64,000 nucleotides of DNA, taken from positions 124,001 to 188,000 of the forward strand of contig NZ_JANHOI010000002.1 of the NCBI RefSeq assembly GCF_026930205.1, in the 5' to 3' direction. A model generated the notes under the pieces. That model searched no databases and was not told the DNA's origin. It was given only the letters and a program-made list of their open reading frames with translations. Of the stretch, positions 1 through 64,000 are shown piece by piece (the first letter of the stretch is position 1; each line of letters begins with the position of its first letter). This DNA is from Bartonella sp. 220B. GTDB lineage: Bacteria; Pseudomonadota; Alphaproteobacteria; Rhizobiales; Rhizobiaceae. The translations under genes and the position numbers were made by a program.

Positions 1-81
1 GACTCGGATGAAAAGAACAGCTATGACCAGAGAGTTCTGATATTTTTAGAGATGCGCTGCTATTAAGATGATGCATTGTTT

Positions 82-528
82 TTAACACCGTTTTTGTGCG
101 AAGAAGTCTTTAAGCAGTTGAGAGGCTTCTTTTTCCTTGAAACCAGAATAGATCTCAGGTTTATGGTGACAGGTTGGTTGCTGATAAAAGCGTGGTCCGT
201 GTTCAATCGCGCCTCCTTTGGGGTCGCTTGTTGCGTAATAGAGACGCCGTATCCGTGCAAATGAAATGGCTGCAGCACACATAGCACAAGGTTCGAGCGT
301 TACATATAAGTCACAATCAGGAAGTCTTTCGCTTTGGAGTCTTTCACAAGCCATACGGATTACGCGCATTTCCGCGTGTCCTGTAGGATCATATGGAGCT
401 TTTATGGAGTTACCAGCACGTGCAATGATCGTTTCCCCGCGTGTGATAATGGCACCTACAGGAACCTCATCCTTTTTTTTCGCTTCTTGCGCTTCTAAGA
501 GAGCTATTTCCATCGGTGTCAAAGTCAT
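82..528 (-). CDS. tadA: tRNA-specific adenosine deaminase TadA
   Basis: This is a zinc-dependent deaminase of 148 residues that converts the wobble adenosine A34 of tRNA-Arg(ACG) to inosine in the cytoplasm. The sequence shows the family signature: an HAE motif (within TGHAEMRV) supplying a zinc ligand and the proton-shuttling glutamate, and PCAMC supplying the two zinc cysteines. The length matches bacterial TadA (about 150-170 residues). It is divergently oriented to rluB across a 262 bp gap. The upstream sequence has only a weak AAAG ribosome-binding site. A guanine or cytosine deaminase is the alternative, but the PCAMC context and the RNA-modification neighbours favour TadA. Confidence 0.9.
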   Translation of the reverse strand: MTLTPMEIALLEAQEAKKKDEVPVGAIITRGETIIARAGNSIKAPYDPTGHAEMRVIRMACERLQSERLPDCDLYVTLEPCAMCAAAISFARIRRLYYATSDPKGGAIEHGPRFYQQPTCHHKPEIYSGFKEKEASQLLKDFFAQKRC

Positions 529-790
529 CGTATTCTTTCGGCAGAAGTATAGGAAACCAAAAAGATTTTTCCATAAAGAAGACTGTTGTAAAATGAATGC
601 ACTATGATCCTTTGAAAGGGGACCTTATTTTTTTAAGGTTTAAAACAAACTTGCAAGTAAACAAGTGTATTATTATTGCTAAAGGATAGCAAATGATAAA
701 TGATTATGTTACTTCCCCTTTTGAGATAAGAGCTATAGTGCAGATAGGCGGTTTTTTGAACGTGCCGAAAGAGATTGGTGTAAAGAACAA

Positions 791-2197
791 ATGAAGGAAA
801 ACGGTGAGAGTGAACGGATTGCCAAAAGATTAGCGCGTGCAGGGGTTGCTTCACGTCGTGACGCAGAAATGATGATTTTTGCAGGCCGTATTGTTGTGAA
901 TGGTAAAGTTGTGACAACGCCTGCTTTTAATGTGACTCGCTCTGATATTATTAAAGTTGATGGTAAACCTTTGTCTCCTATAGAAAGAACGCGATTATGG
1001 CTTTATCATAAACCAGCGGGTCTTGTTACCACGCACCGTGATCCTGAAGGTAGACCAACAGTCTTTAGTAATTTACCGAAAGGAATGCCTCGTGTTCTTT
1101 CTGTAGGGAGGCTTGATATTAATACGGAAGGGCTTTTGTTGTTAACCAATGACGGTGGTTTAGCACGTATATTAGAGCTTCCTGTAACAGGATGGGTGCG
1201 TAAATATCGGGTTCGCGCTTATGGAAAAGTAAAACAGAGTGCACTTGATAATCTGAAAAATGGTATTGCGATTGATGGTATTTTTTATGGTTCGATTGAG
1301 GCATCGATTGAACGTGAACAAGGAACAAATCTATGGATTTCTGTAGCTTTGCGTGAAGGAAAAAATCGTGAAATAAAAAATGTTCTTGGTGCATTAGGAT
1401 TATCAGTTAATCGTTTAATTCGTATTTCTTATGGTCCATTTCAACTCTCTGATTTGGAAGAGGGAGCTGTTCGTGAAATAAAAGGACGGACGTTGCGTGA
1501 GCAATTGGGTGAGCGTTTAATTATGCAAGCTAATGCAGATTTTGACTCTCCTATTCTGAAGCCTTTTTCAAATTCTGCGGTTGTTGCAGAAAGACAAAGT
1601 GATAAAAATTTTGCTATCACCAAGGGGAGTTGGATTTTTTCGAGTGGAAGGGATGTGCAACACAGACAGCGAGGTGGTTCTGCTAAGCATAGTCAATCAC
1701 GATTGGGTACAACAACTGATGAGAAATTGATTCATAAGGATAAGAATGAGGAAAGAAAAACAGGGCGTATTTTGCCTCGTTCGCGCCATTCTAATGTTTG
1801 GATGGCGCCTGGTGCACGTCCGCACAGTGTGCGTAAGAGAGCTTCCTATAGTGAGGATAGCTCTCATGATTATAAAAGTAATTTGGTTGGCAAAAAATCT
1901 TTTCATAAAGGTAAGGAAAAGTCATCAGAAGTTCAGTTTCGGGAAGAACGAGACACTCGTTTTGATCAAAGACAGAGTAAAAAATCTTTCGGTAAGACGC
2001 GTTTTAGTGACAAGAAGGAGCGTTTTTTAAAGAAAAAAGAAGAAAAGGTTATGAAGGGTAATAATGATGAGCCTTCTTTTAAGAGCAAACGAAGGACTAA
2101 ATCATTTGAGAGTGCCATGAAAAAATCTAAGGCATATAGCAGTGATGCGAAGACACCAAAAAAATTTGGAGGACCATGTGCGGGTCGTCGGCGGTAG
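791..2197 (+). CDS. rluB: 23S rRNA pseudouridine synthase, RluB family, with long basic tail
   Basis: This enzyme isomerises a uridine of 23S rRNA to pseudouridine (RluB acts at U2605 in E. coli). An S4 RNA-binding domain occupies roughly residues 10-60 ([14 protein letters not shown]). The RsuA/RluB/E/F catalytic domain follows to about residue 245, with the catalytic-loop signature [17 protein letters not shown] containing the catalytic aspartate, and KNREIKNVL. Residues from about 250 to 468 form a low-complexity tail rich in Lys, Arg, Ser and Phe with no recognised fold. Such tails are common in alphaproteobacterial RluB proteins; E. coli RluB is only about 290 residues. The 3' end overlaps the likely rsmD start by 20 bp. 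Confidence 0.88.
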
Positions 2198-2735
2198 ATT
2201 TGCTGGGCGTGTTTTATTTGCTCCTGTAGGACAGTCGATTCGTCCAACCAGTGATCGTACGCGCGAAAGCCTTTTCAATATTCTTGCTAATCGAGAAGAA
2301 CAATTTTGGACTAATAAACGCATTCTTGACCTTTTTGCGGGGACAGGTGCTTTAGGCATAGAGGCTCTATCGCGTGGTGCAAAAGCTGCAGTTTTTGTTG
2401 AAAATTCAGTTGAAGGGCGTGGACTGCTGCAAAAGAATATTGAAGCTTTCGACTTACAGTCTATAGGGCGTATTTTGCGTCGTGATGCAACAAAATTGGG
2501 CAATATTGGGACAATGCTTCCATTTGATGTTATTTGTGCAGATCCTCCCTATGGTCGTTGTTTAGGTGAGCGTGCTTTTGTGGAAGCTCTGAGGGGAGGG
2601 TGGGCAAAAGCTGATACACTCTTTGTACTTGAAGAAAAGAAAGATGCAATTATTCATTTACCTGATACATTTTATCTGGATGATGAGCGTTTTTATGGGG
2701 AAACAGCAATACGGTTTTATAAACTACGCCCATAA
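2178..2735 (+). CDS. rsmD: 16S rRNA (guanine(966)-N(2))-methyltransferase RsmD
   Basis: This is an S-adenosylmethionine-dependent methyltransferase acting on G966 of 16S rRNA. Visible motifs are the family start [24 protein letters not shown], the SAM-binding [19 protein letters not shown], and the catalytic ADPPYG (an NPPY-type motif). I place the start at GTG 2178, because GGAGGA at 2168-2173 lies just upstream and homologous proteins begin at this point. An in-frame ATG at 2142 would add 12 residues that look unlike the family. With the GTG start the protein is 185 residues, normal for RsmD. The gene overlaps rluB by 20 bp, implying translational coupling. Confidence 0.88.
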
Positions 2736-3327
2736 CTTCAGGTTTGAGAAAGTTCTTGTTCCTATCCGATAGATGAGAGAGAGTATTTTATAGACCTTTT
2801 TTCATAGTATTTTTTATAAAGAAGTTACTTCATTCATGAAGAGTCGGTTTAAAAATCAATCAAAGATAGAGAGATTGTATACATCTATTTTTCATCATCA
2901 ACGTATAATTTTTTATTTTTAATATGATACATCTCAATATATGGTAATTTGAGAGCTCTTCTCATAGTTATTACAATGCGTTCATTTTAGCTAGGCAATA
3001 TAAGCAGTATATAAAAAGTATCATTGTCCTTGCAATGTTGCTGTACACTTACAAAACTCTTGCAAACATTATAAAAATGCCTCGCGTAAAACTGATTTTT
3101 CAGTATCTTTTTATCATGTTTTGTAGAAAACTATTGACGGACTCTATACAAAATATTTTTTAAAATAAATTGGCCATTTTTATATCCTTGATATACTCTC
3201 TGTACAATTTTATCAGACACAGCATTTTTACTATGAAGATTATTTTATCCATTAAAAATAAAAGATAAGTAATGTATAAAATTACGATTTGAGAGTATTT
3301 CTTTAACAAATCTTCTAGGGGGGAAGT
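2736..3327. other. AT-rich intergenic region between rsmD and the transketolase genes
   Basis: These 592 bp are strongly AT-rich and carry no ORF with recognisable protein features on either strand. A short minus-strand ORF here lacks family features and looks random. The right end holds a strong ribosome-binding site (GGGGGAAG at about 3318-3325) for the transketolase gene. No convincing terminator hairpin was seen after rsmD. Confidence 0.5.
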
Positions 3328-4171
3328 ATGGCTTATGCGACCAACAAAGCAGATATCTGCGATGCAATTTACGCTCTGCGTTTGCGTCTTAAAACACTTG
3401 ATCTCATTAGAAAAGCAAAGTCCGGACACACAGCTAGTAGTCTTTCATGCATTGATTTTATTTATATCTTATACAGATATATTCTGCAAATAAATTCAAC
3501 CCGTATCCACGATCCCAATCGCGATCGATATATTCAAAGTAAGGGACATGCGGTTGAGGCGTTGTATATTATCTTATCAGAAATGGGGTATTTTGATCCT
3601 CAACTGCTCGAGACTTATCTAAAATTTGGTTCTCATTTTATTGGCTATGTAAGCAAAAAAATTCCAGGTATCGAACAAAGTACAGGTTCTCTTGGTCATG
3701 GTTTGTCTCTTGGGGCTGGTGTGGCTCTTTCTGGACTGCTTAATTCTCAATCCTACCGTGTTTTTGTGCTTCTTGGTGATGGCGAAATGACAGAGGGATC
3801 CGTAGGCTGTACTCTTTGCAGCACACTATAAACTCAGCAATCTTATCGCGGTTATTGATAGAAATAGGCTACAAATTACTGATATGACTGATGTTTTAAT
3901 GAAAACGGAGCTCTTAGCAGATAAATTTATAAGTTTTGGGTGGCATGTTATGGAAATGGATGGTCACGATATAACACAATTGAAGAAATCGTTAGGATCA
4001 CTTTCATCGCATAAGGAAAAACCAACAGCAATACTGATGAACACTATAAAGGGAAGTGGAATTTCCATTATGGAAAACGACATACTCTGGCACCATAAAG
4101 TTCCAACAGATGAGGAATATAATATTGCGGTTAATGAAATTCAGAGTAAAATTCAATTAATGGGAGAATGA
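3328..4171 (+). pseudogene. Transketolase N-terminal subunit, frameshifted
   Basis: This gene encodes the thiamine-diphosphate-binding half of a two-subunit transketolase, which transfers C2 units in the non-oxidative pentose phosphate pathway. The first part (3328-3804) shows SKGHAVEALY, GSLGHGLSLGAG and the GDGEMTEGSV start of the TPP-binding motif. The reading frame then breaks. It resumes at 3806 in the +2 frame as AVLFAAHYKLSNLIAVIDRN and continues to a normal C-terminus at 4171. Family members have a Trp-Glu pair at the break, so the sequence is best explained by loss of 5 nt near 3804/3805. The frame-1 product stops at 3831. The break falls inside the TPP motif, so the two halves as written cannot form a working subunit. 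A sequencing error is possible. Confidence 0.8.
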
Positions 4172-5133
4172 ACGTGGGTGTTCCTCATCAAAAAACGCAG
4201 ACTGCTGTGAAATTTTCAAACCTCGAGATTGTGAATAAAACGCTTATAAATATAGCGCGATTTGATAAAGATATTATTGTTTTAACAGCTGATACACGCA
4301 TGTCTGGAAAAATTGATCAATTCGCAAAGCTCTATCCAGAACGTATTGTAGAAGTTGGTATTGCTGAACAAAATTTGGTAGGCGTTGCTGCGGGACTTGC
4401 CTCATGTGGAAAGAAGCCATTTATTGTTTCACAAGCTTGTTTTTTGACAACGCGTGCACTTGAACAAATAAAGGTAGATGTTGCTTATTGCGAAAACCCT
4501 GTTCGATTGATTGGGATTAGTGCTGGGATTAGCTATGGACCACTCGGAGCAACACATCATGCCATTTCCGATTTTGCTTCGCTTCGCGCTATTCCTAACA
4601 TACGCATTATTGCTCCTGCTGATAATAAAGAAACAGAAGCAGCTATACTCTCTACCCTAAATGACCCTCTGCCTGTTTATATACGTTTAGGCAAGCGTGC
4701 AGTGGAAAATATTCATGATGATGTTTCAAAAATCGATATTCGTAAAGTTTCTGTTATTAAAAAGGGCAAAGATATCCTCTTGCTTGCCACTGGAGAGACT
4801 GTTCAGATTTGTCTCGATGCTGCTGAAGAACTCCAAAAGTATGAAATTATACCAACAGTTGTCAGTATACCAACAATTCGGCCTTTAGATGATGTCTCTG
4901 TACGAGAACTATGCAAACTTCACAGATCTGTTCTCGTCTGTGAAGAGCATAGTATAAATGGAGGGTTTGGAGATGCAATTGCGAGATTACTTATAGAACA
5001 GGGCATTCCATGCAAATTTACATCGTTAGGAATACCGGATGAGCCGATCTGTAATGGAAGCCAATTGGATATTTTAGCACATTATGGGATCAGCCAAGGT
5101 AATATAATGAAAACGATATTAGCAATGCAATAA
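4168..5133 (+). CDS. Transketolase C-terminal subunit
   Basis: This 321-residue protein is the second subunit of a split transketolase. It combines the pyrimidine-binding domain (about residues 15-175, with VEVGIAEQNLVGVAAGLA holding the glutamate that activates the TPP cofactor) and the C-terminal transketolase domain (about residues 185-320). Its ATG overlaps the TGA of the upstream subunit in an ATGA arrangement, so the two are translationally coupled. The frame is fully open, unlike the partner gene. Split transketolases are known from many bacteria and archaea. Other members of this family act in dedicated sugar pathways, so the exact substrate is open. A separate full-length transketolase probably exists elsewhere in the genome (inference). 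Confidence 0.85.
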   Translation: MNVGVPHQKTQTAVKFSNLEIVNKTLINIARFDKDIIVLTADTRMSGKIDQFAKLYPERIVEVGIAEQNLVGVAAGLASCGKKPFIVSQACFLTTRALEQIKVDVAYCENPVRLIGISAGISYGPLGATHHAISDFASLRAIPNIRIIAPADNKETEAAILSTLNDPLPVYIRLGKRAVENIHDDVSKIDIRKVSVIKKGKDILLLATGETVQICLDAAEELQKYEIIPTVVSIPTIRPLDDVSVRELCKLHRSVLVCEEHSINGGFGDAIARLLIEQGIPCKFTSLGIPDEPICNGSQLDILAHYGISQGNIMKTILAMQ

Positions 5134-5299
5134 TAGACAAAAATCCTAAATTATATCTCAATATACACGCTCGTTAAAAAAGAATGTCAATCATTCAGAA
5201 TGAGAAAAGAAAACAGGATAAACAGGCGTAAGAAACCATACTTTTCCTGCTTTTAATGAAAAAATGCTCTTTTGCTAAAGAGAGGACAATACAGTTTTC

Positions 5300-6451
5300 T
5301 CAGTGTTCAAAAGCGTCTATATTTACTAAGCTTTCACCTGTAATGTCTTTAATCGTTTGTGCACCGGTCAATGTCATCGCTACGCGCATTTCATTTGCAA
5401 AAAGATCAAGCAGATGAGCAACACCTTTCTCACCTGCTGCTGCAAGTGCATAAACAAAAGCACGACCAATCATAACGGCATCCGCACCTTGCGCTATCAT
5501 ACGTACAACATCAAGGCCAGAACGAACACCAGAATCCACTAAAATAGTCAAATCACCTTTTACGGCTTTTGCAATTGTTGGTAATGCGCGTACAGTTGAT
5601 AAGACACCATCAAGTTGGCGTCCTCCATGATTGGAAACAACAATACCATCAGCACCAAATTGTACGGCTTCTCGTGCATCTTCTGGATCAAGAATACCTT
5701 TCAAAATCATTTTTCCCTTCCAAAAATCCCGAATCCATTGCAGATCACGCCAACCAATTGATGGGTCAAAATTTGCACCAAGCCAACCAACATAATCGTC
5801 TAATGCAATCTTCTTTTTCAAATAGGTAGAAACATTTCCAAGATCATGGGGGCGCCCCATAACACCAACATTCCAAGCCCAATAAGGATGGGTAAAAGCT
5901 TGTAAAATACGGCGCAATCCAGCATAAGGTCCAGACATTCCCGAATGTGCATCGCGATAACGTGCACCAGGAACAGGCATATCGACAGTAAACACCAAGG
6001 TTTGCACACCAGATGTCCAAGCTCGCTCTAATACATCACGCATAAATCCACGGTCTTTAAGAACATAAAGTTGAAACCAAAATGCACTTCCAACGGCCCT
6101 CTGAACTTCTTCAATGGGGCAAACTGAAACTGAGGATAGGGTAAAGGGAATACCTTTTGTAACGGCTGCACGTGCTGCTTGTACCTCACCACGGCGTGCA
6201 TACATGCCCGTTAATCCAACGGGTGCAAGTATAATCGGTAAATGAAGTGTTTGATCAAAAAGTTTAGTTGAAAGATCAACTTTACCAATCTGCTTTAGAA
6301 TCCTTTGACGGAGTGCAAGTTCTTGAAGATCGGTACAGTTACGTCGTAGCGTTTCCTCAGCATAAGCGCCACCATCAATATAGTGAAAAAGAAAAGGAGG
6401 AAGTCGACGTTTTGCTGCTTTACGGTAATCAAATATTGAAGAAATAATCAT
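5300..6451 (-). CDS. lldD: FMN-dependent L-lactate dehydrogenase LldD
   Basis: This membrane-associated flavoenzyme oxidises L-lactate to pyruvate and passes electrons to the respiratory chain. At 383 residues it matches E. coli LldD in length and closely in sequence (the [19 protein letters not shown] start, [13 protein letters not shown], and the active-site [10 protein letters not shown] with the catalytic histidine near residue 275). FMN-binding segments such as [12 protein letters not shown] and the C-terminal [11 protein letters not shown] are intact. It stands alone, with no lactate regulator or permease beside it. In a host-associated bacterium lactate is a plausible carbon source (inference). 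Confidence 0.93.
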
Positions 6452-7096
6452 AATAGTGCCATTGGTTTTTGAATGAAAAGTGAAAACACTCTAAAATGAA
6501 TAAAGACTCATCTACACGCCTCTTATTTAAAGGTTTTCTCAAATCATTTTATTCAGTAGAGGCAGGCTATAAAGATTGCAACTCAAAAAATACATTTATA
6601 AAAATGATATTTCTTTTATCCGGATTTATAAAAACTTCTTAGTGTTTATCTTTGAGCAATTTTATACATTCATACCTTGTGAATAGAGCTCTTTAAAATT
6701 GAGATGCTCTCCAATGTTCCGTTAAAAAATCTTTTTCTATCAAGCAATTTTCTGGTCATAATTATAGAGAAAAGAAGTAACTTAAACAAAAGCATCAAGA
6801 TATTGTCTAAATGAGAAATCAGATACTAAAGAAAGTGACTAACAATGCTAAATGAGAAAAATTTTCATTTTTTTAATAATATTATAGAATGATAGGTTTC
6901 TTCTATAATGACAGCAAAAAACAGTGAATATCTTCATTTAAATTTCCAAAAAGAGAGTGTGTGGTAGCAACTATTTTGCATAGTTATTGTGTAAAATATA
7001 CAAACAAAGAGTGATCCCCATCTATGAAAGATCAAAATATTCTTTCGATGAGATAGATTTTCTGTATAGAGTATACCAAAGTCTGTATTTTTTAAA
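6452..7096. other. AT-rich intergenic region, no feature recognised
   Basis: These 645 bp lie between two minus-strand genes, lldD and the dCTP deaminase gene. The stretch is AT-rich. I saw no ORF with recognisable content, no tRNA and no convincing terminator. It presumably carries the lldD promoter near its left end. Confidence 0.4.
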
Positions 7097-8185
7097 TCAT
7101 TTAAAATGTTTAGATAATTTTAATCCCTGTGCCTGGTAATGTGATCCAGTATCCTGCCCATAAAGTGCTAACGGTCGATGAAGCATATGTTCATACACTA
7201 AGCGACCAATAATTTGTCCATGCTCTAAGATAAATGGGACTTCATGGCTCCGCACTTCCAAAACCGCTTTTGCTCCTTTTCCACCTATTTCCATATGCCC
7301 AAATCCTGGGTCAAAAAAGCCTGCATAATGCACCCTAAATTCACCAACTAAAGGATCAAAGGGTGTCATTTCAGCAGCATAAAGTGGAGGAACATGGACA
7401 GTTTCTCGTGAAACCAAAATATAAAATTCATCAGGATCAAGAATCAGTTCTCTTTGACCACGATCAAAGAGAGGTTCCCAAAAATCTAGAATATCTGCAA
7501 CAGCACGTTTATCGATATCAATAACACTTGTGTGGCGTTTACCGCGATAGCCCACAAGTCCATTTTTGTCCCCCTTCAAATTAATGGAAAGCCCAATACC
7601 ACCAGCACTAATATTAGGTAAATCATCTGATATTAGCGTTTCATCTCTATGTAAAGCATGGAGTTCACTTTCATTTAAAGAGCTGTATCCTTTGCGAAAC
7701 CGAAGTTGTGATAAACGTGATCCGGTTCGTACTAAAATGGGGAATGTACGGGGACTAATTTCAAGATAAAGTGGACCATGATAACCATCACGGATTTTAT
7801 CGAATTCTTGTGCATTATCTGTAATCACACGGGTAAAAATGTCTAATCGTCCAGTAGAACTTTTAGGATTAGCAACGGCCGATAAAGTTTCTGGCAAAGC
7901 CAAGCTTTCTAAAAGAGGAACAATGTAAACACAACCTGTTTCTAACACTGCTCCGTCTTGCAAAGCAAATTCGTGCAACTTTAATTGTTTGAGTTTATCT
8001 AAAACTTTTACATTGGCTCCTGGCATAAAGGAAGCACGTATACGATAGGCTTTGTTGCCTAAACGAAGATCAAGACTTGCAGGTTGTATTTGGGTTTTAT
8101 CAAATGGACACAGAGCTTTGAGAATTTCATTATCAATCAAAGCTTGTATATCATTGTCTGCCAAAATACCGCTTACACGCGTCAT
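7097..8185 (-). CDS. dcd: 2'-deoxycytidine 5'-triphosphate deaminase, double-length form
   Basis: This enzyme deaminates dCTP to dUTP in thymidylate precursor synthesis. The protein is 362 residues, about twice the usual Dcd (about 190). It has an N-terminal dUTPase/Dcd-like half (IQPASLDLRLGNKAYRI, then NPKSSTGRLDIFTRV with the SSxxR-type motif) and a C-terminal half (DPLVGEFRVHYAGFFDPGFG, then VRSHEVPFILEHGQIIGRLVYE) that repeats the fold. This long form is typical of Rhizobiales and other alphaproteobacteria. It starts just before a 302 bp gap separating it from the divergent mutL. Confidence 0.85.
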   Translation of the reverse strand: MTRVSGILADNDIQALIDNEILKALCPFDKTQIQPASLDLRLGNKAYRIRASFMPGANVKVLDKLKQLKLHEFALQDGAVLETGCVYIVPLLESLALPETLSAVANPKSSTGRLDIFTRVITDNAQEFDKIRDGYHGPLYLEISPRTFPILVRTGSRLSQLRFRKGYSSLNESELHALHRDETLISDDLPNISAGGIGLSINLKGDKNGLVGYRGKRHTSVIDIDKRAVADILDFWEPLFDRGQRELILDPDEFYILVSRETVHVPPLYAAEMTPFDPLVGEFRVHYAGFFDPGFGHMEIGGKGAKAVLEVRSHEVPFILEHGQIIGRLVYEHMLHRPLALYGQDTGSHYQAQGLKLSKHFK

Positions 8186-8487
8186 ATATTATGCCTTCCA
8201 TTCCTACATTATCTCTTTTTGGCTCAGATAATTGATTGGCACAAGCTATTTTAAGACGATAAAATTATTCCCCTCAGGTTTTGCCAATCAATTTGTTGCT
8301 ACAATTCATACAAGAATACTACAAGCAATAAAACAATATTTGATACAATATTTTTTGAAAGTAAATTAAGAGTTGTTTTGTGCATAATATCTCTTACAAA
8401 CTCTCATTCTTGAATGTTGTACAAATAATGCTATCATAACGCAGAGTTTCTATTATAGAATCCACGGGAATCCTGTTAGAATTTATT
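8186..8487. other. Divergent promoter region between dcd and mutL
   Basis: These 302 bp separate two divergently transcribed genes and should hold both promoters. The region is AT-rich. I saw no hairpin terminator, as expected for a divergent gap, and did not identify a specific promoter with confidence. Confidence 0.4.
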
Positions 8488-10329
8488 ATGATCATACGTC
8501 ATCTTAGCGAAAATATTATTAATCAAATTGCTGCCGGTGAGGTGATTGAACGGCCCGCAAATGTTGTCAAAGAACTTGTTGAAAATGCTATTGATGCAGG
8601 AGCTACGCGAATCGAAATTGTCACGGCAAATGGAGGAAAAAATTTTATAAAGGTGAGCGATAATGGCTGTGGTATTCCAGCAGATCAGTTAACGCTAGCG
8701 GTTTCCCGCCATTGTACTTCAAAAATTACGGATGATGTGCACAATATCTGTTTCCTTGGGTTTCGAGGAGAAGCTTTACCCTCAATTGGTTCTGTTGCGA
8801 AACTGAAATTAACCTCACGAACAAAAGATTCTGATAGTGCTTTTGAAATTATTGTTACAGCAGGGAAAATGAGTGGACCAAAACCCGCTTCTGGCAATCT
8901 TGGAACGATTGTTGAAGTTCGTGACCTTTTCTTTGTGACACCAGCACGGCTAAAATTTATGAAAACTGATCGTGCTGAAGCGAATGCCATTAGCGATATG
9001 ATTAAACGAATTGCGATCGCATTTCCACATATTCGTTTTTCTCTTTCAGGTCCAGATAGAACGTCTATGGAACTCTCTGCTACGGAAAATAACACGCAAG
9101 GGCAGTTACAGCGTATTACGCAGATCATGGGTAAAGAATTTGCTCAAAACAGTATTGTACTTAATGCTGAACGCGAAACAGTGCGTTTAACAGGGTTTGC
9201 TTGTTTGCCATCCTTTAATCGCAGTAATAGCCTTCATCAATTTGCTTATGTTAATGGGCGTCCAGTACGAGACAAGTTTCTTTTTGGCGCAATTCGAGGA
9301 GCCTACGCTGATGTTATGACACGGGATCGTTATCCTGTATCTATTCTTTTTATTGATTTACCACCCGCTGATGTAGATGTTAACGTTCATCCAGCTAAAG
9401 CAGATGTGCGCTTCCGTGATTCAGGATTCATCCGCGGTTTAATCGTTGGAGCAATTCGTGAAGCGTTACATCAAGTTGGTGTTCGTCCGACTTCAACGCG
9501 TTCTGAAGCAATGTTAGCAGCCTTTCAGACACAACAGTTCTTGAAGCCTTTTAAAAGCACTCATCAACCTTTTTCTTCCAATCCACATCATCATTGTGCA
9601 TCCGCATCAATGGTCCATAAACCGCTGGAAATTACGAGCTCTTTTGGTTTAAAAGAAAAAGAAGAGACGACTCCTCTTATGGAGGGTTTAGATACGCCAA
9701 GCGGTGATGCTTACATTTCTAACATAGCACTATCATCAGAAGAATTATCTTATCCCCTAGGAGCAGCGAGAGCTCAAATCCATAAAAACTATATTATCGC
9801 TCAAACCCAAGATAGTTTGGTCATTGTCGACCAACATGCAGCTCATGAGCGATTGATTTATGAAGCACTCAAAAATGCACTTTATTCTAAACCGCTTCCC
9901 TCACAAATATTGCTTATTCCTGAAATTGTAGAACTCTCTGAAGAAGATGCAACATGCCTTTTAACGCACAAAGAGACTTTGCAGAAGTTTGGTTTGGGAA
10001 TAGAACCATTTGGGCCTGGTGCAATCGTTGTGCGCGAAACACCTTCTATGTTAGGAGAGATCAACATACAAGCGCTCATTAAAGATCTTGCAGATGAGGC
10101 TGCTGAATATGACACGACAGACAATTTAAAAGCAAAGCTTGATTATATTGCAGCAACGATGGCTTGTCATGGTTCAATACGGTCAGGGCGGATTTTACGC
10201 CCTGAAGAAATGAATGCATTGTTACGACAAATAGAAGCAACGCCTCATACAGGAACATGTAATCACGGACGTCCTACTTACATTGAACTCAAATTGGCAG
10301 ATATAGAAAAGCTTTTTGGTAGAAAATAA
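8488..10329 (+). CDS. mutL: DNA mismatch repair protein MutL
   Basis: MutL couples mismatch recognition by MutS to strand incision. The N-terminal GHKL ATPase is complete: ENAIDAGAT near residue 33, DNGCGIP near 57, and [10 protein letters not shown] near 91. A transducer domain follows to about residue 330, then a linker rich in Ser, His and Pro, and a C-terminal dimerisation domain. That domain carries [12 protein letters not shown] near residue 448, which fits the DQHA(X)2E(X)4E metal-binding endonuclease motif, and CNHGRPTY near the end. The protein is therefore expected to be a nicking MutL, as in bacteria without MutH. At 613 residues the length is normal. Confidence 0.95.
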
Positions 10330-10445
10330 GTTTTCATTGGCTCCTTGAGAAGGAAATATTTTTTTAAATCATTCTCGACTTTAGAAGGCATTTTATGGCA
10401 CTGTATTTGTATAACTTCTCATGAAACAGGAAGGAATTATAAAGA

Positions 10446-10682
10446 ATGTTTTCCAGTGATGTACGTGAAGCAAAGATCCATTATACCAATAATGGATATA
10501 AAATTGTAGAATATGGAACCTATACGCGTTGTGCTGTTAGCGGAGAAAAAATCCCAATAGATGATTTAAAATATTGGAATCATCACCGCCAAGAAGCATA
10601 TGCGAGTTGTGAAATTTCCTATCATCGTGAACTTGAATGCAATTCATATCTCCGTCAATTGTTAGAAACACAGAAAAAGTAA
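10446..10682 (+). CDS. DUF2093 family small protein
   Basis: This 78-residue soluble protein of unknown function belongs to a family largely confined to alphaproteobacteria. The family pattern is visible as REAKIHY near the start, then RCAVSGEKIPIDDLKYWN and RQEAYASCE. The ATG is preceded by AGGAA (CAGGAAGGAATTATAAAG), giving good support for the start. It lies between mutL and lpxK, its usual neighbours in Rhizobiales. The single CAVSGE cysteine does not make a recognised zinc-binding site. Confidence 0.8.
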   Translation: MFSSDVREAKIHYTNNGYKIVEYGTYTRCAVSGEKIPIDDLKYWNHHRQEAYASCEISYHRELECNSYLRQLLETQKK

Positions 10683-10726
10683 CCAGTTGAAAACTCTAAA
10701 TTTATCTTTTTCTTCAAAAGGACAAA

Positions 10727-11746
10727 TTAAAGACGATGTTTGCGTTTTCTAAAACGGGTTATAACCTCTTCAAGCAGCAGATGGCAAAAATCTTTTTGAG
10801 AAAAACTAACGTCAACATCAAAGATAATAAGGTTTTTTAAGTCTTTTTGCGCACTGTTTGTTTGTATACGGACATAATCCTTAGCCGTTGTCGCCAGCCA
10901 TAAATTTTGCTTTCTAGCTTTTTGTGCAAGACTTTTTAAATCTGTGTTGGTAAAAAAATAGTGGTCAGGGTAAGAGCAAGCTTGCACGACATGTCCAGAC
11001 AGTTCTTTAATGGATTGAAAAAATTTATCTGGATTGCCAATACCTGCAAATGCTAAAAAAGATTTTCCGGCAACCTTATCAGATGCTAGAGATTTAAGGG
11101 ACGCATAATGCAAAGATTTTCCAGCACGTGTGACAAGAAAAGCAATCTTAACATGTTCATCTGAATGACCGATCAATAAAACACTGTCTGTTAAAGAAAG
11201 CTGTGTTTTCAATGGTACACGCAAAGGTCCTGCTGGAAAAACAGCACCATTCCCAAAACCACGCGTCGCATCGACAACGAGCAATGCATAATCCGTATAA
11301 AGACGGCGGCTTTGAAAGCCATCATCCATTAAAATAAGATTACATCCTTCTTGCTTGAGTCTTTGTGCTGCTGCATAACGATCGACTGATATAGCAACAA
11401 AAGCATGTTGAACAAGTAAAAGAGCTTCATCTCCAACATCGCGTGCATCATCATATTTTTCATTTACAAGATGTACTCCTTTAAATGCTCCACCATAACC
11501 ACGCGATACAACACCAGGTATGAAACCAAGCTCTTTCGCGGCTTTTGCAAAAGCAATGACAACAGGTGTTTTACCAGTACCACCACATGTAAAATTGCCA
11601 ATACATAAAACTGGAAGATCGATAATAGGAGGCAGTTTTTTTATACGGTGCTGTGAAAAATAGCCATATACCCAAGAAATTGGAGCGAATAAAAGACGTA
11701 AAAAACTTTTATCTTTCCACCAAAAATCAGGTGTCTTAATGTGCAT
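10727..11746 (-). CDS. lpxK: Tetraacyldisaccharide 4'-kinase LpxK
   Basis: LpxK phosphorylates the 4' position of the lipid A disaccharide precursor at the inner membrane. The protein has 339 residues, with an N-terminal hydrophobic segment ([13 protein letters not shown]) near residues 19-31 and a Walker A loop [10 protein letters not shown] at about 54-63. Downstream it shows DEALLL and LMDDGFQS, the characteristic DDGFQ motif. Its start overlaps the end of waaA by 11 bp, so lipid A phosphorylation and Kdo transfer are translationally coupled. The length is normal. Confidence 0.94.
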
Positions 11747-13058
11747 GCTTCCCCTGATGTTGACTTAAACCTGTTTGTATCACAAGAGGTTGCAAAAACG
11801 GCTCAAGAAGTTTTAATGTGCGCTCGAGTGCACCTGCCATACTGGTTGCGACTTCATAGGCTTTATCAACCATTTCTTGTCGCAATACTTCATTTGTTAA
11901 AAGCTTATAGACCTGAATAGCAAGCTGTTTTGCATCTTGAATCATAAATGCTGCATCACGCGTTAAAAATTTGTCAAACATTTCTTGAAAATTTGAAACA
12001 TGAGGGCCCGTTAAAATAGCTGATCTAAGCAAAGCTAACTCTAATGGATTGTGTCCACCATCTCCACATAAGGACTTCCCAATGAAAGAAACTTTCGATA
12101 AGCGAAGGAAAAGTCCCATTTCTCCAATTGTATCGCCCCATAAAATGTCTGTATTTGCATCTGGAACAGCATTGTTACTTCTACGGATAAAGCGCAAACT
12201 TCTTTTGTCGCATTTTCTCATAAGGTCTTCTAAACGTTCAGGATGGCGAGGCACAATGATCGTTAATAAATCCGGCAAATAATTTTTGAGAATTTTATGA
12301 ACTTCAAAAGCAATTTCTTCTTCCCCTTCATGGGTTGAAATAGCAGCCCAAATTGGGCGATTGCCAATAGCATTACGATAATGCGCAAGCAAATCTTGAT
12401 TTTCAAGTGGTAAAACATCAGCTTTAAGATTACCAGAAAATGCTACAGATTTTACCCCAAGAGCTTGATAATAAGTGACATCCCTTTCGTTTTGACCAAT
12501 AGCCAAGTCGATATGCTTAAAAATATGTTTGGCAAGAACAGGTCGTTTTTGCCAAGCTTTAAAAGAACGTTCAGACATATGAGCATTAACTAAAATTTGT
12601 GGAATGTGCATTTTGGCAAGTTCTTTAATACGGAGAGGCCAAATCTCTGATTCACAAACCAATGCTAAATCAGGTTTCCAATGGCTAATGAAATGACGCA
12701 CAGCCAAATCTAAATCCAACGGAGCATATTGATGAATAAGACGATTATTAAACTGCTTTTTTACAAGAGAAGAAGATGTTACCGTACCAGTTGTTAATAA
12801 TATATTGATTTTCAATGATAAAATATAATTAATAAGTGGAAAAAGTGCGAGAGTTTCTCCAACACTAGCCGCATGTAACCAAATTAAAGGGCTTTGAGGA
12901 CGTATTTTATGGCTTTTACCCAAACGCTCTTTTTGGCGACCCCACTCTTCTTTTCCACGTACAGCACGAAGAAACAAATAGAAAGGTACAACAGGGCGTA
13001 AACAAAAACCAATCATCCGATAGATTAAAAGAGCCGTACGTGCCTTTAGTTCGATCAT
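11736..13058 (-). CDS. waaA: 3-deoxy-D-manno-octulosonic acid transferase WaaA (KdtA)
   Basis: WaaA attaches Kdo residues to lipid IVA at the inner membrane, ahead of LpxK in this operon. The 440-residue protein has an N-terminal membrane anchor ([24 protein letters not shown], in parts) and the GT30 glycosyltransferase fold. Motifs include [12 protein letters not shown] with the catalytic glutamate, CESEIWPL, and the C-terminal GGHNPLELA. The operon start is unclear because the next 800 bp upstream hold no intact gene. At 440 residues the length is usual for the family. Confidence 0.94.
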
Positions 13059-13859
13059 TAAAACTACCTCATTTACTTGCTTTGAGACGTTTATAAGTTT
13101 TTTCCATCAAACGATTCATCACCTCTGTTTATCGCATCATTTTTAGCAAGTAGCTAAATATGAATATTCTTCACATTTTAGGTAACAAAAACGCTTTCTT
13201 TATGAAAATGATTTGAAAAGTAGAAGCGCAATTTTACCCTGTATTTTTTCAAGAATCTTCTTTCATGAAAATGTATGTACATAAAGTATGATAGAACAGG
13301 TAAATAATTTTGCTAATAAAATGATCTTTTTTCCAATTTTATGGGATTTATATCCACAATTATGGTATTTTTTATCAGATTTAAGAGCATTTTGATCATG
13401 AACGTTCTCATAATTCACTTATGAACATAAGGAATTTTATTTTTTTCTTAAACTATGAACAAATTTAAACTCTCGTTTTTTAATATGCCATTTTTTTCTA
13501 AATTAATAAAACAAAAAATAGGGTAACAATGTTTTCACTTGAGAGAATGCAAAAAAGAATTTATTTATCGTTTATGCAAAACAAAAAAGTCATAAGAAAT
13601 AGATTATGATTGCTTTATACCTTAGCAACATTCTTTAAGCTTTTAAGGGAAGATTTTTTCAATAAACAAAACGCACACAATCCATTCATACACCTAAAAA
13701 CAGTACAAAAAATAGTTGTATCAGTAAATACTGATTTCTAACAAAAAGCATTTTAGAAAATGCACTTAATGTTTATTTACCCTAACGTTATATCTAAAAA
13801 AATTTATTTTGTTAGTATTGGCATAATGAGAAAAGTAACAATCAAAAATCCAGGTTTTA
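13059..13859. other. Gene-sized gap, possibly the remains of a lost gene
   Basis: These 801 bp contain no substantial ORF and are very AT-rich. Directly upstream of waaA, on the minus strand, a short open stretch ends at about 13073 and reads TEVMNRLMEKTYKRLKASK before a stop. It looks like an amphipathic C-terminus but is too short to assign. In related Rhizobiales a lysophospholipid acyltransferase-like gene (DUF374) often sits between waaA and the DUF4170 gene, and the gap is of about that size. That this is its eroded remnant is inference. Confidence 0.35.
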
Positions 13860-14102
13860 TTATGCATCATCCATTTCATCATCAAGAAGGCGATGCAAGT
13901 CTATGATGTAATAACGTTGTAATGCATTATCTACACTGCTTTGCGCCTTTGCTTGCCATGCTTCTTGAGCTGATTGATAATCTGGAAAAATACCAACCAC
14001 ATCTAAATCATCAGGATTCTTAAATTGATTACTCTTAAGACTTTTCAATTCCCCACCAAATACCAGATACAAATATTGTTTTTTTTCGTTGGTTTCGGTC
14101 AT
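13860..14102 (-). CDS. DUF4170 family small protein
   Basis: This 80-residue protein of unknown function belongs to an alphaproteobacterial family. It shows the typical YLVFGGELKSLKS start, a central DLDVVGIFPDYQSAQEAWQAKAQ and the closing YYIIDLHRLLDDE. It is acidic at its C-terminus and has no signal peptide or membrane segment. It sits 45 bp downstream of the CysQ-like gene, a neighbourhood conserved in Rhizobiales near lipid A genes. No function can be given from sequence. Confidence 0.8.
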   Translation of the reverse strand: MTETNEKKQYLYLVFGGELKSLKSNQFKNPDDLDVVGIFPDYQSAQEAWQAKAQSSVDNALQRYYIIDLHRLLDDEMDDA

Positions 14103-14147
14103 GATGCCTCCATATCATTAAGAAATTTTAGCGCATTTTTTATGTGA

Positions 14148-14951
14148 TTAAACTAACTTTGCTTGACGAACAACATCTATCATATCTTGGCAGCAATTAT
14201 TTTTACCTGCAATTAAAAGCCCATATTGATAAGGTTCAATTCCGTAAGATATAAAAGGTGCATCAAGCGATAGAAAACACCCTCCGCATTCCTGTAAAAT
14301 AAGATCAGCCGCTGCGATATCCCATGCGTGACAGTTCGGGCGAACCAACACAATATCGATCTCATTTTGGGCAACAAGGACAATACGATATGCAAGAGAG
14401 GGAATATGGCGATAAAAACTAATTTGATTGAGAAAATCATCCGGCAATTTTTGAGCGAACGATTTATCAAGTGAAACTTTATATTTGCGTTTAATCTGAG
14501 ATGCTAAAAGAGGAAGTTCTCTGCCATTTAATGTGGCTTTTCCACCAATAATAGCCGCATAAACATCCCCCTGAGCTGGACATTGCACAACACCCACGAT
14601 AGGACGTCCATTTTCAATAATAGCTATCGAAACACACCAATAGGTGTTGCCAGAAAGAAAACCACGCGTTCCATCAATAGGATCAACCACAAAATAGCGT
14701 TCATAGCTTTGTTGTTTCCGGTGATCTTTCGTTTCTTCTGAAATCCATCCATAATTTGGACGCGCTCCAAGAAGCTTTTCTTTCAAAAAGTGATCAACTG
14801 CAAAGTCTGCTTCACTAACTGGTGAATTTCCATCTTTTATCCAAACGTCTAATGTGCATCCAAAATACTTCATTGCTAAATCTCCTGCTTTTCGAGCAAC
14901 ATCAAGCAAAAGGTTTAAGTCAGAAGAATGATGCGTGTTATTTTCCTGCAA
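14148..14951 (-). CDS. Inositol monophosphatase-family phosphatase (CysQ-like)
   Basis: This is a Mg2+-dependent, Li+-sensitive phosphatase of 267 residues. The family metal site is visible: ISEETKD near residues 66-72 (a WxSEE-type motif), the first signature VDPIDGTRGF near 90-99, and the second signature CHAWDIAAADLILQECGG near 200-217. The most likely substrate is 3'-phosphoadenosine 5'-phosphate (CysQ activity), but inositol monophosphatase cannot be excluded. The start overlaps the end of the PmbA-like gene by 14 bp, so the two are co-translated. The third gene of the run is the DUF4170 protein. Confidence 0.85.
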   Translation of the reverse strand: MQENNTHHSSDLNLLLDVARKAGDLAMKYFGCTLDVWIKDGNSPVSEADFAVDHFLKEKLLGARPNYGWISEETKDHRKQQSYERYFVVDPIDGTRGFLSGNTYWCVSIAIIENGRPIVGVVQCPAQGDVYAAIIGGKATLNGRELPLLASQIKRKYKVSLDKSFAQKLPDDFLNQISFYRHIPSLAYRIVLVAQNEIDIVLVRPNCHAWDIAAADLILQECGGCFLSLDAPFISYGIEPYQYGLLIAGKNNCCQDMIDVVRQAKLV

Positions 14952-16269
14952 GTGTCATTCCTTCAATTAATAATGTTGGCGCTGCTATACTATAACGCCG
15001 ATCAATATCGTTGGCAGGTGTTAGATGTGCTAACATATGGAGCAGATCAGAACCTAGTGTTACTTCACTTACTGGATAGGCAATTTCGCCATTTTCAATC
15101 CAAAAACCAGAAGCACCACGACTGTACTGCCCGGTAACGAAATCAATGCCATGCCCGAATAATTCCGTAACATAGAATCCGGCACGCAAATTTTTTATCA
15201 TATCATCAGGTGATATTAAACCTGGTTCAATAGCAAAATTGGTACTTGCTGGTTGAACCAATGAAGCTGAACGCACACCATGACCATTGGTTTCAAGTCC
15301 CAATTCACGTGCTGAAGATGATGAAAGAAGCCAGTTTTTTAAAATACCATTTTCAATAATATTCAATGTTTGCCCCTCCACACCTTCTCCATCGAAAGGA
15401 CGAGAAGCATTTCCACGCAATCGCAAAGGTTGATCTGTCACATGAACATTTGATTTCATCACTGCTTTTCCCAAAAAATTTTGTAAAAGACTTGTTTTTC
15501 GAGCTACAGATGCTCCATTCACCATAGATGCGATATGTCCAGAAATTCCACGAGCTGTACGTGGATCAAAAATAATATCCACAACCTTTGTGGCAGTACG
15601 AACTGCTCCTAAACGTCGAACTGCTCTCGTTCCTGCATTTTTTCCTACAATTTCTGCTGCTTCCAAATCGGAAAAGTGCAGGGCGGTTGTATAATCATAA
15701 TCACGCTCCATTGCTGTTCCTTCACCAGCGACAGCACCACAAGAACGTGAAAAATAACTGGAATGATAGGACCCACAAAAACCATCACTCGTTACAAGAA
15801 CAAACCCACTACGGCCATAAGCTGTTGTGGCTCCACCAGAATTGCTCACTCCTTTAATATCAAGGGCTGCTGCCTCTGTTTTTAAAGCATCTTCTGTTAA
15901 AAAATGGCTATGTGGAACAAAATCATCAAAAAGATCAAGATCTTTAGGGTGTGTAACCAAATAGTCTTTATTTGCCAAGCCTTCAAATAAACTGTCAGGA
16001 GAAGCTTTCGCCATTGCAACAACGCGCTCTGCTAGTTTTTGCGGATAAGCCGTTAAATTAGCAGAAACACTTGCTACTTTTTTCCCAACAAAAACCCTTA
16101 ATGTAAAATCATTGCTCTCTGAAGCTTCTGTCGATTCGACTTTTCCGCAACGAACTGATACGCTAGTAGAATGAGCACGGACAATAACAGCATCAGCAGC
16201 ATCTGCTCCAGAACGTTTTGCTGCTTCAATCAACGAAGCAGCTTTATCAATCTGGTTTTTGTCAGTCAT
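14938..16269 (-). CDS. pmbA: TldD/PmbA family metallopeptidase component (PmbA-like)
   Basis: PmbA (TldE) forms a heterodimeric metalloprotease with TldD that processes small modified peptides in the cytoplasm. The protein resembles PmbA over its length, with VRCGKVESTEASE near residue 45, RTATKVVDIIFDPRTARGI and the NWLLSSSSARELGL and GASGFWIENGEIAYPV segments. The TldD-type HExxxH zinc motif is absent, as expected for the PmbA partner. I start it at ATG 16269 because AAGGGAGC lies immediately upstream. A longer frame reaching 16374 adds residues unlike the family. The protein is 443 residues. No tldD gene is in this window. Confidence 0.85.
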   Translation of the reverse strand: MTDKNQIDKAASLIEAAKRSGADAADAVIVRAHSTSVSVRCGKVESTEASESNDFTLRVFVGKKVASVSANLTAYPQKLAERVVAMAKASPDSLFEGLANKDYLVTHPKDLDLFDDFVPHSHFLTEDALKTEAAALDIKGVSNSGGATTAYGRSGFVLVTSDGFCGSYHSSYFSRSCGAVAGEGTAMERDYDYTTALHFSDLEAAEIVGKNAGTRAVRRLGAVRTATKVVDIIFDPRTARGISGHIASMVNGASVARKTSLLQNFLGKAVMKSNVHVTDQPLRLRGNASRPFDGEGVEGQTLNIIENGILKNWLLSSSSARELGLETNGHGVRSASLVQPASTNFAIEPGLISPDDMIKNLRAGFYVTELFGHGIDFVTGQYSRGASGFWIENGEIAYPVSEVTLGSDLLHMLAHLTPANDIDRRYSIAAPTLLIEGMTLAGK

Positions 16270-16701
16270 TATAGGCTCCCTTAAATATTTATTATTTATA
16301 TGGATAAACAATTTAGCGAATTCATATAAAATGTAATTTTGTATGCTCATCAATATAAATACTCGCATACACACGTTCTTTTAATAAATCGAACATTTTT
16401 TCATCTTCTTTCAAAAAAAATACAAGTAAAATCTCTTTGGCTTCAAGCTTTCTAATTCGCTCACTGTTATCAGTGAGTTAAATCCATATTTGCATAAAAC
16501 CAATGGAAAATTGTGTGATGACACTTCATTATTTTAAACTCCAAAACTCCAAAACTCCAAAACGGACTAGACTACATCTTCTATGGGCAATTGCTTAGTT
16601 AATACACTCACGGGGCAGAGACTCAAATTTTAATGTATGCTATAATTTCTGCGTCGTCTTTTTTTTTGACAGCTTCAATTTCCTTAAGTGAGTAAGCATA
16701 G
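16270..16701. other. Intergenic region upstream of the pmbA operon
   Basis: These 432 bp contain no credible ORF. They include three tandem copies of an 8-bp unit at 16539-16562 and a TCTTTTTTTTTGAC pyrimidine run near 16660. The promoter of the pmbA-cysQ-DUF4170 run probably lies at the left end. Confidence 0.4.
16539..16562. repeat. Three tandem copies of an 8-bp unit (CTCCAAAA)
   Basis: The unit CTCCAAAA occurs three times in a row without mismatch. It is in the intergenic space between the pmbA-like gene and the SRPBCC gene. Copy number of such short units can vary by slippage. Confidence 0.9.
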
Positions 16702-17151
16702 TTATGGAAACGATTTATTCCCAGTAAGAGCACGACGGTTCATTTCAATCATAGCATCGCGAAGGTGCAATTTAATTTTTGATCCAATAATGACTCCAAA
16801 TAAGGGAGCAAATAAACCCGACATAGTTACAGTATGACGAATTTTATTGTTTGAAGAACAAGATTTTGTTGAACGAATATACTCATGATCGAAAGTCATG
16901 TGTGTAAAAGGAAGTTTAGCATAATCAGAAAAGCAAACATTTTTTATAACTTTATCAAGTGTAAAAGTTACTTTCGGTCCTTTTTTAGGCTTCATTTTTC
17001 CTACAGCTCCTGCTTTAAAAGCACCAGAAAGTTCTATCCATTCAAGCTCATGATCCCAACAAGGCCATGTTGCCACATTTTCCCACATAGCCCAAATTTG
17101 CTCAGCACTCGCTTGTGTGTAAATCTCTTCACTATGTGTCCATTTAAACAT
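16702..17151 (-). CDS. SRPBCC-fold protein (polyketide cyclase/START-like)
   Basis: This 149-residue protein has the pattern of the SRPBCC superfamily, a hydrophobic-ligand-binding fold. It opens with FKWTHSEEIYTQASAEQIWAMWENVATWPCWDHE in pieces typical of the group (the AEQIW and VATWPCWD segments). It closes with a long amphipathic helix around LRDAMIEMNRRAL. No signal peptide is present. I chose ATG 17151 because AAGGGATT precedes it, whereas the longer frame from 17169 lacks a ribosome-binding site. The ligand is unknown. It is 240 bp downstream of the EVE gene on the same strand. Confidence 0.75.
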   Translation of the reverse strand: MFKWTHSEEIYTQASAEQIWAMWENVATWPCWDHELEWIELSGAFKAGAVGKMKPKKGPKVTFTLDKVIKNVCFSDYAKLPFTHMTFDHEYIRSTKSCSSNNKIRHTVTMSGLFAPLFGVIIGSKIKLHLRDAMIEMNRRALTGNKSFP

Positions 17152-17391
17152 GAGAATCCCTTTTTCCATAAAAAAATCTATTTAATGGATAGGTTATATA
17201 GGCTTCAGGCTAAAAGAAATTCTTAAATTTAAGATGCTCATTTCTATTGCAGACCATTTTCCAATAGCAGTGTCACAACAAATAATGCGTTGATACCAAT
17301 CTCTTTGGCTACGCTTTCATTAAAAGAAACCATTCAGTCTCCAAGAGACATCTTCTTTACATACTTGAAATAATAGAAATAAATTTCATCA

Positions 17392-17841
17392 TTAGCCATC
17401 ATGAACTCCCATTGCTTTGCGAATTCGGGACGCGTCATGAGTTGTAATTTCGAAAAAGCCTCGCCTTGCTAACATCCCCCAACGAGGATTGGATAGAAAT
17501 TCTAGACCTTGAACTTCTTTTAAAACAACAGGTTTTGCTTGTTTATTAAAAACAGCATCTTTTCGAAAAGGTATGAAATCAGGAGTTTGCTCTACTTGAT
17601 AAATTTGGTTATCTTTGAACACACACTGAAACTCTATAGTTTGAAGAATTTTTCCAGTGCCCATTTCACTCCGTGGACAATAAATGAAGACTTCATCTCC
17701 CTTAGATGTTTTTTGAAGTGGATCAGCCTTACCGTGACAGACTTGAAGGAAACCAAATTTGGCTGCAAGGCAAGCATGATCTCGAGAAATTACAGCTATC
17801 CAATGTTTTATTTTATATTCATTCTTCCACAAAATAAGCAA
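17392..17841 (-). CDS. EVE domain-containing protein (UPF0310 type)
   Basis: This 149-residue protein consists almost wholly of an EVE domain, a PUA-like fold thought to bind modified bases in nucleic acid. Diagnostic segments are HWIAVISRDHACLAAKFGF at the N-terminus, VCHGKADPLQKTSKGDEVFIYCPR, and NPRWGMLARRGFFEIT near the C-terminus. It is a stand-alone form with no nuclease partner. The start is uncertain by about 12 residues. EVE proteins are sometimes associated with defence or RNA-modification loci, but nothing here shows which applies. Confidence 0.8.
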   Translation of the reverse strand: MLILWKNEYKIKHWIAVISRDHACLAAKFGFLQVCHGKADPLQKTSKGDEVFIYCPRSEMGTGKILQTIEFQCVFKDNQIYQVEQTPDFIPFRKDAVFNKQAKPVVLKEVQGLEFLSNPRWGMLARRGFFEITTHDASRIRKAMGVHDG

Positions 17842-18377
17842 TATTTTCTACATGAAGTGAAATATCTCTTTTAAAGTCAAAACAGAGAAGGGTTTTCCAC
17901 ACCGTTTAAGGTATAGATGCAACCTGGGTACATTAAAACTGTAAATTGCTTATAAGCCGTTAATAATATTTTATAGATAAAAAAAATCATAAGGTCTGTT
18001 GTTGAATGCAATCTCACAATGAAGATCACATAAATAGTTATTGAATTAAAAGCAGATTTCAGTATTATTAAAATCTCACAAATGGATTGAGTAGGATAGC
18101 AAAAGGGGACATCACGCGTACATATTTTGGTATTGTTTTGCTTGAATGTAAATCTTAGTTCAGAATTAATTCTCATTAATCTGGCTGTATTGAAGGTGCT
18201 TAAAATCTGCCGTAGCTTAATTTAATTTTGGTATAATTGACTATTTTTGACAGTTTGATGGGGGGAAGTTTATGCAGGATAGAGATTCCACAATTTTTAG
18301 GTTTGTATAGTTATCTTCAGTGGAGATGTGGCTGCTACAATCTATATTTTGAAATAAAGAGGGGCGGGAAATAAATA
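17842..18377. other. Intergenic region between the EVE gene and the hydrolase gene
   Basis: These 536 bp hold only a weak 99-codon minus-strand frame whose protein is rich in Ile and Phe with no family features. I regard that frame as random. The right end has GAGGGGCGGG at 18360-18369 just ahead of the hydrolase ATG, a purine-rich ribosome-binding site. Confidence 0.4.
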
Positions 18378-19109
18378 ATGAGCCTTCGTGTTGTCATTCT
18401 TTCTCCTGTGATGCCATTTTGGGATCACGGCGTTTTTTGTTCTTCATTTACAAAATTGTGTTTGGCAAAAGGATTCCAAATTACTTTACTTGATACACTA
18501 TCCCTTTTTCCTCCTCACTCTAGTTTTTGTAATAAATCTGCCATAGGCATTTTACCTTTTATGGTAGAGAAACTTGAAATATACTTTAAAGAGCCTTCAA
18601 TTCTTGTGGGTTTTTCTATGGCTGGAATGTTGGTACAGATATTGGCTGCGCGACTTTCCAATGTTCACGCTATGCTAGCCGTAAATGCACCAGGTTATCC
18701 AGATATGTTTTTGCAACAGCGTGTTGGATATATTCTCAATTTCTTGAAAAATAAAGATTTGTCAGGAGCTTTAGAAGCACTGAATACTTTTATGCATCCT
18801 CGTGGAGTTATGAAGAAAAGAGCCTTATTGGAGATTTCTAATACGCAAAAAAGCTTGGCTATTGAGCGTATGACAAAAGGATTTGAGTTCTTGTTGGGAA
18901 TGGATGCTAGAAATGAGATTATCAAGTACACCGGAAAGTTTTTAGCTTTAGTAGGTGAAAAATCGCAACTTGCAACCGTAGATAATCAAACACGAAGTCA
19001 TTGTGTGAATCATGAATATAAGATTGTTTCTGATGCGGGAACGCGTTTATGGGATGATAATCCTGTTATGACGAATAAAATTCTTTCTGAATGGATTGAT
19101 GGATTATGA
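18378..19109 (+). CDS. Alpha/beta-hydrolase fold protein coupled to the dehydrogenase fusion
   Basis: This 243-residue protein has the nucleophile elbow GFSMAG (G-x-S-x-x-G) near residue 78, after the strand SILVG, which is the core of an alpha/beta hydrolase. The N-terminus MSLRVVILSPVMPFWDHG provides a first strand and a possible oxyanion loop. A clear catalytic His near the C-terminus is not obvious; the candidate is the His in CVNHEYK or a nearby residue. Its stop codon overlaps the start of the downstream fusion gene by 4 bp (ATGA), so the two products are probably made together. The substrate is unknown. A thioesterase or esterase acting in the same small pathway is a reasonable guess. 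Confidence 0.65.
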   Translation: MSLRVVILSPVMPFWDHGVFCSSFTKLCLAKGFQITLLDTLSLFPPHSSFCNKSAIGILPFMVEKLEIYFKEPSILVGFSMAGMLVQILAARLSNVHAMLAVNAPGYPDMFLQQRVGYILNFLKNKDLSGALEALNTFMHPRGVMKKRALLEISNTQKSLAIERMTKGFEFLLGMDARNEIIKYTGKFLALVGEKSQLATVDNQTRSHCVNHEYKIVSDAGTRLWDDNPVMTNKILSEWIDGL

Positions 19110-21280
19110 AAAAGAAAATTCTTGTATTACCTGGGGATGGGGTGGGGCCAGAAGTTTGTGATACAGCACTGATGGTTTTAGAGAAATTTCAGTTGCCGAT
19201 TGAATTAGCTTATGGCGCTATTGGTTGGGAATGTTGGAAACAGGAAGGAGATCCTGTTCCTCAAGAAACTTGGCAAAAAATCAATGATTGTGATGCTGTT
19301 TTGCTTGGTGCTGTGACTAGTAAAGGGAAAGAAGCTGCTTTAAAGGAGCTTGCACCACATTTAAGGGAGAGGCAACTTCCCTATGTTTCGCCTGTTGTTC
19401 AGCTTCGCCAAAAGTTAGGCTTGTTTGCGAATATACGACCTGTAAGATATATTGTTGGTTCAAAAAGACCTTTTCATTTTTGTGTTATCAGGGAAAATAG
19501 TGAGGGTCTCTATGCGGGGCTTGATTTTCGCGGTGTCACTCCTGAAACAGCAACATGGTTAAAGCATCCCAATTTGACAAAATATGGTCTTGAAGAGGCC
19601 GCATGGACAGTGCGGTTGCAGACACGTTTTGGTTTAGAGCGGTTGTTTGAATATGCTTTTTCTTATGCACGGAGATATGGTTTTAAGCGGGTTACTTTTG
19701 CTGATAAGCCAAATGTCATGAGAGAAAGTGGTCAATTTGCTCAAGAAATTTTTGAGAAAGTGGCTCAAAATTATTCCGAAATTGAAGCAGATATACACAA
19801 TGTTGATGCGGTTGCTTTGTGGATTGTCACAAAACCAGAGCAGTTTGGTGTGATTGTTGCTGAAAATATGTTTGGTGATATTCTCTCTGATCTTGGTGCT
19901 GGAGTAATGGGTGGATTGGGATTGGCACCGAGTGCAAATGTGGGAAGCAAGATTGCGTATTTTGAGCCTGTTCATGGCAGTGCACCACGTATTGCTGGGC
20001 AGAATAAAGCTAATCCTTCTGCCATGCTTTACACTACAGCCTTACTCTTGGAGCATTTAGGTTTTCAGGATGCAGCACAACAATTGTCTGAGAGTGTTGA
20101 TCAGGTTATTCGCGCTGGGAAAACTGTAACTTATGATTTAGGAGGTTTAGCCACCACGCGTCAAATGGCTGAAGCTGTTCTTCATTCTCTTGTAAATCCT
20201 GTCTCTGTTTGTCGAGCGGCGATTATTACGGTTGGTGATGAGCTCCTTTCAGGACAATATCTGAATACGAATTTGCAGGATTTGAGTCAAAGCTTGAACA
20301 AGAGAAATATTCAAGTGACACGTCATTTTGTTTGCGCCGATCAATTACAGCAAATCAGTGAGACAGTGGTTGCGTGTCTTGGACAAGAAGATCTCATCAT
20401 TATCAGTGGAGGATTAGGACCAACATCTGACGATAAAACGCGTGATGCGATTGCTCAAGCTGTGCAAAAGCCTTTGGTCCATCATGAAGCGGTTTGGCAA
20501 ACGATAAAAGGTCAATTGCAACGGTTAGGGATTGCACCTGATAGCAATAATGCCCGTCAGGCATTGTTTCTTGAGACGGCACAAGTCCTTGATAACCCTA
20601 CGGGGACAGCACCTGGTTTTTATCTCTCCTGTAGTGGAAGTTCTCTTGTTGTTTTGCCTGGTCCTCCCACCCAGGCTCTTTCACTTTTAGAACATTATTT
20701 AGAATACGGTGAAAAGAAGTATTCTGCTGTATCGCGTGCTCAATATGCGTGGACTTTGATTGGAATTGATGAAAGTACCATTGCGCATTGGGTTGATAGT
20801 CATTTTGCTAATGAACCGTTTGAGCGGCATTTTTTATGGAAAAGTCCTTATGTCCTTGTGCAACTGATTGGTCAGTCATCAACACCCTTGGCTCAACATT
20901 TAATCGAAGAATTTGAAGATCATTTTCGTTCATACTTGGTTGGTGCAGAAATTACCACTGCTTGCCAACAATTAGCAAAATATGCAGAAGTTCACTGGTC
21001 AGCAAGTAATCCGATGCTTTTAAAATATTTTCAACAAACGGAAAAAAATGAGAAAACTCTTCCACAGCTTGAGGTTAAGGTTAGCTTATCGCCTTCTTTA
21101 GAAGTATTAGAAAACCAAAAAGAAAGCCTTGGACATGCGACTATGACTGTACGAATTGACGGGTTTGGTGATGATCATATCACGTTTCCTTATACGCGAC
21201 CGCTTTTAGGCGTAGTCTTACAGGAATATGCAGCTTGGTCGGTTTTAAAAAGATATTTGAAAGCTGAAGATCGTAGATGA
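19106..21280 (+). CDS. Fusion of an isocitrate/isopropylmalate dehydrogenase-like enzyme with a CinA-type domain
   Basis: This 724-residue protein joins two normally separate families. Residues 1-360 are a decarboxylating beta-hydroxyacid dehydrogenase: LPGDGVGPEV near 7, RENSEGLYAG near 129-138 with the catalytic Tyr, FADKPNVM near 198 with the catalytic Lys, and NMFGDILSDLGAG near 253 with metal-binding aspartates. The RENSEGLYAG form is closer to isocitrate/homoisocitrate than to isopropylmalate enzymes. From about 369 a MoCF/CinA N-terminal domain follows (AIITVGDELLSG, ISGGLGPTSDDKTRDAI near 432, NPTGTAPGF near 496, LPGPPTQ near 517). A CinA-like middle segment (GIDESTIA near 552) and about 150 unassigned residues complete it. 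CinA proteins of COG1058 hydrolyse ADP-ribose. The frame is continuous, with no sign of a read-through error. Confidence 0.85.
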   Translation: MKKKILVLPGDGVGPEVCDTALMVLEKFQLPIELAYGAIGWECWKQEGDPVPQETWQKINDCDAVLLGAVTSKGKEAALKELAPHLRERQLPYVSPVVQLRQKLGLFANIRPVRYIVGSKRPFHFCVIRENSEGLYAGLDFRGVTPETATWLKHPNLTKYGLEEAAWTVRLQTRFGLERLFEYAFSYARRYGFKRVTFADKPNVMRESGQFAQEIFEKVAQNYSEIEADIHNVDAVALWIVTKPEQFGVIVAENMFGDILSDLGAGVMGGLGLAPSANVGSKIAYFEPVHGSAPRIAGQNKANPSAMLYTTALLLEHLGFQDAAQQLSESVDQVIRAGKTVTYDLGGLATTRQMAEAVLHSLVNPVSVCRAAIITVGDELLSGQYLNTNLQDLSQSLNKRNIQVTRHFVCADQLQQISETVVACLGQEDLIIISGGLGPTSDDKTRDAIAQAVQKPLVHHEAVWQTIKGQLQRLGIAPDSNNARQALFLETAQVLDNPTGTAPGFYLSCSGSSLVVLPGPPTQALSLLEHYLEYGEKKYSAVSRAQYAWTLIGIDESTIAHWVDSHFANEPFERHFLWKSPYVLVQLIGQSSTPLAQHLIEEFEDHFRSYLVGAEITTACQQLAKYAEVHWSASNPMLLKYFQQTEKNEKTLPQLEVKVSLSPSLEVLENQKESLGHATMTVRIDGFGDDHITFPYTRPLLGVVLQEYAAWSVLKRYLKAEDRR

Positions 21281-22108
21281 TATTCTGGAGGGTAGTAAAA
21301 ACACTGACTCAATCATTGCTCTTCCTCAGGTTAGCAGTGTTGTTTTGATGCTTTAGATTGGTTGTATTTGCTAGCAGATTTCTTTGATATGAAACAATAT
21401 TAAAGTGGTAATAAATAAATAGAAAATATTTTATTCTCAACAGTTTTTCAGGACAATACGAGTATTGTTATTCAAGTTTTGTTAGGGATATTCTTGAGAA
21501 TAGAAATTCTGTATTATTTTTTTACAACAAATATTTATACATTTTAAGCTAAAAATCACGTGCCTATATGCGTATGGGAAGAATTATTATTGCATGATAA
21601 AATTGCAATGACTCATGGCGTTTATTTTTTTTAGCTCAGGGGAAGAACTTGGCATGTGTTGATTAAGAGATGAAGGATATTTTTTCAAGAGGATAGCCAA
21701 AGCATCGTTCATTTTTCTGACAATAAATTGCCATAAAATAGCAGTATTTTCCAGGACTGTTATGCTCTCACATAATGGTTAGGTATTATCTCTCATGTGT
21801 ACTGATCTCTCAGGATTATTCAAGTGCGTAAAACAGAATTGTTTTGTATGCAAGATACAAAGGAATATTCTTTCAGCGGTTTTGCTATGTTCTTATTGGT
21901 TTCTTGATGGGCAATTTTCAGTCATGTTTGAAAATGCATCATTCGTTGTTGAGTAAGAGCTTTTTTGCTGAGTTAATTTTTAAAGCATCATTCTTAGTAT
22001 TTGAGTGTTTGAATATAAAAAATTTTCAAAAATTGTTCCTCCCTCATTTCGTAGACTGTCTATTATAATGTGCGGTGGTACTTGTGAATGAAAAAAGGAA
22101 AGATTTCC
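21281..22108. other. Intergenic region downstream of the fusion gene
   Basis: These 828 bp contain a few short frames with no family features. One, at 21844-22068, has a hydrophobic, Phe-rich translation and no ribosome-binding site, and I do not call it. No clear terminator follows the fusion gene. The right end carries AAGGAAAG at 22094-22101, the likely ribosome-binding site of the amidase gene. Confidence 0.4.
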
Positions 22109-23062
22109 ATGTATCAGATTGACTACAACAGTTATCGTTCTATTAGGAGCTTTAATCGTCGTGTTCGTTTTCTTGTAATGCATTATACTTCACTGAATTT
22201 TAAAGAGTCAGTTATGGCTCTTACAGGAGAAAAGGTTAGTGCACACTATCTTGTTCCTGATCCAACAGAGCAGACATATCTTGAGGCCGGTTTTAAGGAT
22301 ATGCGTATCTTTAATCTTGTTGATGAAAGTGAGCGCGCATGGCATGCGGGTGTCAGTTCATGGGCTGGGCATAGTAATTTAAATGATACATCTATTGGAA
22401 TTGAAATAGTTAATTTAGCAACGGGCTATTCTGTTTCGTCAGACAAGACGTATGTTGAAACATCTTTAAAGGATATGCGCGTTTTAAATCCAGTTCATAA
22501 AGATGCAAATGAATTACAGGTTGGCTCATGGATTGAAAAAAGGCATGTGAGCAGTACAGTTTTGCCCTTTGAGAATAATCATTTTTTTACCTGTAAAAAT
22601 GAGGGATTGATATTTCCTCCTTATAATCCAACGCAAATTGATGCAGTTAAGGAGCTTGCGTTGAATATTCTTCAACGATATCCAGATATTACGCCAACCG
22701 ATGTTGTTGGACACAGTGATATTGCCATTGGAAGAAAAATTGATCCAGGGGCTGCTTTCCCGTGGAAAGAACTTTATATGGCAGGGATAGGGGCATGGTA
22801 TGATGATGAACGAAAGCATCATTATCAGGAGCAGTTTTGTAAGAGTTTTCCATCCAAAGAAGATGTTTTGGCTCAGTTGAAATGTTATGGGTATGACATT
22901 TCTATTGCATGTAGCGAAATTGGATATAAAAATTTGATTCGAGCTTTTCAGCTTCATTTTCGTCAAGAAAATTATGATGGGATTCTGGATGTTGAAACCG
23001 CAGCGATTCTCTATGCTTTGGTAGATAAGTATTTTCCATCAGATTTATCCAGTTTATCTTAA
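22109..23062 (+). CDS. amiD: N-acetylmuramoyl-L-alanine amidase, AmiD-like, with an internal insertion
   Basis: This zinc amidase removes peptides from (anhydro)muramic acid. It aligns well with E. coli AmiD: FLVMHYTSLNF with the first zinc His, VSAHYLVPDP, AWHAGVSSW, NDTSIGIEI, and GHSDIAIGRKIDPGAAFPW with the other ligands. A C-terminal peptidoglycan-binding-type helical region follows (IRAFQLHFRQENYDG). Between SIGIEIVN and FPPYNPTQ there are about 60 extra residues that resemble an earlier segment of the same protein (see the repeat entry). AAGGAAAG at 22094-22101 supports ATG 22109 rather than ATG 22088. Unlike E. coli AmiD, no lipoprotein signal is visible, so a cytoplasmic location or non-classical export is possible. 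Confidence 0.85.
   Translation: MYQIDYNSYRSIRSFNRRVRFLVMHYTSLNFKESVMALTGEKVSAHYLVPDPTEQTYLEAGFKDMRIFNLVDESERAWHAGVSSWAGHSNLNDTSIGIEIVNLATGYSVSSDKTYVETSLKDMRVLNPVHKDANELQVGSWIEKRHVSSTVLPFENNHFFTCKNEGLIFPPYNPTQIDAVKELALNILQRYPDITPTDVVGHSDIAIGRKIDPGAAFPWKELYMAGIGAWYDDERKHHYQEQFCKSFPSKEDVLAQLKCYGYDISIACSEIGYKNLIRAFQLHFRQENYDGILDVETAAILYALVDKYFPSDLSSLS
22272..22533 (+). repeat. Partial direct duplication inside the amidase gene
   Basis: The segment at about 22272-22365 and the segment at about 22446-22533 are similar at both DNA and protein level. The proteins read TYLEAGFKDMRIFNLV then SSW, against TYVETSLKDMRVLNPV then GSW. The DNA shares AAGGATATGCG and flanking bases. The first copy matches the normal AmiD sequence; the second falls in the insertion and has lost the AWHAG histidine. 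Confidence 0.7.
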
Positions 23063-23954
23063 TTTTAAAGAAAGGGAGTTGCAACAATATAGGTTTTCTT
23101 AACAGAGTTTTTTGGCTTTCTGCCAATGAAGTTTCTCTGAAAGAGAGAAATTGTGATTGTTTTGAAAACAAAAATGACCTTGCAAAAGAATGAGTGAAAC
23201 AAGAAAAAAGTGATGCGTTTTTGAGGGGTAAGCTAAAGAATTCTGCTTTTTCGACTCTTTACGCGTCGCTTACCTTTCAAATTAGCTTTAAGAAATATAA
23301 AAATAAATGCTTCTACGGCAGTGTGAATGTATGCTCATAAAATAGACAAGGCGCATGTAAAATCAGAACATTGTGTATGGGGAAAAATATGATGTTTAAG
23401 AGTTTGTATAGAAAAAGTGACGCTTTAGAATGAATTTATGTATACAATATCTGATGCAAAAAACTATAGATTATGTGCATTGTTCTTGTATTATACAAGT
23501 AAAACTTAATAATAATTGAAATAAAAGAGTAAACAAAGCCTACATAGGGCTTTAAATATAAGTGTAATGGTTTTTGTTTTTTTATTGTATATTGTTTCTA
23601 TTCTTGGAAGCATATTTTCTGTTTATCAAAAATTACTGAAATTCCCCAAAAAGCTTGTGATGCATTTGAGCTTAGCCATTTTGGTTGAGAGCATTGCTGC
23701 GATTCATTGTCTAACACGTTTAAGAGATATTCCGCTCGTTTTTCATTGCTTTTGAGGAGATCTAGACAATTTAACAAAAGATCACCTTGGATAAAAATCC
23801 GTGTTCTTTGAATTGCATGTGCAAGATTTATGAAGGCACTTATCAGTCTTTATCTGATTCATTTGCTTGGAATATTAAGCAGCTTTTTACAGGGATAGTA
23901 ATTCATAAATAATAAGAGATGGTGTTATGATTATCACAAAGAGCTTCAAAAACA
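23063..23954. other. Intergenic region between the amidase and the porin terminator
   Basis: These 892 bp are AT-rich and have no gene I can support. A 62-codon plus-strand frame at 23567-23755 encodes a hydrophobic peptide (LLYIVSILGSIFSVYQ near its start), but it lacks a ribosome-binding site and I recognise no family. It could be a small membrane peptide or the stub of a lost gene. Confidence 0.4.
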
Positions 23955-23984
23955 AAAAACTGGCAACGTGTGTTGCCAGTTTTT
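23955..23984 (-). terminator. Rho-independent terminator of the porin gene
   Basis: A perfect 13-bp stem (23955-23967 with 23972-23984) closes a GTGT loop. Read on the minus strand the stem ends in GCCAGTTTTT. It lies 20 bp past the porin stop codon. The plus strand also ends in a T run, so it may work in both directions. Confidence 0.9.
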
Positions 23985-24004
23985 AAAAGTGTGATCTAAG
24001 AAGA

Positions 24005-25207
24005 TTAGAATGAGCGCTGGAAGCGAATCATACCTTGTAAAGCACTTTTTCCTTTCAGAGCATGTGTATATGCGCCACCACTTGCATCCTTGAGAGTGCG
24101 ATCATCATTCCAAGAAACATAAGTCAATTCAGGTGTAATTACAAAACCTGGAACCAAGGTGTAGGCAATATTTACAGAAGTTGCAAAAGTCTTGACAGCA
24201 CTGTAAGAAATTTGAGCGTTCAAATCTGCTTTTGGAGTAAGCTTGTAAGTTGCACCAGCCCAGGTAGCCCATTTTCCTCCCCAGTTTGCATAAATCGTTG
24301 TGTTCTGCCGTGATAAGACGTTGTTTTCATCCTTTTTATAATAATCAACGTTGTTTTTATAGCCACCCATTACCCATAGGTTCAAACGATCGTTGACATT
24401 GAAATCCATGCGTACTTTTGCTGCCCATTTTTTGTAATAAGCATCGTAAGCTGCCACCGTTGAAAAACCACCCCATTTTTGCATAAACTTCATACCCAAA
24501 ACGATATTGGGAGTGTATTTTTTTATTCCTTTACTTGGAAGACCATCTACAGGAACATCAACGATTATATCATCTTTATTTATGTAATAATATGTATTTT
24601 CGAGAGGGGTAGGGCCATCATCATTGCCTACTTCAGCTCCGATAATAGCAGAAAATCCGGTGTCACCACTAAAGGTGTAAGAAATAAAGTTTGTGCGCGT
24701 TGCACCTGCTGGTGCGATACTATCATCGTTTAGAACGTTTCCATAACCACCAGTCCAACTGTTAAAAATTGTATCATCAAGACCTATACGAAAACCACCA
24801 AGTTCAATGTAAGCGGCTGAGAGTTTTGCACCTGAACTGTCCTTACCATTGTCCCATTTTGAAGAGATACGTGCATAGGAACGAAGTGTTCCTAACTCTG
24901 TTTCAGAAGCAGTTTGAAAAACAAGAGTTAACTGTGACGATGCACCGTAGGTTTTTCTTTTCTCAGATAGTTGAGCATCAGTTATTGCATCTACGTTATC
25001 ACCACCCACAAACTCAGCGCGAACATTTCCTGACAAACGCATGCATGTCTCTGTTCCAGGGATATAGAAGTATCCTTTACCATATGCATCGCAAACGCGA
25101 ATATATTCTACAGGTTCTGGTTCTGCAATTGGTTTGGGAGCTGCTTGTGCTCCAGAAATCGCTAAAAAAGCTGCTGTAGAGCTCAAAAAGAGGGATTTAA
25201 TATTCAT
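24005..25207 (-). CDS. Outer membrane porin, Omp43/Omp2b family
   Basis: This 400-residue protein is an outer membrane beta-barrel porin of the Rhizobiales family that includes Brucella Omp2b and Bartonella Omp43. A signal peptide ends in SGAQA at residue 22, before APKPIAEPEPVEYIRVCDAYG, which is the family N-terminus. The two cysteines in VCDAYG and ETCMRLSG are conserved and probably form a disulphide. The barrel follows, rich in aromatic and alternating residues, and ends in MIRFQRSF with the C-terminal Phe needed for BAM recognition. GGAGATC precedes the ATG. A strong terminator follows. Bartonella Omp43 has been reported to bind endothelial cells; a function here is inferred by family. 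Confidence 0.9.
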   Translation of the reverse strand: MNIKSLFLSSTAAFLAISGAQAAPKPIAEPEPVEYIRVCDAYGKGYFYIPGTETCMRLSGNVRAEFVGGDNVDAITDAQLSEKRKTYGASSQLTLVFQTASETELGTLRSYARISSKWDNGKDSSGAKLSAAYIELGGFRIGLDDTIFNSWTGGYGNVLNDDSIAPAGATRTNFISYTFSGDTGFSAIIGAEVGNDDGPTPLENTYYYINKDDIIVDVPVDGLPSKGIKKYTPNIVLGMKFMQKWGGFSTVAAYDAYYKKWAAKVRMDFNVNDRLNLWVMGGYKNNVDYYKKDENNVLSRQNTTIYANWGGKWATWAGATYKLTPKADLNAQISYSAVKTFATSVNIAYTLVPGFVITPELTYVSWNDDRTLKDASGGAYTHALKGKSALQGMIRFQRSF

Positions 25208-25510
25208 ACTGGATCTCCAATGAAAGGTGTTTATTCTTCGTTAGGAATATTATTTGCTCAACTTATTTAAAGGCAAAAATACGCGATACTTAATTCTAGC
25301 TATACTGATCTTTTTTAAATATACAAATATGAAATCATATTTTTGAAGGATATTCATGTACTATTCAGGAGAATGTGGTAAAAAAAACACAATTTTTGTT
25401 TTGTTAACTTTTTGTCCTCTTGGATCAATAAACGAGAAAAATCTTAGATATTTTTGAAAAAGATAGAAAATGTCTTGAACTTTCTGTTGATACCCTTTAT
25501 GCACTCCCTT

Positions 25511-25601
25511 GGAGAGGTGGCCGAGTGGTCGAAGGCGCTCCCCTGCTAAGGGAGTAGGGCTCAAAAGGCTCTCGAGAGTTCGAATCTCTTCCTCTCCGCC
25601 A
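25511..25601 (+). tRNA. tRNA-Ser (anticodon GCT)
   Basis: The acceptor stem GGAGAGG (25511-25517) pairs with CCTCTCC (25591-25597), followed by the discriminator G and an encoded CCA. The D-loop (GGCCGAGTGGTCGAAGGC), the anticodon loop CTGCTAA with anticodon GCT, a long variable arm and the TTCGAAT T-loop are all present. The long variable arm is diagnostic of tRNA-Ser. About 130 bp downstream is an integrase-start fragment, so this tRNA may once have served as an integration site. Confidence 0.95.
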
Positions 25602-25635
25602 TTCTCAATAAAATCAATAGATTATCCAAAAGTTT

Positions 25636-25645
25636 GGGGGGGGGG
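25636..25645 (+). repeat. Poly-G tract of 10 bases
   Basis: Ten consecutive G residues sit 35 bp downstream of tRNA-Ser(GCT), in an otherwise AT-rich gap. Homopolymeric G tracts of this length are prone to slippage. No gene start is close enough to make phase variation likely. Confidence 0.85.
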
Positions 25646-25729
25646 TTAGTTTCCTTGATTCTTTTAACTTATTTTTCGGTCTATGCCGAACCTTTTTGAA
25701 GCTTTTTATTGCGTTCTATTGCTAGCTGT

Positions 25730-25920
25730 AAGACGATTCATTAAAGGCGTTTTTACTCCTTTCTCAACATTTTTTTATCCACACATCAGTCCCGCTTATG
25801 ATGTGCAAGCAAGTGATTTTAATTGATTCAAAATGAAATGATTTGAGATGAAAGAATCTTACAATATTCGGGGGTCTCATTTAATATGCAAAACAATAAA
25901 ATACTATTATAAATCAATAT
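25730..25920 (-). repeat. Integrase-leader repeat, copy A
   Basis: This segment is one of three similar copies. It begins with the first codons of a phage-type integrase on the minus strand (PLMNRL, with the ATG changed to ACG) and continues through its upstream region. Shared features include ATCCACAC, GCAAGCAAGTGATTTT, GATTGATTCAA-like sequence, GGGGGTCT and ATATGCAAAACA. The integrase body after the first codons is missing. It lies about 130 bp past tRNA-Ser. Confidence 0.8.
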
Positions 25921-26011
25921 TTGTAGTTATGATTTCCGATGAAAAGGAGAGTGAGTTTCTTAGAAAGGAGAGAGTCTTCAAGGAATAAAAACAATAGTTT
26001 TCAGAGATTAA

Positions 26012-26038
26012 AAAAGGCAGTACGTTGCACTGCCTTTT
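26012..26038 (-). terminator. Terminator hairpin downstream of the autotransporter gene
   Basis: A perfect 10-bp stem, AAAAGGCAGT with ACTGCCTTTT, closes a 7-nt loop. On the minus strand the stem continues into a T run. It lies about 150 bp past the autotransporter stop codon and is the best terminator in that gap. Confidence 0.85.
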
Positions 26039-26113
26039 CTCTTTAACTATTTACAATGATCTCGGCTTTTCTGTTTATGGGCAAGCATAAACGAAGGATA
26101 TAAGACGCCTGTT

Positions 26114-26192
26114 TTTACAGCCCCATATTAAATTTACAGCCTTGTTCCAAGATTTACAGTTTTATCTTAAGATTTATAGCCCCGTCTTAAAA
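26114..26192. repeat. Four tandem degenerate 20-bp repeats at the 3' end of the autotransporter gene
   Basis: Units of about 20 bp beginning TTTACAG (or TTTATAG) start at 26114, 26133, 26153 and 26173. The last unit spans the stop codon of the autotransporter gene at 26187. The copies agree best in the TTTACAG core and the TTAAGA/CCAAGA end. They lie between the gene and its terminator. Confidence 0.75.
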
Positions 26193-29100
26193 CTGATAGC
26201 GGATACCTCCTGAAAAACTTGCTCCCGATATACCGGTTTTTTGCAGCTTTTGTTGATAACTAACATCACCATGAAGGGACAAATTGTGCGAGAGTTGTGC
26301 ATTGATGCCAACACCACCTTCAATCGCAGGCCCCATAGGATCAAGATCAAAGTCTCTACCAATTGTGATGGACCCCTTGTCACCAAATGTTTTGATAAAG
26401 TTTACCTTCCCATAGAAAGACATCGGGCGGTTATTTTCAGTGGAAAGGGTTTTTGTCAAACGTCCACCAACACGGATTAACCATTGAGAAGGGTTATTCA
26501 TATCAATGGTCAGATCATTGGCGTCTTCAATGGGTTTAAACATCAAATGTTGATAGGCAAGTTGTGCCTGCGGTTCGAATGTTAAACCTTCTGTTCCGGT
26601 TGCAATTTTTTTACCAACGATGGTGGAGATACTCAGCATCTTGGCATTGTTTAATTTTGCTGTTTTACCCATGATGGCATTGCCGATATCACCCTTGAAA
26701 ACGCCATAAGAGAACAGTGTATCAAGATAGAAACCATTGTCATGCTGTATGCTGCCATAGGCTGTCAGTGACCATTTATCTAATGTACTCTTGCTTACAT
26801 CTGCCATGTCCTTTGGAGTGAAAGACAGTTGCCCGTAAGTTCCAACAACACCGAAATGTGTGGTGACGTTTTGTCCCTCGATTGCTGCCAATGTTGCACC
26901 AGCTTGGAGAGCGGCATAACGAATATCAGCGCCATAACCATATTTGAGAGGTCCACGTTCAGAGGATAAGGTCCCTGTGCTTCCATAAGTATAGAGGAAG
27001 AAACCGATATTTTTCTCGTCTTCTTTTCCTAGAACGGATATTCTGATATTGGCGAGCAGTGCGTTTTGCTTGGCCATATCGGTTAATCCACTATAGAAGA
27101 GAGCATTTGGCATGACCAAATAGTTTGCTGTTTGTGGTACAGGGGCGTTCACAGTTGGACCAGAACTGGTTTCAAGCAGTTTAGGTTGCAAACGGAAATC
27201 CCAGAAGTTTTTGTCTTTCTCATCAAACAGGTTTTGCCCAATATCGGCTTTACCTTGGCTTGACTCTGGTCCATAGGCACGCAGTGTATACATATCCGGT
27301 GAACCGTCTTTTGTGGTATAGCCGTTTACCAGTTTAAAAGAGTTTTCTTGTGCTTTTCCAGAAACTTGAATGAGAGAAAGACCACGGACATTGGCAGCAG
27401 CAGAGGTGTTTGCTTGCACATTGTTCTCTTTTAAACGCCCTGTGGCATAAACGGCTGTTGTTCCTGATACATCACCATGAATGAGCAATCTGTCGGTTTT
27501 TTGATCAGCTATTGCTGCACCATCGCTCCAAGCTGTGTTGAAGTAAATTTCTGCGTTTCCTGTGGCATTATAGACCGCGGTATTTTCTGGCTTACCAGAA
27601 CCTATATGCAATGTGTGATAATGCGCTTCTGTTGGGCCTTGGAAAACAATCTTACTGTTGTTGAGATTAAGGACAGAAACATCAGAACGTGATCTTTGAG
27701 CAATATCAAGCAGATTACCATCCTTATCGGTTTCTTTTACACTGTTTTTTAATGTCCAGGTAGTATTGTTGTTCAAATCAAAGTGGACATTTCTGTCTTT
27801 AGCAATATCCGCTCTGCCTTCTAGGGTAGATTGATTTGCGGTTAATGTGAAGGTGCCATTGGAAATCGCCTTAACATCTTTCTCAGCGAACGAATTTATA
27901 TCCCAAAAAATACCATCTCCTAATAAAACATCAGCATGGATTTTTGATTGATTAAGCTTGGCTGTACCGATTGATAAGTCTTGAGTGTCTTCAGCGTTAT
28001 TTTTACTGAGAGCTCCAATGAGAATTCCTGTACCATTTTCGACGTGAAGATCAGCATTGGTCAAATTGATTTCACTGCTTTGATGTTTTAGTGGATCATC
28101 TGGTTCATCTTTATCAATATCAGAGAGAGCTAAGAACTGCAAACCGGTGTTTTCTGATGTTATAGAAACATCTTTGAGATCAATCTGCCCACCAAGTTCT
28201 GCGGCGAGTGCAAGCTTTTTTACTGCTATTTTATTTTTTAATTCACTCTGTGTTGCTTTAGTATCACCATTCATCATTTTAATTGTGCCATTATTTGCTG
28301 CACCAAGACCAACATCAAAATTTTGAATGGTCGTTTTACCATTTAATTCAATAACACTATCAGACTCATAACTACCTACACCAGTAGTGATTTCTTTACT
28401 TTCACTACCGGTTATTGTTAAATCTCCGCTAACGATTTTACTCCCGCCGTCTGCGTAAAAACCTTCACCAACATTTTCAATAGTTGTTTTGCCTGTTAAC
28501 TTCACTTCACTACCAGCACCTGATGTCCATATACCAAAGTGTTCTTTGTTGAGTTTTTTATCAATTGCTTTACCACCGACAATTTTTAAATTTTCACTGG
28601 TAATTTTACCACCATCAACGGCTCCAAGACCATTTAAAGTATTTTTAATTATTGTATCACCATGCAATTTAATCGTGCTGTTCGCACTAGCAAATGCACC
28701 GGTTCCTTTGCTCTCTGTTATTAGAGAAACATTCGTGGCATCAATCTGCCCACCTTTTTGAGCAGTTAATGCTGGTCCTTCATTCTTTGTTGTTACTGTT
28801 CCTCCTGTCATGGTGATCTGAGATTCTGCTCCTTCCGCATAGACCCCATCGTCATCAGATGATGTAATTTGTGCATTATCGGTTAAAATAATAGTGCTAT
28901 TATTGGTAGCACTTATTGTTGCATTTTTCGCCTCAAATGATCCTCCAAAGATTGTTATAGTAGAATGATCATTTGCAACTATAGCTTTTTCTGCTTTTGT
29001 GACCGTTACATCTTTTAAAGTAACGCTGCTTTCCTGATCAGCGTTTATTCCAATGGAGAGCGGTTTATCCTTGCTATTGCTTGTTATCTTTACACCTTCC

Positions 29101-30617
29101 AGTTTGTTTTGATCGTTTTTACTCTTTGTGAACGAAGCACCTGTTTGAGAAACAGCAATGGATCCACCGGTCATACTGATCGTGCCACCTTCTTGTGCAT
29201 CTAGGCCGATTTTAGCCTCTTCAATTGTGGTATTTTGCAAATTAATTATGCTGTTTGAGCCGGTGGCTTTTGCACTGGTTCCTTTGCTTTCCGTTTTCAG
29301 AACAACATTTGTGATATCAATATGCCCATCATGTTCTGCCAATAATGCATTTATTTTTCCGGTGATTTCTCCTCCCGTCATCGTGATCTTGGTTTGTGAA
29401 CCTCTTGCCCAGAGTCCAAAGTCATCGGATATTATTTTAACATTGTCCTTTAGAGTAAAAGTACTGCCGTTTTGAGACTTCACTTGTCCATTAAAAGATC
29501 CTCCCAATACAGTTATTACAGATGCATTATCTGCCCGTAAAGCTTGGATAGCTAAACCAACAGTTACATTTTTTATAGTGAGGAAGCTGTTTTTATCGGC
29601 ATATATTCCGGCGAACAGTCGCCCGTCGCTTTCTTTAGAGGCTGATATTGTTACATTTTCTAGTATGTTTTCGTTACTTTTGCTGTTCTCAAAAAAAGCA
29701 GCCATTTCAGAAACTGTTATAGATCCTCCGGTCATTTTAACCGTAGCATCCTCTTTTGCCTCAAGACCGACTTTAGCTTCTTCAATCGTTGTATTCTGCA
29801 AATTAATTGTGCTGTTTGAGCCCGTGGCACTTGCACCAGTTCCTACACCCTCTGTTTTGAAAACAGCATCTGTGACAGTGATATGCCCACCTTTTTCTGC
29901 GTACAATACAGCTTTTTTTCCAGTGATATTTCCTCCTGACATTGTAATTTGAGATTGTTTACCATTTGCATAGAGCCCATAATCATCAGTTGTTACTGTA
30001 ACGTTATTGCTTAAAGTGATGGTCCCATCGTCAGCCCTTATCATCCCACCGAACGATCCCTCAGATATGATTATGTGCGTGTTAGATTGGGCTTGTACAG
30101 CGTATTGTGCTTTAGTAACAGTGACATTTTTCAAATTAACAATGCCTTTTTGAACATTTACACCTTTCAGCGCTGGACTGTTCTTATTGCCAGATATTTT
30201 TACGTTTTCCAGTGTACTTTCGCCACTGTCATCGGTGTGGATAATAGCACCATTTTTAGCTGCAATAGAGCCTCCCGTCATTTTTATCGTGCTTCCGTTC
30301 CATACATCAATACCATAAGATATCTCCGTATCGTTATTACTTTTAATGGTTGTGTTTTTTACTTCGATTGAACTATTTACGTTAGCAAAGATAGCTATCA
30401 GTTCCTCCCCTTTTGGAAGACCTCCGGTGAGTGTTAAACTTTCACCAATGATTTTACCACCATTTACTGCTTTAAGGTATTCATAGGTTTTTTCTGATGT
30501 CGCTGTTTTTACTTCCCCTTTGTTGGCTTCGAGGCTTTCAGCATGTAAATTGTAATGGGTGCCAAACAGCAAGATTGTTGCGGCTGCTGTACACAATAAG
30601 AGGGATTTTTTAGACAT
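26187..30617 (-). CDS. Large autotransporter with pertactin-like barrel and modular passenger
   Basis: This 1476-residue protein is a type Va autotransporter displayed on or released from the cell surface. A signal peptide ends at about residue 26 (HYNLHA). The passenger is a beta-helix of short repeats (ITMTGG, NLQNTTIEEAK, GTGA), arranged as about three long modules of 182-187 residues at residues 116 to about 668. A pertactin-type region rich in VSGT and LIQVSG follows at about 970-1150, and a C-terminal barrel of about 310 residues ends in GGIRYQF with the terminal Phe. The Bartonella autotransporter families include members with this build, but I cannot assign a named one. A ribosome-binding site (AGGAAA) precedes the ATG. 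Confidence 0.9.
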   Translation of the reverse strand: MSKKSLLLCTAAATILLFGTHYNLHAESLEANKGEVKTATSEKTYEYLKAVNGGKIIGESLTLTGGLPKGEELIAIFANVNSSIEVKNTTIKSNNDTEISYGIDVWNGSTIKMTGGSIAAKNGAIIHTDDSGESTLENVKISGNKNSPALKGVNVQKGIVNLKNVTVTKAQYAVQAQSNTHIIISEGSFGGMIRADDGTITLSNNVTVTTDDYGLYANGKQSQITMSGGNITGKKAVLYAEKGGHITVTDAVFKTEGVGTGASATGSNSTINLQNTTIEEAKVGLEAKEDATVKMTGGSITVSEMAAFFENSKSNENILENVTISASKESDGRLFAGIYADKNSFLTIKNVTVGLAIQALRADNASVITVLGGSFNGQVKSQNGSTFTLKDNVKIISDDFGLWARGSQTKITMTGGEITGKINALLAEHDGHIDITNVVLKTESKGTSAKATGSNSIINLQNTTIEEAKIGLDAQEGGTISMTGGSIAVSQTGASFTKSKNDQNKLEGVKITSNSKDKPLSIGINADQESSVTLKDVTVTKAEKAIVANDHSTITIFGGSFEAKNATISATNNSTIILTDNAQITSSDDDGVYAEGAESQITMTGGTVTTKNEGPALTAQKGGQIDATNVSLITESKGTGAFASANSTIKLHGDTIIKNTLNGLGAVDGGKITSENLKIVGGKAIDKKLNKEHFGIWTSGAGSEVKLTGKTTIENVGEGFYADGGSKIVSGDLTITGSESKEITTGVGSYESDSVIELNGKTTIQNFDVGLGAANNGTIKMMNGDTKATQSELKNKIAVKKLALAAELGGQIDLKDVSITSENTGLQFLALSDIDKDEPDDPLKHQSSEINLTNADLHVENGTGILIGALSKNNAEDTQDLSIGTAKLNQSKIHADVLLGDGIFWDINSFAEKDVKAISNGTFTLTANQSTLEGRADIAKDRNVHFDLNNNTTWTLKNSVKETDKDGNLLDIAQRSRSDVSVLNLNNSKIVFQGPTEAHYHTLHIGSGKPENTAVYNATGNAEIYFNTAWSDGAAIADQKTDRLLIHGDVSGTTAVYATGRLKENNVQANTSAAANVRGLSLIQVSGKAQENSFKLVNGYTTKDGSPDMYTLRAYGPESSQGKADIGQNLFDEKDKNFWDFRLQPKLLETSSGPTVNAPVPQTANYLVMPNALFYSGLTDMAKQNALLANIRISVLGKEDEKNIGFFLYTYGSTGTLSSERGPLKYGYGADIRYAALQAGATLAAIEGQNVTTHFGVVGTYGQLSFTPKDMADVSKSTLDKWSLTAYGSIQHDNGFYLDTLFSYGVFKGDIGNAIMGKTAKLNNAKMLSISTIVGKKIATGTEGLTFEPQAQLAYQHLMFKPIEDANDLTIDMNNPSQWLIRVGGRLTKTLSTENNRPMSFYGKVNFIKTFGDKGSITIGRDFDLDPMGPAIEGGVGINAQLSHNLSLHGDVSYQQKLQKTGISGASFSGGIRYQF
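28610..30272 (-). repeat. Three long tandem modules within the autotransporter passenger
   Basis: On the minus strand, modules cover residues 116-297 (30272-29727), 298-484 (29726-29166) and about 485-668 (29165 to about 28614). Each opens with GSI(A/T)xS or similar and contains ITM(T/S)GG, a KTE-G-GT segment and a TGSNS-INLQNTTIEEAK core. Modules 1 and 2 are closer to each other than to module 3, which has a shorter SANSTIKLHG version of the core. Confidence 0.8.
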
Positions 30618-31129
30618 AAAATTTTCCTGACTTAGAGGATGTAAAAGAGATGAAAATTGAAATATTTTTGTTTATTTATTTAAGTAAATAATATTTTTAT
30701 GTAAATAAATATTTATCATTATTTTAAGAAAATTTATTTTTATCAAAACTTGTTTTTGAAAGACAATATTTCTATATTTTTATGGAAAATAAAATTATTA
30801 TTATATTATGATATTTTGATAAAAATCTTTTTGTTAAAAGCTCATACCGCCTTCGTACAAGTTTTCTTTTATAAGATGAAGAGAACGAGTAGGGAAGGCA
30901 GAGTTGTAGGGAATGGATAATGCGACAAGAATGCAGAAATCACTCTTAGACAATGATTTTTCTTTGTATCTCAAATGTATTTTATACCTGAGTTAAGGAG
31001 TATGAATTGGTGCTTGATAAATTTTTAATTGTTTCCCATTTCTGAATATTCTGCATAAGTAGAAGTGTTCTGATGAATAAGAGTTAGAATATTGGGTTGT
31101 ATTTGTTACGGCCGGAAAGAGGGTGGGAT
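30618..31129. other. AT-rich region upstream of the autotransporter gene
   Basis: These 512 bp hold no credible ORF. The part next to the autotransporter gene (30660-30830) is extremely AT-rich, which is often seen upstream of horizontally acquired or silenced surface genes. The autotransporter promoter should be here. The far side borders the mobile-element remnants. Confidence 0.4.
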
Positions 31130-31560
31130 TTACAAAGAGGTGGTTGGGATATGAATTGTTTCACGCCCAATACGGTCATAGAAAAATCAACCATCCCTAT
31201 AAAAAGCTTCTAAATAAAAAGCACGCTCTGTTTGATATTCCCTCCGTTCCATGTTTGTTAAAAACCCAGAGAGTTCATCGTGTATCATCAGTAATCCACG
31301 CGGGTTTTCATTGAGTAATTCTCCAAGTTTTTTTACCGTCGTATCATTGACAATAAAACGAGAAATGCAATCATCTTGTTCATTGTCTTGGGTCTCGGAT
31401 AAAAGAGCACGAGCAGCTTCCAAAACTCCTTTTAAAAGAGTTTTGGAAGCTTGTTTTTTCATTCTTAATACCACTTCTTTTGCAGGTGAGCGATAGGTGT
31501 TAAAGCGGCTTGCATGACAGGTGTTTTCAGTGCAAATTGCACAGTCAATGAAGCAGAGCG
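31130..31560 (-). pseudogene. Fragment of a DUF3987 (phage/plasmid primase-like) gene
   Basis: The clearest part (31187-31474) encodes FIVNDTTVKKLGELLNENPRGLLMIHDELSGF and TERAFYLEAFYRDG in pieces typical of DUF3987 proteins, which occur in phages and plasmids next to primase or helicase domains. A TGA at 31187-31189 interrupts the frame, after which FFYDRIGRETIHI continues the family pattern to a stop at 31130. Upstream, MQAALTPIAHLQKKW lies in another frame, so at least one frameshift and one stop are present. The gene is an inactive remnant of a mobile element. Confidence 0.8.
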
Positions 31561-31860
31561 TAGAGAAAAAACCAAGTAAATCTTGAATTTTTTTTCAGAA
31601 AGATCTGTTAATTCATGACCAGGGGCTGAATTTAAAAATGAATAATTTCAAAATAAGGGAAAATATAAATTTCGTTACGCTAACGCTTGTTTTTCTCAGT
31701 ATATATTTGATTATTTTTTCTAATGTAAAACCTTTTTAGATACCGGTGACACATTTGTTGGTTTATTGGATCTAATAGAAAAGCAAGAAAATACTTGGTA
31801 TTTTAAATTACATGAATATGCTTTTAGGCTTTTTTGGTTGTTAGTAACTCTTTAATTTCT
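31561..31860. other. Gap between two mobile-element fragments
   Basis: These 300 bp are AT-rich and contain only short interrupted frames. I see no recognisable gene, repeat or terminator. Confidence 0.35.
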
Positions 31861-32232
31861 TTAGACTTTTATTCCTCTCTTATTTAAACAATCTGATATT
31901 GCTGAATTTGAGGGGGAATTTGTCAAATTTATTCTCGTTATAGGTTTTTTTGCTGCTCTTTTAGAATATTCTCGTAATTGGTCTACAGCTATTGTTGAGA
32001 GTTTCTGTACAACAGACCGCCATTGGGTTGCCAATTCACGGGTTTGTTTTAAAGAGACCTTTCTTAAGGCATCCAAGCCCATCTCACGACGCAGCCCGTG
32101 GATGGTATAACGATAAAGCCATTGAGCACCACCATCTTTACGCTTATGAAGAAGCAAGCCGGCGCCATCATTATATTTGCCAGCCCCCAATGTTGCGACA
32201 GCCCTTGCATTAAGACGATTCATTAAAGGCAT
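31861..32232 (-). pseudogene. N-terminal fragment of a tyrosine-type integrase
   Basis: The 123-codon frame starts MPLMNRLNARAVATLGAGKY and continues with DGAGLLLHKRKDGGAQWLYRYTIHGLRREMGLDAL. This is the arm-type DNA-binding domain (DUF4102) found at the N-terminus of prophage and island integrases. A complete integrase is about 400 residues; the core-binding and catalytic domains are missing, and the sequence after about residue 85 no longer resembles the family. It is therefore a truncated remnant. Its 5' end and upstream region are part of the three-copy repeat. Confidence 0.85.
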
Positions 32233-32400
32233 TTTTACTCCTTTCTTTAGAGTTTTTTATCCACACGCCAGCCCCACTTGTGACGTTCAAGAAAGTAATT
32301 TTGATTGATTCAAGATAAGCAGGTTTGAGATGAGAGAATCTTAGGATATTAGGGGGTCTAACTCAATATGCAAAACAGCAAATTATCATTATAAATCAAC
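32174..32400 (-). repeat. Integrase-leader repeat, copy B
   Basis: This copy includes the first 19-20 codons of the integrase fragment (MPLMNRLNARAVATLGAGKY) and about 170 bp upstream of its start. It matches copy C over its whole length with scattered substitutions and copy A from codon 2 onward. Confidence 0.85.
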
Positions 32401-32898
32401 GTCTTGTCTAATCAACGTCCTTTTGTTAATGATATTATGGTTTCTCTTAAGGAGCCTAAAGAACAGATTATTGTTGATATTACACGCATTTATGATCTCA
32501 AAGCAGCAGAAATCAAAGTTTTTTAGTTCCGGCTTGAATACTCCAAAACAGATTTAATTTTTCCATAGCGGAAAACAACAAAATCAAACCAAATGATGAA
32601 AAAATGACTTTGTTTAAATCGGAGTTAAATGAAATTCTCAAAAATTTTGAAATGCCTAAAAATACTAACAAGTTTGTTTAGCAAAAATGAGAAATTTTTC
32701 GAAAAACGGATGAAAGAGATGAAAAATGCAATTTTTTGGTTTTAGAAATAAAGAAAGAGGTTGAATATAAATTCTCTGTGGAGAGTATCCATGCTAACAA
32801 TCTCCTCTTTTTAAAAGGTCTATATGATAATTTATTATTTGGTAAGAAATTATTTTAAGATTTTTATTTTATTCAGAAATCAACCATAAAATTGCTTT
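32401..32898. other. Eroded coding remnants between the integrase repeat and the XRE gene
   Basis: These 498 bp show short plus-strand open stretches in different frames, for example one translating to SLKEPKEQIIVDITRIYDLKAAEIKVF ending at about 32525, and one to LFKSELNEILKNFEMPKN. They have coding-like composition but no recognised family. I take them as decayed phage or plasmid genes. Confidence 0.4.
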
Positions 32899-33225
32899 TT
32901 ATTTTTTCGTTTTGAACATCCTGAAACTTTTCAAAAGTAAATATTCCTCTTTGCTCGATATGCCTTCATCACTAGGGTACGAAATATTTTCTTTTGTTGA
33001 TAAATCAGTATAAAAAAAGGTAATAGGAACATCTAGTATGTTGGCAATTTCTTGCAAGCGTCCTGCCTCTACACGATTCAAACCTTTTTCATATTTTTGG
33101 ATTTGTTGAAAGGTTATTCCTAATTGGTTGCCTAATTGTTTTTGAGAAATTCCCATCATCTCTCCTCTTAGGCGAATTTTTCTACCTATAGAAATATCGT
33201 TAGAATGTGGATTTTTGTCTTGCAC
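32899..33225 (-). CDS. XRE-family transcriptional regulator
   Basis: This 108-residue DNA-binding protein has a helix-turn-helix of the XRE/Cro type at about residues 14-68 (IGRKIRLRGEMMGISQKQLGN, then ITFQQIQKYEKGLNRV). A short tail ends MFKTKK. The start is GTG 33225, preceded by GGGGGG at 33233-33238. Bartonella genomes carry several such regulators (called Trp in the literature), each preceded by a highly expressed structured small RNA (Brt). The leader here fits that layout. The operator and target genes cannot be read from the sequence. Confidence 0.85.
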   Translation of the reverse strand: MQDKNPHSNDISIGRKIRLRGEMMGISQKQLGNQLGITFQQIQKYEKGLNRVEAGRLQEIANILDVPITFFYTDLSTKENISYPSDEGISSKEEYLLLKSFRMFKTKK

Positions 33226-33234
33226 TTTAAATCC

Positions 33235-33442
33235 CCCCGACTGGGTGCGAGCACCCTCGCATTGGTATTCCGGGAGTTGAAAGAGCTGAAACTTGACTCA
33301 GCCTTTTGCTTTTAGTGCTTATCTCACCTGGACATAACAAAAGCTCCCGGAAATCCGGGATATCCGTGAAGCGGATAAATACACGTCTCAAGTTTTGGGT
33401 CTTTCATTCCCTGTTGATCGCTGCGTAGACGATCAAAACATT
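33235..33442 (-). ncRNA. Structured leader RNA, Brt-like
   Basis: The 200-nt region upstream of the XRE gene, on the same strand, contains four perfect inverted repeats in a row. TTGATCG/CGATCAA is at 33414-33420 with 33430-33436, and TATCCG/CGGATA at 33361-33366 with 33372-33377. A 9-bp TTCCGGGAG/CTCCCGGAA pair is at 33268-33276 with 33344-33352, and GGGTG/CACCC at 33243-33247 with 33252-33256. The last hairpin competes with an overlapping 6-bp alternative (33246-33251 with 33256-33261). It stands next to the GGGGGG ribosome-binding site, so it could act as a terminator or as a control on translation. Length, position and the XRE gene match published descriptions of Brt RNAs in B. henselae (about 200 nt). 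I have not compared sequences. Confidence 0.65.
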
Positions 33443-33448
33443 TATTCA

Positions 33449-33477
33449 CTCATAAAGTAATTTCAGGAAATTGACAA
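33449..33477 (-). promoter_or_regulatory. Predicted sigma-70 promoter of the leader RNA
   Basis: On the minus strand TTGTCA (33477-33472) and TATGAG (33454-33449) are separated by 17 bp. The predicted start near 33442 lies just before the first hairpin. The -35 box is near consensus; the -10 is imperfect. Confidence 0.6.
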
Positions 33478-33611
33478 GAATAATAATTTTTTACTTATAA
33501 AACTTGTTTTTTAATGAGAAGCTGTCCGCCTTTCAAATCTTTTTGTTGATATATCAGCTATCAATATAAAAAAGAGTTTTTAGCGTTTGAGAAGCGATAG
33601 CTTTTTTAAAG

Positions 33612-33897
33612 TCAGGTTGAGATGGGAAATTCACATCGAGCATGTGCTACAGAGGTGATTTCTATTTGTTTTTCAGTTACTTTGTACAATATAAGATAGT
33701 TTGGATGTGCTAAAATTTCTCGTAGTCCCGGTACTCTCTCACTTTGGCGGTATAAGTATGGATGCTCAGCTAATAGTAGTACGGAATCTTCTAAAAGTTT
33801 CTTCATTTGTCGTGCGGCAGATGGATTTTCATAAGTAATGTAAGTTAAAATTTTATTTAAAACTACGAGCACGAGCTAACCAGACAATGGGTAACAT
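33612..33897 (-). pseudogene. ParE-family toxin with an N-terminal frameshift
   Basis: The main frame (33872-33612) encodes LNKILTYITYENPSAARQMKKLLED followed by PYLYRQSERVPGLREILAHPNYLILYKV, which is the RelE/ParE toxin pattern. The usual ParE N-terminus is found in a different frame, as MLPIVWLARARS starting at ATG 33897. A shift between LARARS and LNKIL joins them. As written, the only continuous product begins at an internal GTG and lacks the first beta strand, so the toxin is probably inactive. The upstream antitoxin gene overlaps it. Confidence 0.75.
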
Positions 33898-34045
33898 TAG
33901 AACTTATTTTTTCTGCTTCGATTTGGTCTATTATATTATCCATTTCAGCCATAACTTCGTCGTGCGGGATAGTAGGATGAGGATTTTCAAGGCTAACTCT
34001 TACCTTTTCACGCAACCAAACGTTATAACTTGTTTCCTGTTCCAC
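33863..34045 (-). CDS. ParD/RelB-like antitoxin
   Basis: This 60-residue protein contains NVWLREKVRVSLENPHPTIPHDEVMAEMDNII (seen in parts), the N-terminal pattern of antitoxins paired with ParE toxins in alphaproteobacteria. It lies directly upstream of, and overlaps, the ParE-like frame, in the usual antitoxin-toxin order. The C-terminus (NVTHCLVSSCS) is unlike the family and runs into the toxin start region, so this end may also be altered. Antitoxins of this type bind the toxin and repress their own promoter. Confidence 0.7.
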   Translation of the reverse strand: MEQETSYNVWLREKVRVSLENPHPTIPHDEVMAEMDNIIDQIEAEKISSNVTHCLVSSCS

Positions 34046-34143
34046 GGTCTCAAATTCTGAAATTAGCGGAGAAAGAACAGTTTTTATGGTAGTTTTTCCT
34101 TTTTACTCTCTCTATTAAGTAATTACTCTTAGTTGTGTTGTCA

Positions 34144-34760
34144 ATTTCAACTCACCAGCAAAAGTTAACCCTTCAGATTAACGCGCTTAAAGATGTTGGT
34201 GTACGTGAATATCGTATTTTACTGATATGATGACTGGTTCAACAGATGAACGTGAGGGATTACAGCGTTTATTAGGGCGTGCGGAAAGAGATGATATTAT
34301 CATCTGTACAAAAATGGATAGGTTAGGACGAAATACTGCCGATATGATCGGCATTATTGATGATTGTTATAAAAAGGGTATTACCTTTTGTTTTCTAGAA
34401 AACAATTTCAGTACTGAAGGAGCAATGGGGAAAATGCTTATTCAGATCTTAGCCGCTGTGGCTGAAGCAGAGCGTGCGCGTATTTTAGAGCGTACGAGAG
34501 AAGGTAGATCTGCTGCAATGGAGGGGGGTATAAAATTTGGACGAAAACCTCATCATAAAACAGAGATAGCATTATCGTTGATTAAGAATGGTTTTCCTTT
34601 TAAAACTGTTCAAGAAAAAACAGGGATTTCTCGAGTGACTTATTTTAGATTAAAAAAACGCATAAATGGAATAAAACCAATTAAAGTAACCAGACAACCT
34701 GTTTTTCTAGAGAATAAATATCAAACAGATATTGAAGATTTTATCGGAAACTTATCCTGA
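34144..34760 (+). pseudogene. Serine recombinase (resolvase/invertase), frameshifted and 5'-truncated
   Basis: The intact part (34227-34760, 177 codons) has the catalytic-domain segments GLQRLLGRAERDDIIICTKMDRLGRN and GAMGKMLIQILAAVAEAERARILERTREGR, and a C-terminal helix-turn-helix (TVQEKTGISRVTYFRLKK). The part before it, STHQQKLTLQINALKDVGVREYRI, is in another frame. One missing T in the run at about 34217-34220 explains the shift. The first strand with the catalytic serine (normally YxRVS) is degraded to SISTHQQ. The protein is therefore unlikely to work unless translation starts internally. Confidence 0.8.
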
Positions 34761-34821
34761 CAGTTTGGTTGTTCATTTTTTCTTTTTAGATTAATTTATC
34801 CAGTATAAGGAGGTGTTTATT

Positions 34822-35391
34822 ATGGAAAAGAAATTACCCAAAAGTTATATGACTGATGCTGAACGTGAGGAATTGCGCAGGTGGTTTGGATCAAGACTGT
34901 ATCTATCTTTCTGAATCTGAAGCAGCGGATCATGCTGGTGATGACAAAGCAGCGTGGAAATGGTTGGCAATGGCTGATTTACCAGCTCGCACACTCTTAT
35001 TTCTGAGATCTTAAAATGGTGCACAATTTATACGTGATATGGGGTTTTTTACCAAGAGTGCCGATGAAGAATATGGTCCAGATTGGTTAGACAAAGGTGT
35101 TATGACAGGAGGCCATTATTTCTAAAGAATTAGAACGGATTTTGTCTCGTGAAGAAGGCTATGTAAAAAAATCAATGATACATTAGTAGCTAAAAATTAT
35201 GTGATATACGAAACGATTTGTGTGATCATATTCGCAATATTGGAAAGAGTGGGGATTTATCATCACTTCTTGATATGGAACGTGACATAGTAAAAAGTGA
35301 TTTGTTTAGGTATGCTAATAGAAAGGCTATGGCGAGTAGCCTTAAAACAGCATTAGCAGAAGGTTTTCTTTTTTCATATTTATCATTTTAA
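34822..35391 (+). pseudogene. Degenerate unidentified mobile-element gene or genes
   Basis: An ATG at 34822 is preceded by a perfect AAGGAGGTG ribosome-binding site and starts MEKKLPKSYMTDAEREELRRWFG. The frame then shifts and continues as DQDCIYLSESEAADHAGDDKAAWKWLAMADLPARTLLF (in pieces), is stopped, and goes on as NGAQFIRDMGFF and EYGPDWLDKGV. A further stretch near 35200-35390 reads LLDMERDIVKSDLFRYANRKAMASSLK. I do not recognise the family. The excellent ribosome-binding site and coding-like text interrupted by shifts and stops mark a recently decayed gene. Confidence 0.55.
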
Positions 35392-35487
35392 TATTCGATT
35401 GATTGAGGCTTTAAATATCTATTTTGCTCTATTTGTTTATTATATTATACAAAGAAAACATTTCTATAATTAGAGATTACTGTGCTT

Positions 35488-36027
35488 TTATCCATTAAAT
35501 GTGCGACAGGTGGCAGATGAAAAGAAATCTTTGCTTTCTTTCCTAGCAAGTAAAGAAGGAGCAAAAATGCGTAAGAGTGCAAAACCTTTATTCAAATTTT
35601 TAGCAACCAAAACGGAATTACGATTGTTTTTAGTTTGTGATTGTTTAAGCTCTATAATTTGTATTGGTTTTCCAATGATGAGGTCGAGTGTAGCATCAGG
35701 AGCAGTGCGATCATTAAGGCTATAGAAAATAATTCCATCATATGTGTAGGCTGCTAGTGACCAAAACTGTGTTGTTTTCAAAGCCTTTAAATGAACAGGA
35801 CCATTTTCCAGATTAAATCGGCAGGCTTTAAGAAGAAAAAATGGATCAGTAGATTGTTGAATAGGATTTTGAGCGTTTAAGTCAACGAATTGATAAGGGG
35901 ATCCGGATTTTTTCAGTTCTGTCCATATATTATTTTGCGCCCAATAGGGTATGAGAAAGAGAACGCAAATATGGATAATGACAGCGCTAATGATTGTAAG
36001 AAGTCCGATGTAAATGAATCTAATCAC
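35488..36027 (-). CDS. DUF1254-type membrane-anchored protein
   Basis: This 179-residue protein has one N-terminal membrane segment (FIYIGLLTIISAVIIHICVLFLI in parts, residues 3-28). Its periplasmic portion has DPFFLLKACRFNLENGPVHLKA and FWSLAAYTYDGIIFYSLNDRTA, the pattern of the short DUF1254 proteins next to penicillin-binding proteins in Rhizobiales. It overlaps the DUF1214 gene by 8 bp. Function unknown; an envelope role is inferred from location and partners. Confidence 0.7.
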   Translation of the reverse strand: MIRFIYIGLLTIISAVIIHICVLFLIPYWAQNNIWTELKKSGSPYQFVDLNAQNPIQQSTDPFFLLKACRFNLENGPVHLKALKTTQFWSLAAYTYDGIIFYSLNDRTAPDATLDLIIGKPIQIIELKQSQTKNNRNSVLVAKNLNKGFALLRIFAPSLLARKESKDFFSSATCRTFNG

Positions 36028-36637
36028 AGTTTATTTGTCCTGATGGAATTTGTTCCACTGATGGCATTGTAAGTTTTTTCAATGCCGTTGCGGAGATGAT
36101 TGAGGTATCATATAAGGTCAGAATAAGAGCAAATTTTTTTTGGCTAATCGTTGCAAGCCAATTACCTGGGTACGGCTTTTGTGAAATATTGATGAGAAAT
36201 GAACCATCGTTCTCATAGATAATGTTATTAGTATAGAGTTCGAAAGGTATTTCTTTAGATGAAGTATACGGTTTGAGTGATCTATCCGCTGTATAAAGGG
36301 TAAAAAAGCGTGCTTGAGGAATGTAACCTTTCATTAAGTAATGGCAATTTGGTTGGAGTGGGCGTCCGTGGTTATCTTTCCAAATTTGGAAAATGAGACC
36401 TTCTGTGTGCCCAATTGAAATATCACCTCGTTTGGCAGCGCGCGCGCGCGTATAGGGATCAGTGTTGGCTGTTCCTACCTGTGGATAAGCACTCCATTGT
36501 CCAATTGTGAGGCGTCCAAAATTATGAAAGGAATTGAGCGCATAATCGACACTCAGTATTCCGCATAAAATGGAAAAAGCAAAAATGAAAAAGGGAATCA
36601 TAATCTTGAAAAACATTTTAAGAGATCTCAAATTCAA
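36020..36637 (-). CDS. DUF1214-type membrane-anchored protein
   Basis: This 205-residue protein has an N-terminal membrane anchor (residues 9-30) and a periplasmic DUF1214 region: IGQWSAYPQVGTANTDPYTRARAAKRGDISIG is seen in parts, followed by RFFTLYTADRSLKPY and NISQKPYPGNWLAT. DUF1254 and DUF1214 often occur together. Here they are separate, overlapping genes. The start overlaps the end of the penicillin-binding protein gene by 4 bp, so all three are likely one operon. Function unknown. Confidence 0.75.
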   Translation of the reverse strand: MNLRSLKMFFKIMIPFFIFAFSILCGILSVDYALNSFHNFGRLTIGQWSAYPQVGTANTDPYTRARAAKRGDISIGHTEGLIFQIWKDNHGRPLQPNCHYLMKGYIPQARFFTLYTADRSLKPYTSSKEIPFELYTNNIIYENDGSFLINISQKPYPGNWLATISQKKFALILTLYDTSIISATALKKLTMPSVEQIPSGQINCD

Positions 36638-38784
36638 AATTTTAAAGTGCTGATATTTTCCCTTTTCAAAGAGGTTGTAGGCGGCTTTTTCAGGCCATTA
36701 TTAATCAGACGTACAATATTCAATGTTTCATGTGAGAGCGTATGGGGTATTGGGACTGTAAGCTCGGAATCATTGTGAGAAGGGAATGTCGGTGGTTGAT
36801 AAGGAAGAAGAGAGTCTTTAACACCATAGAGTTGCTTGAGCATAATATTTTGATGTGCAGAAAGCATAATGCTATGCCATATCATGGCAGGAACACCACC
36901 ACCAAAGGCGCGATTCATTGATGAAAAGTTATCATTTCCCATCCATACGGCCCCAGTATAATTACCAGTAAAGCCAACAAACCAAGCATCACGATAGGAT
37001 TGTGATGTTCCCGTTTTCCCAGCAACAAGGGTCATGGGGAGGGCCGCGCGTTTACCAGATCCTCGCGTTGTGACACCCACCATCATTTGGTTTATATAAG
37101 CCGTGGTTTGTTCACTGAGAACACGATGAAGTTTATTACCGTTATGTTCTAAGTCCCATACGATACGTCCATCTGTTGTACGGATTTGTGTAAATCCATG
37201 GAGATTTCCGGCTATGCCTCCATTCGCAAAGACATTAAAACCAATTGCTTGATCCATAGGTGTCATATTAGATGTGCCGAGAACCATAGTTTTGTGTGAT
37301 AAGATATGTGCATGGATTCCCATATTTTTGATGAGATCTATGATGGGTTTGGTGTCGCGGTTGAGGTAGTGATAGGTAAGATAGACAGGCACGGTATTGA
37401 TGGAAAAAGCCAAAGCTGTTGCGAGATCAATTTTACCAAGATAATGGCCAGAATTATTTTTTGGTGACCAGCCACCCCAACTTATGGGAGCATCTAAGAC
37501 GATTGATGAAGGAGACAGACCATGTTCCATTGCGGTTGCGTAAACATAAGGTTTGAATGAAGAACCAGGCTGTCTGCCACCTTGTGTTGCTCTATTAAAT
37601 TGACTTTTGCTATAATCCACTCCTCCAACAATTGCACAGACAGCTCCGTTATTGTCAAGAACAACTGTTGCGGCTTGTGTTACCCGGTATTGTTGACCGT
37701 ATTGATGTAAATGATAGGCGATTGCTTCTTCTGCTGCTTTTTGAATATCAGGATCAAGAGTGGTTTGAATGATCAAATTATGGCTGGGGAGTTGATCATG
37801 CATTTTTTTGACTTCATCGAAGACCCAGTCAAGAAAATAATCAGGTTGCGTATTTTTGATTTTTGTAACAGGCTGAGCAGGATGGCGATGAGCGTTGATA
37901 ATTTGGCTTTCAGTCATAAAACCACTATTAACAAGATTAGAAAGTACCACGTTAGCACGTGTTTGGGCAGCAAAGAGATGTCTATGAGGAGCATATTTGC
38001 TTGGGGCTTTGAACAATCCTGCTAACATAGCAGATTCACTAAGGGAAAGATTTCGTATGTTTTTGTCAAAATAAAACTTTGCAGCAGCGGCAATACCAAA
38101 ATTGTTTCCGCCCATATATGCATGGTCAAGATAAAGTTGCAAAATCTGTTGTTTGCTGAAATTTGCTTCTAACCAGAGGGCAAGATAAGCTTCTTTGATT
38201 TTACGTGTTATGGTTCTTTCATTTGTTAAAAACAAATTTTTAGCCAGTTGTTGTGTAAGGGTTGAACCACCTTGAACGACACTCTTCGCTTGTATATTTT
38301 GTGTGATTGCTCGCGTGAGTCCTTGTAAATCAATACCCCAGTGATCAAAAAAATGTCTGTCCTCCGTTGCAAGAACAGCTTTAATAACATAATCGGGTAT
38401 TTCTTCTACAGGAACGGAGGCAACTGGTAATGTACCACGGTGACCGATAGGGTTTCCATATCGGTCTAGAAAAAGAATGGAAAATTTTTCGAGAGAGTAC
38501 CAATCTTTTTTGGTTAATTCAAAAACTGGAATGCCTACAATGGTAAAAAGTGTAAAACCAATCAATCCTAATGTTAGTGTTTCATCAAGAATTTCTATTA
38601 TAAAGCGTTTTCCTCCTCGGATATGAAAACATTGTGAGATAATTTTTGCTTTGTTCCAAAAGAAACGGTTAGCAGAACGGATGCGATAAAGTGCTGTATC
38701 AAACAATGCATCTAATTCGATGAGTTTAGGACTATGGAATGGTTTGTTATGTTTTTCTTTCTTTTTTTTAAAAAAGTTAAACAT
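36634..38784 (-). CDS. Class A penicillin-binding protein (PBP1 family)
   Basis: This bifunctional inner-membrane enzyme polymerises glycan strands and cross-links peptides. The 716-residue protein has a cytoplasmic N-terminus rich in Lys and a membrane segment near residues 72-92. The GT51 glycosyltransferase domain follows (ATEDRHFFDHWGID with the catalytic Glu; GGSTLTQQLAKNLFL). The transpeptidase domain has PGSSFKPYVY (SxxK) near residue 407, a SINT motif, and AGKTGTSQSYRDAWFVG (KTG). All active-site motifs are present. It is shorter than PBP1a of E. coli and lacks the large inserted OB-type domain. It leads the operon with DUF1214 and DUF1254. Confidence 0.9.
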   Translation of the reverse strand: MFNFFKKKKEKHNKPFHSPKLIELDALFDTALYRIRSANRFFWNKAKIISQCFHIRGGKRFIIEILDETLTLGLIGFTLFTIVGIPVFELTKKDWYSLEKFSILFLDRYGNPIGHRGTLPVASVPVEEIPDYVIKAVLATEDRHFFDHWGIDLQGLTRAITQNIQAKSVVQGGSTLTQQLAKNLFLTNERTITRKIKEAYLALWLEANFSKQQILQLYLDHAYMGGNNFGIAAAAKFYFDKNIRNLSLSESAMLAGLFKAPSKYAPHRHLFAAQTRANVVLSNLVNSGFMTESQIINAHRHPAQPVTKIKNTQPDYFLDWVFDEVKKMHDQLPSHNLIIQTTLDPDIQKAAEEAIAYHLHQYGQQYRVTQAATVVLDNNGAVCAIVGGVDYSKSQFNRATQGGRQPGSSFKPYVYATAMEHGLSPSSIVLDAPISWGGWSPKNNSGHYLGKIDLATALAFSINTVPVYLTYHYLNRDTKPIIDLIKNMGIHAHILSHKTMVLGTSNMTPMDQAIGFNVFANGGIAGNLHGFTQIRTTDGRIVWDLEHNGNKLHRVLSEQTTAYINQMMVGVTTRGSGKRAALPMTLVAGKTGTSQSYRDAWFVGFTGNYTGAVWMGNDNFSSMNRAFGGGVPAMIWHSIMLSAHQNIMLKQLYGVKDSLLPYQPPTFPSHNDSELTVPIPHTLSHETLNIVRLINNGLKKPPTTSLKRENISTLKF

Positions 38785-39138
38785 ATAAAGGAGAGCCTAT
38801 AACAAAGTGATGAAACCAAATAAATCTATGATGATTATATGGAGTAAAAGGACTTTTTTGCTATAGTGGTAACAGAAAAAGATTTTTATTGAGGATCACG
38901 ATCATTTATTTCTTACAAATTTTATATTCATATTATATAAATTATGCAGCTTTTTTCTTTTATAATGATTGTATAAATCATTCAGAGGATTTTATTTTTA
39001 AAATTATTAAATTTTAGAATTGTATTTATTTATTATGTTATTAAACAGAAATAAAGTGAGTTTTTATGTGTTGTTTTGGAATAATTCAAAAAAACATTAT
39101 TCATTTTATGTTCAGGTAGAATAGAGTATAAAATATCT
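38785..39138. other. Divergent promoter region between the PBP operon and feuN
   Basis: These 354 bp are highly AT-rich and separate divergent operons. No ORF or hairpin stands out. Promoters for both the penicillin-binding protein operon and the feu genes are expected here. Confidence 0.4.
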
Positions 39139-39375
39139 ATGATGAGAAAATTTTTCTTTTTTGTAATGGTATTGTTTTTTCAAGGTGCGGATTTTGTTCT
39201 AGCTTCTGAATGTATTGAAATTGGTAGGGAGATTGCTGTCCAAAAAAATGGGGTTTTGGTGCGTTCGACATCTGTTGTTAAGGATGGAAGAGATACGTGT
39301 GTGGTGGTCGTCGTCGTACCTGCTCATGAAGGTGAAAAATTACGTCGTATTGAGGTCACCGTTCCCGCTGATTAG
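39139..39375 (+). CDS. feuN: Small periplasmic protein, FeuN-like
   Basis: This 78-residue protein has a signal peptide (RKFFFFVMVLFFQGADFVLAS, in parts) with cleavage likely after LAS. A mature part of about 55 residues includes two cysteines (ECIEIG, DTCVVV) that could form a disulphide. It lies immediately upstream of the response regulator and kinase. In Sinorhizobium and Brucella a small periplasmic protein, FeuN, encoded at this position restrains the FeuQ kinase. The assignment rests on position, size and the signal peptide. Sequence similarity could not be tested. Confidence 0.6.
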   Translation: MMRKFFFFVMVLFFQGADFVLASECIEIGREIAVQKNGVLVRSTSVVKDGRDTCVVVVVVPAHEGEKLRRIEVTVPAD

Positions 39376-39393
39376 AGCTTGGCAGATGTTGTG

Positions 39394-40062
39394 ATGCGTA
39401 TTTTAATTGTTGAAGATGATCGGAATCTCAATCATCAATTAGCGGAAGCTATAAGAAGTGCGGGGTATGTTTCCGATAGTGCTTTTGATGGTGAAGAGGC
39501 CTATTTTTTAGGAAGTACAGAGTCTTATGATGCTGTAATTCTTGATATCGGTTTGCCATATAGAGATGGAATTCATGTTATTAAAAGATGGCGTCAAGAA
39601 GGGTATTTCATGCCTGTTTTAATACTTACAGCGCGAGATCGTTGGTCTGATAAGGTGTGTGGTATTGATGCAGGTGCTGATGATTATGTTGTTAAGCCAT
39701 TTCATTTGGAAGAAGTGATGGCGCGGTTACGTGCATTAATTCGTCGAGCAACGGGGCATGCGACAAGCACATTATGCTGTGGTGGTGTTTTGTTGGATAC
39801 CAAGACCTCTCGTGTTTTTGTTAATGATCAATTGATTAAATTGACATCCTATGAATTCAGACTTCTTTCCTATCTTATGCATCATTGTGACAGAGTGGTT
39901 TCAAGGACAGAGCTTACTGAACATCTTTATGCTCAAGATTTTGACAGAGATTCGAATACGGTAGAAGTTTTTGTGGGGCGGTTACGTAAAAAGCTTGGAG
40001 TAGATTTGATTGAGACTATTCGAGGAATGGGTTATCGCGTGAAAACGCTAGGTGATCAATGA
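39394..40062 (+). CDS. feuP: OmpR-type response regulator FeuP
   Basis: The receiver domain has MRILIVEDD, phosphoacceptor Asp51 in VILDIGLP and the conserved Lys in YVVKPF. A winged-helix DNA-binding domain follows (SYEFRLLSYLMHH, EVFVGRLRKKLGVDLIETIRGMGYR). The sequence is of the FeuP/PhoP type; in Rhizobiales FeuP controls envelope functions such as cyclic glucan export. I start at ATG 39394, because homologues begin MRILIVEDD; an upstream TTG at 39379 is possible. The gene overlaps the kinase by 4 bp. Confidence 0.82.
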   Translation: MRILIVEDDRNLNHQLAEAIRSAGYVSDSAFDGEEAYFLGSTESYDAVILDIGLPYRDGIHVIKRWRQEGYFMPVLILTARDRWSDKVCGIDAGADDYVVKPFHLEEVMARLRALIRRATGHATSTLCCGGVLLDTKTSRVFVNDQLIKLTSYEFRLLSYLMHHCDRVVSRTELTEHLYAQDFDRDSNTVEVFVGRLRKKLGVDLIETIRGMGYRVKTLGDQ

Positions 40063-41492
40063 ATGTTTTAAAAAAGAATAACGGGTTTAGGAGGCTGTTT
40101 TTTTTCGTTAGTAAATCTCTCAGTTTACGCGTTATGATCTTATCAACGTTATGGGTGGTTATTTCACTTTCATCGATCTCTGCAGTCAGTATTTTATTTT
40201 ATCAGCGCTTAAGTGAGCAAAATCTAGAGCGTATTCTTTCTACCCAACTTTATAGTCTTGTTGCAACAGTAACGGTTTCACCTGAGGGAAATTTGGAAGG
40301 AAATGTTGGGATTGATGATATTCGTTATTCCGATCCAACAACGGGATGGTATTGGGAAGTTATTGCTTTATCACATAATCTAAAAGGAAGATTAACATCT
40401 CCATCATTGGGAACAGGAAGAATATTGGCACCGAGCGATGTCGATATACCTTTTGATAGTAAATTCTTTCGTTCTTATCGAATAAAGGATAACAATGGTC
40501 AGAAGTTACAAGTCATTGAGAGTGATGTTGTTTTGGATAATCAAAATCATATTGCGCGTTTTCGTCTTATTGGAAATATTGATGAAGCACATGCACAGGT
40601 GCGGGGATTTAAACGGACTTTACAAATTCTTCTTTGGAGCTTTGGTATAGGGAGTGTTCTTATCAACATTGCTATTGTTTTATTTAGTTTTCAACCGTTG
40701 AAGCTTATCCAACGAGCATTGAATGATATTCGCGCAGGTAGAAGTCATTATGTGAATACGGATTTAATAAGTGAAGTGATGCCGCTAGTACAAGAAATGA
40801 ATGCACTCATCAAGAATAATCAGCGTATTATTGAACGGTTTCGTACACAGGTTGGTAATCTTGCTCATTCGTTGAAGACACCTCTGTCAGTGACTATAAA
40901 TGAGGTTGACAAGATGTGTGGAGAACATGCTTTTGTGTTGAGAGAGCAAATGCAAATAATGCAAGCTCAAATAAATCATTATCTTCAGCGTGCCAGAATT
41001 GCAGCACAGTGTGACAGTATTGTTTATCAGACATCTGTTCGCGAAGTGATTGATCGTTTGGTACGGGTTATGAAAAAACTTAATCCTGAAAAGCAGTTTC
41101 AATTTGTTATGGATGTCGATGATATTGTTTTTTCTGGTGAAAAGGAAGATCTAGAGGAAATTGTAGGGAATTTGATTGAGAATGCTGCTCAGTGGGCGCG
41201 CGCAAAAGTTATCATCTCCTGTCATTTAGAAAAAAATGTTAAAGAAGCAGAATCCTTTAGTATTCTCGTAGAGGATGATGGCTCTGGTTTAACAGAAGAC
41301 AAGATTGATGAAGCTTTAAAAAGAGGGCGTCGGTTTGATGAAAGTAAGCCAGGGACAGGTTTAGGGTTAGCGATTGTTTCAGATATGGTCAATGAATATG
41401 GTGGAAGTCTTTTTTTATCGCGTTCTGACCTAGGAGGATTATACGCAAAAGTTCTATTACCCAAGGCTCTGCATAAAATATTTCCTTTTTAA
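40059..41492 (+). CDS. feuQ: Sensor histidine kinase FeuQ
   Basis: The partner kinase of FeuP has 477 residues. A first membrane segment lies near residues 25-50 (LRVMILSTLWVVISLSSISA region), followed by a periplasmic sensor of about 140 residues, then a second membrane segment near 188-213. Next is a HAMP-like linker, a DHp helix with phosphoacceptor His270 (LAHSLKTPL), and an ATP-binding domain with NLIENAAQWA, DDGSGL and GTGLGLAIV. In Rhizobiales FeuQ is controlled by the periplasmic FeuN protein. All motifs are present, so the kinase should be active. Confidence 0.85.
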   Translation: MNVLKKNNGFRRLFFFVSKSLSLRVMILSTLWVVISLSSISAVSILFYQRLSEQNLERILSTQLYSLVATVTVSPEGNLEGNVGIDDIRYSDPTTGWYWEVIALSHNLKGRLTSPSLGTGRILAPSDVDIPFDSKFFRSYRIKDNNGQKLQVIESDVVLDNQNHIARFRLIGNIDEAHAQVRGFKRTLQILLWSFGIGSVLINIAIVLFSFQPLKLIQRALNDIRAGRSHYVNTDLISEVMPLVQEMNALIKNNQRIIERFRTQVGNLAHSLKTPLSVTINEVDKMCGEHAFVLREQMQIMQAQINHYLQRARIAAQCDSIVYQTSVREVIDRLVRVMKKLNPEKQFQFVMDVDDIVFSGEKEDLEEIVGNLIENAAQWARAKVIISCHLEKNVKEAESFSILVEDDGSGLTEDKIDEALKRGRRFDESKPGTGLGLAIVSDMVNEYGGSLFLSRSDLGGLYAKVLLPKALHKIFPF

Positions 41493-41918
41493 TTGAAATT
41501 ATATATTGAATTTTGTAAGCATGCAGTAATATTTTATACAATATAAATGATGTAAGAGTTATTTCAGAACTTTAAGGCATAATTTTTATAATAAACATAT
41601 AGGAATAAAGCTTTGTTTTTGTATTTTTGATACTCATGCAAAAATGAAAGCTAAGTTTTTACAATGCTTTCTATGAGAAATGGATTTCTCTTGTTTTACA
41701 TCAGTGTTCTTGTAAAAAAGGGGAAACGGAAAGATTGGTCATACTAATGAATTTGCGTATTTCTACCCAAATAATATGCTATGATGATTTTTAGAAATAC
41801 TTTTTCTCACTGTTTTGGCGAGTTTTTTTATTTTAACTATGAATAAAAAAGAGTGGGAAATTCAAACCGTTGATAGTTATAAAGCTATATCTATTCGTTT
41901 AACTCTAATAAGATCTGT
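41493..41918. other. Intergenic region before the cytochrome c maturation genes
   Basis: These 426 bp contain no credible ORF. If the CcmI-like gene downstream has lost its 5' part, the missing coding sequence would have been here, but I can find no membrane-segment remnant in any plus-strand frame. Confidence 0.35.
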
Positions 41919-42497
41919 ATGCATTATAAGAAAAGATATATTTTAAATGCTCTTAGTATTTTATTTGTTCTTTGTATAACATGGAGCATTTACAGTTTGA
42001 CAGGTAATCCAAAAGTTAAAAGCTATTTTTTTAGTGAATTAATGGATAAGGATCCAACGACACTTAGTAGGCATGAACAACTTGTTCGTTTGCAAGTGCT
42101 TTTTTTTCGCGCTCCTCATGATGGTAAGTTAGCAGATGCGTTAGCAGTAGGATATCTCGAGGAAGGTCATTTTCAGAATGCCATCAATATTTATTTAGAT
42201 GCGCTTCGCTTAAATGGAGAATCTGCTCCAAGGCTTGTTGGGTATGGGTTGGCATTGGTTGGTTATGAGGGGGGAATCATGACACAACAAGCACAAGATG
42301 CTTTTCAAAAAGCAGCGGATTTAGCGCCAAAAGATTTTTATCCTCGTTTATTACTCGCTGAAGCGCTTCATCAGGAAGGCAAGTCTGCGCAGGCAGTGCG
42401 GTTTTTACAAAATTTTCTTGATACAATGCCTGAAGATTTTTTAGGACGATTGCGTGTTGAAGCCATGATAGCTCAGTTACGTAATTTACCAAATTAA
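41919..42497 (+). CDS. ccmI: Short CcmI/CycH-like TPR protein
   Basis: CcmI presents apocytochrome c to the haem ligation complex. This 192-residue protein has one membrane segment (residues 8-28) and TPR-like helices (LADALAVGYLEEGHFQNAINIYLDAL in parts; AQDAFQKAADLAPKDFYPRLLLAEALHQEG). Usual Rhizobiales CcmI proteins are about 370-400 residues with two membrane segments and a cytoplasmic loop. Here the first half is lacking. No good ribosome-binding site is visible upstream of ATG 41919. It may be a reduced but working form. The downstream ccm genes support the assignment. Confidence 0.7.
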   Translation: MHYKKRYILNALSILFVLCITWSIYSLTGNPKVKSYFFSELMDKDPTTLSRHEQLVRLQVLFFRAPHDGKLADALAVGYLEEGHFQNAINIYLDALRLNGESAPRLVGYGLALVGYEGGIMTQQAQDAFQKAADLAPKDFYPRLLLAEALHQEGKSAQAVRFLQNFLDTMPEDFLGRLRVEAMIAQLRNLPN

Positions 42498-42823
42498 ATA
42501 TTAAAAAAGTAATGATTATAGCAAGTTTGGACTATTAATCAGAAGAAGTATAAAAATCCAGAAGAATAAATGAAGTGGTGGTTACACTAGGTAGTTTAAG
42601 ATACGTGACGAGGAAATGAAAGAACTAAAACCAAGGAATGATGCGACAAAATAAATTAAGGCATGATGAGGGAGAGTTTTTAGCAAAAGGAACTATTTTA
42701 TAAGTGGGGAAAAAGGCATTGAGAAGCTCTTTAGGAAGGGAAAGATATTGGACTAAAAAGTTGCATGCATAGAGAAGATATGCAAAGCTCTTATAACGTG
42801 TTTATAAAGAGAATTCTTGTAGA
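42498..42823. other. Gap between the CcmI-like gene and ccmE
   Basis: These 326 bp are unusual within a ccm operon, where these genes normally abut. I see no ORF or terminator of note. They may contain a second promoter for ccmEFH. Confidence 0.35.
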
Positions 42824-42829
42824 GTGTCT

Positions 42830-43309
42830 ATGAACAGTCAATTGTTCCATAATTCTCCTTCATTGAGAGCCATTTTAAAGCAACGAAAAAAAAAGCGATT
42901 GCTGATGATTTTATTATGTTGTTTTGTGATAATGCTTGCAGCAAGCCTTCTTATTTATGCAATGCGTAATACGGTAAGTTTTTTTCGAACGCCATCTGAA
43001 ATTACAAAAGAGGATATGCTAACGGGGCGCTCTTTACGTTTGGGCGGTTTTGTTGAAAAGGGGACTGTTCAATATGTTGGAGAGAGGGGCATTATTTTTT
43101 TCGTAACGGATAACATAAAACACGAAAAAGTGATTTTTGATGGAGTTTTACCGGATCTTTTTCGTGAAGGTCAGGGGGTTGTTGTAGAAGGATATTTTGA
43201 TAAACAGGGCTTTTTTATAGGGACGCGTGTTTTAGCAAAGCATGATGAAACTTATATGTCTAAAGAAACAGCGCGTTACTTGAACAAACGTCACAGTGTG
43301 GAGAGATAA
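42830..43309 (+). CDS. ccmE: Cytochrome c maturation haem chaperone CcmE
   Basis: CcmE binds haem covalently in the periplasm and delivers it to CcmF/CcmH. The 159-residue protein has an N-terminal membrane anchor ([21 protein letters not shown] in parts) after a basic stretch (KQRKKKR). An OB-fold domain follows, with the haem-binding His138 in [11 protein letters not shown]. The start ATG 42830 is preferred over GTG 42824 by codon preference; the upstream AGAG is a weak ribosome-binding site for either. The ccmF start follows 7 bp after its stop codon if GTG 43317 is used. Confidence 0.93.
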
Positions 43310-43316
43310 TTCGATT

Positions 43317-45296
43317 GTGCTTGTCGAACTTGGCCATATTTTTTTATCAGCAGCCTTTGCAGTGAGTTTATTGCAAGCACTCTTCCCAGTTTTTGGTATT
43401 TTATGGGGGGAGCGTTCATTGATGCAAATGGGTATTCCCCTCACATATATTCTTTTCACATTATTGCTTTTATCTTTTTTGATTATTGTTCATGCACATT
43501 TGGTATCTGATTTTTCTGTTTTGAATGTTGTTGAGAATAGTCATTCGGAAAAACCAATATTGTATAAAATCACTGGTGTTTGGGGAAACCATGAAGGGTC
43601 GATGTTGTTATGGGTTTTAAGCCTCGCTTTTTTTAGTACATTGATGGCGTTATTTAGCCAACATTTGCCAGAACAGTTTAAGGCACTTATTCTAATTTGC
43701 CAAAGTTGGATTACAAGCGCTTTTCTTTTATTTATTCTTTTTTTATCTAACCCATTTTTACGTGTTAATCCACCGGCTTTGCAGGGGAATGATCTTAATC
43801 CTCTTTTACAGGATATATCCCTAGCGATTCATCCACCGCTTCTTTATTTAGGCTATGTTGGTTTTTCAATTTGTTTTTCTTTTGCAATAGCGGCTTTAGT
43901 CACAGGACATGTCGATAGAATTTGGGCACACTGGGTTCGCCCTTGGGTTCTCCTTTCTTGGATTTTTTTGACACTTGGTATCATGGTTGGATCCTATTGG
44001 GCTTATTATGAGTTAGGATGGGGTGGTTATTGGTTTTGGGATCCAGTCGAAAATGTTTCATTTATGCCCTGGCTTTCAGGAACAGCTCTTTTGCATTCTA
44101 CAATAGTTCTTGAAAAGCGGGATACATTGAAAAGCTGGACTTTATTTTTAGCTCTTCTGACTTTTTCTCTTTCTTTGATGGGGACTTTTCTTGTTCGTTC
44201 TGGCCTTTTAATATCGGTTCATAGTTTTGCTGTTGATCCAGCACGGGGATGGGCAATCCTTTTACTTTTATCCTTCTTCATGGGAGGAGCTTTTTTGCTT
44301 TTTGCTTTGCGTGCACCTGTTTTGCAAGCAGGACGATTATTTCAGCCAATTTCACGTGAAGGTTTTATTATTTTAAATAATTTATTGCTTACAACAATAA
44401 CAGCAACAATATTGGTTGGTACGATTTACCCTTATTTTATTGAGGCATTCACGGGACAGAAAATTTCTGTAGGTGCTCCTTTTTTTAACCTCACCTGTGG
44501 ACCTTTAATGATGTTATTGTTGTTTTTGGTTCCATTTGGATCAATGATGGCATGGAAACGCGGTGATTTTTTTGCAGTTTTTGAACGGTTGTGGTTTGTT
44601 TTTGCGTTAGTTTGTATAGCCTGTTTTATAACATTTTATGCTGCATCTTTTCGTAATATTTTTGCTGCTTTGGGAATTGGACTTTCAGTTTTTGTTTTTT
44701 TAGGAAGTTTAGCTGATCTTTGGGAAAAAAGTGGACATCGCAAGATAACTGTGTTGGTGCGGATTAAAAGATTTATGAGATTATCATGGTCCGTTTTTGG
44801 TGCAGCAATAGCACATATGGGATTAGGTGTTACATTATTTGGTATTGTCTGTGTTGCGACTTTTGGGCAAGAACGTATTCTCACCATGGACATAGGAGAT
44901 AGTGTCACAATAGCAGATAAAATCCTTCATTTGGATGAAGTGCGTGACGGGGTTGGACCCAATTATTCTACAATGGATTTTCATTTTACAGTATATGAAA
45001 ATAAAAGCGCTGTGCGTAGGGTAACAGCATCAAAACGATTTTATTCAAGTCAAAATAAGTCAACAACGGAAGTTGGTATTCAAAATCATGGCTTATCTCA
45101 ATTATATATTGTGCCAGGACGTGTAGATAATCAGGGACTTGTTTTACATATATGGTGGAAGCCTTACGTAATATGTGTTTGGTTAGGAGCATTCATGATG
45201 GCTTTGGGTGGATGTCTTTCTCTTTTGGGTTATTGGTTCCGCATGAGAGCACACGACAGAAGGCTTCTTGCTTTAAATTTTCTGGAAAAACATTAA
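43317..45296 (+). CDS. ccmF: Cytochrome c haem lyase subunit CcmF
   Basis: CcmF is a multi-spanning inner membrane protein that transfers haem from CcmE to apocytochrome c. The WWD haem-handling domain is visible as GWGGYWFWDPVENVSFMPW near residue 235, along with the conserved histidines in the flanking loops (IHPPLLYLGYVG). At 659 residues it is of normal length. I choose GTG 43317 (MLVELGHIFLS) because GGAGAG lies 11 bp upstream and the family starts there; a longer frame begins at GTG 43296. It ends 1 bp before ccmH. Confidence 0.93.
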   Translation: MLVELGHIFLSAAFAVSLLQALFPVFGILWGERSLMQMGIPLTYILFTLLLLSFLIIVHAHLVSDFSVLNVVENSHSEKPILYKITGVWGNHEGSMLLWVLSLAFFSTLMALFSQHLPEQFKALILICQSWITSAFLLFILFLSNPFLRVNPPALQGNDLNPLLQDISLAIHPPLLYLGYVGFSICFSFAIAALVTGHVDRIWAHWVRPWVLLSWIFLTLGIMVGSYWAYYELGWGGYWFWDPVENVSFMPWLSGTALLHSTIVLEKRDTLKSWTLFLALLTFSLSLMGTFLVRSGLLISVHSFAVDPARGWAILLLLSFFMGGAFLLFALRAPVLQAGRLFQPISREGFIILNNLLLTTITATILVGTIYPYFIEAFTGQKISVGAPFFNLTCGPLMMLLLFLVPFGSMMAWKRGDFFAVFERLWFVFALVCIACFITFYAASFRNIFAALGIGLSVFVFLGSLADLWEKSGHRKITVLVRIKRFMRLSWSVFGAAIAHMGLGVTLFGIVCVATFGQERILTMDIGDSVTIADKILHLDEVRDGVGPNYSTMDFHFTVYENKSAVRRVTASKRFYSSQNKSTTEVGIQNHGLSQLYIVPGRVDNQGLVLHIWWKPYVICVWLGAFMMALGGCLSLLGYWFRMRAHDRRLLALNFLEKH

Positions 45297-45297
45297 C

Positions 45298-45708
45298 ATG
45301 AAAAATTTATTTCTTTGGACTTTGTTTTTTTTAATTATGATTTTTCCTTTGCCGTTGGTGATAGCAGTAGAGCCAGATGAAATTTTAAAGGATACAGTTC
45401 TTGAATCACGTGCGCGAGATATTTCATCGCGTTTGCGTTGTCCTGTTTGCCAAAATCAGTCAATTGATGATTCAGAGAGTGTTTTGGCACGTGATCTACG
45501 ATTTTTAATTCGGGAAAGATTGCAAATGGGACATAGCAATCAGCAAGTGATTGATTTTCTTGTTGAACGGTATGGTGAATTTATTCTCTTAAAACCGCCA
45601 TTTAATAAAACAACTTGGTTTTTATGGATGTCGCCTTTGGTCATTCTCATTATTGGTGCAAGCACCATATTTTTTAGAATAAGATACTGCAAAAATACAA
45701 AAAAATAA
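45298..45708 (+). CDS. ccmH: Cytochrome c maturation protein CcmH (CcmL type)
   Basis: This 136-residue thiol oxidoreductase keeps apocytochrome c cysteines reduced for haem attachment. It has a signal peptide (FLWTLFFLIMIFPLPLVIAV in parts), the LRCPVCQNQ motif with Cys48 and Cys51, and a C-terminal membrane anchor near residues 106-124. The frame starts immediately after ccmF and has no gap for a separate ribosome-binding site, which suggests coupling. Length and motif are typical. Confidence 0.92.
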   Translation: MKNLFLWTLFFLIMIFPLPLVIAVEPDEILKDTVLESRARDISSRLRCPVCQNQSIDDSESVLARDLRFLIRERLQMGHSNQQVIDFLVERYGEFILLKPPFNKTTWFLWMSPLVILIIGASTIFFRIRYCKNTKK

Positions 45709-45948
45709 TAATTTTGAGTGGAGATACAGAAAAAACAGTCAAAAATATCGTTGTGTTAAAAGAGGTGTTGTATAAAGAAAAACTTAAGTGATTTAAATTA
45801 GTAATTCAACTTTGTGGGTAAGTGATGTGTTATTGTATTCTTAAACCTTACAAAACTTTAATATTTTAGACAGAAAACGGTAAGGTCTGCTGTTTTATAA
45901 GTGATCACAATCTAGATAAAAATATGATTGAATAGGAGCATATACCAA

Positions 45949-47460
45949 ATGGTTAAAAAAACTTTCTTTAAAACATTAATCGCAGTCAGTTTTTCCGCTG
46001 CGTTGGAAAGTGCACTGTTTTTTAGTGGATGTGGATCAAGCTTGTGGACGACAGCGGCTCATGCCAATTCTGTATTTACTTCATTCATGCAGCAGCCAGG
46101 ATTTGCAGATATTGTTTCTCAAGTAAAACCTGCGGTTGTTTCAGTGCAAGTGAAGAGCAATAAAAAGAAAGACGAGTGGTCCTTTAGCAATTTTTTTAGC
46201 GGACCAGGTATCGACCAGTTACCAGATCAACATCCTTTGAAAAGATTTTTTAAAGAGTTTTATGATTTGGATAAGCCTAAAAATAAGTTTCCATCACATT
46301 CACACAGACTTCGTCCTATAGCTTTTGGATCAGGATTTTTTATTTCGTCTGATGGTTATATTGTAACCAATAATCATGTGATTTCTGATGGTACTAGTTA
46401 TTCTGTTGTTCTTGATGATGGTACAGAATTGACTGCTAAGCTCATTGGATCAGATCCACGAACTGATCTTGCAGTTTTGAAAGTGAACGACAAAAGAAAA
46501 TTTTCCTATGTTGATTTTGGTGATGATACAAAGCTTCGCGTTGGTGATTGGGTTGTTGCTATTGGTAATCCATTTGGTCTTGGTGGCACTGTAACAGCTG
46601 GTATTGTTTCGGCACGTGGACGTGATATTGGCACAGGTTCCTATGATGATTTTATTCAGATTGATGCTGCTGTGAATAGAGGAAATTCTGGTGGACCAAC
46701 TTTTGATCTCAATGGAAAGGTTGTTGGCGTTAATACAGCAATTTTTTCTCCTTCTGGAGGGAATGTTGGGATTGCTTTTGCTATTCCAGCAGCGACAGTG
46801 AAACAGGTTGTGCAACAACTTATCGAAAAAGGTTCTGTTCAGCGTGGTTGGCTGGGGGTTCAGATTCAACCCGTAACGAAGGAGATTTCAGACTCAATAG
46901 GTTTGAAAGAGGACAAAGGTGCTTTAATCACTGATCCATTAAAAGGACCAGCAGAAAAGGCTGGTATAAAAGCAGGGGATGTTATTATTTCAGTGAATGG
47001 TGAGAAAATTAATGATGCTCGTGATTTAGCGAAGCGTATAGCAAATATTAGACCAGGTGAAACAGTGACGTTGGGTATTTGGAGGTCCGGTAAGGAGGAA
47101 AATATAAAAGTTAAGCTTGCTTCAATGCCTGAAGATGAAGGAAAGAAAGAGGGGTCAAAATATTCAAATAAGCGCAATGATGCAGATGAAACATTAGAAG
47201 ATTATGGTTTGATTGTTGCTCCTTCTGATGATGATATAGGATTGGTTGTAACGGATGTAGATTCAGATTCAGATGCTGCAGATAAAGGGATACGCCCCGG
47301 TGATGTGATTATAACAGTGAATAATAAGTCTGTTAAAAAGGTTTCTGATATTACCGATACAATCAAGTATGCTCAAAAACTAGGGCGAAAAGCGATACTC
47401 CTACAAGTGCGAACAAATGGTCAAAATCGTTTTGTTGCTCTTCCAATTTTCAAAAAATGA
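45949..47460 (+). CDS. degP: Periplasmic serine protease DegP/HtrA
   Basis: This periplasmic protease and chaperone handles misfolded envelope proteins. A signal peptide ends near AAHA, residue 40. The trypsin-like domain has the full triad, His143 (TNNHVI), Asp173 (RTDLAVLKV) and Ser247 (NRGNSGGP). Two PDZ domains follow at about 296-385 (RGWLGVQIQPV) and about 415-500. I use ATG 45949, preceded by TAGGAGC; the TTG at 45928 would add residues that form part of this ribosome-binding site. The protein is 503 residues. It sits upstream of a two-component system. Confidence 0.93.
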   Translation: MVKKTFFKTLIAVSFSAALESALFFSGCGSSLWTTAAHANSVFTSFMQQPGFADIVSQVKPAVVSVQVKSNKKKDEWSFSNFFSGPGIDQLPDQHPLKRFFKEFYDLDKPKNKFPSHSHRLRPIAFGSGFFISSDGYIVTNNHVISDGTSYSVVLDDGTELTAKLIGSDPRTDLAVLKVNDKRKFSYVDFGDDTKLRVGDWVVAIGNPFGLGGTVTAGIVSARGRDIGTGSYDDFIQIDAAVNRGNSGGPTFDLNGKVVGVNTAIFSPSGGNVGIAFAIPAATVKQVVQQLIEKGSVQRGWLGVQIQPVTKEISDSIGLKEDKGALITDPLKGPAEKAGIKAGDVIISVNGEKINDARDLAKRIANIRPGETVTLGIWRSGKEENIKVKLASMPEDEGKKEGSKYSNKRNDADETLEDYGLIVAPSDDDIGLVVTDVDSDSDAADKGIRPGDVIITVNNKSVKKVSDITDTIKYAQKLGRKAILLQVRTNGQNRFVALPIFKK

Positions 47461-47473
47461 CATTTCGTTTATG

Positions 47474-47506
47474 GTAGGGCAGAGGTTTTGTAGATCTCTG
47501 TCCTAC
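47474..47506. promoter_or_regulatory. 11-bp stem-loop between degP and the response regulator gene
   Basis: GTAGGGCAGAG (47474-47484) pairs with CTCTGTCCTAC (47496-47506) around an 11-nt loop, with one G-T pair. There is no T run after it, so it is not a typical terminator. It may protect or separate the degP message from that of the regulator genes 35 bp further on. Confidence 0.65.
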
Positions 47507-47540
47507 AACACGATTTGATAAAATAACGGAGATACGTTTT

Positions 47541-48227
47541 ATGAAGATACTCGTTATTGAAGATGATCGTGAGACGGGTCGTTATCTCGAGAAAGCTTTT
47601 TCGGAAGTAGGGCATTCAGTTGATGTTGCCTATGATGGGGATACTGGATATGCTTTAGCTGATACGGAAAATTACGACGTTATGGTTGTTGACCGGATGC
47701 TTTTGCATCGTGATGGTCTTTCTATTATTTCTGAATTACGTTCTAAAGGCAATGAAACACCTGTTCTCATCCTATCAGCTTTAGGGCAAGTAAATGATCG
47801 TGTAACGGGTTTACGTGCAGGGGGGGATGACTATTTGACAAAACCTTATGCTTTTTCTGAGCTTCTTGCGCGCGTTGAAGTATTGCAGCGGCGGAAAAAT
47901 CCTAAAGAGGCAGAAACTGTTTATTGCGTAGGCAATCTTGAACTTGATCGGTTAGCACATACAGTGAAACGAGGTGATAGAAATATTATATTGCAACCCA
48001 GAGAATTTCGTTTGCTTGAATATTTGATGCGCTATGCTGGTCAGGTTGTTACACGTACTATGCTTTTGGAAAATGTTTGGGATTACCATTTTGATCCGCA
48101 AACAAATGTCATTGATGTCCATATATCCCGTTTAAGAGCAAAAATTGAAAAAGACTTTGATCTCCCACTTCTCCATACTGTGCGTGGAGCTGGATATATG
48201 CTGAAAGCACCAGATAACAAAACATGA
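47541..48227 (+). CDS. OmpR-type response regulator downstream of degP
   Basis: This 228-residue regulator has MKILVIEDD, phosphoacceptor Asp51 in MVVDRML, the conserved Lys in YLTKPYAF, and a winged-helix domain (PREFRLLEYLMRYAG, IDVHISRLRAKIEKDF, TVRGAGYML). It overlaps the kinase gene by 4 bp. The position between degP and glnE is conserved in Rhizobiales and suggests an envelope-stress role, but no specific target is visible. Confidence 0.9.
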   Translation: MKILVIEDDRETGRYLEKAFSEVGHSVDVAYDGDTGYALADTENYDVMVVDRMLLHRDGLSIISELRSKGNETPVLILSALGQVNDRVTGLRAGGDDYLTKPYAFSELLARVEVLQRRKNPKEAETVYCVGNLELDRLAHTVKRGDRNIILQPREFRLLEYLMRYAGQVVTRTMLLENVWDYHFDPQTNVIDVHISRLRAKIEKDFDLPLLHTVRGAGYMLKAPDNKT

Positions 48228-49606
48228 ATCGTCTGATCAATATAATACGTACGACTGCATTTAGGCTCTCAGCACTTTATATTTTATTATTTGGCTTAGT
48301 TGCAACAGGGCTTTCGATTTATATGACAGCGTTTTCTGCTTCGTTGCTAACGAAGCAAACAGAGCAAGCTCTCCATGAGGAATTAAAGTATATCGAAAAT
48401 GCTTATAATTATGGTGGGCTTCCTTTATTAATGCGCACTATTGATTATCGTTCACGACAACCAGGGGCTTTTCTTTATCTTGTTGCTGATCCTATGGGGC
48501 GGATTTTAGCAGGTAATGTTGCGCGCATTGAATTAGGGCTTTTGAATCATAATGGCTTGATTGCAAATTCTTTTTTGTATTCACGTTTTGGAGAACATGG
48601 CAAAACAAGTGAACATCGTGCTTTGGCAATTGTTGTTGATTTGCCCAATGCCATGAAGGTTCTGATAGGGCGGGATTTGGATGAACCAGAACGTTTCGCA
48701 GTGGTTATTCGTAAAGCAGTTATGATTGCTCTTGCAGCAATGCTTGGAGGGGCTTTACTCATATGGTTTTTTGTTGGTAGGCGTGCCTTGCAAAGGATTG
48801 ATCATGTTACAGCTGCATCTCAACGTTTGATGGATGGTGATTTCAGTGAGCGTTTGCCTGTTTCTGGGGTAGGGGATGAGTTTGATCGATTGTCGGCTAA
48901 TCTTAATGTTATGTTAGAGCGCATTGAAGAACTAAATATTGGTTTGCGTCAAGTATCTGATAATATTGCACATGATTTGAAAACACCGCTGACACGCCTT
49001 AGAAATCGTGCTGAAGAAGCACTTTCTGGGCAAAAGACAAAGTTTGAATATCGTCAAGTACTTGATGGAGTCATTGTTGAATCCGATCAGCTTATTCGTA
49101 CTTTTAATGCCATTTTAATGATTTCACGCATTGAAGCGAGCAGTGCAATTGAGCATCTTGAGGTTATGAATATGAAGCTTATCCTTGAAGATGCCGTTGA
49201 ACTTTATGAGCCTTTTGCTGAAGAATCAGGTGTTTTACTTCAGTTGGGGGATACATTTGATAAAGAGCTTAAGTTGAATCGTGAGCTTATTGCGCAATCA
49301 ATTTTTAATCTTATCGATAATGCAATTAAATATGCCTCTAAAGATGAAAGAGAGGCGAAGGTTTGCTTATCGATGGAATATCGTGATGAACATTTATTGG
49401 TTGTTGTGAGCGATAATGGTCCAGGCATTGCAGGGGATAAACGCGAAAAAGTAACAGAACGATTTTTCCGTCTTGAAGAAAGTCGCACACAACCCGGTTT
49501 TGGTATTGGTTTAAGTATAGCAAAAGCTGTTATGAAACTGCATGGTGGTGAACTTTTACTTGAAAGTGCAAATCCAGGGCTTAGGGCTGTTTTATTGTTT
49601 CCTTAA
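48224..49606 (+). CDS. Sensor histidine kinase paired with the degP-linked regulator
   Basis: This 460-residue kinase has two membrane segments (about residues 13-35 and 165-185) around a periplasmic region of about 130 residues. A HAMP domain follows (QRLMDGDFSERLPV), then a DHp helix with His250 (NIAHDLKTPLTRLRNRAEE) and an ATP-binding domain (IDNAIKYA, DNGPGIAG, GFGIGLSIAKAV). It is of the family with CpxA-like architecture. The stop codon comes soon after the GLRAVLLF end, as usual. Confidence 0.9.
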   Translation: MNRLINIIRTTAFRLSALYILLFGLVATGLSIYMTAFSASLLTKQTEQALHEELKYIENAYNYGGLPLLMRTIDYRSRQPGAFLYLVADPMGRILAGNVARIELGLLNHNGLIANSFLYSRFGEHGKTSEHRALAIVVDLPNAMKVLIGRDLDEPERFAVVIRKAVMIALAAMLGGALLIWFFVGRRALQRIDHVTAASQRLMDGDFSERLPVSGVGDEFDRLSANLNVMLERIEELNIGLRQVSDNIAHDLKTPLTRLRNRAEEALSGQKTKFEYRQVLDGVIVESDQLIRTFNAILMISRIEASSAIEHLEVMNMKLILEDAVELYEPFAEESGVLLQLGDTFDKELKLNRELIAQSIFNLIDNAIKYASKDEREAKVCLSMEYRDEHLLVVVSDNGPGIAGDKREKVTERFFRLEESRTQPGFGIGLSIAKAVMKLHGGELLLESANPGLRAVLLFP

Positions 49607-49703
49607 AGATATTTCTGCTTCATTATGGTTTAATATCTATAACTATTTTTCCTTACAATATAATGCATTAGAAAAAGGTAAGATACCTTTTAAGGAAGTA
49701 TAG

Positions 49704-52628
49704 ATGAAAGATGCTTTTTTAAAAACACAATTGCTCTCTTTATGCCCCCTTGATGAGAGCGGTACTCAATGGTTGAAAGACCTTGAAGAACAAGCAAGGA
49801 AAGAAAAGTTAGAATCGCTTGTTTCTTTTTTTTCAAAGAGGGGAAAACAAATTGAATTTATCAGTGCGATTATGACCTTATCTCCTTTTTTGCGTGAGGT
49901 TTTAATCGCCAATCCATCGTATCTTAGCCCCTTATTGGATGTTGACATAGAAACAAGACTGAGCGAAATTATAGATGATATTGCAGTTATTGATAAGAAT
50001 GAAGCTATACAGGAAACTTCATTAATGGCTGCTTTAAGACACAAAAAGCGAGAAGCACATATTCTCATTGCTTTAGCTGATTTAAGTGGTGTTTTTACTT
50101 ACGAAATTTCATGCACGTGGTTAACGCGTTTGGGAGAAGCCGCATTAGGTGTAGCCCTCCGTTTTCTTTTAAGAGAGGCACACGATCATGGTAAGATAAG
50201 TTTGTCAAATCGTGATGATCCTGAAAAAGACTGCGGTTTAATTATTTTAGGAATGGGAAAGTTGGGGGCAGGAGAACTTAATTATTCTTCTGATATTGAT
50301 CTTATTGTTTTCATTGATGAAATGTCACCTCATATTGGTAATCTTTCTGAGAGTGTTGATATATTCTCTAAAATAGTACGCCGCTTGATCCGTATCATTC
50401 AAGAACGCACTGCGGATGGATATGTCTTTCGTCTTGATTTTCGTCTTCGACCTGATCCAAGTTCAACCCCTTTAGCTTTACCAGTAAGGACTGCATTGCG
50501 TTATTACGAGGGGCGCGGGCAAAATTGGGAGCGAGCAGCTATGATTAAAGCACGCCCAGTAGCTGGCGATAAAAAGGCAGGCTTTCATTTTCTCAAAGAG
50601 CTTTTTCCTTATGTATGGCGAAAATATTTAGATTATGCTGCTATTGCGGATATTCATTCGATCAAACGTCAAATTCATGCCTATAAAAATTATGGTCAAA
50701 TTGCTGCTTATGGCCATAATATAAAATTAGGGCGAGGGGGAATTCGGGAGATTGAATTTTTTGTTCAAACACAACAGCTCATTGCTGGTGGTCGTTTCCC
50801 TCAATTACGTGGACGTCAAACAGTCGCAATGTTGGCAGAACTTCACACGCTTGGTTGGATTAATGAAAAAACGAAAGAGAATCTTGTAAAAAGTTATGCT
50901 TTTTTACGAAATGTAGAACATCGTATTCAGATGCTTGCAGATGAACAAACACACCTTCTTCCAAATGATATTTCTCAGTTTACGAGTGTAGCTCATTTGA
51001 TGGGCTATCAAGAGAGCAGCAGCTTTATTCGTGATTTATTAAAAACACTTCGGGTTGTTGAAAAACATTATGCTGCGCTGTTTGAGAATGAGCAAGAACT
51101 TGGTTTAGAAATTGGCAATTTAGTTTTTACGGGTGAACAAGATGATCCAGAGACATTAGTAACATTAAATCGTTTAGGTTTTGAAAGAGCAAGTGATATT
51201 TGTCGTATTATGCGCACACTTCATTGTGGACGTTATAAAGCAACGCAATCTGCGGAAGCACGTGAGAGATTAACAGAATTAACACCAGCACTTTTGAAAG
51301 CTTTTGGTGCGACAAAGCGCGCAGATGAAGCGATGTTGTGTTTTGATAGTTTTTTACAGGGTTTACCTTCAGGAATTCAGCTGTTTAGTTTATTGCAATC
51401 TAATCCCTCTCTTTTGGATATGTTGGTACTTATTATGGGAGCCGCTCCGCGTCTTGCAGAAATTATTACACGTAAACCCCATGTTTTTGATGGAATGTTA
51501 GATCCAACCATTTTTTCAGAATTACCAACAAAAACTTACCTAGAAAAACGACTTGAATGTTTTCTTGAAGGCGTAACTTCTTATGAAGAAATTCTCGACA
51601 ATTTAAGAATTTTTGCTGATGAACAGCGCTTTTTGATTGGTATTCGAATTTTAAATGGTGCAATTACGGGAGAAAGAGCAGGTTTTGCATTTACGGCACT
51701 TGCTGACCTTATGATTGCAAAAACTTTTTCTGCGGTTCAAAAGGAATTTTTTCGTCTTCATGGCAATATTAAAGGGGGACGTGTTGGTATACTGGGTATG
51801 GGGAAGCTTGGAAGTCGTGAATTAACAGCTGGTTCGGATGTTGACCTTATTTTGCTTTATGAACACGATGAAGATGCAGAAATATCTGATGGAGAAAAGC
51901 CTCTCTATATCTCTCAATATTATACGCGTTTGACACAGCGTTTGGTTGCAGCTTTATCTACTCTTACAAGCCAAGGGGTTCTTTATGCCGTTGATTTAAG
52001 ATTGCGGCCATTAGGCAATAAGGGGCCTGTTGCTGTTTCTTTTCAATTTTTTAAAAAATATTATCGCAAAGAGGCATGGATATGGGAACATCTTGCTTTA
52101 ACACGAGCACGGGGTATTGCAGGAGATTCTGATTTTTTACAAAAGTTAGAAAATGAAGTTCGTGCAATTATTTCTTTTTTTCGTCATAAGAAAGACGTAG
52201 CAAAAGCTGTATGTGAAATGCGTACTTTGATTGCAAAAGAAAAACCGCCAAAGAATCAATGGGATTTAAAAACGATGCCTGGTGGTATTATGGACTTGGA
52301 GTTTATTGCCCAATTTGCTCTTATTACGCATGTAATTGCATTTCAAATTGGAGCAACGACAGCGAATATTTTAGTACAATTACCGAACAGTTTTCTTAAC
52401 CAGTCGTTTGTTTCTGATTTGCATCATGCTTATAGCCTCTATACAAATTTGAGCCAAGTTATACGGCTTTGCTTAAATACTTCTCTCGATACTCATGATA
52501 TGCCCCCTAGGTTAAGCGACCTTTTGTTAAGAAGCGTTGGCGAACCTGACTTGCTCCGCGTTGAAACATTAATTGAGGAAAATAGGCAATCTGTATGTTC
52601 AATTTTTACAAAACTGATGAAACATTAA
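49704..52628 (+). CDS. glnE: Glutamine synthetase adenylyltransferase/deadenylase GlnE
   Basis: GlnE reversibly adenylylates glutamine synthetase in response to nitrogen state, via PII proteins. The 974-residue protein has two nucleotidyltransferase domains in tandem. The N-terminal deadenylase has LNYSSDIDLIVF near residue 193, and the C-terminal adenylylase has TAGSDVDLILLYE near residue 710. The linking and C-terminal helical regulatory regions are complete. The ATG is preceded by AAGGAAG. The length is normal for Rhizobiales, and the position after the regulator and kinase genes is conserved. Confidence 0.95.
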   Translation: MKDAFLKTQLLSLCPLDESGTQWLKDLEEQARKEKLESLVSFFSKRGKQIEFISAIMTLSPFLREVLIANPSYLSPLLDVDIETRLSEIIDDIAVIDKNEAIQETSLMAALRHKKREAHILIALADLSGVFTYEISCTWLTRLGEAALGVALRFLLREAHDHGKISLSNRDDPEKDCGLIILGMGKLGAGELNYSSDIDLIVFIDEMSPHIGNLSESVDIFSKIVRRLIRIIQERTADGYVFRLDFRLRPDPSSTPLALPVRTALRYYEGRGQNWERAAMIKARPVAGDKKAGFHFLKELFPYVWRKYLDYAAIADIHSIKRQIHAYKNYGQIAAYGHNIKLGRGGIREIEFFVQTQQLIAGGRFPQLRGRQTVAMLAELHTLGWINEKTKENLVKSYAFLRNVEHRIQMLADEQTHLLPNDISQFTSVAHLMGYQESSSFIRDLLKTLRVVEKHYAALFENEQELGLEIGNLVFTGEQDDPETLVTLNRLGFERASDICRIMRTLHCGRYKATQSAEARERLTELTPALLKAFGATKRADEAMLCFDSFLQGLPSGIQLFSLLQSNPSLLDMLVLIMGAAPRLAEIITRKPHVFDGMLDPTIFSELPTKTYLEKRLECFLEGVTSYEEILDNLRIFADEQRFLIGIRILNGAITGERAGFAFTALADLMIAKTFSAVQKEFFRLHGNIKGGRVGILGMGKLGSRELTAGSDVDLILLYEHDEDAEISDGEKPLYISQYYTRLTQRLVAALSTLTSQGVLYAVDLRLRPLGNKGPVAVSFQFFKKYYRKEAWIWEHLALTRARGIAGDSDFLQKLENEVRAIISFFRHKKDVAKAVCEMRTLIAKEKPPKNQWDLKTMPGGIMDLEFIAQFALITHVIAFQIGATTANILVQLPNSFLNQSFVSDLHHAYSLYTNLSQVIRLCLNTSLDTHDMPPRLSDLLLRSVGEPDLLRVETLIEENRQSVCSIFTKLMKH

Positions 52629-53035
52629 AGTATTTTATAAATAATTATGGAATTGTTTTTTATAATATTATCTAAAATATAAATATGTAATTTGAAAATA
52701 GTGATCAATGAAAAATAAAAATTTTACTAAAAATTTATTTATAAATATTTTTAATTTAATATTATTTATTTTATATTTTAAGTGATTGTTTTTATTGGTA
52801 ATAGGTATGATTGAATTATTATTACTCTTTGTTTATACATTGCTTTTTTATATTTTATTTAAGTATGGGTTTTAGTGAACAGAGAAGCAAAACTGTTTGT
52901 GATGGATTTTTTGGCTAAATAAGTTCATTCTAACTGTTATTGTTCATGCAGAAAATTCAAGTAAGCTTTTTTGTACCTTTTAATGGATGCTTCTTTTTAT
53001 TCATTTTTCTTAATGTATATCTGTAATATCGCTTC
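52629..53035. other. AT-rich intergenic region after glnE
   Basis: These 407 bp are extremely AT-rich, with no ORF of note. They separate glnE from copy C of the integrase-leader repeat. Confidence 0.4.
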
Positions 53036-53265
53036 TATATTTGCCAGCCCCCAATGTTGCGAAAGCCCTTGCATTAAGACGATTCATAAGAGGCATTTTT
53101 GTTCCTTTCTTCTAGAGTTTTTACCCACACGCTAGCCCCACTTGTGATGTGTAAGCAAGTGATTTTGATTGATTCAAGATAAGCAGGTTTGAGATGAGAG
53201 AATGTTACAATATTTGGGGGTCTAATTCAATATGCAAAACAGTAAACTATCTTTATAAATCAATA
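53036..53265 (-). repeat. Integrase-leader repeat, copy C
   Basis: This copy reads MPLMNRLNARAFATLGAGKY on the minus strand before diverging, and continues with the same upstream region as copy B (ATGCAAAACAGTAAACTATC and related sequence). It is far from any integrase body. A short plus-strand coding-like remnant (YEREDEDFSEQMVSLALAQNF) follows at 53290-53388. Confidence 0.85.
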
Positions 53266-53720
53266 TATTATCTATATTGATCTGTATATCAAACAGATAT
53301 TTTTATGAACGCGAAGATGAAGATTTTTCAGAACAAATGGTCTCTTTAGCGTTAGCGCAAAATTTTAGCAAAATTTCACAAATTTTGTAGCTTGTTTTTT
53401 AGCAGATACATAACAGAAATATATTGAATAAAGTGGAATGAAACGCTTTCTTCACTAGATTAGTGCGCCTTATTTACTCTTTAGCGGTCTTCTGTTTGTA
53501 TTTGGAAAATAATAAAAATATGCAGAAAATAAAAGATTACAACAATGATAATGATAGAAGAATATTTTTAAAAATTATGATATAGTTCTTTAAATTTGTT
53601 TTAGTTTTTATAATATATATTTAATTTTTTCATCACTGTATCATTTTTGCTACAGATTTTTTGAAAAAAATATGAATAATTGATTAATTATTGTGTCAAT
53701 TAGCTTTTAGGGGAGCATAT

Positions 53721-54536
53721 ATGACTATTAAATACTTAATCACAACTTCTATTATTTCTTTAACTTTATTTTCTGCAGCGCAGGCAGCGGATATTATAGT
53801 CCCTGAACAATCAACATCTGTTATTGCAGTCCCAGCATTTTCATGGACAGGGTTTTACATTGGAGGTCAACTTGGTACTTTTTCCAGTAAGACTACTTTG
53901 AGTTATGTAGAGGATGACGATACAGAAAAATGGATTCCAGTGAAAAAGGAGCGTTTGCCTAAACTTTCTGGTTTTGTAGGGGGTATCTATGCGGGTTCCA
54001 ATGTTGATATCGACAATGGCTTTATCATAGGTGTTGATACAGATGTGATTTGGTCTGATAAAAAAAGTACTGAAGATATCAGTTCAAAAGATGTTGAGCC
54101 GTCGCAAAAAAGTCGAAGTGGGGTAGCAGGAACAAGTCGGTCTACAGAGCATACAGATGCTGATTCTATGACAGTGCAATATACTTTAAAACAAAAATGG
54201 GCTGGTGCTACAAGGGCACGAGTGGGTTTTGTTATTGATCGTATGATGCCTTATGTTGCGGGAGGAGTTGTTTATACGCAGCTTCGGAATGTTTTGGCAG
54301 TGCCACTGAATACAACGGATAGGGCAGTCAGTCTTGCTGCTTTGCTGCATGATGAAAAAAAGACGATGATTGGTTATACCCTTGGAGGTGGTGTTGATTT
54401 TGCAATGACCGATAATGTTATTGTGCGTGCGGAATATCGTTACTCAGATTATGGTAAGAAAAAATTCGCACAAGACAAAATTGAAATGAGCTACAAAACG
54501 AATGATTTTCGTGTTGGTGTAGCGTATAAATTTTAA
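53721..54536 (+). CDS. Hemin-binding outer membrane protein, Pap31/Hbp family
   Basis: This 271-residue outer membrane barrel is of the Bartonella Hbp family, which binds hemin at the cell surface. A signal peptide ends SAAQA at about residue 22. The conserved N-terminal SWTGFYIGGQLG and C-terminal VRAEYRYSDYG and FRVGVAYKF barrel strands are present, with a variable loop rich in Lys, Ser and Asp in the middle (about residues 110-150). I choose ATG 53721, preceded by AGGGGAG; the longer frame from 53691 has no support. The gene is single here, and a terminator follows. Which Hbp (A to E) it is cannot be decided. Confidence 0.88.
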   Translation: MTIKYLITTSIISLTLFSAAQAADIIVPEQSTSVIAVPAFSWTGFYIGGQLGTFSSKTTLSYVEDDDTEKWIPVKKERLPKLSGFVGGIYAGSNVDIDNGFIIGVDTDVIWSDKKSTEDISSKDVEPSQKSRSGVAGTSRSTEHTDADSMTVQYTLKQKWAGATRARVGFVIDRMMPYVAGGVVYTQLRNVLAVPLNTTDRAVSLAALLHDEKKTMIGYTLGGGVDFAMTDNVIVRAEYRYSDYGKKKFAQDKIEMSYKTNDFRVGVAYKF

Positions 54537-54562
54537 TTTATTGCAAGATTGAATTTTAAAAG

Positions 54563-54597
54563 AGAGCCCTATTCAAAAATGGGGCTCTTGTTTTTTC
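54563..54597 (+). terminator. Rho-independent terminator after the Hbp-family gene
   Basis: AGAGCCCTA (54563-54571) pairs with TGGGGCTCT (54580-54588), with one G-T pair, followed by a T run at 54591-54596. It lies about 25 bp past the stop codon. Confidence 0.9.
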
Positions 54598-54971
54598 AGA
54601 GATATAGAACATCCTCTTTTTAAGAGAGCGACTATCTTATTTAGAGTATCTTTAGAAAAGTCGCGCTTTTCTATTCCTTAAATATTATTATTTTTTTGCT
54701 TTTTAGCTAAATGAGCTTAGTCTACTATGTTGAAATTGTGCATCTTAGAATGCATTATCATTTGTTTTTGTTAGAGCTATGAGAATTTAAGAGTAAAAAA
54801 TCATTCAGATTCTTGCCATTCTCTTTATGTTTTTATAAAGTAATTTAAGTGTGATTTTGAATAATCGTTAAGAAAGAGAGATTTAAGATTTTTCCTTACT
54901 TTATGAGAGTATAATGAAAAAATTTCTTTCTTTATAGTGTTCAAAATTTTTAAAATATAAAGAGAGTCAAA
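54598..54971. other. Intergenic region before the alkyltransferase gene
   Basis: These 374 bp are AT-rich, with no ORF or repeat of note. The ribosome-binding site AAAGAGAG precedes ATG 54972 at the right end. Confidence 0.4.
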
Positions 54972-55505
54972 ATGCTGAGTATTTCCCAAAAGAGAATATT
55001 TTGCCTAAAAAATATTTCAATAGGGGGGCTTTTAGTAGCAAAGTCTCAAAAAGGGATTTGTAATATAGCATTGGGAGATACTACAGAACAATTATTACAG
55101 GAATTCATCAGTCGTTTTGGTAATGTAAAATACGTGGATAATGACAATAGGTTTAAGAGAGAAGTTGCACATATTGTCGCCATGATAGAAACGCCTAAAT
55201 TAGCAAGGAAATATGATTTTCCTTTAGATATAAATGGCACAGTTTTTCAACAGAAAGTATGGACGATATTATGCGAAGTACCATGTGGTAAAACAATTTC
55301 ATATGAAATATTAGCACAACGTATTGGTATGCCCCATGCTTTTCGTGCAGTCGCGAATGTATGTGCACGGAATGAATTAGCAATAATTATTCCTTGCCAT
55401 CGTGTGGTGCGCAAGAATGGTTTTATTTCTGGATATCGTTGGGGTGTTTGGCGAAAACAGATTTTGCTACAACGAGAACAAAAGGGGGAGGTTAACTTTG
55501 TTTGA
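54972..55505 (+). CDS. ogt: Methylated-DNA-[protein]-cysteine S-methyltransferase
   Basis: This suicide DNA repair protein removes alkyl groups from O6-alkylguanine. The 177-residue protein has an N-terminal Ada/Ogt-like domain and a C-terminal domain with VWTILCEVPCGKTISYEILA, then AIIIPCHRVV carrying the acceptor Cys142, and SGYRWGVWRKQILL. No AraC or Ada regulatory domain is present, so it is of the Ogt type. Its 3' end overlaps the 3' end of the PleC-like gene on the other strand by 14 bp. Confidence 0.88.
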   Translation: MLSISQKRIFCLKNISIGGLLVAKSQKGICNIALGDTTEQLLQEFISRFGNVKYVDNDNRFKREVAHIVAMIETPKLARKYDFPLDINGTVFQQKVWTILCEVPCGKTISYEILAQRIGMPHAFRAVANVCARNELAIIIPCHRVVRKNGFISGYRWGVWRKQILLQREQKGEVNFV

Positions 55506-57813
55506 TTGGCATTGTAATGCTTACAGTTGTACCTTTCATTTCTTTAGAAATAATTTCAAGTTTTCCTTTGTGTAATTCTAGCAAGGAGCGTGAAATAGCT
55601 AAGCCAAGGCCAGAGCCCGTATGAGTTTTAGTGAGTTGATTTTCCACTTGTTCAAAAGGTTGTCCAAGTTTTTTAATTGCAGATTGGGGAATGCCAACAC
55701 CTGTGTCTTTAATTTTACAAATAAGGTTATTTTTTTTCTTAAAAGCGCAGATGTCAATACTTCCTCCAGAAGGTGTGAATTTAACAGCATTAGAGATGAG
55801 ATTAAGAAAGATCTGTTTCATGGCACGGACATCAACTTCTGCATGCAGTTCTGGAGCAATATTTGTTGTAACAGAAATATTTTTTTCTTGAGCCAGTGGC
55901 GTAAGTGTTCGTGCTGCTTCACTGATGATAGGCTCAAGATCGATATTTTTACAATCAAGAGTTAATCTTCCAGCTTCGATTTTTGACATATCAAGGATAT
56001 CATTAATAAGGGTTAGGAGATGGGTTCCTGAATTGTAAATATCACGCATATATTCTTTATAGCGTTGTGAGCCAAGAGGACCAAAGGTGGATTGCAACAT
56101 AATATCTGAAAAGCCGAGAATAGCATTAAGAGGAGTGCGCAATTCATGAGACATATTGGCTAAAAATTCTGATTTAGCTTTGTTAGCACTTTCAGCGCGC
56201 TCTTTTTCAGCTTTCAGACTTTTATTAAGTTTTTCAACTTCTGTTGCACGTTGTTGAGCATTTCCTCGCGCACGTTTGAGTTCTTGAATGAAAGAAAAAA
56301 GGCGCCTTTCACTATCTTCAAATTTTTCTTGTTGTTGTTTAAGTTCAGAAATATCTGTACCAATGCAAACAAGCCCTCCATCTTGAGTGCGTCGTTCATT
56401 AATTTTAAGCCAATAACCGTCCGCAGTTTGGCGAATACTGGTTAAGTTACCACTTCCATCGTCTTTGAGGGGATACTCACTCATTGCAGGGCGAGCCATG
56501 GCTTCGACAGTTGCACGTTGGATTCCTGATTGTAAAACCTGTTTAGGGATAGCGGCATATTCGCAAAACTTGCTGTTGGACATGACTAAACGTCCTTCTG
56601 AATCCCATAAGACGAAAGATTCCGAAATATTTTCAATTGCGTCGCGAATCCGAAGGTCAGCTTGTGCTGTTTCTTCTGCGAGTTGGCGCTGTTCACTAAT
56701 ATCGAAGGCAATACCAACCAAATGGGGTTCTTCTTCATCGGTAACTTCAGCACGAATACGCATCCATATATAATGACCATCAGCATGACGCATGGGGACA
56801 TTAATATCAATATGTTTTTTTTTACCACTCATTAATTCTTGAGCAAGATCGAAAAAATTAGCATCATTTGGATTGATAATGGCGGTAATTTGCGAAATTG
56901 AAAGCAATGCTTCTTGAGGCACATAACCGAGCATTTCATAAATTGCCCGTGACCAGTAAACTCGTCCGCTAGCCATATTCCAATCCCATAGGCCACAACG
57001 TCCACGCATCATGGCCATATCAATACGGTTTTGAATTTTTTCTGAAATCAAATCTGTATTGCGTGCCCTTATAATTTGATTATAATAGGCGTAGAGTAAA
57101 GCTAAAATGACAGCGCTTGTTCCTATGAACAGGGTCATATTTAACGAGAAAATTTTTCGCCATTCCATAGAGATATATTGTGTTGTTTCGCTGATAAAAA
57201 CACCATATTGTCCATTTTCTGTTTGCTGAAAAGAAGCAAGAGCAGGGACATCTTTACCTACTGTAATTTTCATAACTCCAGCATGTTTTCCTAGAGATTG
57301 TAAAGCAATGCTTTCAGGGGTAAAATTCTGTAAGGGTTTTCCTAAAATAATATCAGAACTTGATGAAGCTAAGACATTGCCTTTTTGATCAACGATGGCA
57401 ATAACAATATTGGGATTGATAAGTTGTTGATTACTAAAACTGGTGAGGATATTTTGCAAATGATTATGAGAAAGAGTAGAAATTTTACCTTTTTGCGTAG
57501 CGGCAAATAAATCCCGATCAATTATATTGGTGATATGAGAGGCTAAAAGAGTGAGGGTAGAACGTGTGTTTTTGTCAATCTCATGGCGCCAATCGTAGAG
57601 TGATATGAAACGAATTGCTGCCAGCACAACAAGAAATGCAAGAATTACAAATGGCAGTGAACGTCGCAGCCAAGGTTCAATAAAAAGAAGTCTTTGATAG
57701 GCTGAACCAGAAAAAAGATTGAGACGCTCTTTTTGCGCTTTATGATTTTGTGCGCTCGATTTTGAATCAGCATATGTCTCCGTTGGCGCATTGTATGCGT
57801 CCAATTCAGCCAT
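55492..57813 (-). CDS. pleC: PleC-like PAS-domain sensor histidine kinase
   Basis: This 773-residue kinase resembles PleC, the polar kinase/phosphatase of DivK in alphaproteobacterial cell-cycle control. It has an N-terminal membrane segment (residues 48-73), a periplasmic sensor region to about 223, and a second membrane segment (about 224-246). Two PAS domains follow (about 263-378 and 385-490), then a coiled coil (about 500-545) and a DHp domain with His556 (LANMSHELRTPLNAILGFSDIM). The ATP-binding domain has LNLISNAVKFTPSGG and GSGLGLAIS. FGPLGSQRYKEY after the DHp motif is typical of PleC/PdhS kinases. The pepN neighbour agrees with Rhizobiales gene order, but PdhS or DivJ cannot be excluded. 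Confidence 0.75.
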   Translation of the reverse strand: MAELDAYNAPTETYADSKSSAQNHKAQKERLNLFSGSAYQRLLFIEPWLRRSLPFVILAFLVVLAAIRFISLYDWRHEIDKNTRSTLTLLASHITNIIDRDLFAATQKGKISTLSHNHLQNILTSFSNQQLINPNIVIAIVDQKGNVLASSSSDIILGKPLQNFTPESIALQSLGKHAGVMKITVGKDVPALASFQQTENGQYGVFISETTQYISMEWRKIFSLNMTLFIGTSAVILALLYAYYNQIIRARNTDLISEKIQNRIDMAMMRGRCGLWDWNMASGRVYWSRAIYEMLGYVPQEALLSISQITAIINPNDANFFDLAQELMSGKKKHIDINVPMRHADGHYIWMRIRAEVTDEEEPHLVGIAFDISEQRQLAEETAQADLRIRDAIENISESFVLWDSEGRLVMSNSKFCEYAAIPKQVLQSGIQRATVEAMARPAMSEYPLKDDGSGNLTSIRQTADGYWLKINERRTQDGGLVCIGTDISELKQQQEKFEDSERRLFSFIQELKRARGNAQQRATEVEKLNKSLKAEKERAESANKAKSEFLANMSHELRTPLNAILGFSDIMLQSTFGPLGSQRYKEYMRDIYNSGTHLLTLINDILDMSKIEAGRLTLDCKNIDLEPIISEAARTLTPLAQEKNISVTTNIAPELHAEVDVRAMKQIFLNLISNAVKFTPSGGSIDICAFKKKNNLICKIKDTGVGIPQSAIKKLGQPFEQVENQLTKTHTGSGLGLAISRSLLELHKGKLEIISKEMKGTTVSITMPIKQS

Positions 57814-58098
57814 TTTTCGTTCCTTTAATGATGGAATAATACATTTTAAAAACTGCTTCGATATTCATAATAACTCCATAAAGTGCAGTGAATCAAAACA
57901 GGAGTCTTCTGTCCAGTCTTTTTTTGAGAAAAGAGACTTTTACTTGGATAAGTGTGAAATATGAAAACGAAAAGGAATCTTAACAGCACCTATAAACAGG
58001 TTTAAAAAGCCTGCTTATAGGTTTCTTATTATCGCGTAGAGCGTTGAATTTATTTGATAAGAAATATTATAAACTATTGCTTATAAATGTTTTTCATT

Positions 58099-60726
58099 TT
58101 AATCGAGAAGACGATTGATAATCTCAGCTACATCGCTTGACAATTGCGGAGCTTCTGCAATTGTTTTTAATGCAGTTTCAAATTTTTGTTGCCGAATGGG
58201 TTCTAATTGTCGCCAAGAGCGCATCATTGTTAATAACCGTGAGGCAAGCTGTGGATTTTTTTTGTCAATCTCCAAAATAATTTGGCAGAGAAAATGATAG
58301 GATGCTCCGTCAATTCTATGAAAACCTGTTAGGTTGTGAGAAGCAAAGACACCAATCAAGGCTCGTACACGATTGGGATTATCTTGTGAAAAAAGCGGAT
58401 GTCGCATGAGTTTTTGAACGTGATCAAGTGTTGAGGCTCCCGCAACCATTGCTTGAATGGAAAACCATTTATCCATGACTAAAGGGTCATGCCGATAGCG
58501 GTTTTCAAAATCATTTAAGGCATTTTGCGCTTGTTCACTTTTGGTAAAGCGTCGCACTAAGATGGTTATACTAGCCATGCGATCAGTCATATTATCCGCT
58601 GTTACATATTGTGTGGCAGCACGATTTGGTTTGGCTTCGGCGATGGAGAGATAGTTTAGCATAATATTGCGTAATGCTCGTTTCCCAGTTTGTACAGTAT
58701 TTGGTGAATAGGGTTCATTGATTTGCATTTGCGCATAAACTTTTGTGAAGAGTTCCTGATGCCTATGTGCGAGTGAAATTAAAAACTGATTGCGCACATG
58801 GTGGATACGTTCTGGATCAACATTTTTACCGATTATATGGGCAAGTTCAATTTCACTGGGTAAAGTTAAACAAAATGCGCGAAATTCTGGTTCGAGACTT
58901 TCATCGTTAAGAATATTTTCAATCAATTTGAGCAAAGTAGAGGGCATCTCCTCTTTTGCTTGTCTTTTATCTTGAATAGCGGCAATCAGAGCATGGGTCA
59001 TTAAATGGTTAAATGACTGCCAACGATTAATTTGATTGCTATCATTTTGGGCAAGAAAAAGGAGTTCGTTTTCATTGAAGGGAGTTTGTAGAGTAATAGG
59101 TGCGGAAAAATCTCTAAGCAGTGATAAAACAGGTTGTTCGCTCAGTCCCTTTAATATGAAGGTTTGGTTTTCCTCAGACAAAAGCATAACATCTGATTGA
59201 ATATCCGCATCAGTCTCATAAGTAAGAAATTCCCCATTACGTCCTAAGAGTCCAAAAGCAATAGGGATAAGCATAGGCTTTTTTATGTTTTGGTGCGGTG
59301 TTTCAGGAATATGTTGCTTTGCATGAATTGTTAAAACACCATCGTTATAATGGTGGTTGATTTCTACATTGGGTGTACCTGCTTGTTCATACCACAGCAT
59401 GAATTGTGAAAAATCTTGATGGGAAACTTCGGCAAAACAGGCGATAAAATCTTCAATTGTACAAGCTTGCCCATCATGGCGTTGAAAATAGAGATCCATC
59501 CCTTTACGAAAGAGGGAAGAGCCTAAAAGAGTATGTACCATGCGAACGATTTCAGCACCTTTTTCATAGACGGTTGCGGTATAAAAATTGTTGATTTGGC
59601 TATATTGACGAGGACGTACAGGATGAGCAAGGGGACCAGAATCTTCTGTAAATTGGGCAGCTTTCAATGTTTTTATATTTTCAATTCTCTGTAAGCTGCG
59701 TACATTTTGATCTGAGGAAAATTCTTGATCACGGTAAACCGTTAAGCCTTCTTTTAAACAGAGTTGAAACCAATCACGGCAAGTAATACGATTACCCGTC
59801 CAATTATGAAAATATTCATGCGCAATGATACGTTCGATATTTCTATAATCCTGATCTGTTGCTGTTTCAGGATCTGCAAGAACATATTTATCATTAAAGA
59901 TATTCAGTCCTTTGTTTTCCATTGCTCCCATATTAAAGTCAGAAACAGCAACAATATTGAAAACATCAAGGTCATATTCACGACCAAAACATTTCTCATC
60001 CCAGCGCATAGAGCGTTTGAGTGCATCCATTGCATAGGTTGCACGTTTGGCTTTTCCTTTTTCGACATAGATGCCAAGTTCGATACGCCGGCCAGATATG
60101 GTGGTAAAATGATTTTCTAACTTATCAAGATCACCACCAACTAAAGCGAACAGATAAGATGGTTTAGGATAAGGATCTTCCCAAAGAGCAAAATGGCGGT
60201 TACCCTCAAGGGTTCCTGTTTCTACGAGGTTACCATTGGAAAGCAAGATGGGGATTTTATGAGAATCTGCTTCAATTTTTACTGTATAGGTAGAAAGAAC
60301 ATCTGGGCGATCATAAAAATAAGTGATACGACGAAATCCTTCCGCTTCGCATTGTGTACAATAGATACCATTGGAAAGATAAAGCCCCATGAGTTGGCGG
60401 TTTTTTTCAGGATTCAGTTCTGTGACCAATTGTAATGTAAAAGGAGTTGCTGGTGGGGTTGTAATTTCTAAACATGAAGGAGCCACTTTATAAGCATCTT
60501 CAGACAATTTTGTACCATTAATAGCAACAGAAATTAATGTCAGATCATCTCCAGAAAGCACAAGAGGCGTTCCTTTTTTTGTATTTTGGCGCGCCTCAAT
60601 GAATAATGTTGCTGTCACAAAAGTTTTTTGAGGTTCTAAACAAAAGTAAAGCTGTGTTTTGGGGATAGCATAGGGTGTTGGTTGGTAATCTTCCAAACGA
60701 TAAATGGGCATTTTGGATTTTTCCAT
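58099..60726 (-). CDS. pepN: Aminopeptidase N
   Basis: This zinc aminopeptidase removes N-terminal residues from peptides in the cytoplasm. The M1 family motifs are complete: GAMENKGLNIF near residue 264 and HEYFHNWTGNR near 302, with the downstream Glu ligand in KEGLTVYRDQEF. At 875 residues it matches E. coli PepN (870). CAGGAAAAAATT precedes ATG 60726. It lies upstream of pleC in the direction of transcription, 285 bp apart. Confidence 0.95.
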   Translation of the reverse strand: MEKSKMPIYRLEDYQPTPYAIPKTQLYFCLEPQKTFVTATLFIEARQNTKKGTPLVLSGDDLTLISVAINGTKLSEDAYKVAPSCLEITTPPATPFTLQLVTELNPEKNRQLMGLYLSNGIYCTQCEAEGFRRITYFYDRPDVLSTYTVKIEADSHKIPILLSNGNLVETGTLEGNRHFALWEDPYPKPSYLFALVGGDLDKLENHFTTISGRRIELGIYVEKGKAKRATYAMDALKRSMRWDEKCFGREYDLDVFNIVAVSDFNMGAMENKGLNIFNDKYVLADPETATDQDYRNIERIIAHEYFHNWTGNRITCRDWFQLCLKEGLTVYRDQEFSSDQNVRSLQRIENIKTLKAAQFTEDSGPLAHPVRPRQYSQINNFYTATVYEKGAEIVRMVHTLLGSSLFRKGMDLYFQRHDGQACTIEDFIACFAEVSHQDFSQFMLWYEQAGTPNVEINHHYNDGVLTIHAKQHIPETPHQNIKKPMLIPIAFGLLGRNGEFLTYETDADIQSDVMLLSEENQTFILKGLSEQPVLSLLRDFSAPITLQTPFNENELLFLAQNDSNQINRWQSFNHLMTHALIAAIQDKRQAKEEMPSTLLKLIENILNDESLEPEFRAFCLTLPSEIELAHIIGKNVDPERIHHVRNQFLISLAHRHQELFTKVYAQMQINEPYSPNTVQTGKRALRNIMLNYLSIAEAKPNRAATQYVTADNMTDRMASITILVRRFTKSEQAQNALNDFENRYRHDPLVMDKWFSIQAMVAGASTLDHVQKLMRHPLFSQDNPNRVRALIGVFASHNLTGFHRIDGASYHFLCQIILEIDKKNPQLASRLLTMMRSWRQLEPIRQQKFETALKTIAEAPQLSSDVAEIINRLLD

Positions 60727-60804
60727 AATTTTTTCCTGTCTGTATTTAAGAGTGTGAATGAGTGAAAGGGCATTTATAGTTTGGTGTAAAGGAGTCTTAA
60801 GAAA

Positions 60805-61632
60805 TTACGAGAGATTATCTAAGCGATTCTTGACTTCCAAAAAGTCCATCCATGTAAGCTTTTTTTGACTTGGCGTTCGAAGGAGGTAAGCAGGATGAAA
60901 AGTCGGCATAACAGGTATTTTGATATTATTTTCACTTTCATAGGTGAACCATTTACCTCGAGTCCGAATAATTCCATTTTGAGCTCCGGTAAGAAATTGC
61001 GTAGCAATCCCTCCCAGCGCTATAAGAACACGTGGATTAGCTAAATAAATTTGTCGTTCAATGAAAGGACGGCACAATGCAACTTCTCTTGGCGTTGGTG
61101 TGCGGTTTCCTGGTGGGCGCCAAGGAATGGTGTTGGCTATGTAAACATCCTTTCTTGCTAAGCCAATTGATGCGAGGATTTTATTAAGTAACATCCCTGC
61201 TTTTCCTACAAAAGGAATGCCTTGTATATCCTCTTCTCGTCCTGGCGCTTCTCCTATGAGCATGAGCGGACTTCCTGCTATTCCATCTGAAAAACAAGTA
61301 TTTTTTGCTGTCAGTTTTAAAGAGCAGCCATTAAAAGCGAGGAGGGCAGACTTTAATTCATCAAGTGTGTGAGCATTCTTTGCTATTTCTATCGTGGAAG
61401 GTTCACGCTGCACTCTATCATGGTGAGGGAGCGGATGATTATGTGACTTGACGGTTGGTAATATCGGTTGATCATGAGAGGTGTTTACGGTTTGTGTTGA
61501 TTTTTTCTCTAAGGTAACAGATTGACTAAAACGATCAATAGGCAAATCTGTTAGAACAGCATCTGCACCACTTTCTTTATAAAAGTTTAAGAGTTCTTCA
61601 TATGAGATTGCGTACGATATTTGATTTAACAT
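60805..61632 (-). CDS. Uracil-DNA glycosylase, family 4
   Basis: This enzyme excises uracil from DNA. The 275-residue protein has LMLIGEAPGREEDIQGIPFVGKAG near residue 130 (the GEAPG-EED active-site motif), NTIPWRPPGNRTPTPRE, and the second motif HPAYLLRTPSQKK. The long N-terminal extension of about 95 residues is common in alphaproteobacterial family 4 members. The four cysteines for an iron-sulphur cluster are partly visible (GCSLK, NTC, LCRP); I could not place all of them. It is 78 bp upstream of pepN on the same strand. Confidence 0.88.
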   Translation of the reverse strand: MLNQISYAISYEELLNFYKESGADAVLTDLPIDRFSQSVTLEKKSTQTVNTSHDQPILPTVKSHNHPLPHHDRVQREPSTIEIAKNAHTLDELKSALLAFNGCSLKLTAKNTCFSDGIAGSPLMLIGEAPGREEDIQGIPFVGKAGMLLNKILASIGLARKDVYIANTIPWRPPGNRTPTPREVALCRPFIERQIYLANPRVLIALGGIATQFLTGAQNGIIRTRGKWFTYESENNIKIPVMPTFHPAYLLRTPSQKKLTWMDFLEVKNRLDNLS

Positions 61633-61935
61633 TTTATTTTTCTAATGATCTATGGACTATGAATAAATCAGACTGCATTATCCTTCAAGCTTTTTGATAT
61701 GTTCATTCGTGATTTTTATCTGAAACAATGATAGCTTCTTTTTTTGGAAAAAAAACTATAAAATAGACTCGTTTATAGTTTTCAATGTATTATTTTTATC
61801 CATTATGGACTATTGAACCACTCTATAATAAAAAATTATGCAATGAATGCAATATGTATACATTATAATAATTTTATATGTTTATAAATTAGAGTAAAAT
61901 ATAAGTTTATAAGATTACATTTTATTTATCATTTG
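61633..61935. other. AT-rich gap between thiD and the glycosylase gene
   Basis: These 303 bp are very AT-rich, with no ORF. As both flanking genes are on the minus strand, this should hold the thiD terminator and the glycosylase promoter. No strong hairpin was found. Confidence 0.4.
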
Positions 61936-62694
61936 TTAATAAAGTAAATAATTATTTTTTAACAGCAATGTATGGATATATGTTTTTGCTTTTTTGACGG
62001 CTTCAATGAGAGATTCATTTAATGCTAAATGTGCAGCAATAGCGCTTGAAAGAATGCAGCCGGTTCCTCGCATCGTTTCCTTTAAACGTGGAGTAGAAAT
62101 ATTTATTATCTCAGTTTTGTTAATGAAGCTATCGGTTGCAAGATGTCCCTCTGCATGTCCACCTTTTATTAAGATAGAGCGTGGGCCAAAAGAGAGAAGT
62201 TTTTTTGCTTGTTGTATTGCTTGTTCATCATCAGATGCCAATGGGCTTTGGCTAAGAAGAGCGAGTTCTCCTCTATTTGGTGTGAGAAGATCAACATGAG
62301 GAAGAAGTTTATTTATCATACTTTCGATGATTGTTTCGGTTGTTAGTTTTCCTCCTGATGAGGCGACAAGTACAGGATCTAGAATAACGGGAACACGGGG
62401 ATAGTCTTCTAATACATCACAAATTGCTGCTATAATTGTTTGTGTCCCTGTCATACCGATTTTTATTGCGCTTATGGGATTGGCTTCTAAGGCACAGCGC
62501 ATTTGCGCGGCGATAAGTTTTCCGTTCATCGGAACAATTTCAGTAACGTGGTTATCATCTTGTACATTAACGCATGTAATAGCGAGATTTGCTTTTATTT
62601 GAAAATGTGCGGCCGTTTCTATATCGCGAACAATACCAGCACCTCCGGTTGGATCTGTTCCTGCAACAATAAGAATAGAAGGAATTAACGCCAT
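61936..62694 (-). CDS. thiD: Hydroxymethylpyrimidine/phosphomethylpyrimidine kinase ThiD
   Basis: ThiD phosphorylates HMP and HMP-phosphate in thiamine biosynthesis. Motifs are AGTDPTGGAGI near residue 11, LTPNRGEL, IKGGHAEGH and the C-terminal MRGTGCILSSAIAAHLA with the catalytic GTGC. I take ATG 62694 ([12 protein letters not shown]), which overlaps thiE by 10 bp and has AAGG upstream. A longer start at 62715 would overlap by 31 bp. The protein is 252 residues, normal for ThiD. Confidence 0.92.
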   Translation of the reverse strand: MALIPSILIVAGTDPTGGAGIVRDIETAAHFQIKANLAITCVNVQDDNHVTEIVPMNGKLIAAQMRCALEANPISAIKIGMTGTQTIIAAICDVLEDYPRVPVILDPVLVASSGGKLTTETIIESMINKLLPHVDLLTPNRGELALLSQSPLASDDEQAIQQAKKLLSFGPRSILIKGGHAEGHLATDSFINKTEIINISTPRLKETMRGTGCILSSAIAAHLALNESLIEAVKKAKTYIHTLLLKNNYLLY

Positions 62695-63290
62695 TTTTGT
62701 GTTGCCTTTATCCACTGTTGGGCACGTTGTTCAGGTTTTTTATGAAGGATAATATCGGTTACAACAGCAGCACTGTTAGCACCTGCTTTTAAAACATCAA
62801 CTGCGCGTTCTGGTGTTAAACCACCAATACCCACTAAAGGGAGAGCCCCAATCCGTTTTTTCCATTGTTTGATTTTTTCTAATCCTTGAGGTTTCCATTT
62901 CATCTCTTTTAAGATTGTTGGATAAATAGGACCAAGGGCGATATATTCAGGATTAACAGATATTGCAATATCAAGCTCATGTTCATCATGTGTACTCAAA
63001 CCAAGTCTTATATCATTTTTACGAATTGCAGGAAGATCAGCATTGTTTAAGTCTTCTTGTCCAAGATGAATAAAATTGCACTTTTCATCAATTGCTATAG
63101 CCCAATGATCATTAATAATTAATTGCGCTCCCAATTTATCGCATACATTTTTTGCACGTTTAATATGTTGGCTAATCGTTTTTGGGTTTTCATTTTTCAT
63201 GCGCAATTGTATCAACTTTATTCCAAGAGGAACTAAGCGTTCAACCCAATCAGCACTGTCAACGATAAGATAAAAGGGATCTAGTTTCAT
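62685..63290 (-). CDS. thiE: Thiamine phosphate synthase ThiE
   Basis: ThiE joins HMP-diphosphate and thiazole phosphate to thiamine phosphate. The 201-residue TIM barrel shows [26 protein letters not shown] (in parts), [14 protein letters not shown] and [25 protein letters not shown]. The DHW segment replaces the more common NDR-type sequence. Overlaps with thiG (4 bp) and thiD (10 bp) place it in one operon. Confidence 0.92.
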
Positions 63291-64000
63291 GAAAATACTG
63301 CTTTTCCAATGATTGGTGTTGAAGGCACTGCTATATTACGCGCTTCGAGAATTCCTGCTTTATATCCCATACGTCCTGCTTGAACAGCTTGAGAAAATGC
63401 TTCAGCCATTAAGACCGGATCACCTGCTTTGGCAACAGCTGTGTTAAGAAGGACTGCATCATAACCAAGTTCCATAGCAATGGCAGCATGTGATGGACGC
63501 CCAATGCCGGCATCAATAACAAGAGTAACATCAGGAAGATAAGCACGGATAGAACGCAACCCATCAGTATGATGAGGACCTTTGGCAGAGCCAATAGGAG
63601 CACACCAAGGCATAATGACATGACATCCAACGTCCAAGAGTTTTTCAGCAACAATGAGATCATCTGTTGTATAGGCAAAAATTTTAAAACCTTCTCTATT
63701 TAAGATTTGCGCTGCTTCGATTAAGGAAAAAACATTTGGTTGTAAGGTGTCTGGATTACCGATAATTTCGAGTTTAATCCAAGATGTTTGAAAGAGATCT
63801 CGAGCTAAGTGGGCAGTGGTCACAGCTTCTTTAACAGTGTAGCAACCAGCGGTATTGGGAAGCAGTGTGACACCAAGTTCTTTAAGAAATTGCCAAAATT
63901 GTCCACCTTGTTTTCCACCAGCGGTTTCTCGACGTAATGAAACGGTTACAATTTCTGTATTTGCTTTATGAATAGCTTCACGAAGGATTGCAGGTGAAGG
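63287..64000 (-). CDS. thiG: Thiazole synthase ThiG (5' end outside window)
   Basis: ThiG forms the thiazole phosphate ring of thiamine from deoxyxylulose phosphate, glycine-derived imine and ThiS thiocarboxylate. The frame is open from the right edge ([12 protein letters not shown]) to its stop at 63287, 237 codons. It has [27 protein letters not shown] and WIKLEIIG, whose Lys forms the Schiff base with the sugar, followed by [13 protein letters not shown] and [13 protein letters not shown]. An ATG at 63823 is internal, not the start. About 20 residues are missing at the N-terminus. Upstream genes (probably thiS/thiO/thiC) and any TPP riboswitch lie outside the window. Confidence 0.93.

Follow-up and report, generated by a model that had tools for sequence, protein, structure and literature searches.

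A dehydrogenase–CinA fusion gene in Bartonella and its possible origin in a horizontally acquired small-molecule gene cluster

The locus

The window considered here, a stretch of 64,000 nucleotides from Bartonella sp. 220B, carries on its forward strand a gene in which a dehydrogenase and a CinA-type protein are joined, preceded by an overlapping gene for a hydrolase-fold protein. The features of the locus are as follows.

18378..19109, forward strand: alpha/beta-hydrolase-fold gene, 243 aa; Ser80 retained, with another sequence in place of the usual catalytic His motif
19106..19109, forward strand: ATGA stop/start overlap between the hydrolase-fold gene and the fusion, 4 bp
19106..21280, forward strand: DH–CinA fusion gene, 724 aa, ATG start, stop codon included
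19106..20191, forward strand: isocitrate/isopropylmalate-type beta-decarboxylating dehydrogenase (DH) domain, residues 1–362
20213..20707, forward strand: COG1058/MoCF_biosynth domain, residues 370–534
20708..20941, forward strand: CinA KH-type domain with a GIDES motif (E556), residues 535–612
20942..21277, forward strand: unclassified C-terminal domain, residues 613–724, predicted model mostly confident

The original prediction of a dehydrogenase and a CinA-type domain in one frame holds: an open reading frame check finds a single uninterrupted frame without internal stop, in which Pfam Iso_dh matches residues 4–358 (2e-85), Pfam MoCF_biosynth residues 372–532 (4e-33), and CinA_nterm TIGR00200 residues 370–606. 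The tail, put at about 150 residues of unknown type, is in fact about 190 residues long; roughly 535–612 belong to a CinA KH domain, and the remaining stretch of about 110 is indeed unclassified. The fusion is real and no sequencing accident, because it is intact in 31 of 71 Bartonella genomes with a median dN/dS of 0.17 (28 copies) and recurs in other phyla. Two separate genes with a stop and start at the junction, the arrangement that would speak against a fusion, were seen at none of 59 non-Bartonella loci. One Bartonella copy (G450) has its frame disrupted near residue 347 and also upstream of there, in what looks like secondary damage.

Coupling to an alpha/beta hydrolase gene through the 4-bp overlap had also been proposed and is present, and the neighbor deserves the name for its fold and not for its catalytic machinery. 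Its model (pLDDT 94.3) gives 875 Foldseek matches with E ≤ 0.001 and a TMq of 0.76 to RutD (3v48), and the Ser-His catalytic pair is incomplete. Where the usual His motif (GAGH) would lie, the window has GTR and the aligned non-Bartonella rows have GMR or SMR; at the nucleophile position the window copy has Ser, and 37 of 49 non-Bartonella members have Ala. Counts of promoters and terminators were no different from those in shuffled sequence, and a defense system was considered and set aside, with no PADLOC match for five proteins.

The CinA half

The COG1058 signature motifs are given as GXEX3G and GGL/IGPX3D in the portions of PMC3680494 drawn on here. The window protein has both (GDELLSG and GGLGPTSDD), together with the three catalytic acids E379, D412, and D443, which in the alignment are present in 13/13 Bartonella rows and each in 25 or 26 of 27 non-Bartonella fusions. 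Of the 812 cells at 29 family-invariant CinA positions in 28 intact Bartonella fusions, just 2 are changed. The GIDES motif at 553–557 provides the KH Glu of the GIGES-like motif of bifunctional CinA, and this Glu occurs in all 25 non-Bartonella rows that align there (the other two of the 27 have a gap); Pfam CinA_KH gives weak matches in 2/33 members.

Two ligand positions are changed. N387 in Bartonella stands for an Asp that contacts ADP-ribose (adenine) in Thermus CinA, and Gln523 replaces a ribose-contact Glu in 13/13 Bartonella rows, the window included; position 523 is Glu in 22, Gln in 3, and Ala in 2 of the 27 non-Bartonella fusions. The Thermus counterpart, E156, is described as absolutely conserved in the part of PMC4246079 consulted. 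With both of these ADP-ribose contacts of Thermus CinA altered in Bartonella, ADP-ribose may not be the substrate, and the Asp-to-Asn and Glu-to-Gln changes predict an altered nucleotide specificity.

PF02464 (PncC) was not found in the window protein and reached E 0.16 in one of 33 members. Alignment of the C-terminal domain to PncC with hhalign gave a Prob of at most 1.3%, with two of 13 unrelated controls (exporter, DH families) scoring above it, and a PDB profile search with the domain from 27 of the 33 members returned one chance-level match, to an O-methyltransferase (E 0.22). Structural searches used the whole-fusion model, and the 50 matches listed in each were DH-type chains. By eye, the order of elements and a "G-T ... 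R-G ... A-A-W" end resemble those of PncC, and a degenerate PncC deamidase is a candidate for the domain.

The dehydrogenase half

By profile and fold the window DH belongs to the Iso_dh beta-decarboxylating dehydrogenases, and it has their catalytic Arg/Tyr/Lys/Asp set, with all nine catalytic positions present (S95, R101, R111, R129, Y136, K201, D234, D258, and D262); the roles of these residues follow the isocitrate dehydrogenase literature. It falls under the NCBIfam curated cut-off of every one of the 25 families listed among 29 matched (LeuB, Icd, AksF, and tartrate dehydrogenase equivalogs), the best score among these 25 of 29 being 309 bits against a cut-off of 540. Full catalytic sets in both halves had been predicted, and the nine DH positions and the COG1058 acids bear this out; the window copy has no DH decay and, judged from its residues, looks competent in both halves.

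The DH site is likewise intact in 59/59 non-Bartonella DHs. Among the 28 intact Bartonella fusions, at least one DH catalytic residue is lost in 19, with the CinA site unchanged in those copies; 58 of 252 cells are changed at the nine catalytic positions and 344 of 2772 at family-invariant DH positions. This set excludes three further intact fusions (G465, G457, and G458), the first of which keeps its DH residues. In Bartonella groups with a changed DH site the dN/dS of the domain is still low (0.20–0.28), and the DH may there have a non-catalytic role or an altered activity. The alignment in which the 59 non-Bartonella DH sites were read had 17 Bartonella rows, including four broken copies that were left out of the DH tree. 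In that tree the midpoint root has CinA-fused DHs to either side.

The parent cluster outside Bartonella

The search for relatives covered the best 80 of 580 and is no census. Of the 59 non-Bartonella loci analyzed, 27 have the DH–CinA fusion, from Gammaproteobacteria, actinobacteria, and single Bacteroidota and Neisseriaceae MAGs, and the other 32 have the same DH type without a CinA domain, with RraA as the fusion partner in 12. Near the DH lie RraA (59/59), DUF6282 (56/59), an HMGL-type aldolase (55/59), and the hydrolase-fold gene (54/59). A Bcr/CflA exporter accompanies 19/27 CinA-fused loci versus 0/32 of the others. The core cluster is found without CinA in Legionella and Pseudomonas, and the one plasmid record with the cluster, from Legionella adelaidensis, also has no CinA; an HMGL query against plasmids gave no match, nor did Photorhabdus fusion DNA in E. 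coli genomes.

These recurrent neighbors support an origin in the "small unrecognised pathway" suggested earlier. Literature searches confined to open-licence PubMed Central returned no description of this gene set among the matches listed, and no paper at all for DUF6282 alone. This is apparently a widespread, undescribed small-molecule gene cluster, common to unrelated bacteria including Streptomyces, Pseudomonas, Legionella, Photorhabdus, and Bartonella, with five core enzymes and interchangeable accessory genes. We know of no enzyme activity for any member, and the substrates of all steps are our inferences.

Retention, loss, and selection in Bartonella

Among 71 Bartonella genomes scanned, which are related so that the counts are not independent events, the fusion is intact in 31, the hydrolase-fold gene in 37, and the exporter in 45, at separate loci in some genomes. 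An intact exporter accompanies the intact fusion in all 31 genomes and an intact hydrolase-fold gene in 28 (in three it does not); nine genomes have retained the hydrolase-fold gene and have no intact fusion. Aldolases and DUF6282 are almost entirely lost; RraA and DUF6282 each have a match in just 5/71. The fusion is broken or matched by fragments alone in 15/71 and not found in others. Eight broken copies chosen from those 15 genomes were inspected, and the CinA half is undisrupted in five; the remaining seven of the 15 appear disrupted in both halves. The exporter matches of G000, G019, and G477 contain one stop each, which in G000 precedes the start codon.

In all four Bartonella genomes examined for it, complementary loss at two loci leaves one intact copy of each gene. 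Across 28 Bartonella fusions, dN/dS is 0.096 for COG1058, 0.184 for the DH, and 0.171 for the whole, and it is 0.24 for the hydrolase-fold gene; both genes are under purifying selection in Bartonella.

Interpretation

Our preferred reading, to which we give about an even chance, is that the fusion is the surviving enzyme of an acquired cluster, with the CinA half selected in Bartonella and the DH turning into a scaffold. The fusion would be the signature enzyme left from a horizontally acquired small-molecule gene cluster. Going by the protein families, an HMGL-type aldolase in the parent clusters would make a hydroxy acid, the DH half would then oxidatively decarboxylate it, and RraA, DUF6282, and the hydrolase-fold protein would presumably process it further. 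The CinA half, often paired with the Bcr/CflA exporter, is predicted from its conserved acids to be a metal-dependent pyrophosphatase whose substrate would be a nucleotide resembling ADP-ribose or NAD. Bartonella has mostly lost the aldolases and DUF6282 and has retained the exporter, hydrolase-fold gene, and fusion even when dispersed; the DH, its site altered in most intact copies, would persist as a scaffold that has probably lost its activity. The genus thus provides a natural experiment on a fusion enzyme: intact copies have repeatedly lost the DH site and have not lost the CinA site, and the function of the CinA half is therefore directly testable.

In a possible but less probable reading, the CinA half has a tailoring role and cleaves an intermediate of the biosynthesis that is linked to a nucleotide, the Bartonella trio still converting a host-derived precursor into a simplified product and exporting it. 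The exporter's restriction to CinA-fused loci, the joint retention of the trio, and the complementary losses all fit; however, the Legionella and Pseudomonas core clusters run without CinA, and the DH step would need to be dispensable in most intact Bartonella copies. We think it unlikely that the CinA half was instead fused to the DH to destroy NAD(P)-type adducts of an antimetabolite cluster product at their site of formation. On that view Bartonella, having lost biosynthesis, would have kept three protective components, the exporter, the hydrolase-fold protein, and the CinA half, with the DH a dead scaffold.

That the fusion merely provides the ordinary ADP-ribose pyrophosphatase (stand-alone COG1058) missing from these Bartonella seems quite unlikely. 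A search of the window genome gave no PF00994 domain other than that of the fusion, and its COG1058 catalytic residues are retained, but 14/71 Bartonella genomes have no PF00994 match, so the function is dispensable in the genus, and neither the joint retention of fusion, hydrolase-fold gene, and exporter nor the changed N387 and Q523 would be explained. Equally hard to credit, if not slightly harder, is the original prediction that both halves cooperate in channeling or repairing damaged nicotinamide cofactors. The scatter of CinA-fused DHs across the tree root, and the two sites intact in the window and nearly throughout the non-Bartonella fusions, would suit it; against a general or genus-wide partnership stand the 19 DH losses beside an unchanged CinA site and the 32 related loci whose DH has no CinA, 12 of which have RraA in its place. 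A neutral relic with decay still to come, which the broken, fragmentary, and missing copies might suggest, is very improbable given the low dN/dS, above all in COG1058, the near-invariant CinA positions, and complementary losses that spare one intact copy of each gene.

Comparison with known systems

Among isocitrate, homoisocitrate, and isopropylmalate dehydrogenases, the closest solved structure to the window DH is 6lky. The window has SPVVQLR where 6lky has SVNVTLR, and Arg295 where 6lky has an Asp of the kind typical of NAD enzymes.

Mycobacterium tuberculosis CinA, with a pyrophosphatase domain of the same family as that of the fusion, acts on NAD-drug adducts; the portions of the source used here mention neither a DH nor a gene cluster, and the precedent is solely for what COG1058 can cleave (PMC9033802). 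Stand-alone COG1058 proteins of alphaproteobacteria and the COG1058-FAD synthases of animals and plants share the two signature motifs with the fusion, and the COG1058 fusions reported in the parts of that article drawn on are to PncC and to FAD synthase, the word "dehydrogenase" being absent from its main text as available (PMC3680494). The bifunctional CinA of Thermus thermophilus (COG1058-KH-PncC; PDB 4CT8) differs in that the fusion has an N-terminal DH and no recognizable PncC deamidase domain. As far as the excerpted account of that enzyme goes (PMC4246079), the two have in common COG1058 by sequence, the catalytic acids, and the KH Glu, and in Bartonella the adenine-contact Asp has become Asn and the ribose-contact Glu has become Gln.

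Architecture of the fusion gene

The original prediction that a dehydrogenase is joined in one frame to a COG1058-type domain was borne out: the 724-residue frame is intact, and it encodes a complete Iso_dh domain (Pfam, residues 4-358) and, in the same frame, a complete MoCF_biosynth/COG1058 domain (residues 372-532). CinA_nterm spans residues 370-606, so the fusion also includes the KH-type domain of CinA. The predicted 4-bp overlap with the upstream hydrolase-fold gene was confirmed at the fusion start, within which the stop of that ORF lies by four bases. The genes concerned are as follows:

19106-21280, + strand: fusion ORF, 724 aa, frame unbroken
18378-19109, + strand: hydrolase-fold gene
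14148-17841 and 22088-23062: neighbours, encoding an inositol-monophosphatase family protein, PmbA/TldD and an EVE-domain protein (- strand) and an N-acetylmuramoyl-L-alanine amidase (+ strand)
G000 (the genome that holds the window), contig C15, 762-1958 (locus L152): exporter, on another contig than the fusion, intact frame of 397 codons

Among solved structures, the dehydrogenase is nearest to isocitrate dehydrogenase 6lky and the second half to Thermus CinA 4cta/4ct8. The full-length model has a mean pLDDT of 87.8, with values mostly around 89 across the last 110 residues and lower at 641-650.

Among intact copies, the CinA half is conserved over the dehydrogenase half

Median dN/dS over 28 intact Bartonella fusions was 0.171 for the whole gene, 0.096 for COG1058, 0.161 for KH, 0.184 for the dehydrogenase, and 0.24 for the C-terminal domain. 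We examined nine dehydrogenase positions that we take to be catalytic (S95, R101, R111, R129, Y136, K201, D234, D258, and D262 in the window copy). Each is conserved in 59/59 non-Bartonella dehydrogenases; in the 28 intact Bartonella fusions, 58 of 252 cells are changed and 19 copies affected, with at least five changes of state of the site on the tree and 37 changes totalled over the nine positions. At 12 chosen CinA positions, none of 336 cells in these fusions is unlike the window copy. When the comparison was extended to all positions that do not vary in 25 non-Bartonella fusions, the cells changed in Bartonella numbered 344/2772 in the dehydrogenase, 2/812 in the CinA half, and 1/56 in the C-terminal domain. 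At the sequence level, then, conservation among intact copies is one-sided, favoring CinA over the dehydrogenase. Changed dehydrogenase cells amount to 16/891 in the nine site-intact copies versus 328/1881 in the 19 others, and site-changed copies would presumably be catalytically dead. Despite the changed site, dehydrogenase dN/dS is only 0.20-0.28 in the site-changed groups, which argues that the domain is still constrained, probably as a dimer scaffold. The window copy has T132S as its sole changed family-invariant dehydrogenase position (one that is changed in 26/28 Bartonella copies), and its CinA positions are unchanged.

A broken fusion, or fragments of one, occurs in 15 of 71 Bartonella genomes. 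The dehydrogenase half is disrupted in all eight broken copies inspected. Of these, five have an undisrupted CinA half (G450, G466, G477, G451, G452), two have a disrupted one (G027, G019), and in G463 its state is not classifiable. Match tables suggest damage to both halves, or fragments alone, in G004, G022, G025, G445, G454, G455, and G461. Because some copies are damaged in both halves, whole-gene decay also happens, and it is in the intact copies that the bias toward one half shows most strongly. G477 has a second copy of the fusion KH and C-terminal part downstream of the cluster (L157:7332-7769), as does locus L037. A 57-residue piece like fusion residues 642-698 occurs twice in G461 (C1:1177007-1177177 and 1292625-1292795), where the whole gene is absent.

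The parent cluster and its origin

The best 80 of 580 relatives provided 79 loci (20 Bartonella, 59 other), and these place a gene cluster around the dehydrogenase. Family names were taken from one Photorhabdus and one Pseudomonas locus and extended to other loci via custom profiles. In the 59 non-Bartonella loci, the dehydrogenase is CinA-fused in 27, RraA-fused in 12, and alone in 20; nearby are RraA (59/59), DUF6282 (56/59), an HMGL-type aldolase (55/59), and the hydrolase-fold gene (54/59). The contig ends at all four HMGL-negative loci and at the L060 and L089 misses; the hydrolase-fold gene is missing at L064 and L082, where the COG1058 domain is also truncated, L059 has no hydrolase-fold gene between HMGL and dehydrogenase, and L076 and L078 are without DUF6282. 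A Bcr/CflA-type exporter, counted at a score >400 bits, is found at 19/27 loci with a CinA-fused dehydrogenase versus 0/32 others. The 20 loci with the dehydrogenase alone carry instead luciferase-like (12), nitronate-monooxygenase-like (13), small monooxygenase-like (13), and RutF-like (9) genes.

The dehydrogenase-RraA fusions (Legionella, Streptomyces, Actinopolyspora; e.g., L068, L069, L071, L072, L080) and an RraA-DUF6282 fusion in Pseudosulfitobacter (L066) support a putative functional link among these cluster enzymes. In Legionella adelaidensis, the HMGL gene is immediately preceded by a RimK-like ATP-grasp gene (L102:9334-10416). Genes of like size and position, which group as one sequence cluster, are present at 12 Legionella loci. 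The arrangement suggests that the core product may be ligated to something. ParA-like and DnaB-like genes close behind the Photorhabdus cluster (L067:11620-13882), an arrangement with which some integrative elements begin, are consistent with mobility.

Among the best 80 of 580 relatives, the top named ones belong to Bartonella, to which we assign the window on that basis; the nearest is B. vinsonii subsp. arupensis (95% identity). In the dehydrogenase tree, a quick tree whose midpoint root serves for drawing only, Bartonella sequences are nested in a group (SH-aLRT 96) that also contains Lonsdalea, Citrobacter, Photorhabdus, and Endozoicomonas. Residues 533-724, searched against 385 genomes from the window's class, matched G000 itself and gave one weak match only. 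This placement and near-absence together point to horizontal acquisition from Gammaproteobacteria. CinA-fused dehydrogenases fall to either side of the midpoint root. Three of the four main groups contain them, the exception being the Pseudomonas-type group (13 rows), a spread suggesting that the fusion may be old, with losses afterwards.

Remnants of the cluster across Bartonella

Counting as intact a gene with coverage of ~95% or more and no internal stop (match tables, read by eye), we found the fusion in 31, the hydrolase-fold gene in 37, and the exporter in 45 of 71 genomes; fusion and hydrolase-fold gene occur together in 28, fusion only in three, hydrolase-fold gene only in nine, and neither in 31. 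Matches to RraA (5/71), DUF6282 (5/71), and HMGL (15/71) include many fragments or distant matches. Where the two genes are both present (28 genomes), they lie apart in 10, seven of which have them on different contigs and three at distant positions of a single contig. In all four split genomes examined (G016, G031, G457, G472), intact exporter and hydrolase-fold genes adjoin a decayed dehydrogenase at one locus. The second locus has an intact fusion, accompanied in G031 and G472 by a decayed hydrolase-fold gene and an HMGL remnant, in G457 by an HMGL remnant with no hydrolase-fold match, and in G016, which has a second, intact exporter copy at this locus, by neither. All four retain at least one open copy each of fusion, hydrolase-fold gene, and exporter. 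In several Bartonella genomes (L144, L146, L148, L150), a second, decayed dehydrogenase comprising the N-terminal ~150 residues adjoins intact hydrolase-fold and exporter genes. In B. vinsonii arupensis (L044), unlike G000, ~300 bp separate the hydrolase-fold gene from the exporter upstream of it.

The hydrolase-fold partner

Structure matches agree with the model (pLDDT 94.3) on an alpha/beta-hydrolase fold. The dN/dS is 0.24 over 15 Bartonella copies, and family-invariant D39, R164, S196, and R223 are retained in 15/15 copies compared. Because the usual catalytic His motif is absent from this protein and the nucleophile position is Ala in most non-Bartonella members, we would not call it a hydrolase on these residues. 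Residue 80 (window 18615-18617) is Ser in 14/15 Bartonella copies; the copy in G465, from a nearly complete cluster, has Ala80 like most of the family.

The CinA half compared with known CinA proteins

No PF00994 domain other than that of the fusion was found in G000. Since 14 of 71 Bartonella genomes gave no PF00994 match, the fusion is useful rather than essential. The catalytic acids are all kept in the window and 12 other aligned Bartonella rows; in the non-Bartonella fusions (n = 27), Glu occupies the E379 position in 25, and Asp occupies the D412 position in 25 and the D443 position in 26. All 25 rows that align at the KH Glu carry it. Mutating the three matching acids of Agrobacterium COG1058 reportedly left no detectable activity (PMC3680494). 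With its catalytic acids conserved, the CinA half would be expected to be an active nucleotide pyrophosphatase. Two ADP-ribose contacts described for Thermus CinA (PMC4246079), carried over through alignment with that protein, differ: Asp20 corresponds to Asn387 in the window copy (Asn in 13/13 Bartonella rows and 6/27 others), and Glu156 to Gln523 (Gln in 13/13 and 3/27). With the acids kept and these contacts altered, the natural inference is a pyrophosphatase of altered specificity.

What the cluster makes is a matter of inference. Our boldest reading is that the trio retained in Bartonella (exporter, hydrolase-fold gene, and fusion) would represent the portion of an antimetabolite cluster that serves self-protection. 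This reading draws on analogy with M. tuberculosis CinA, whose pyrophosphatase domain is reported to act on NAD-drug adducts (PMC9033802).
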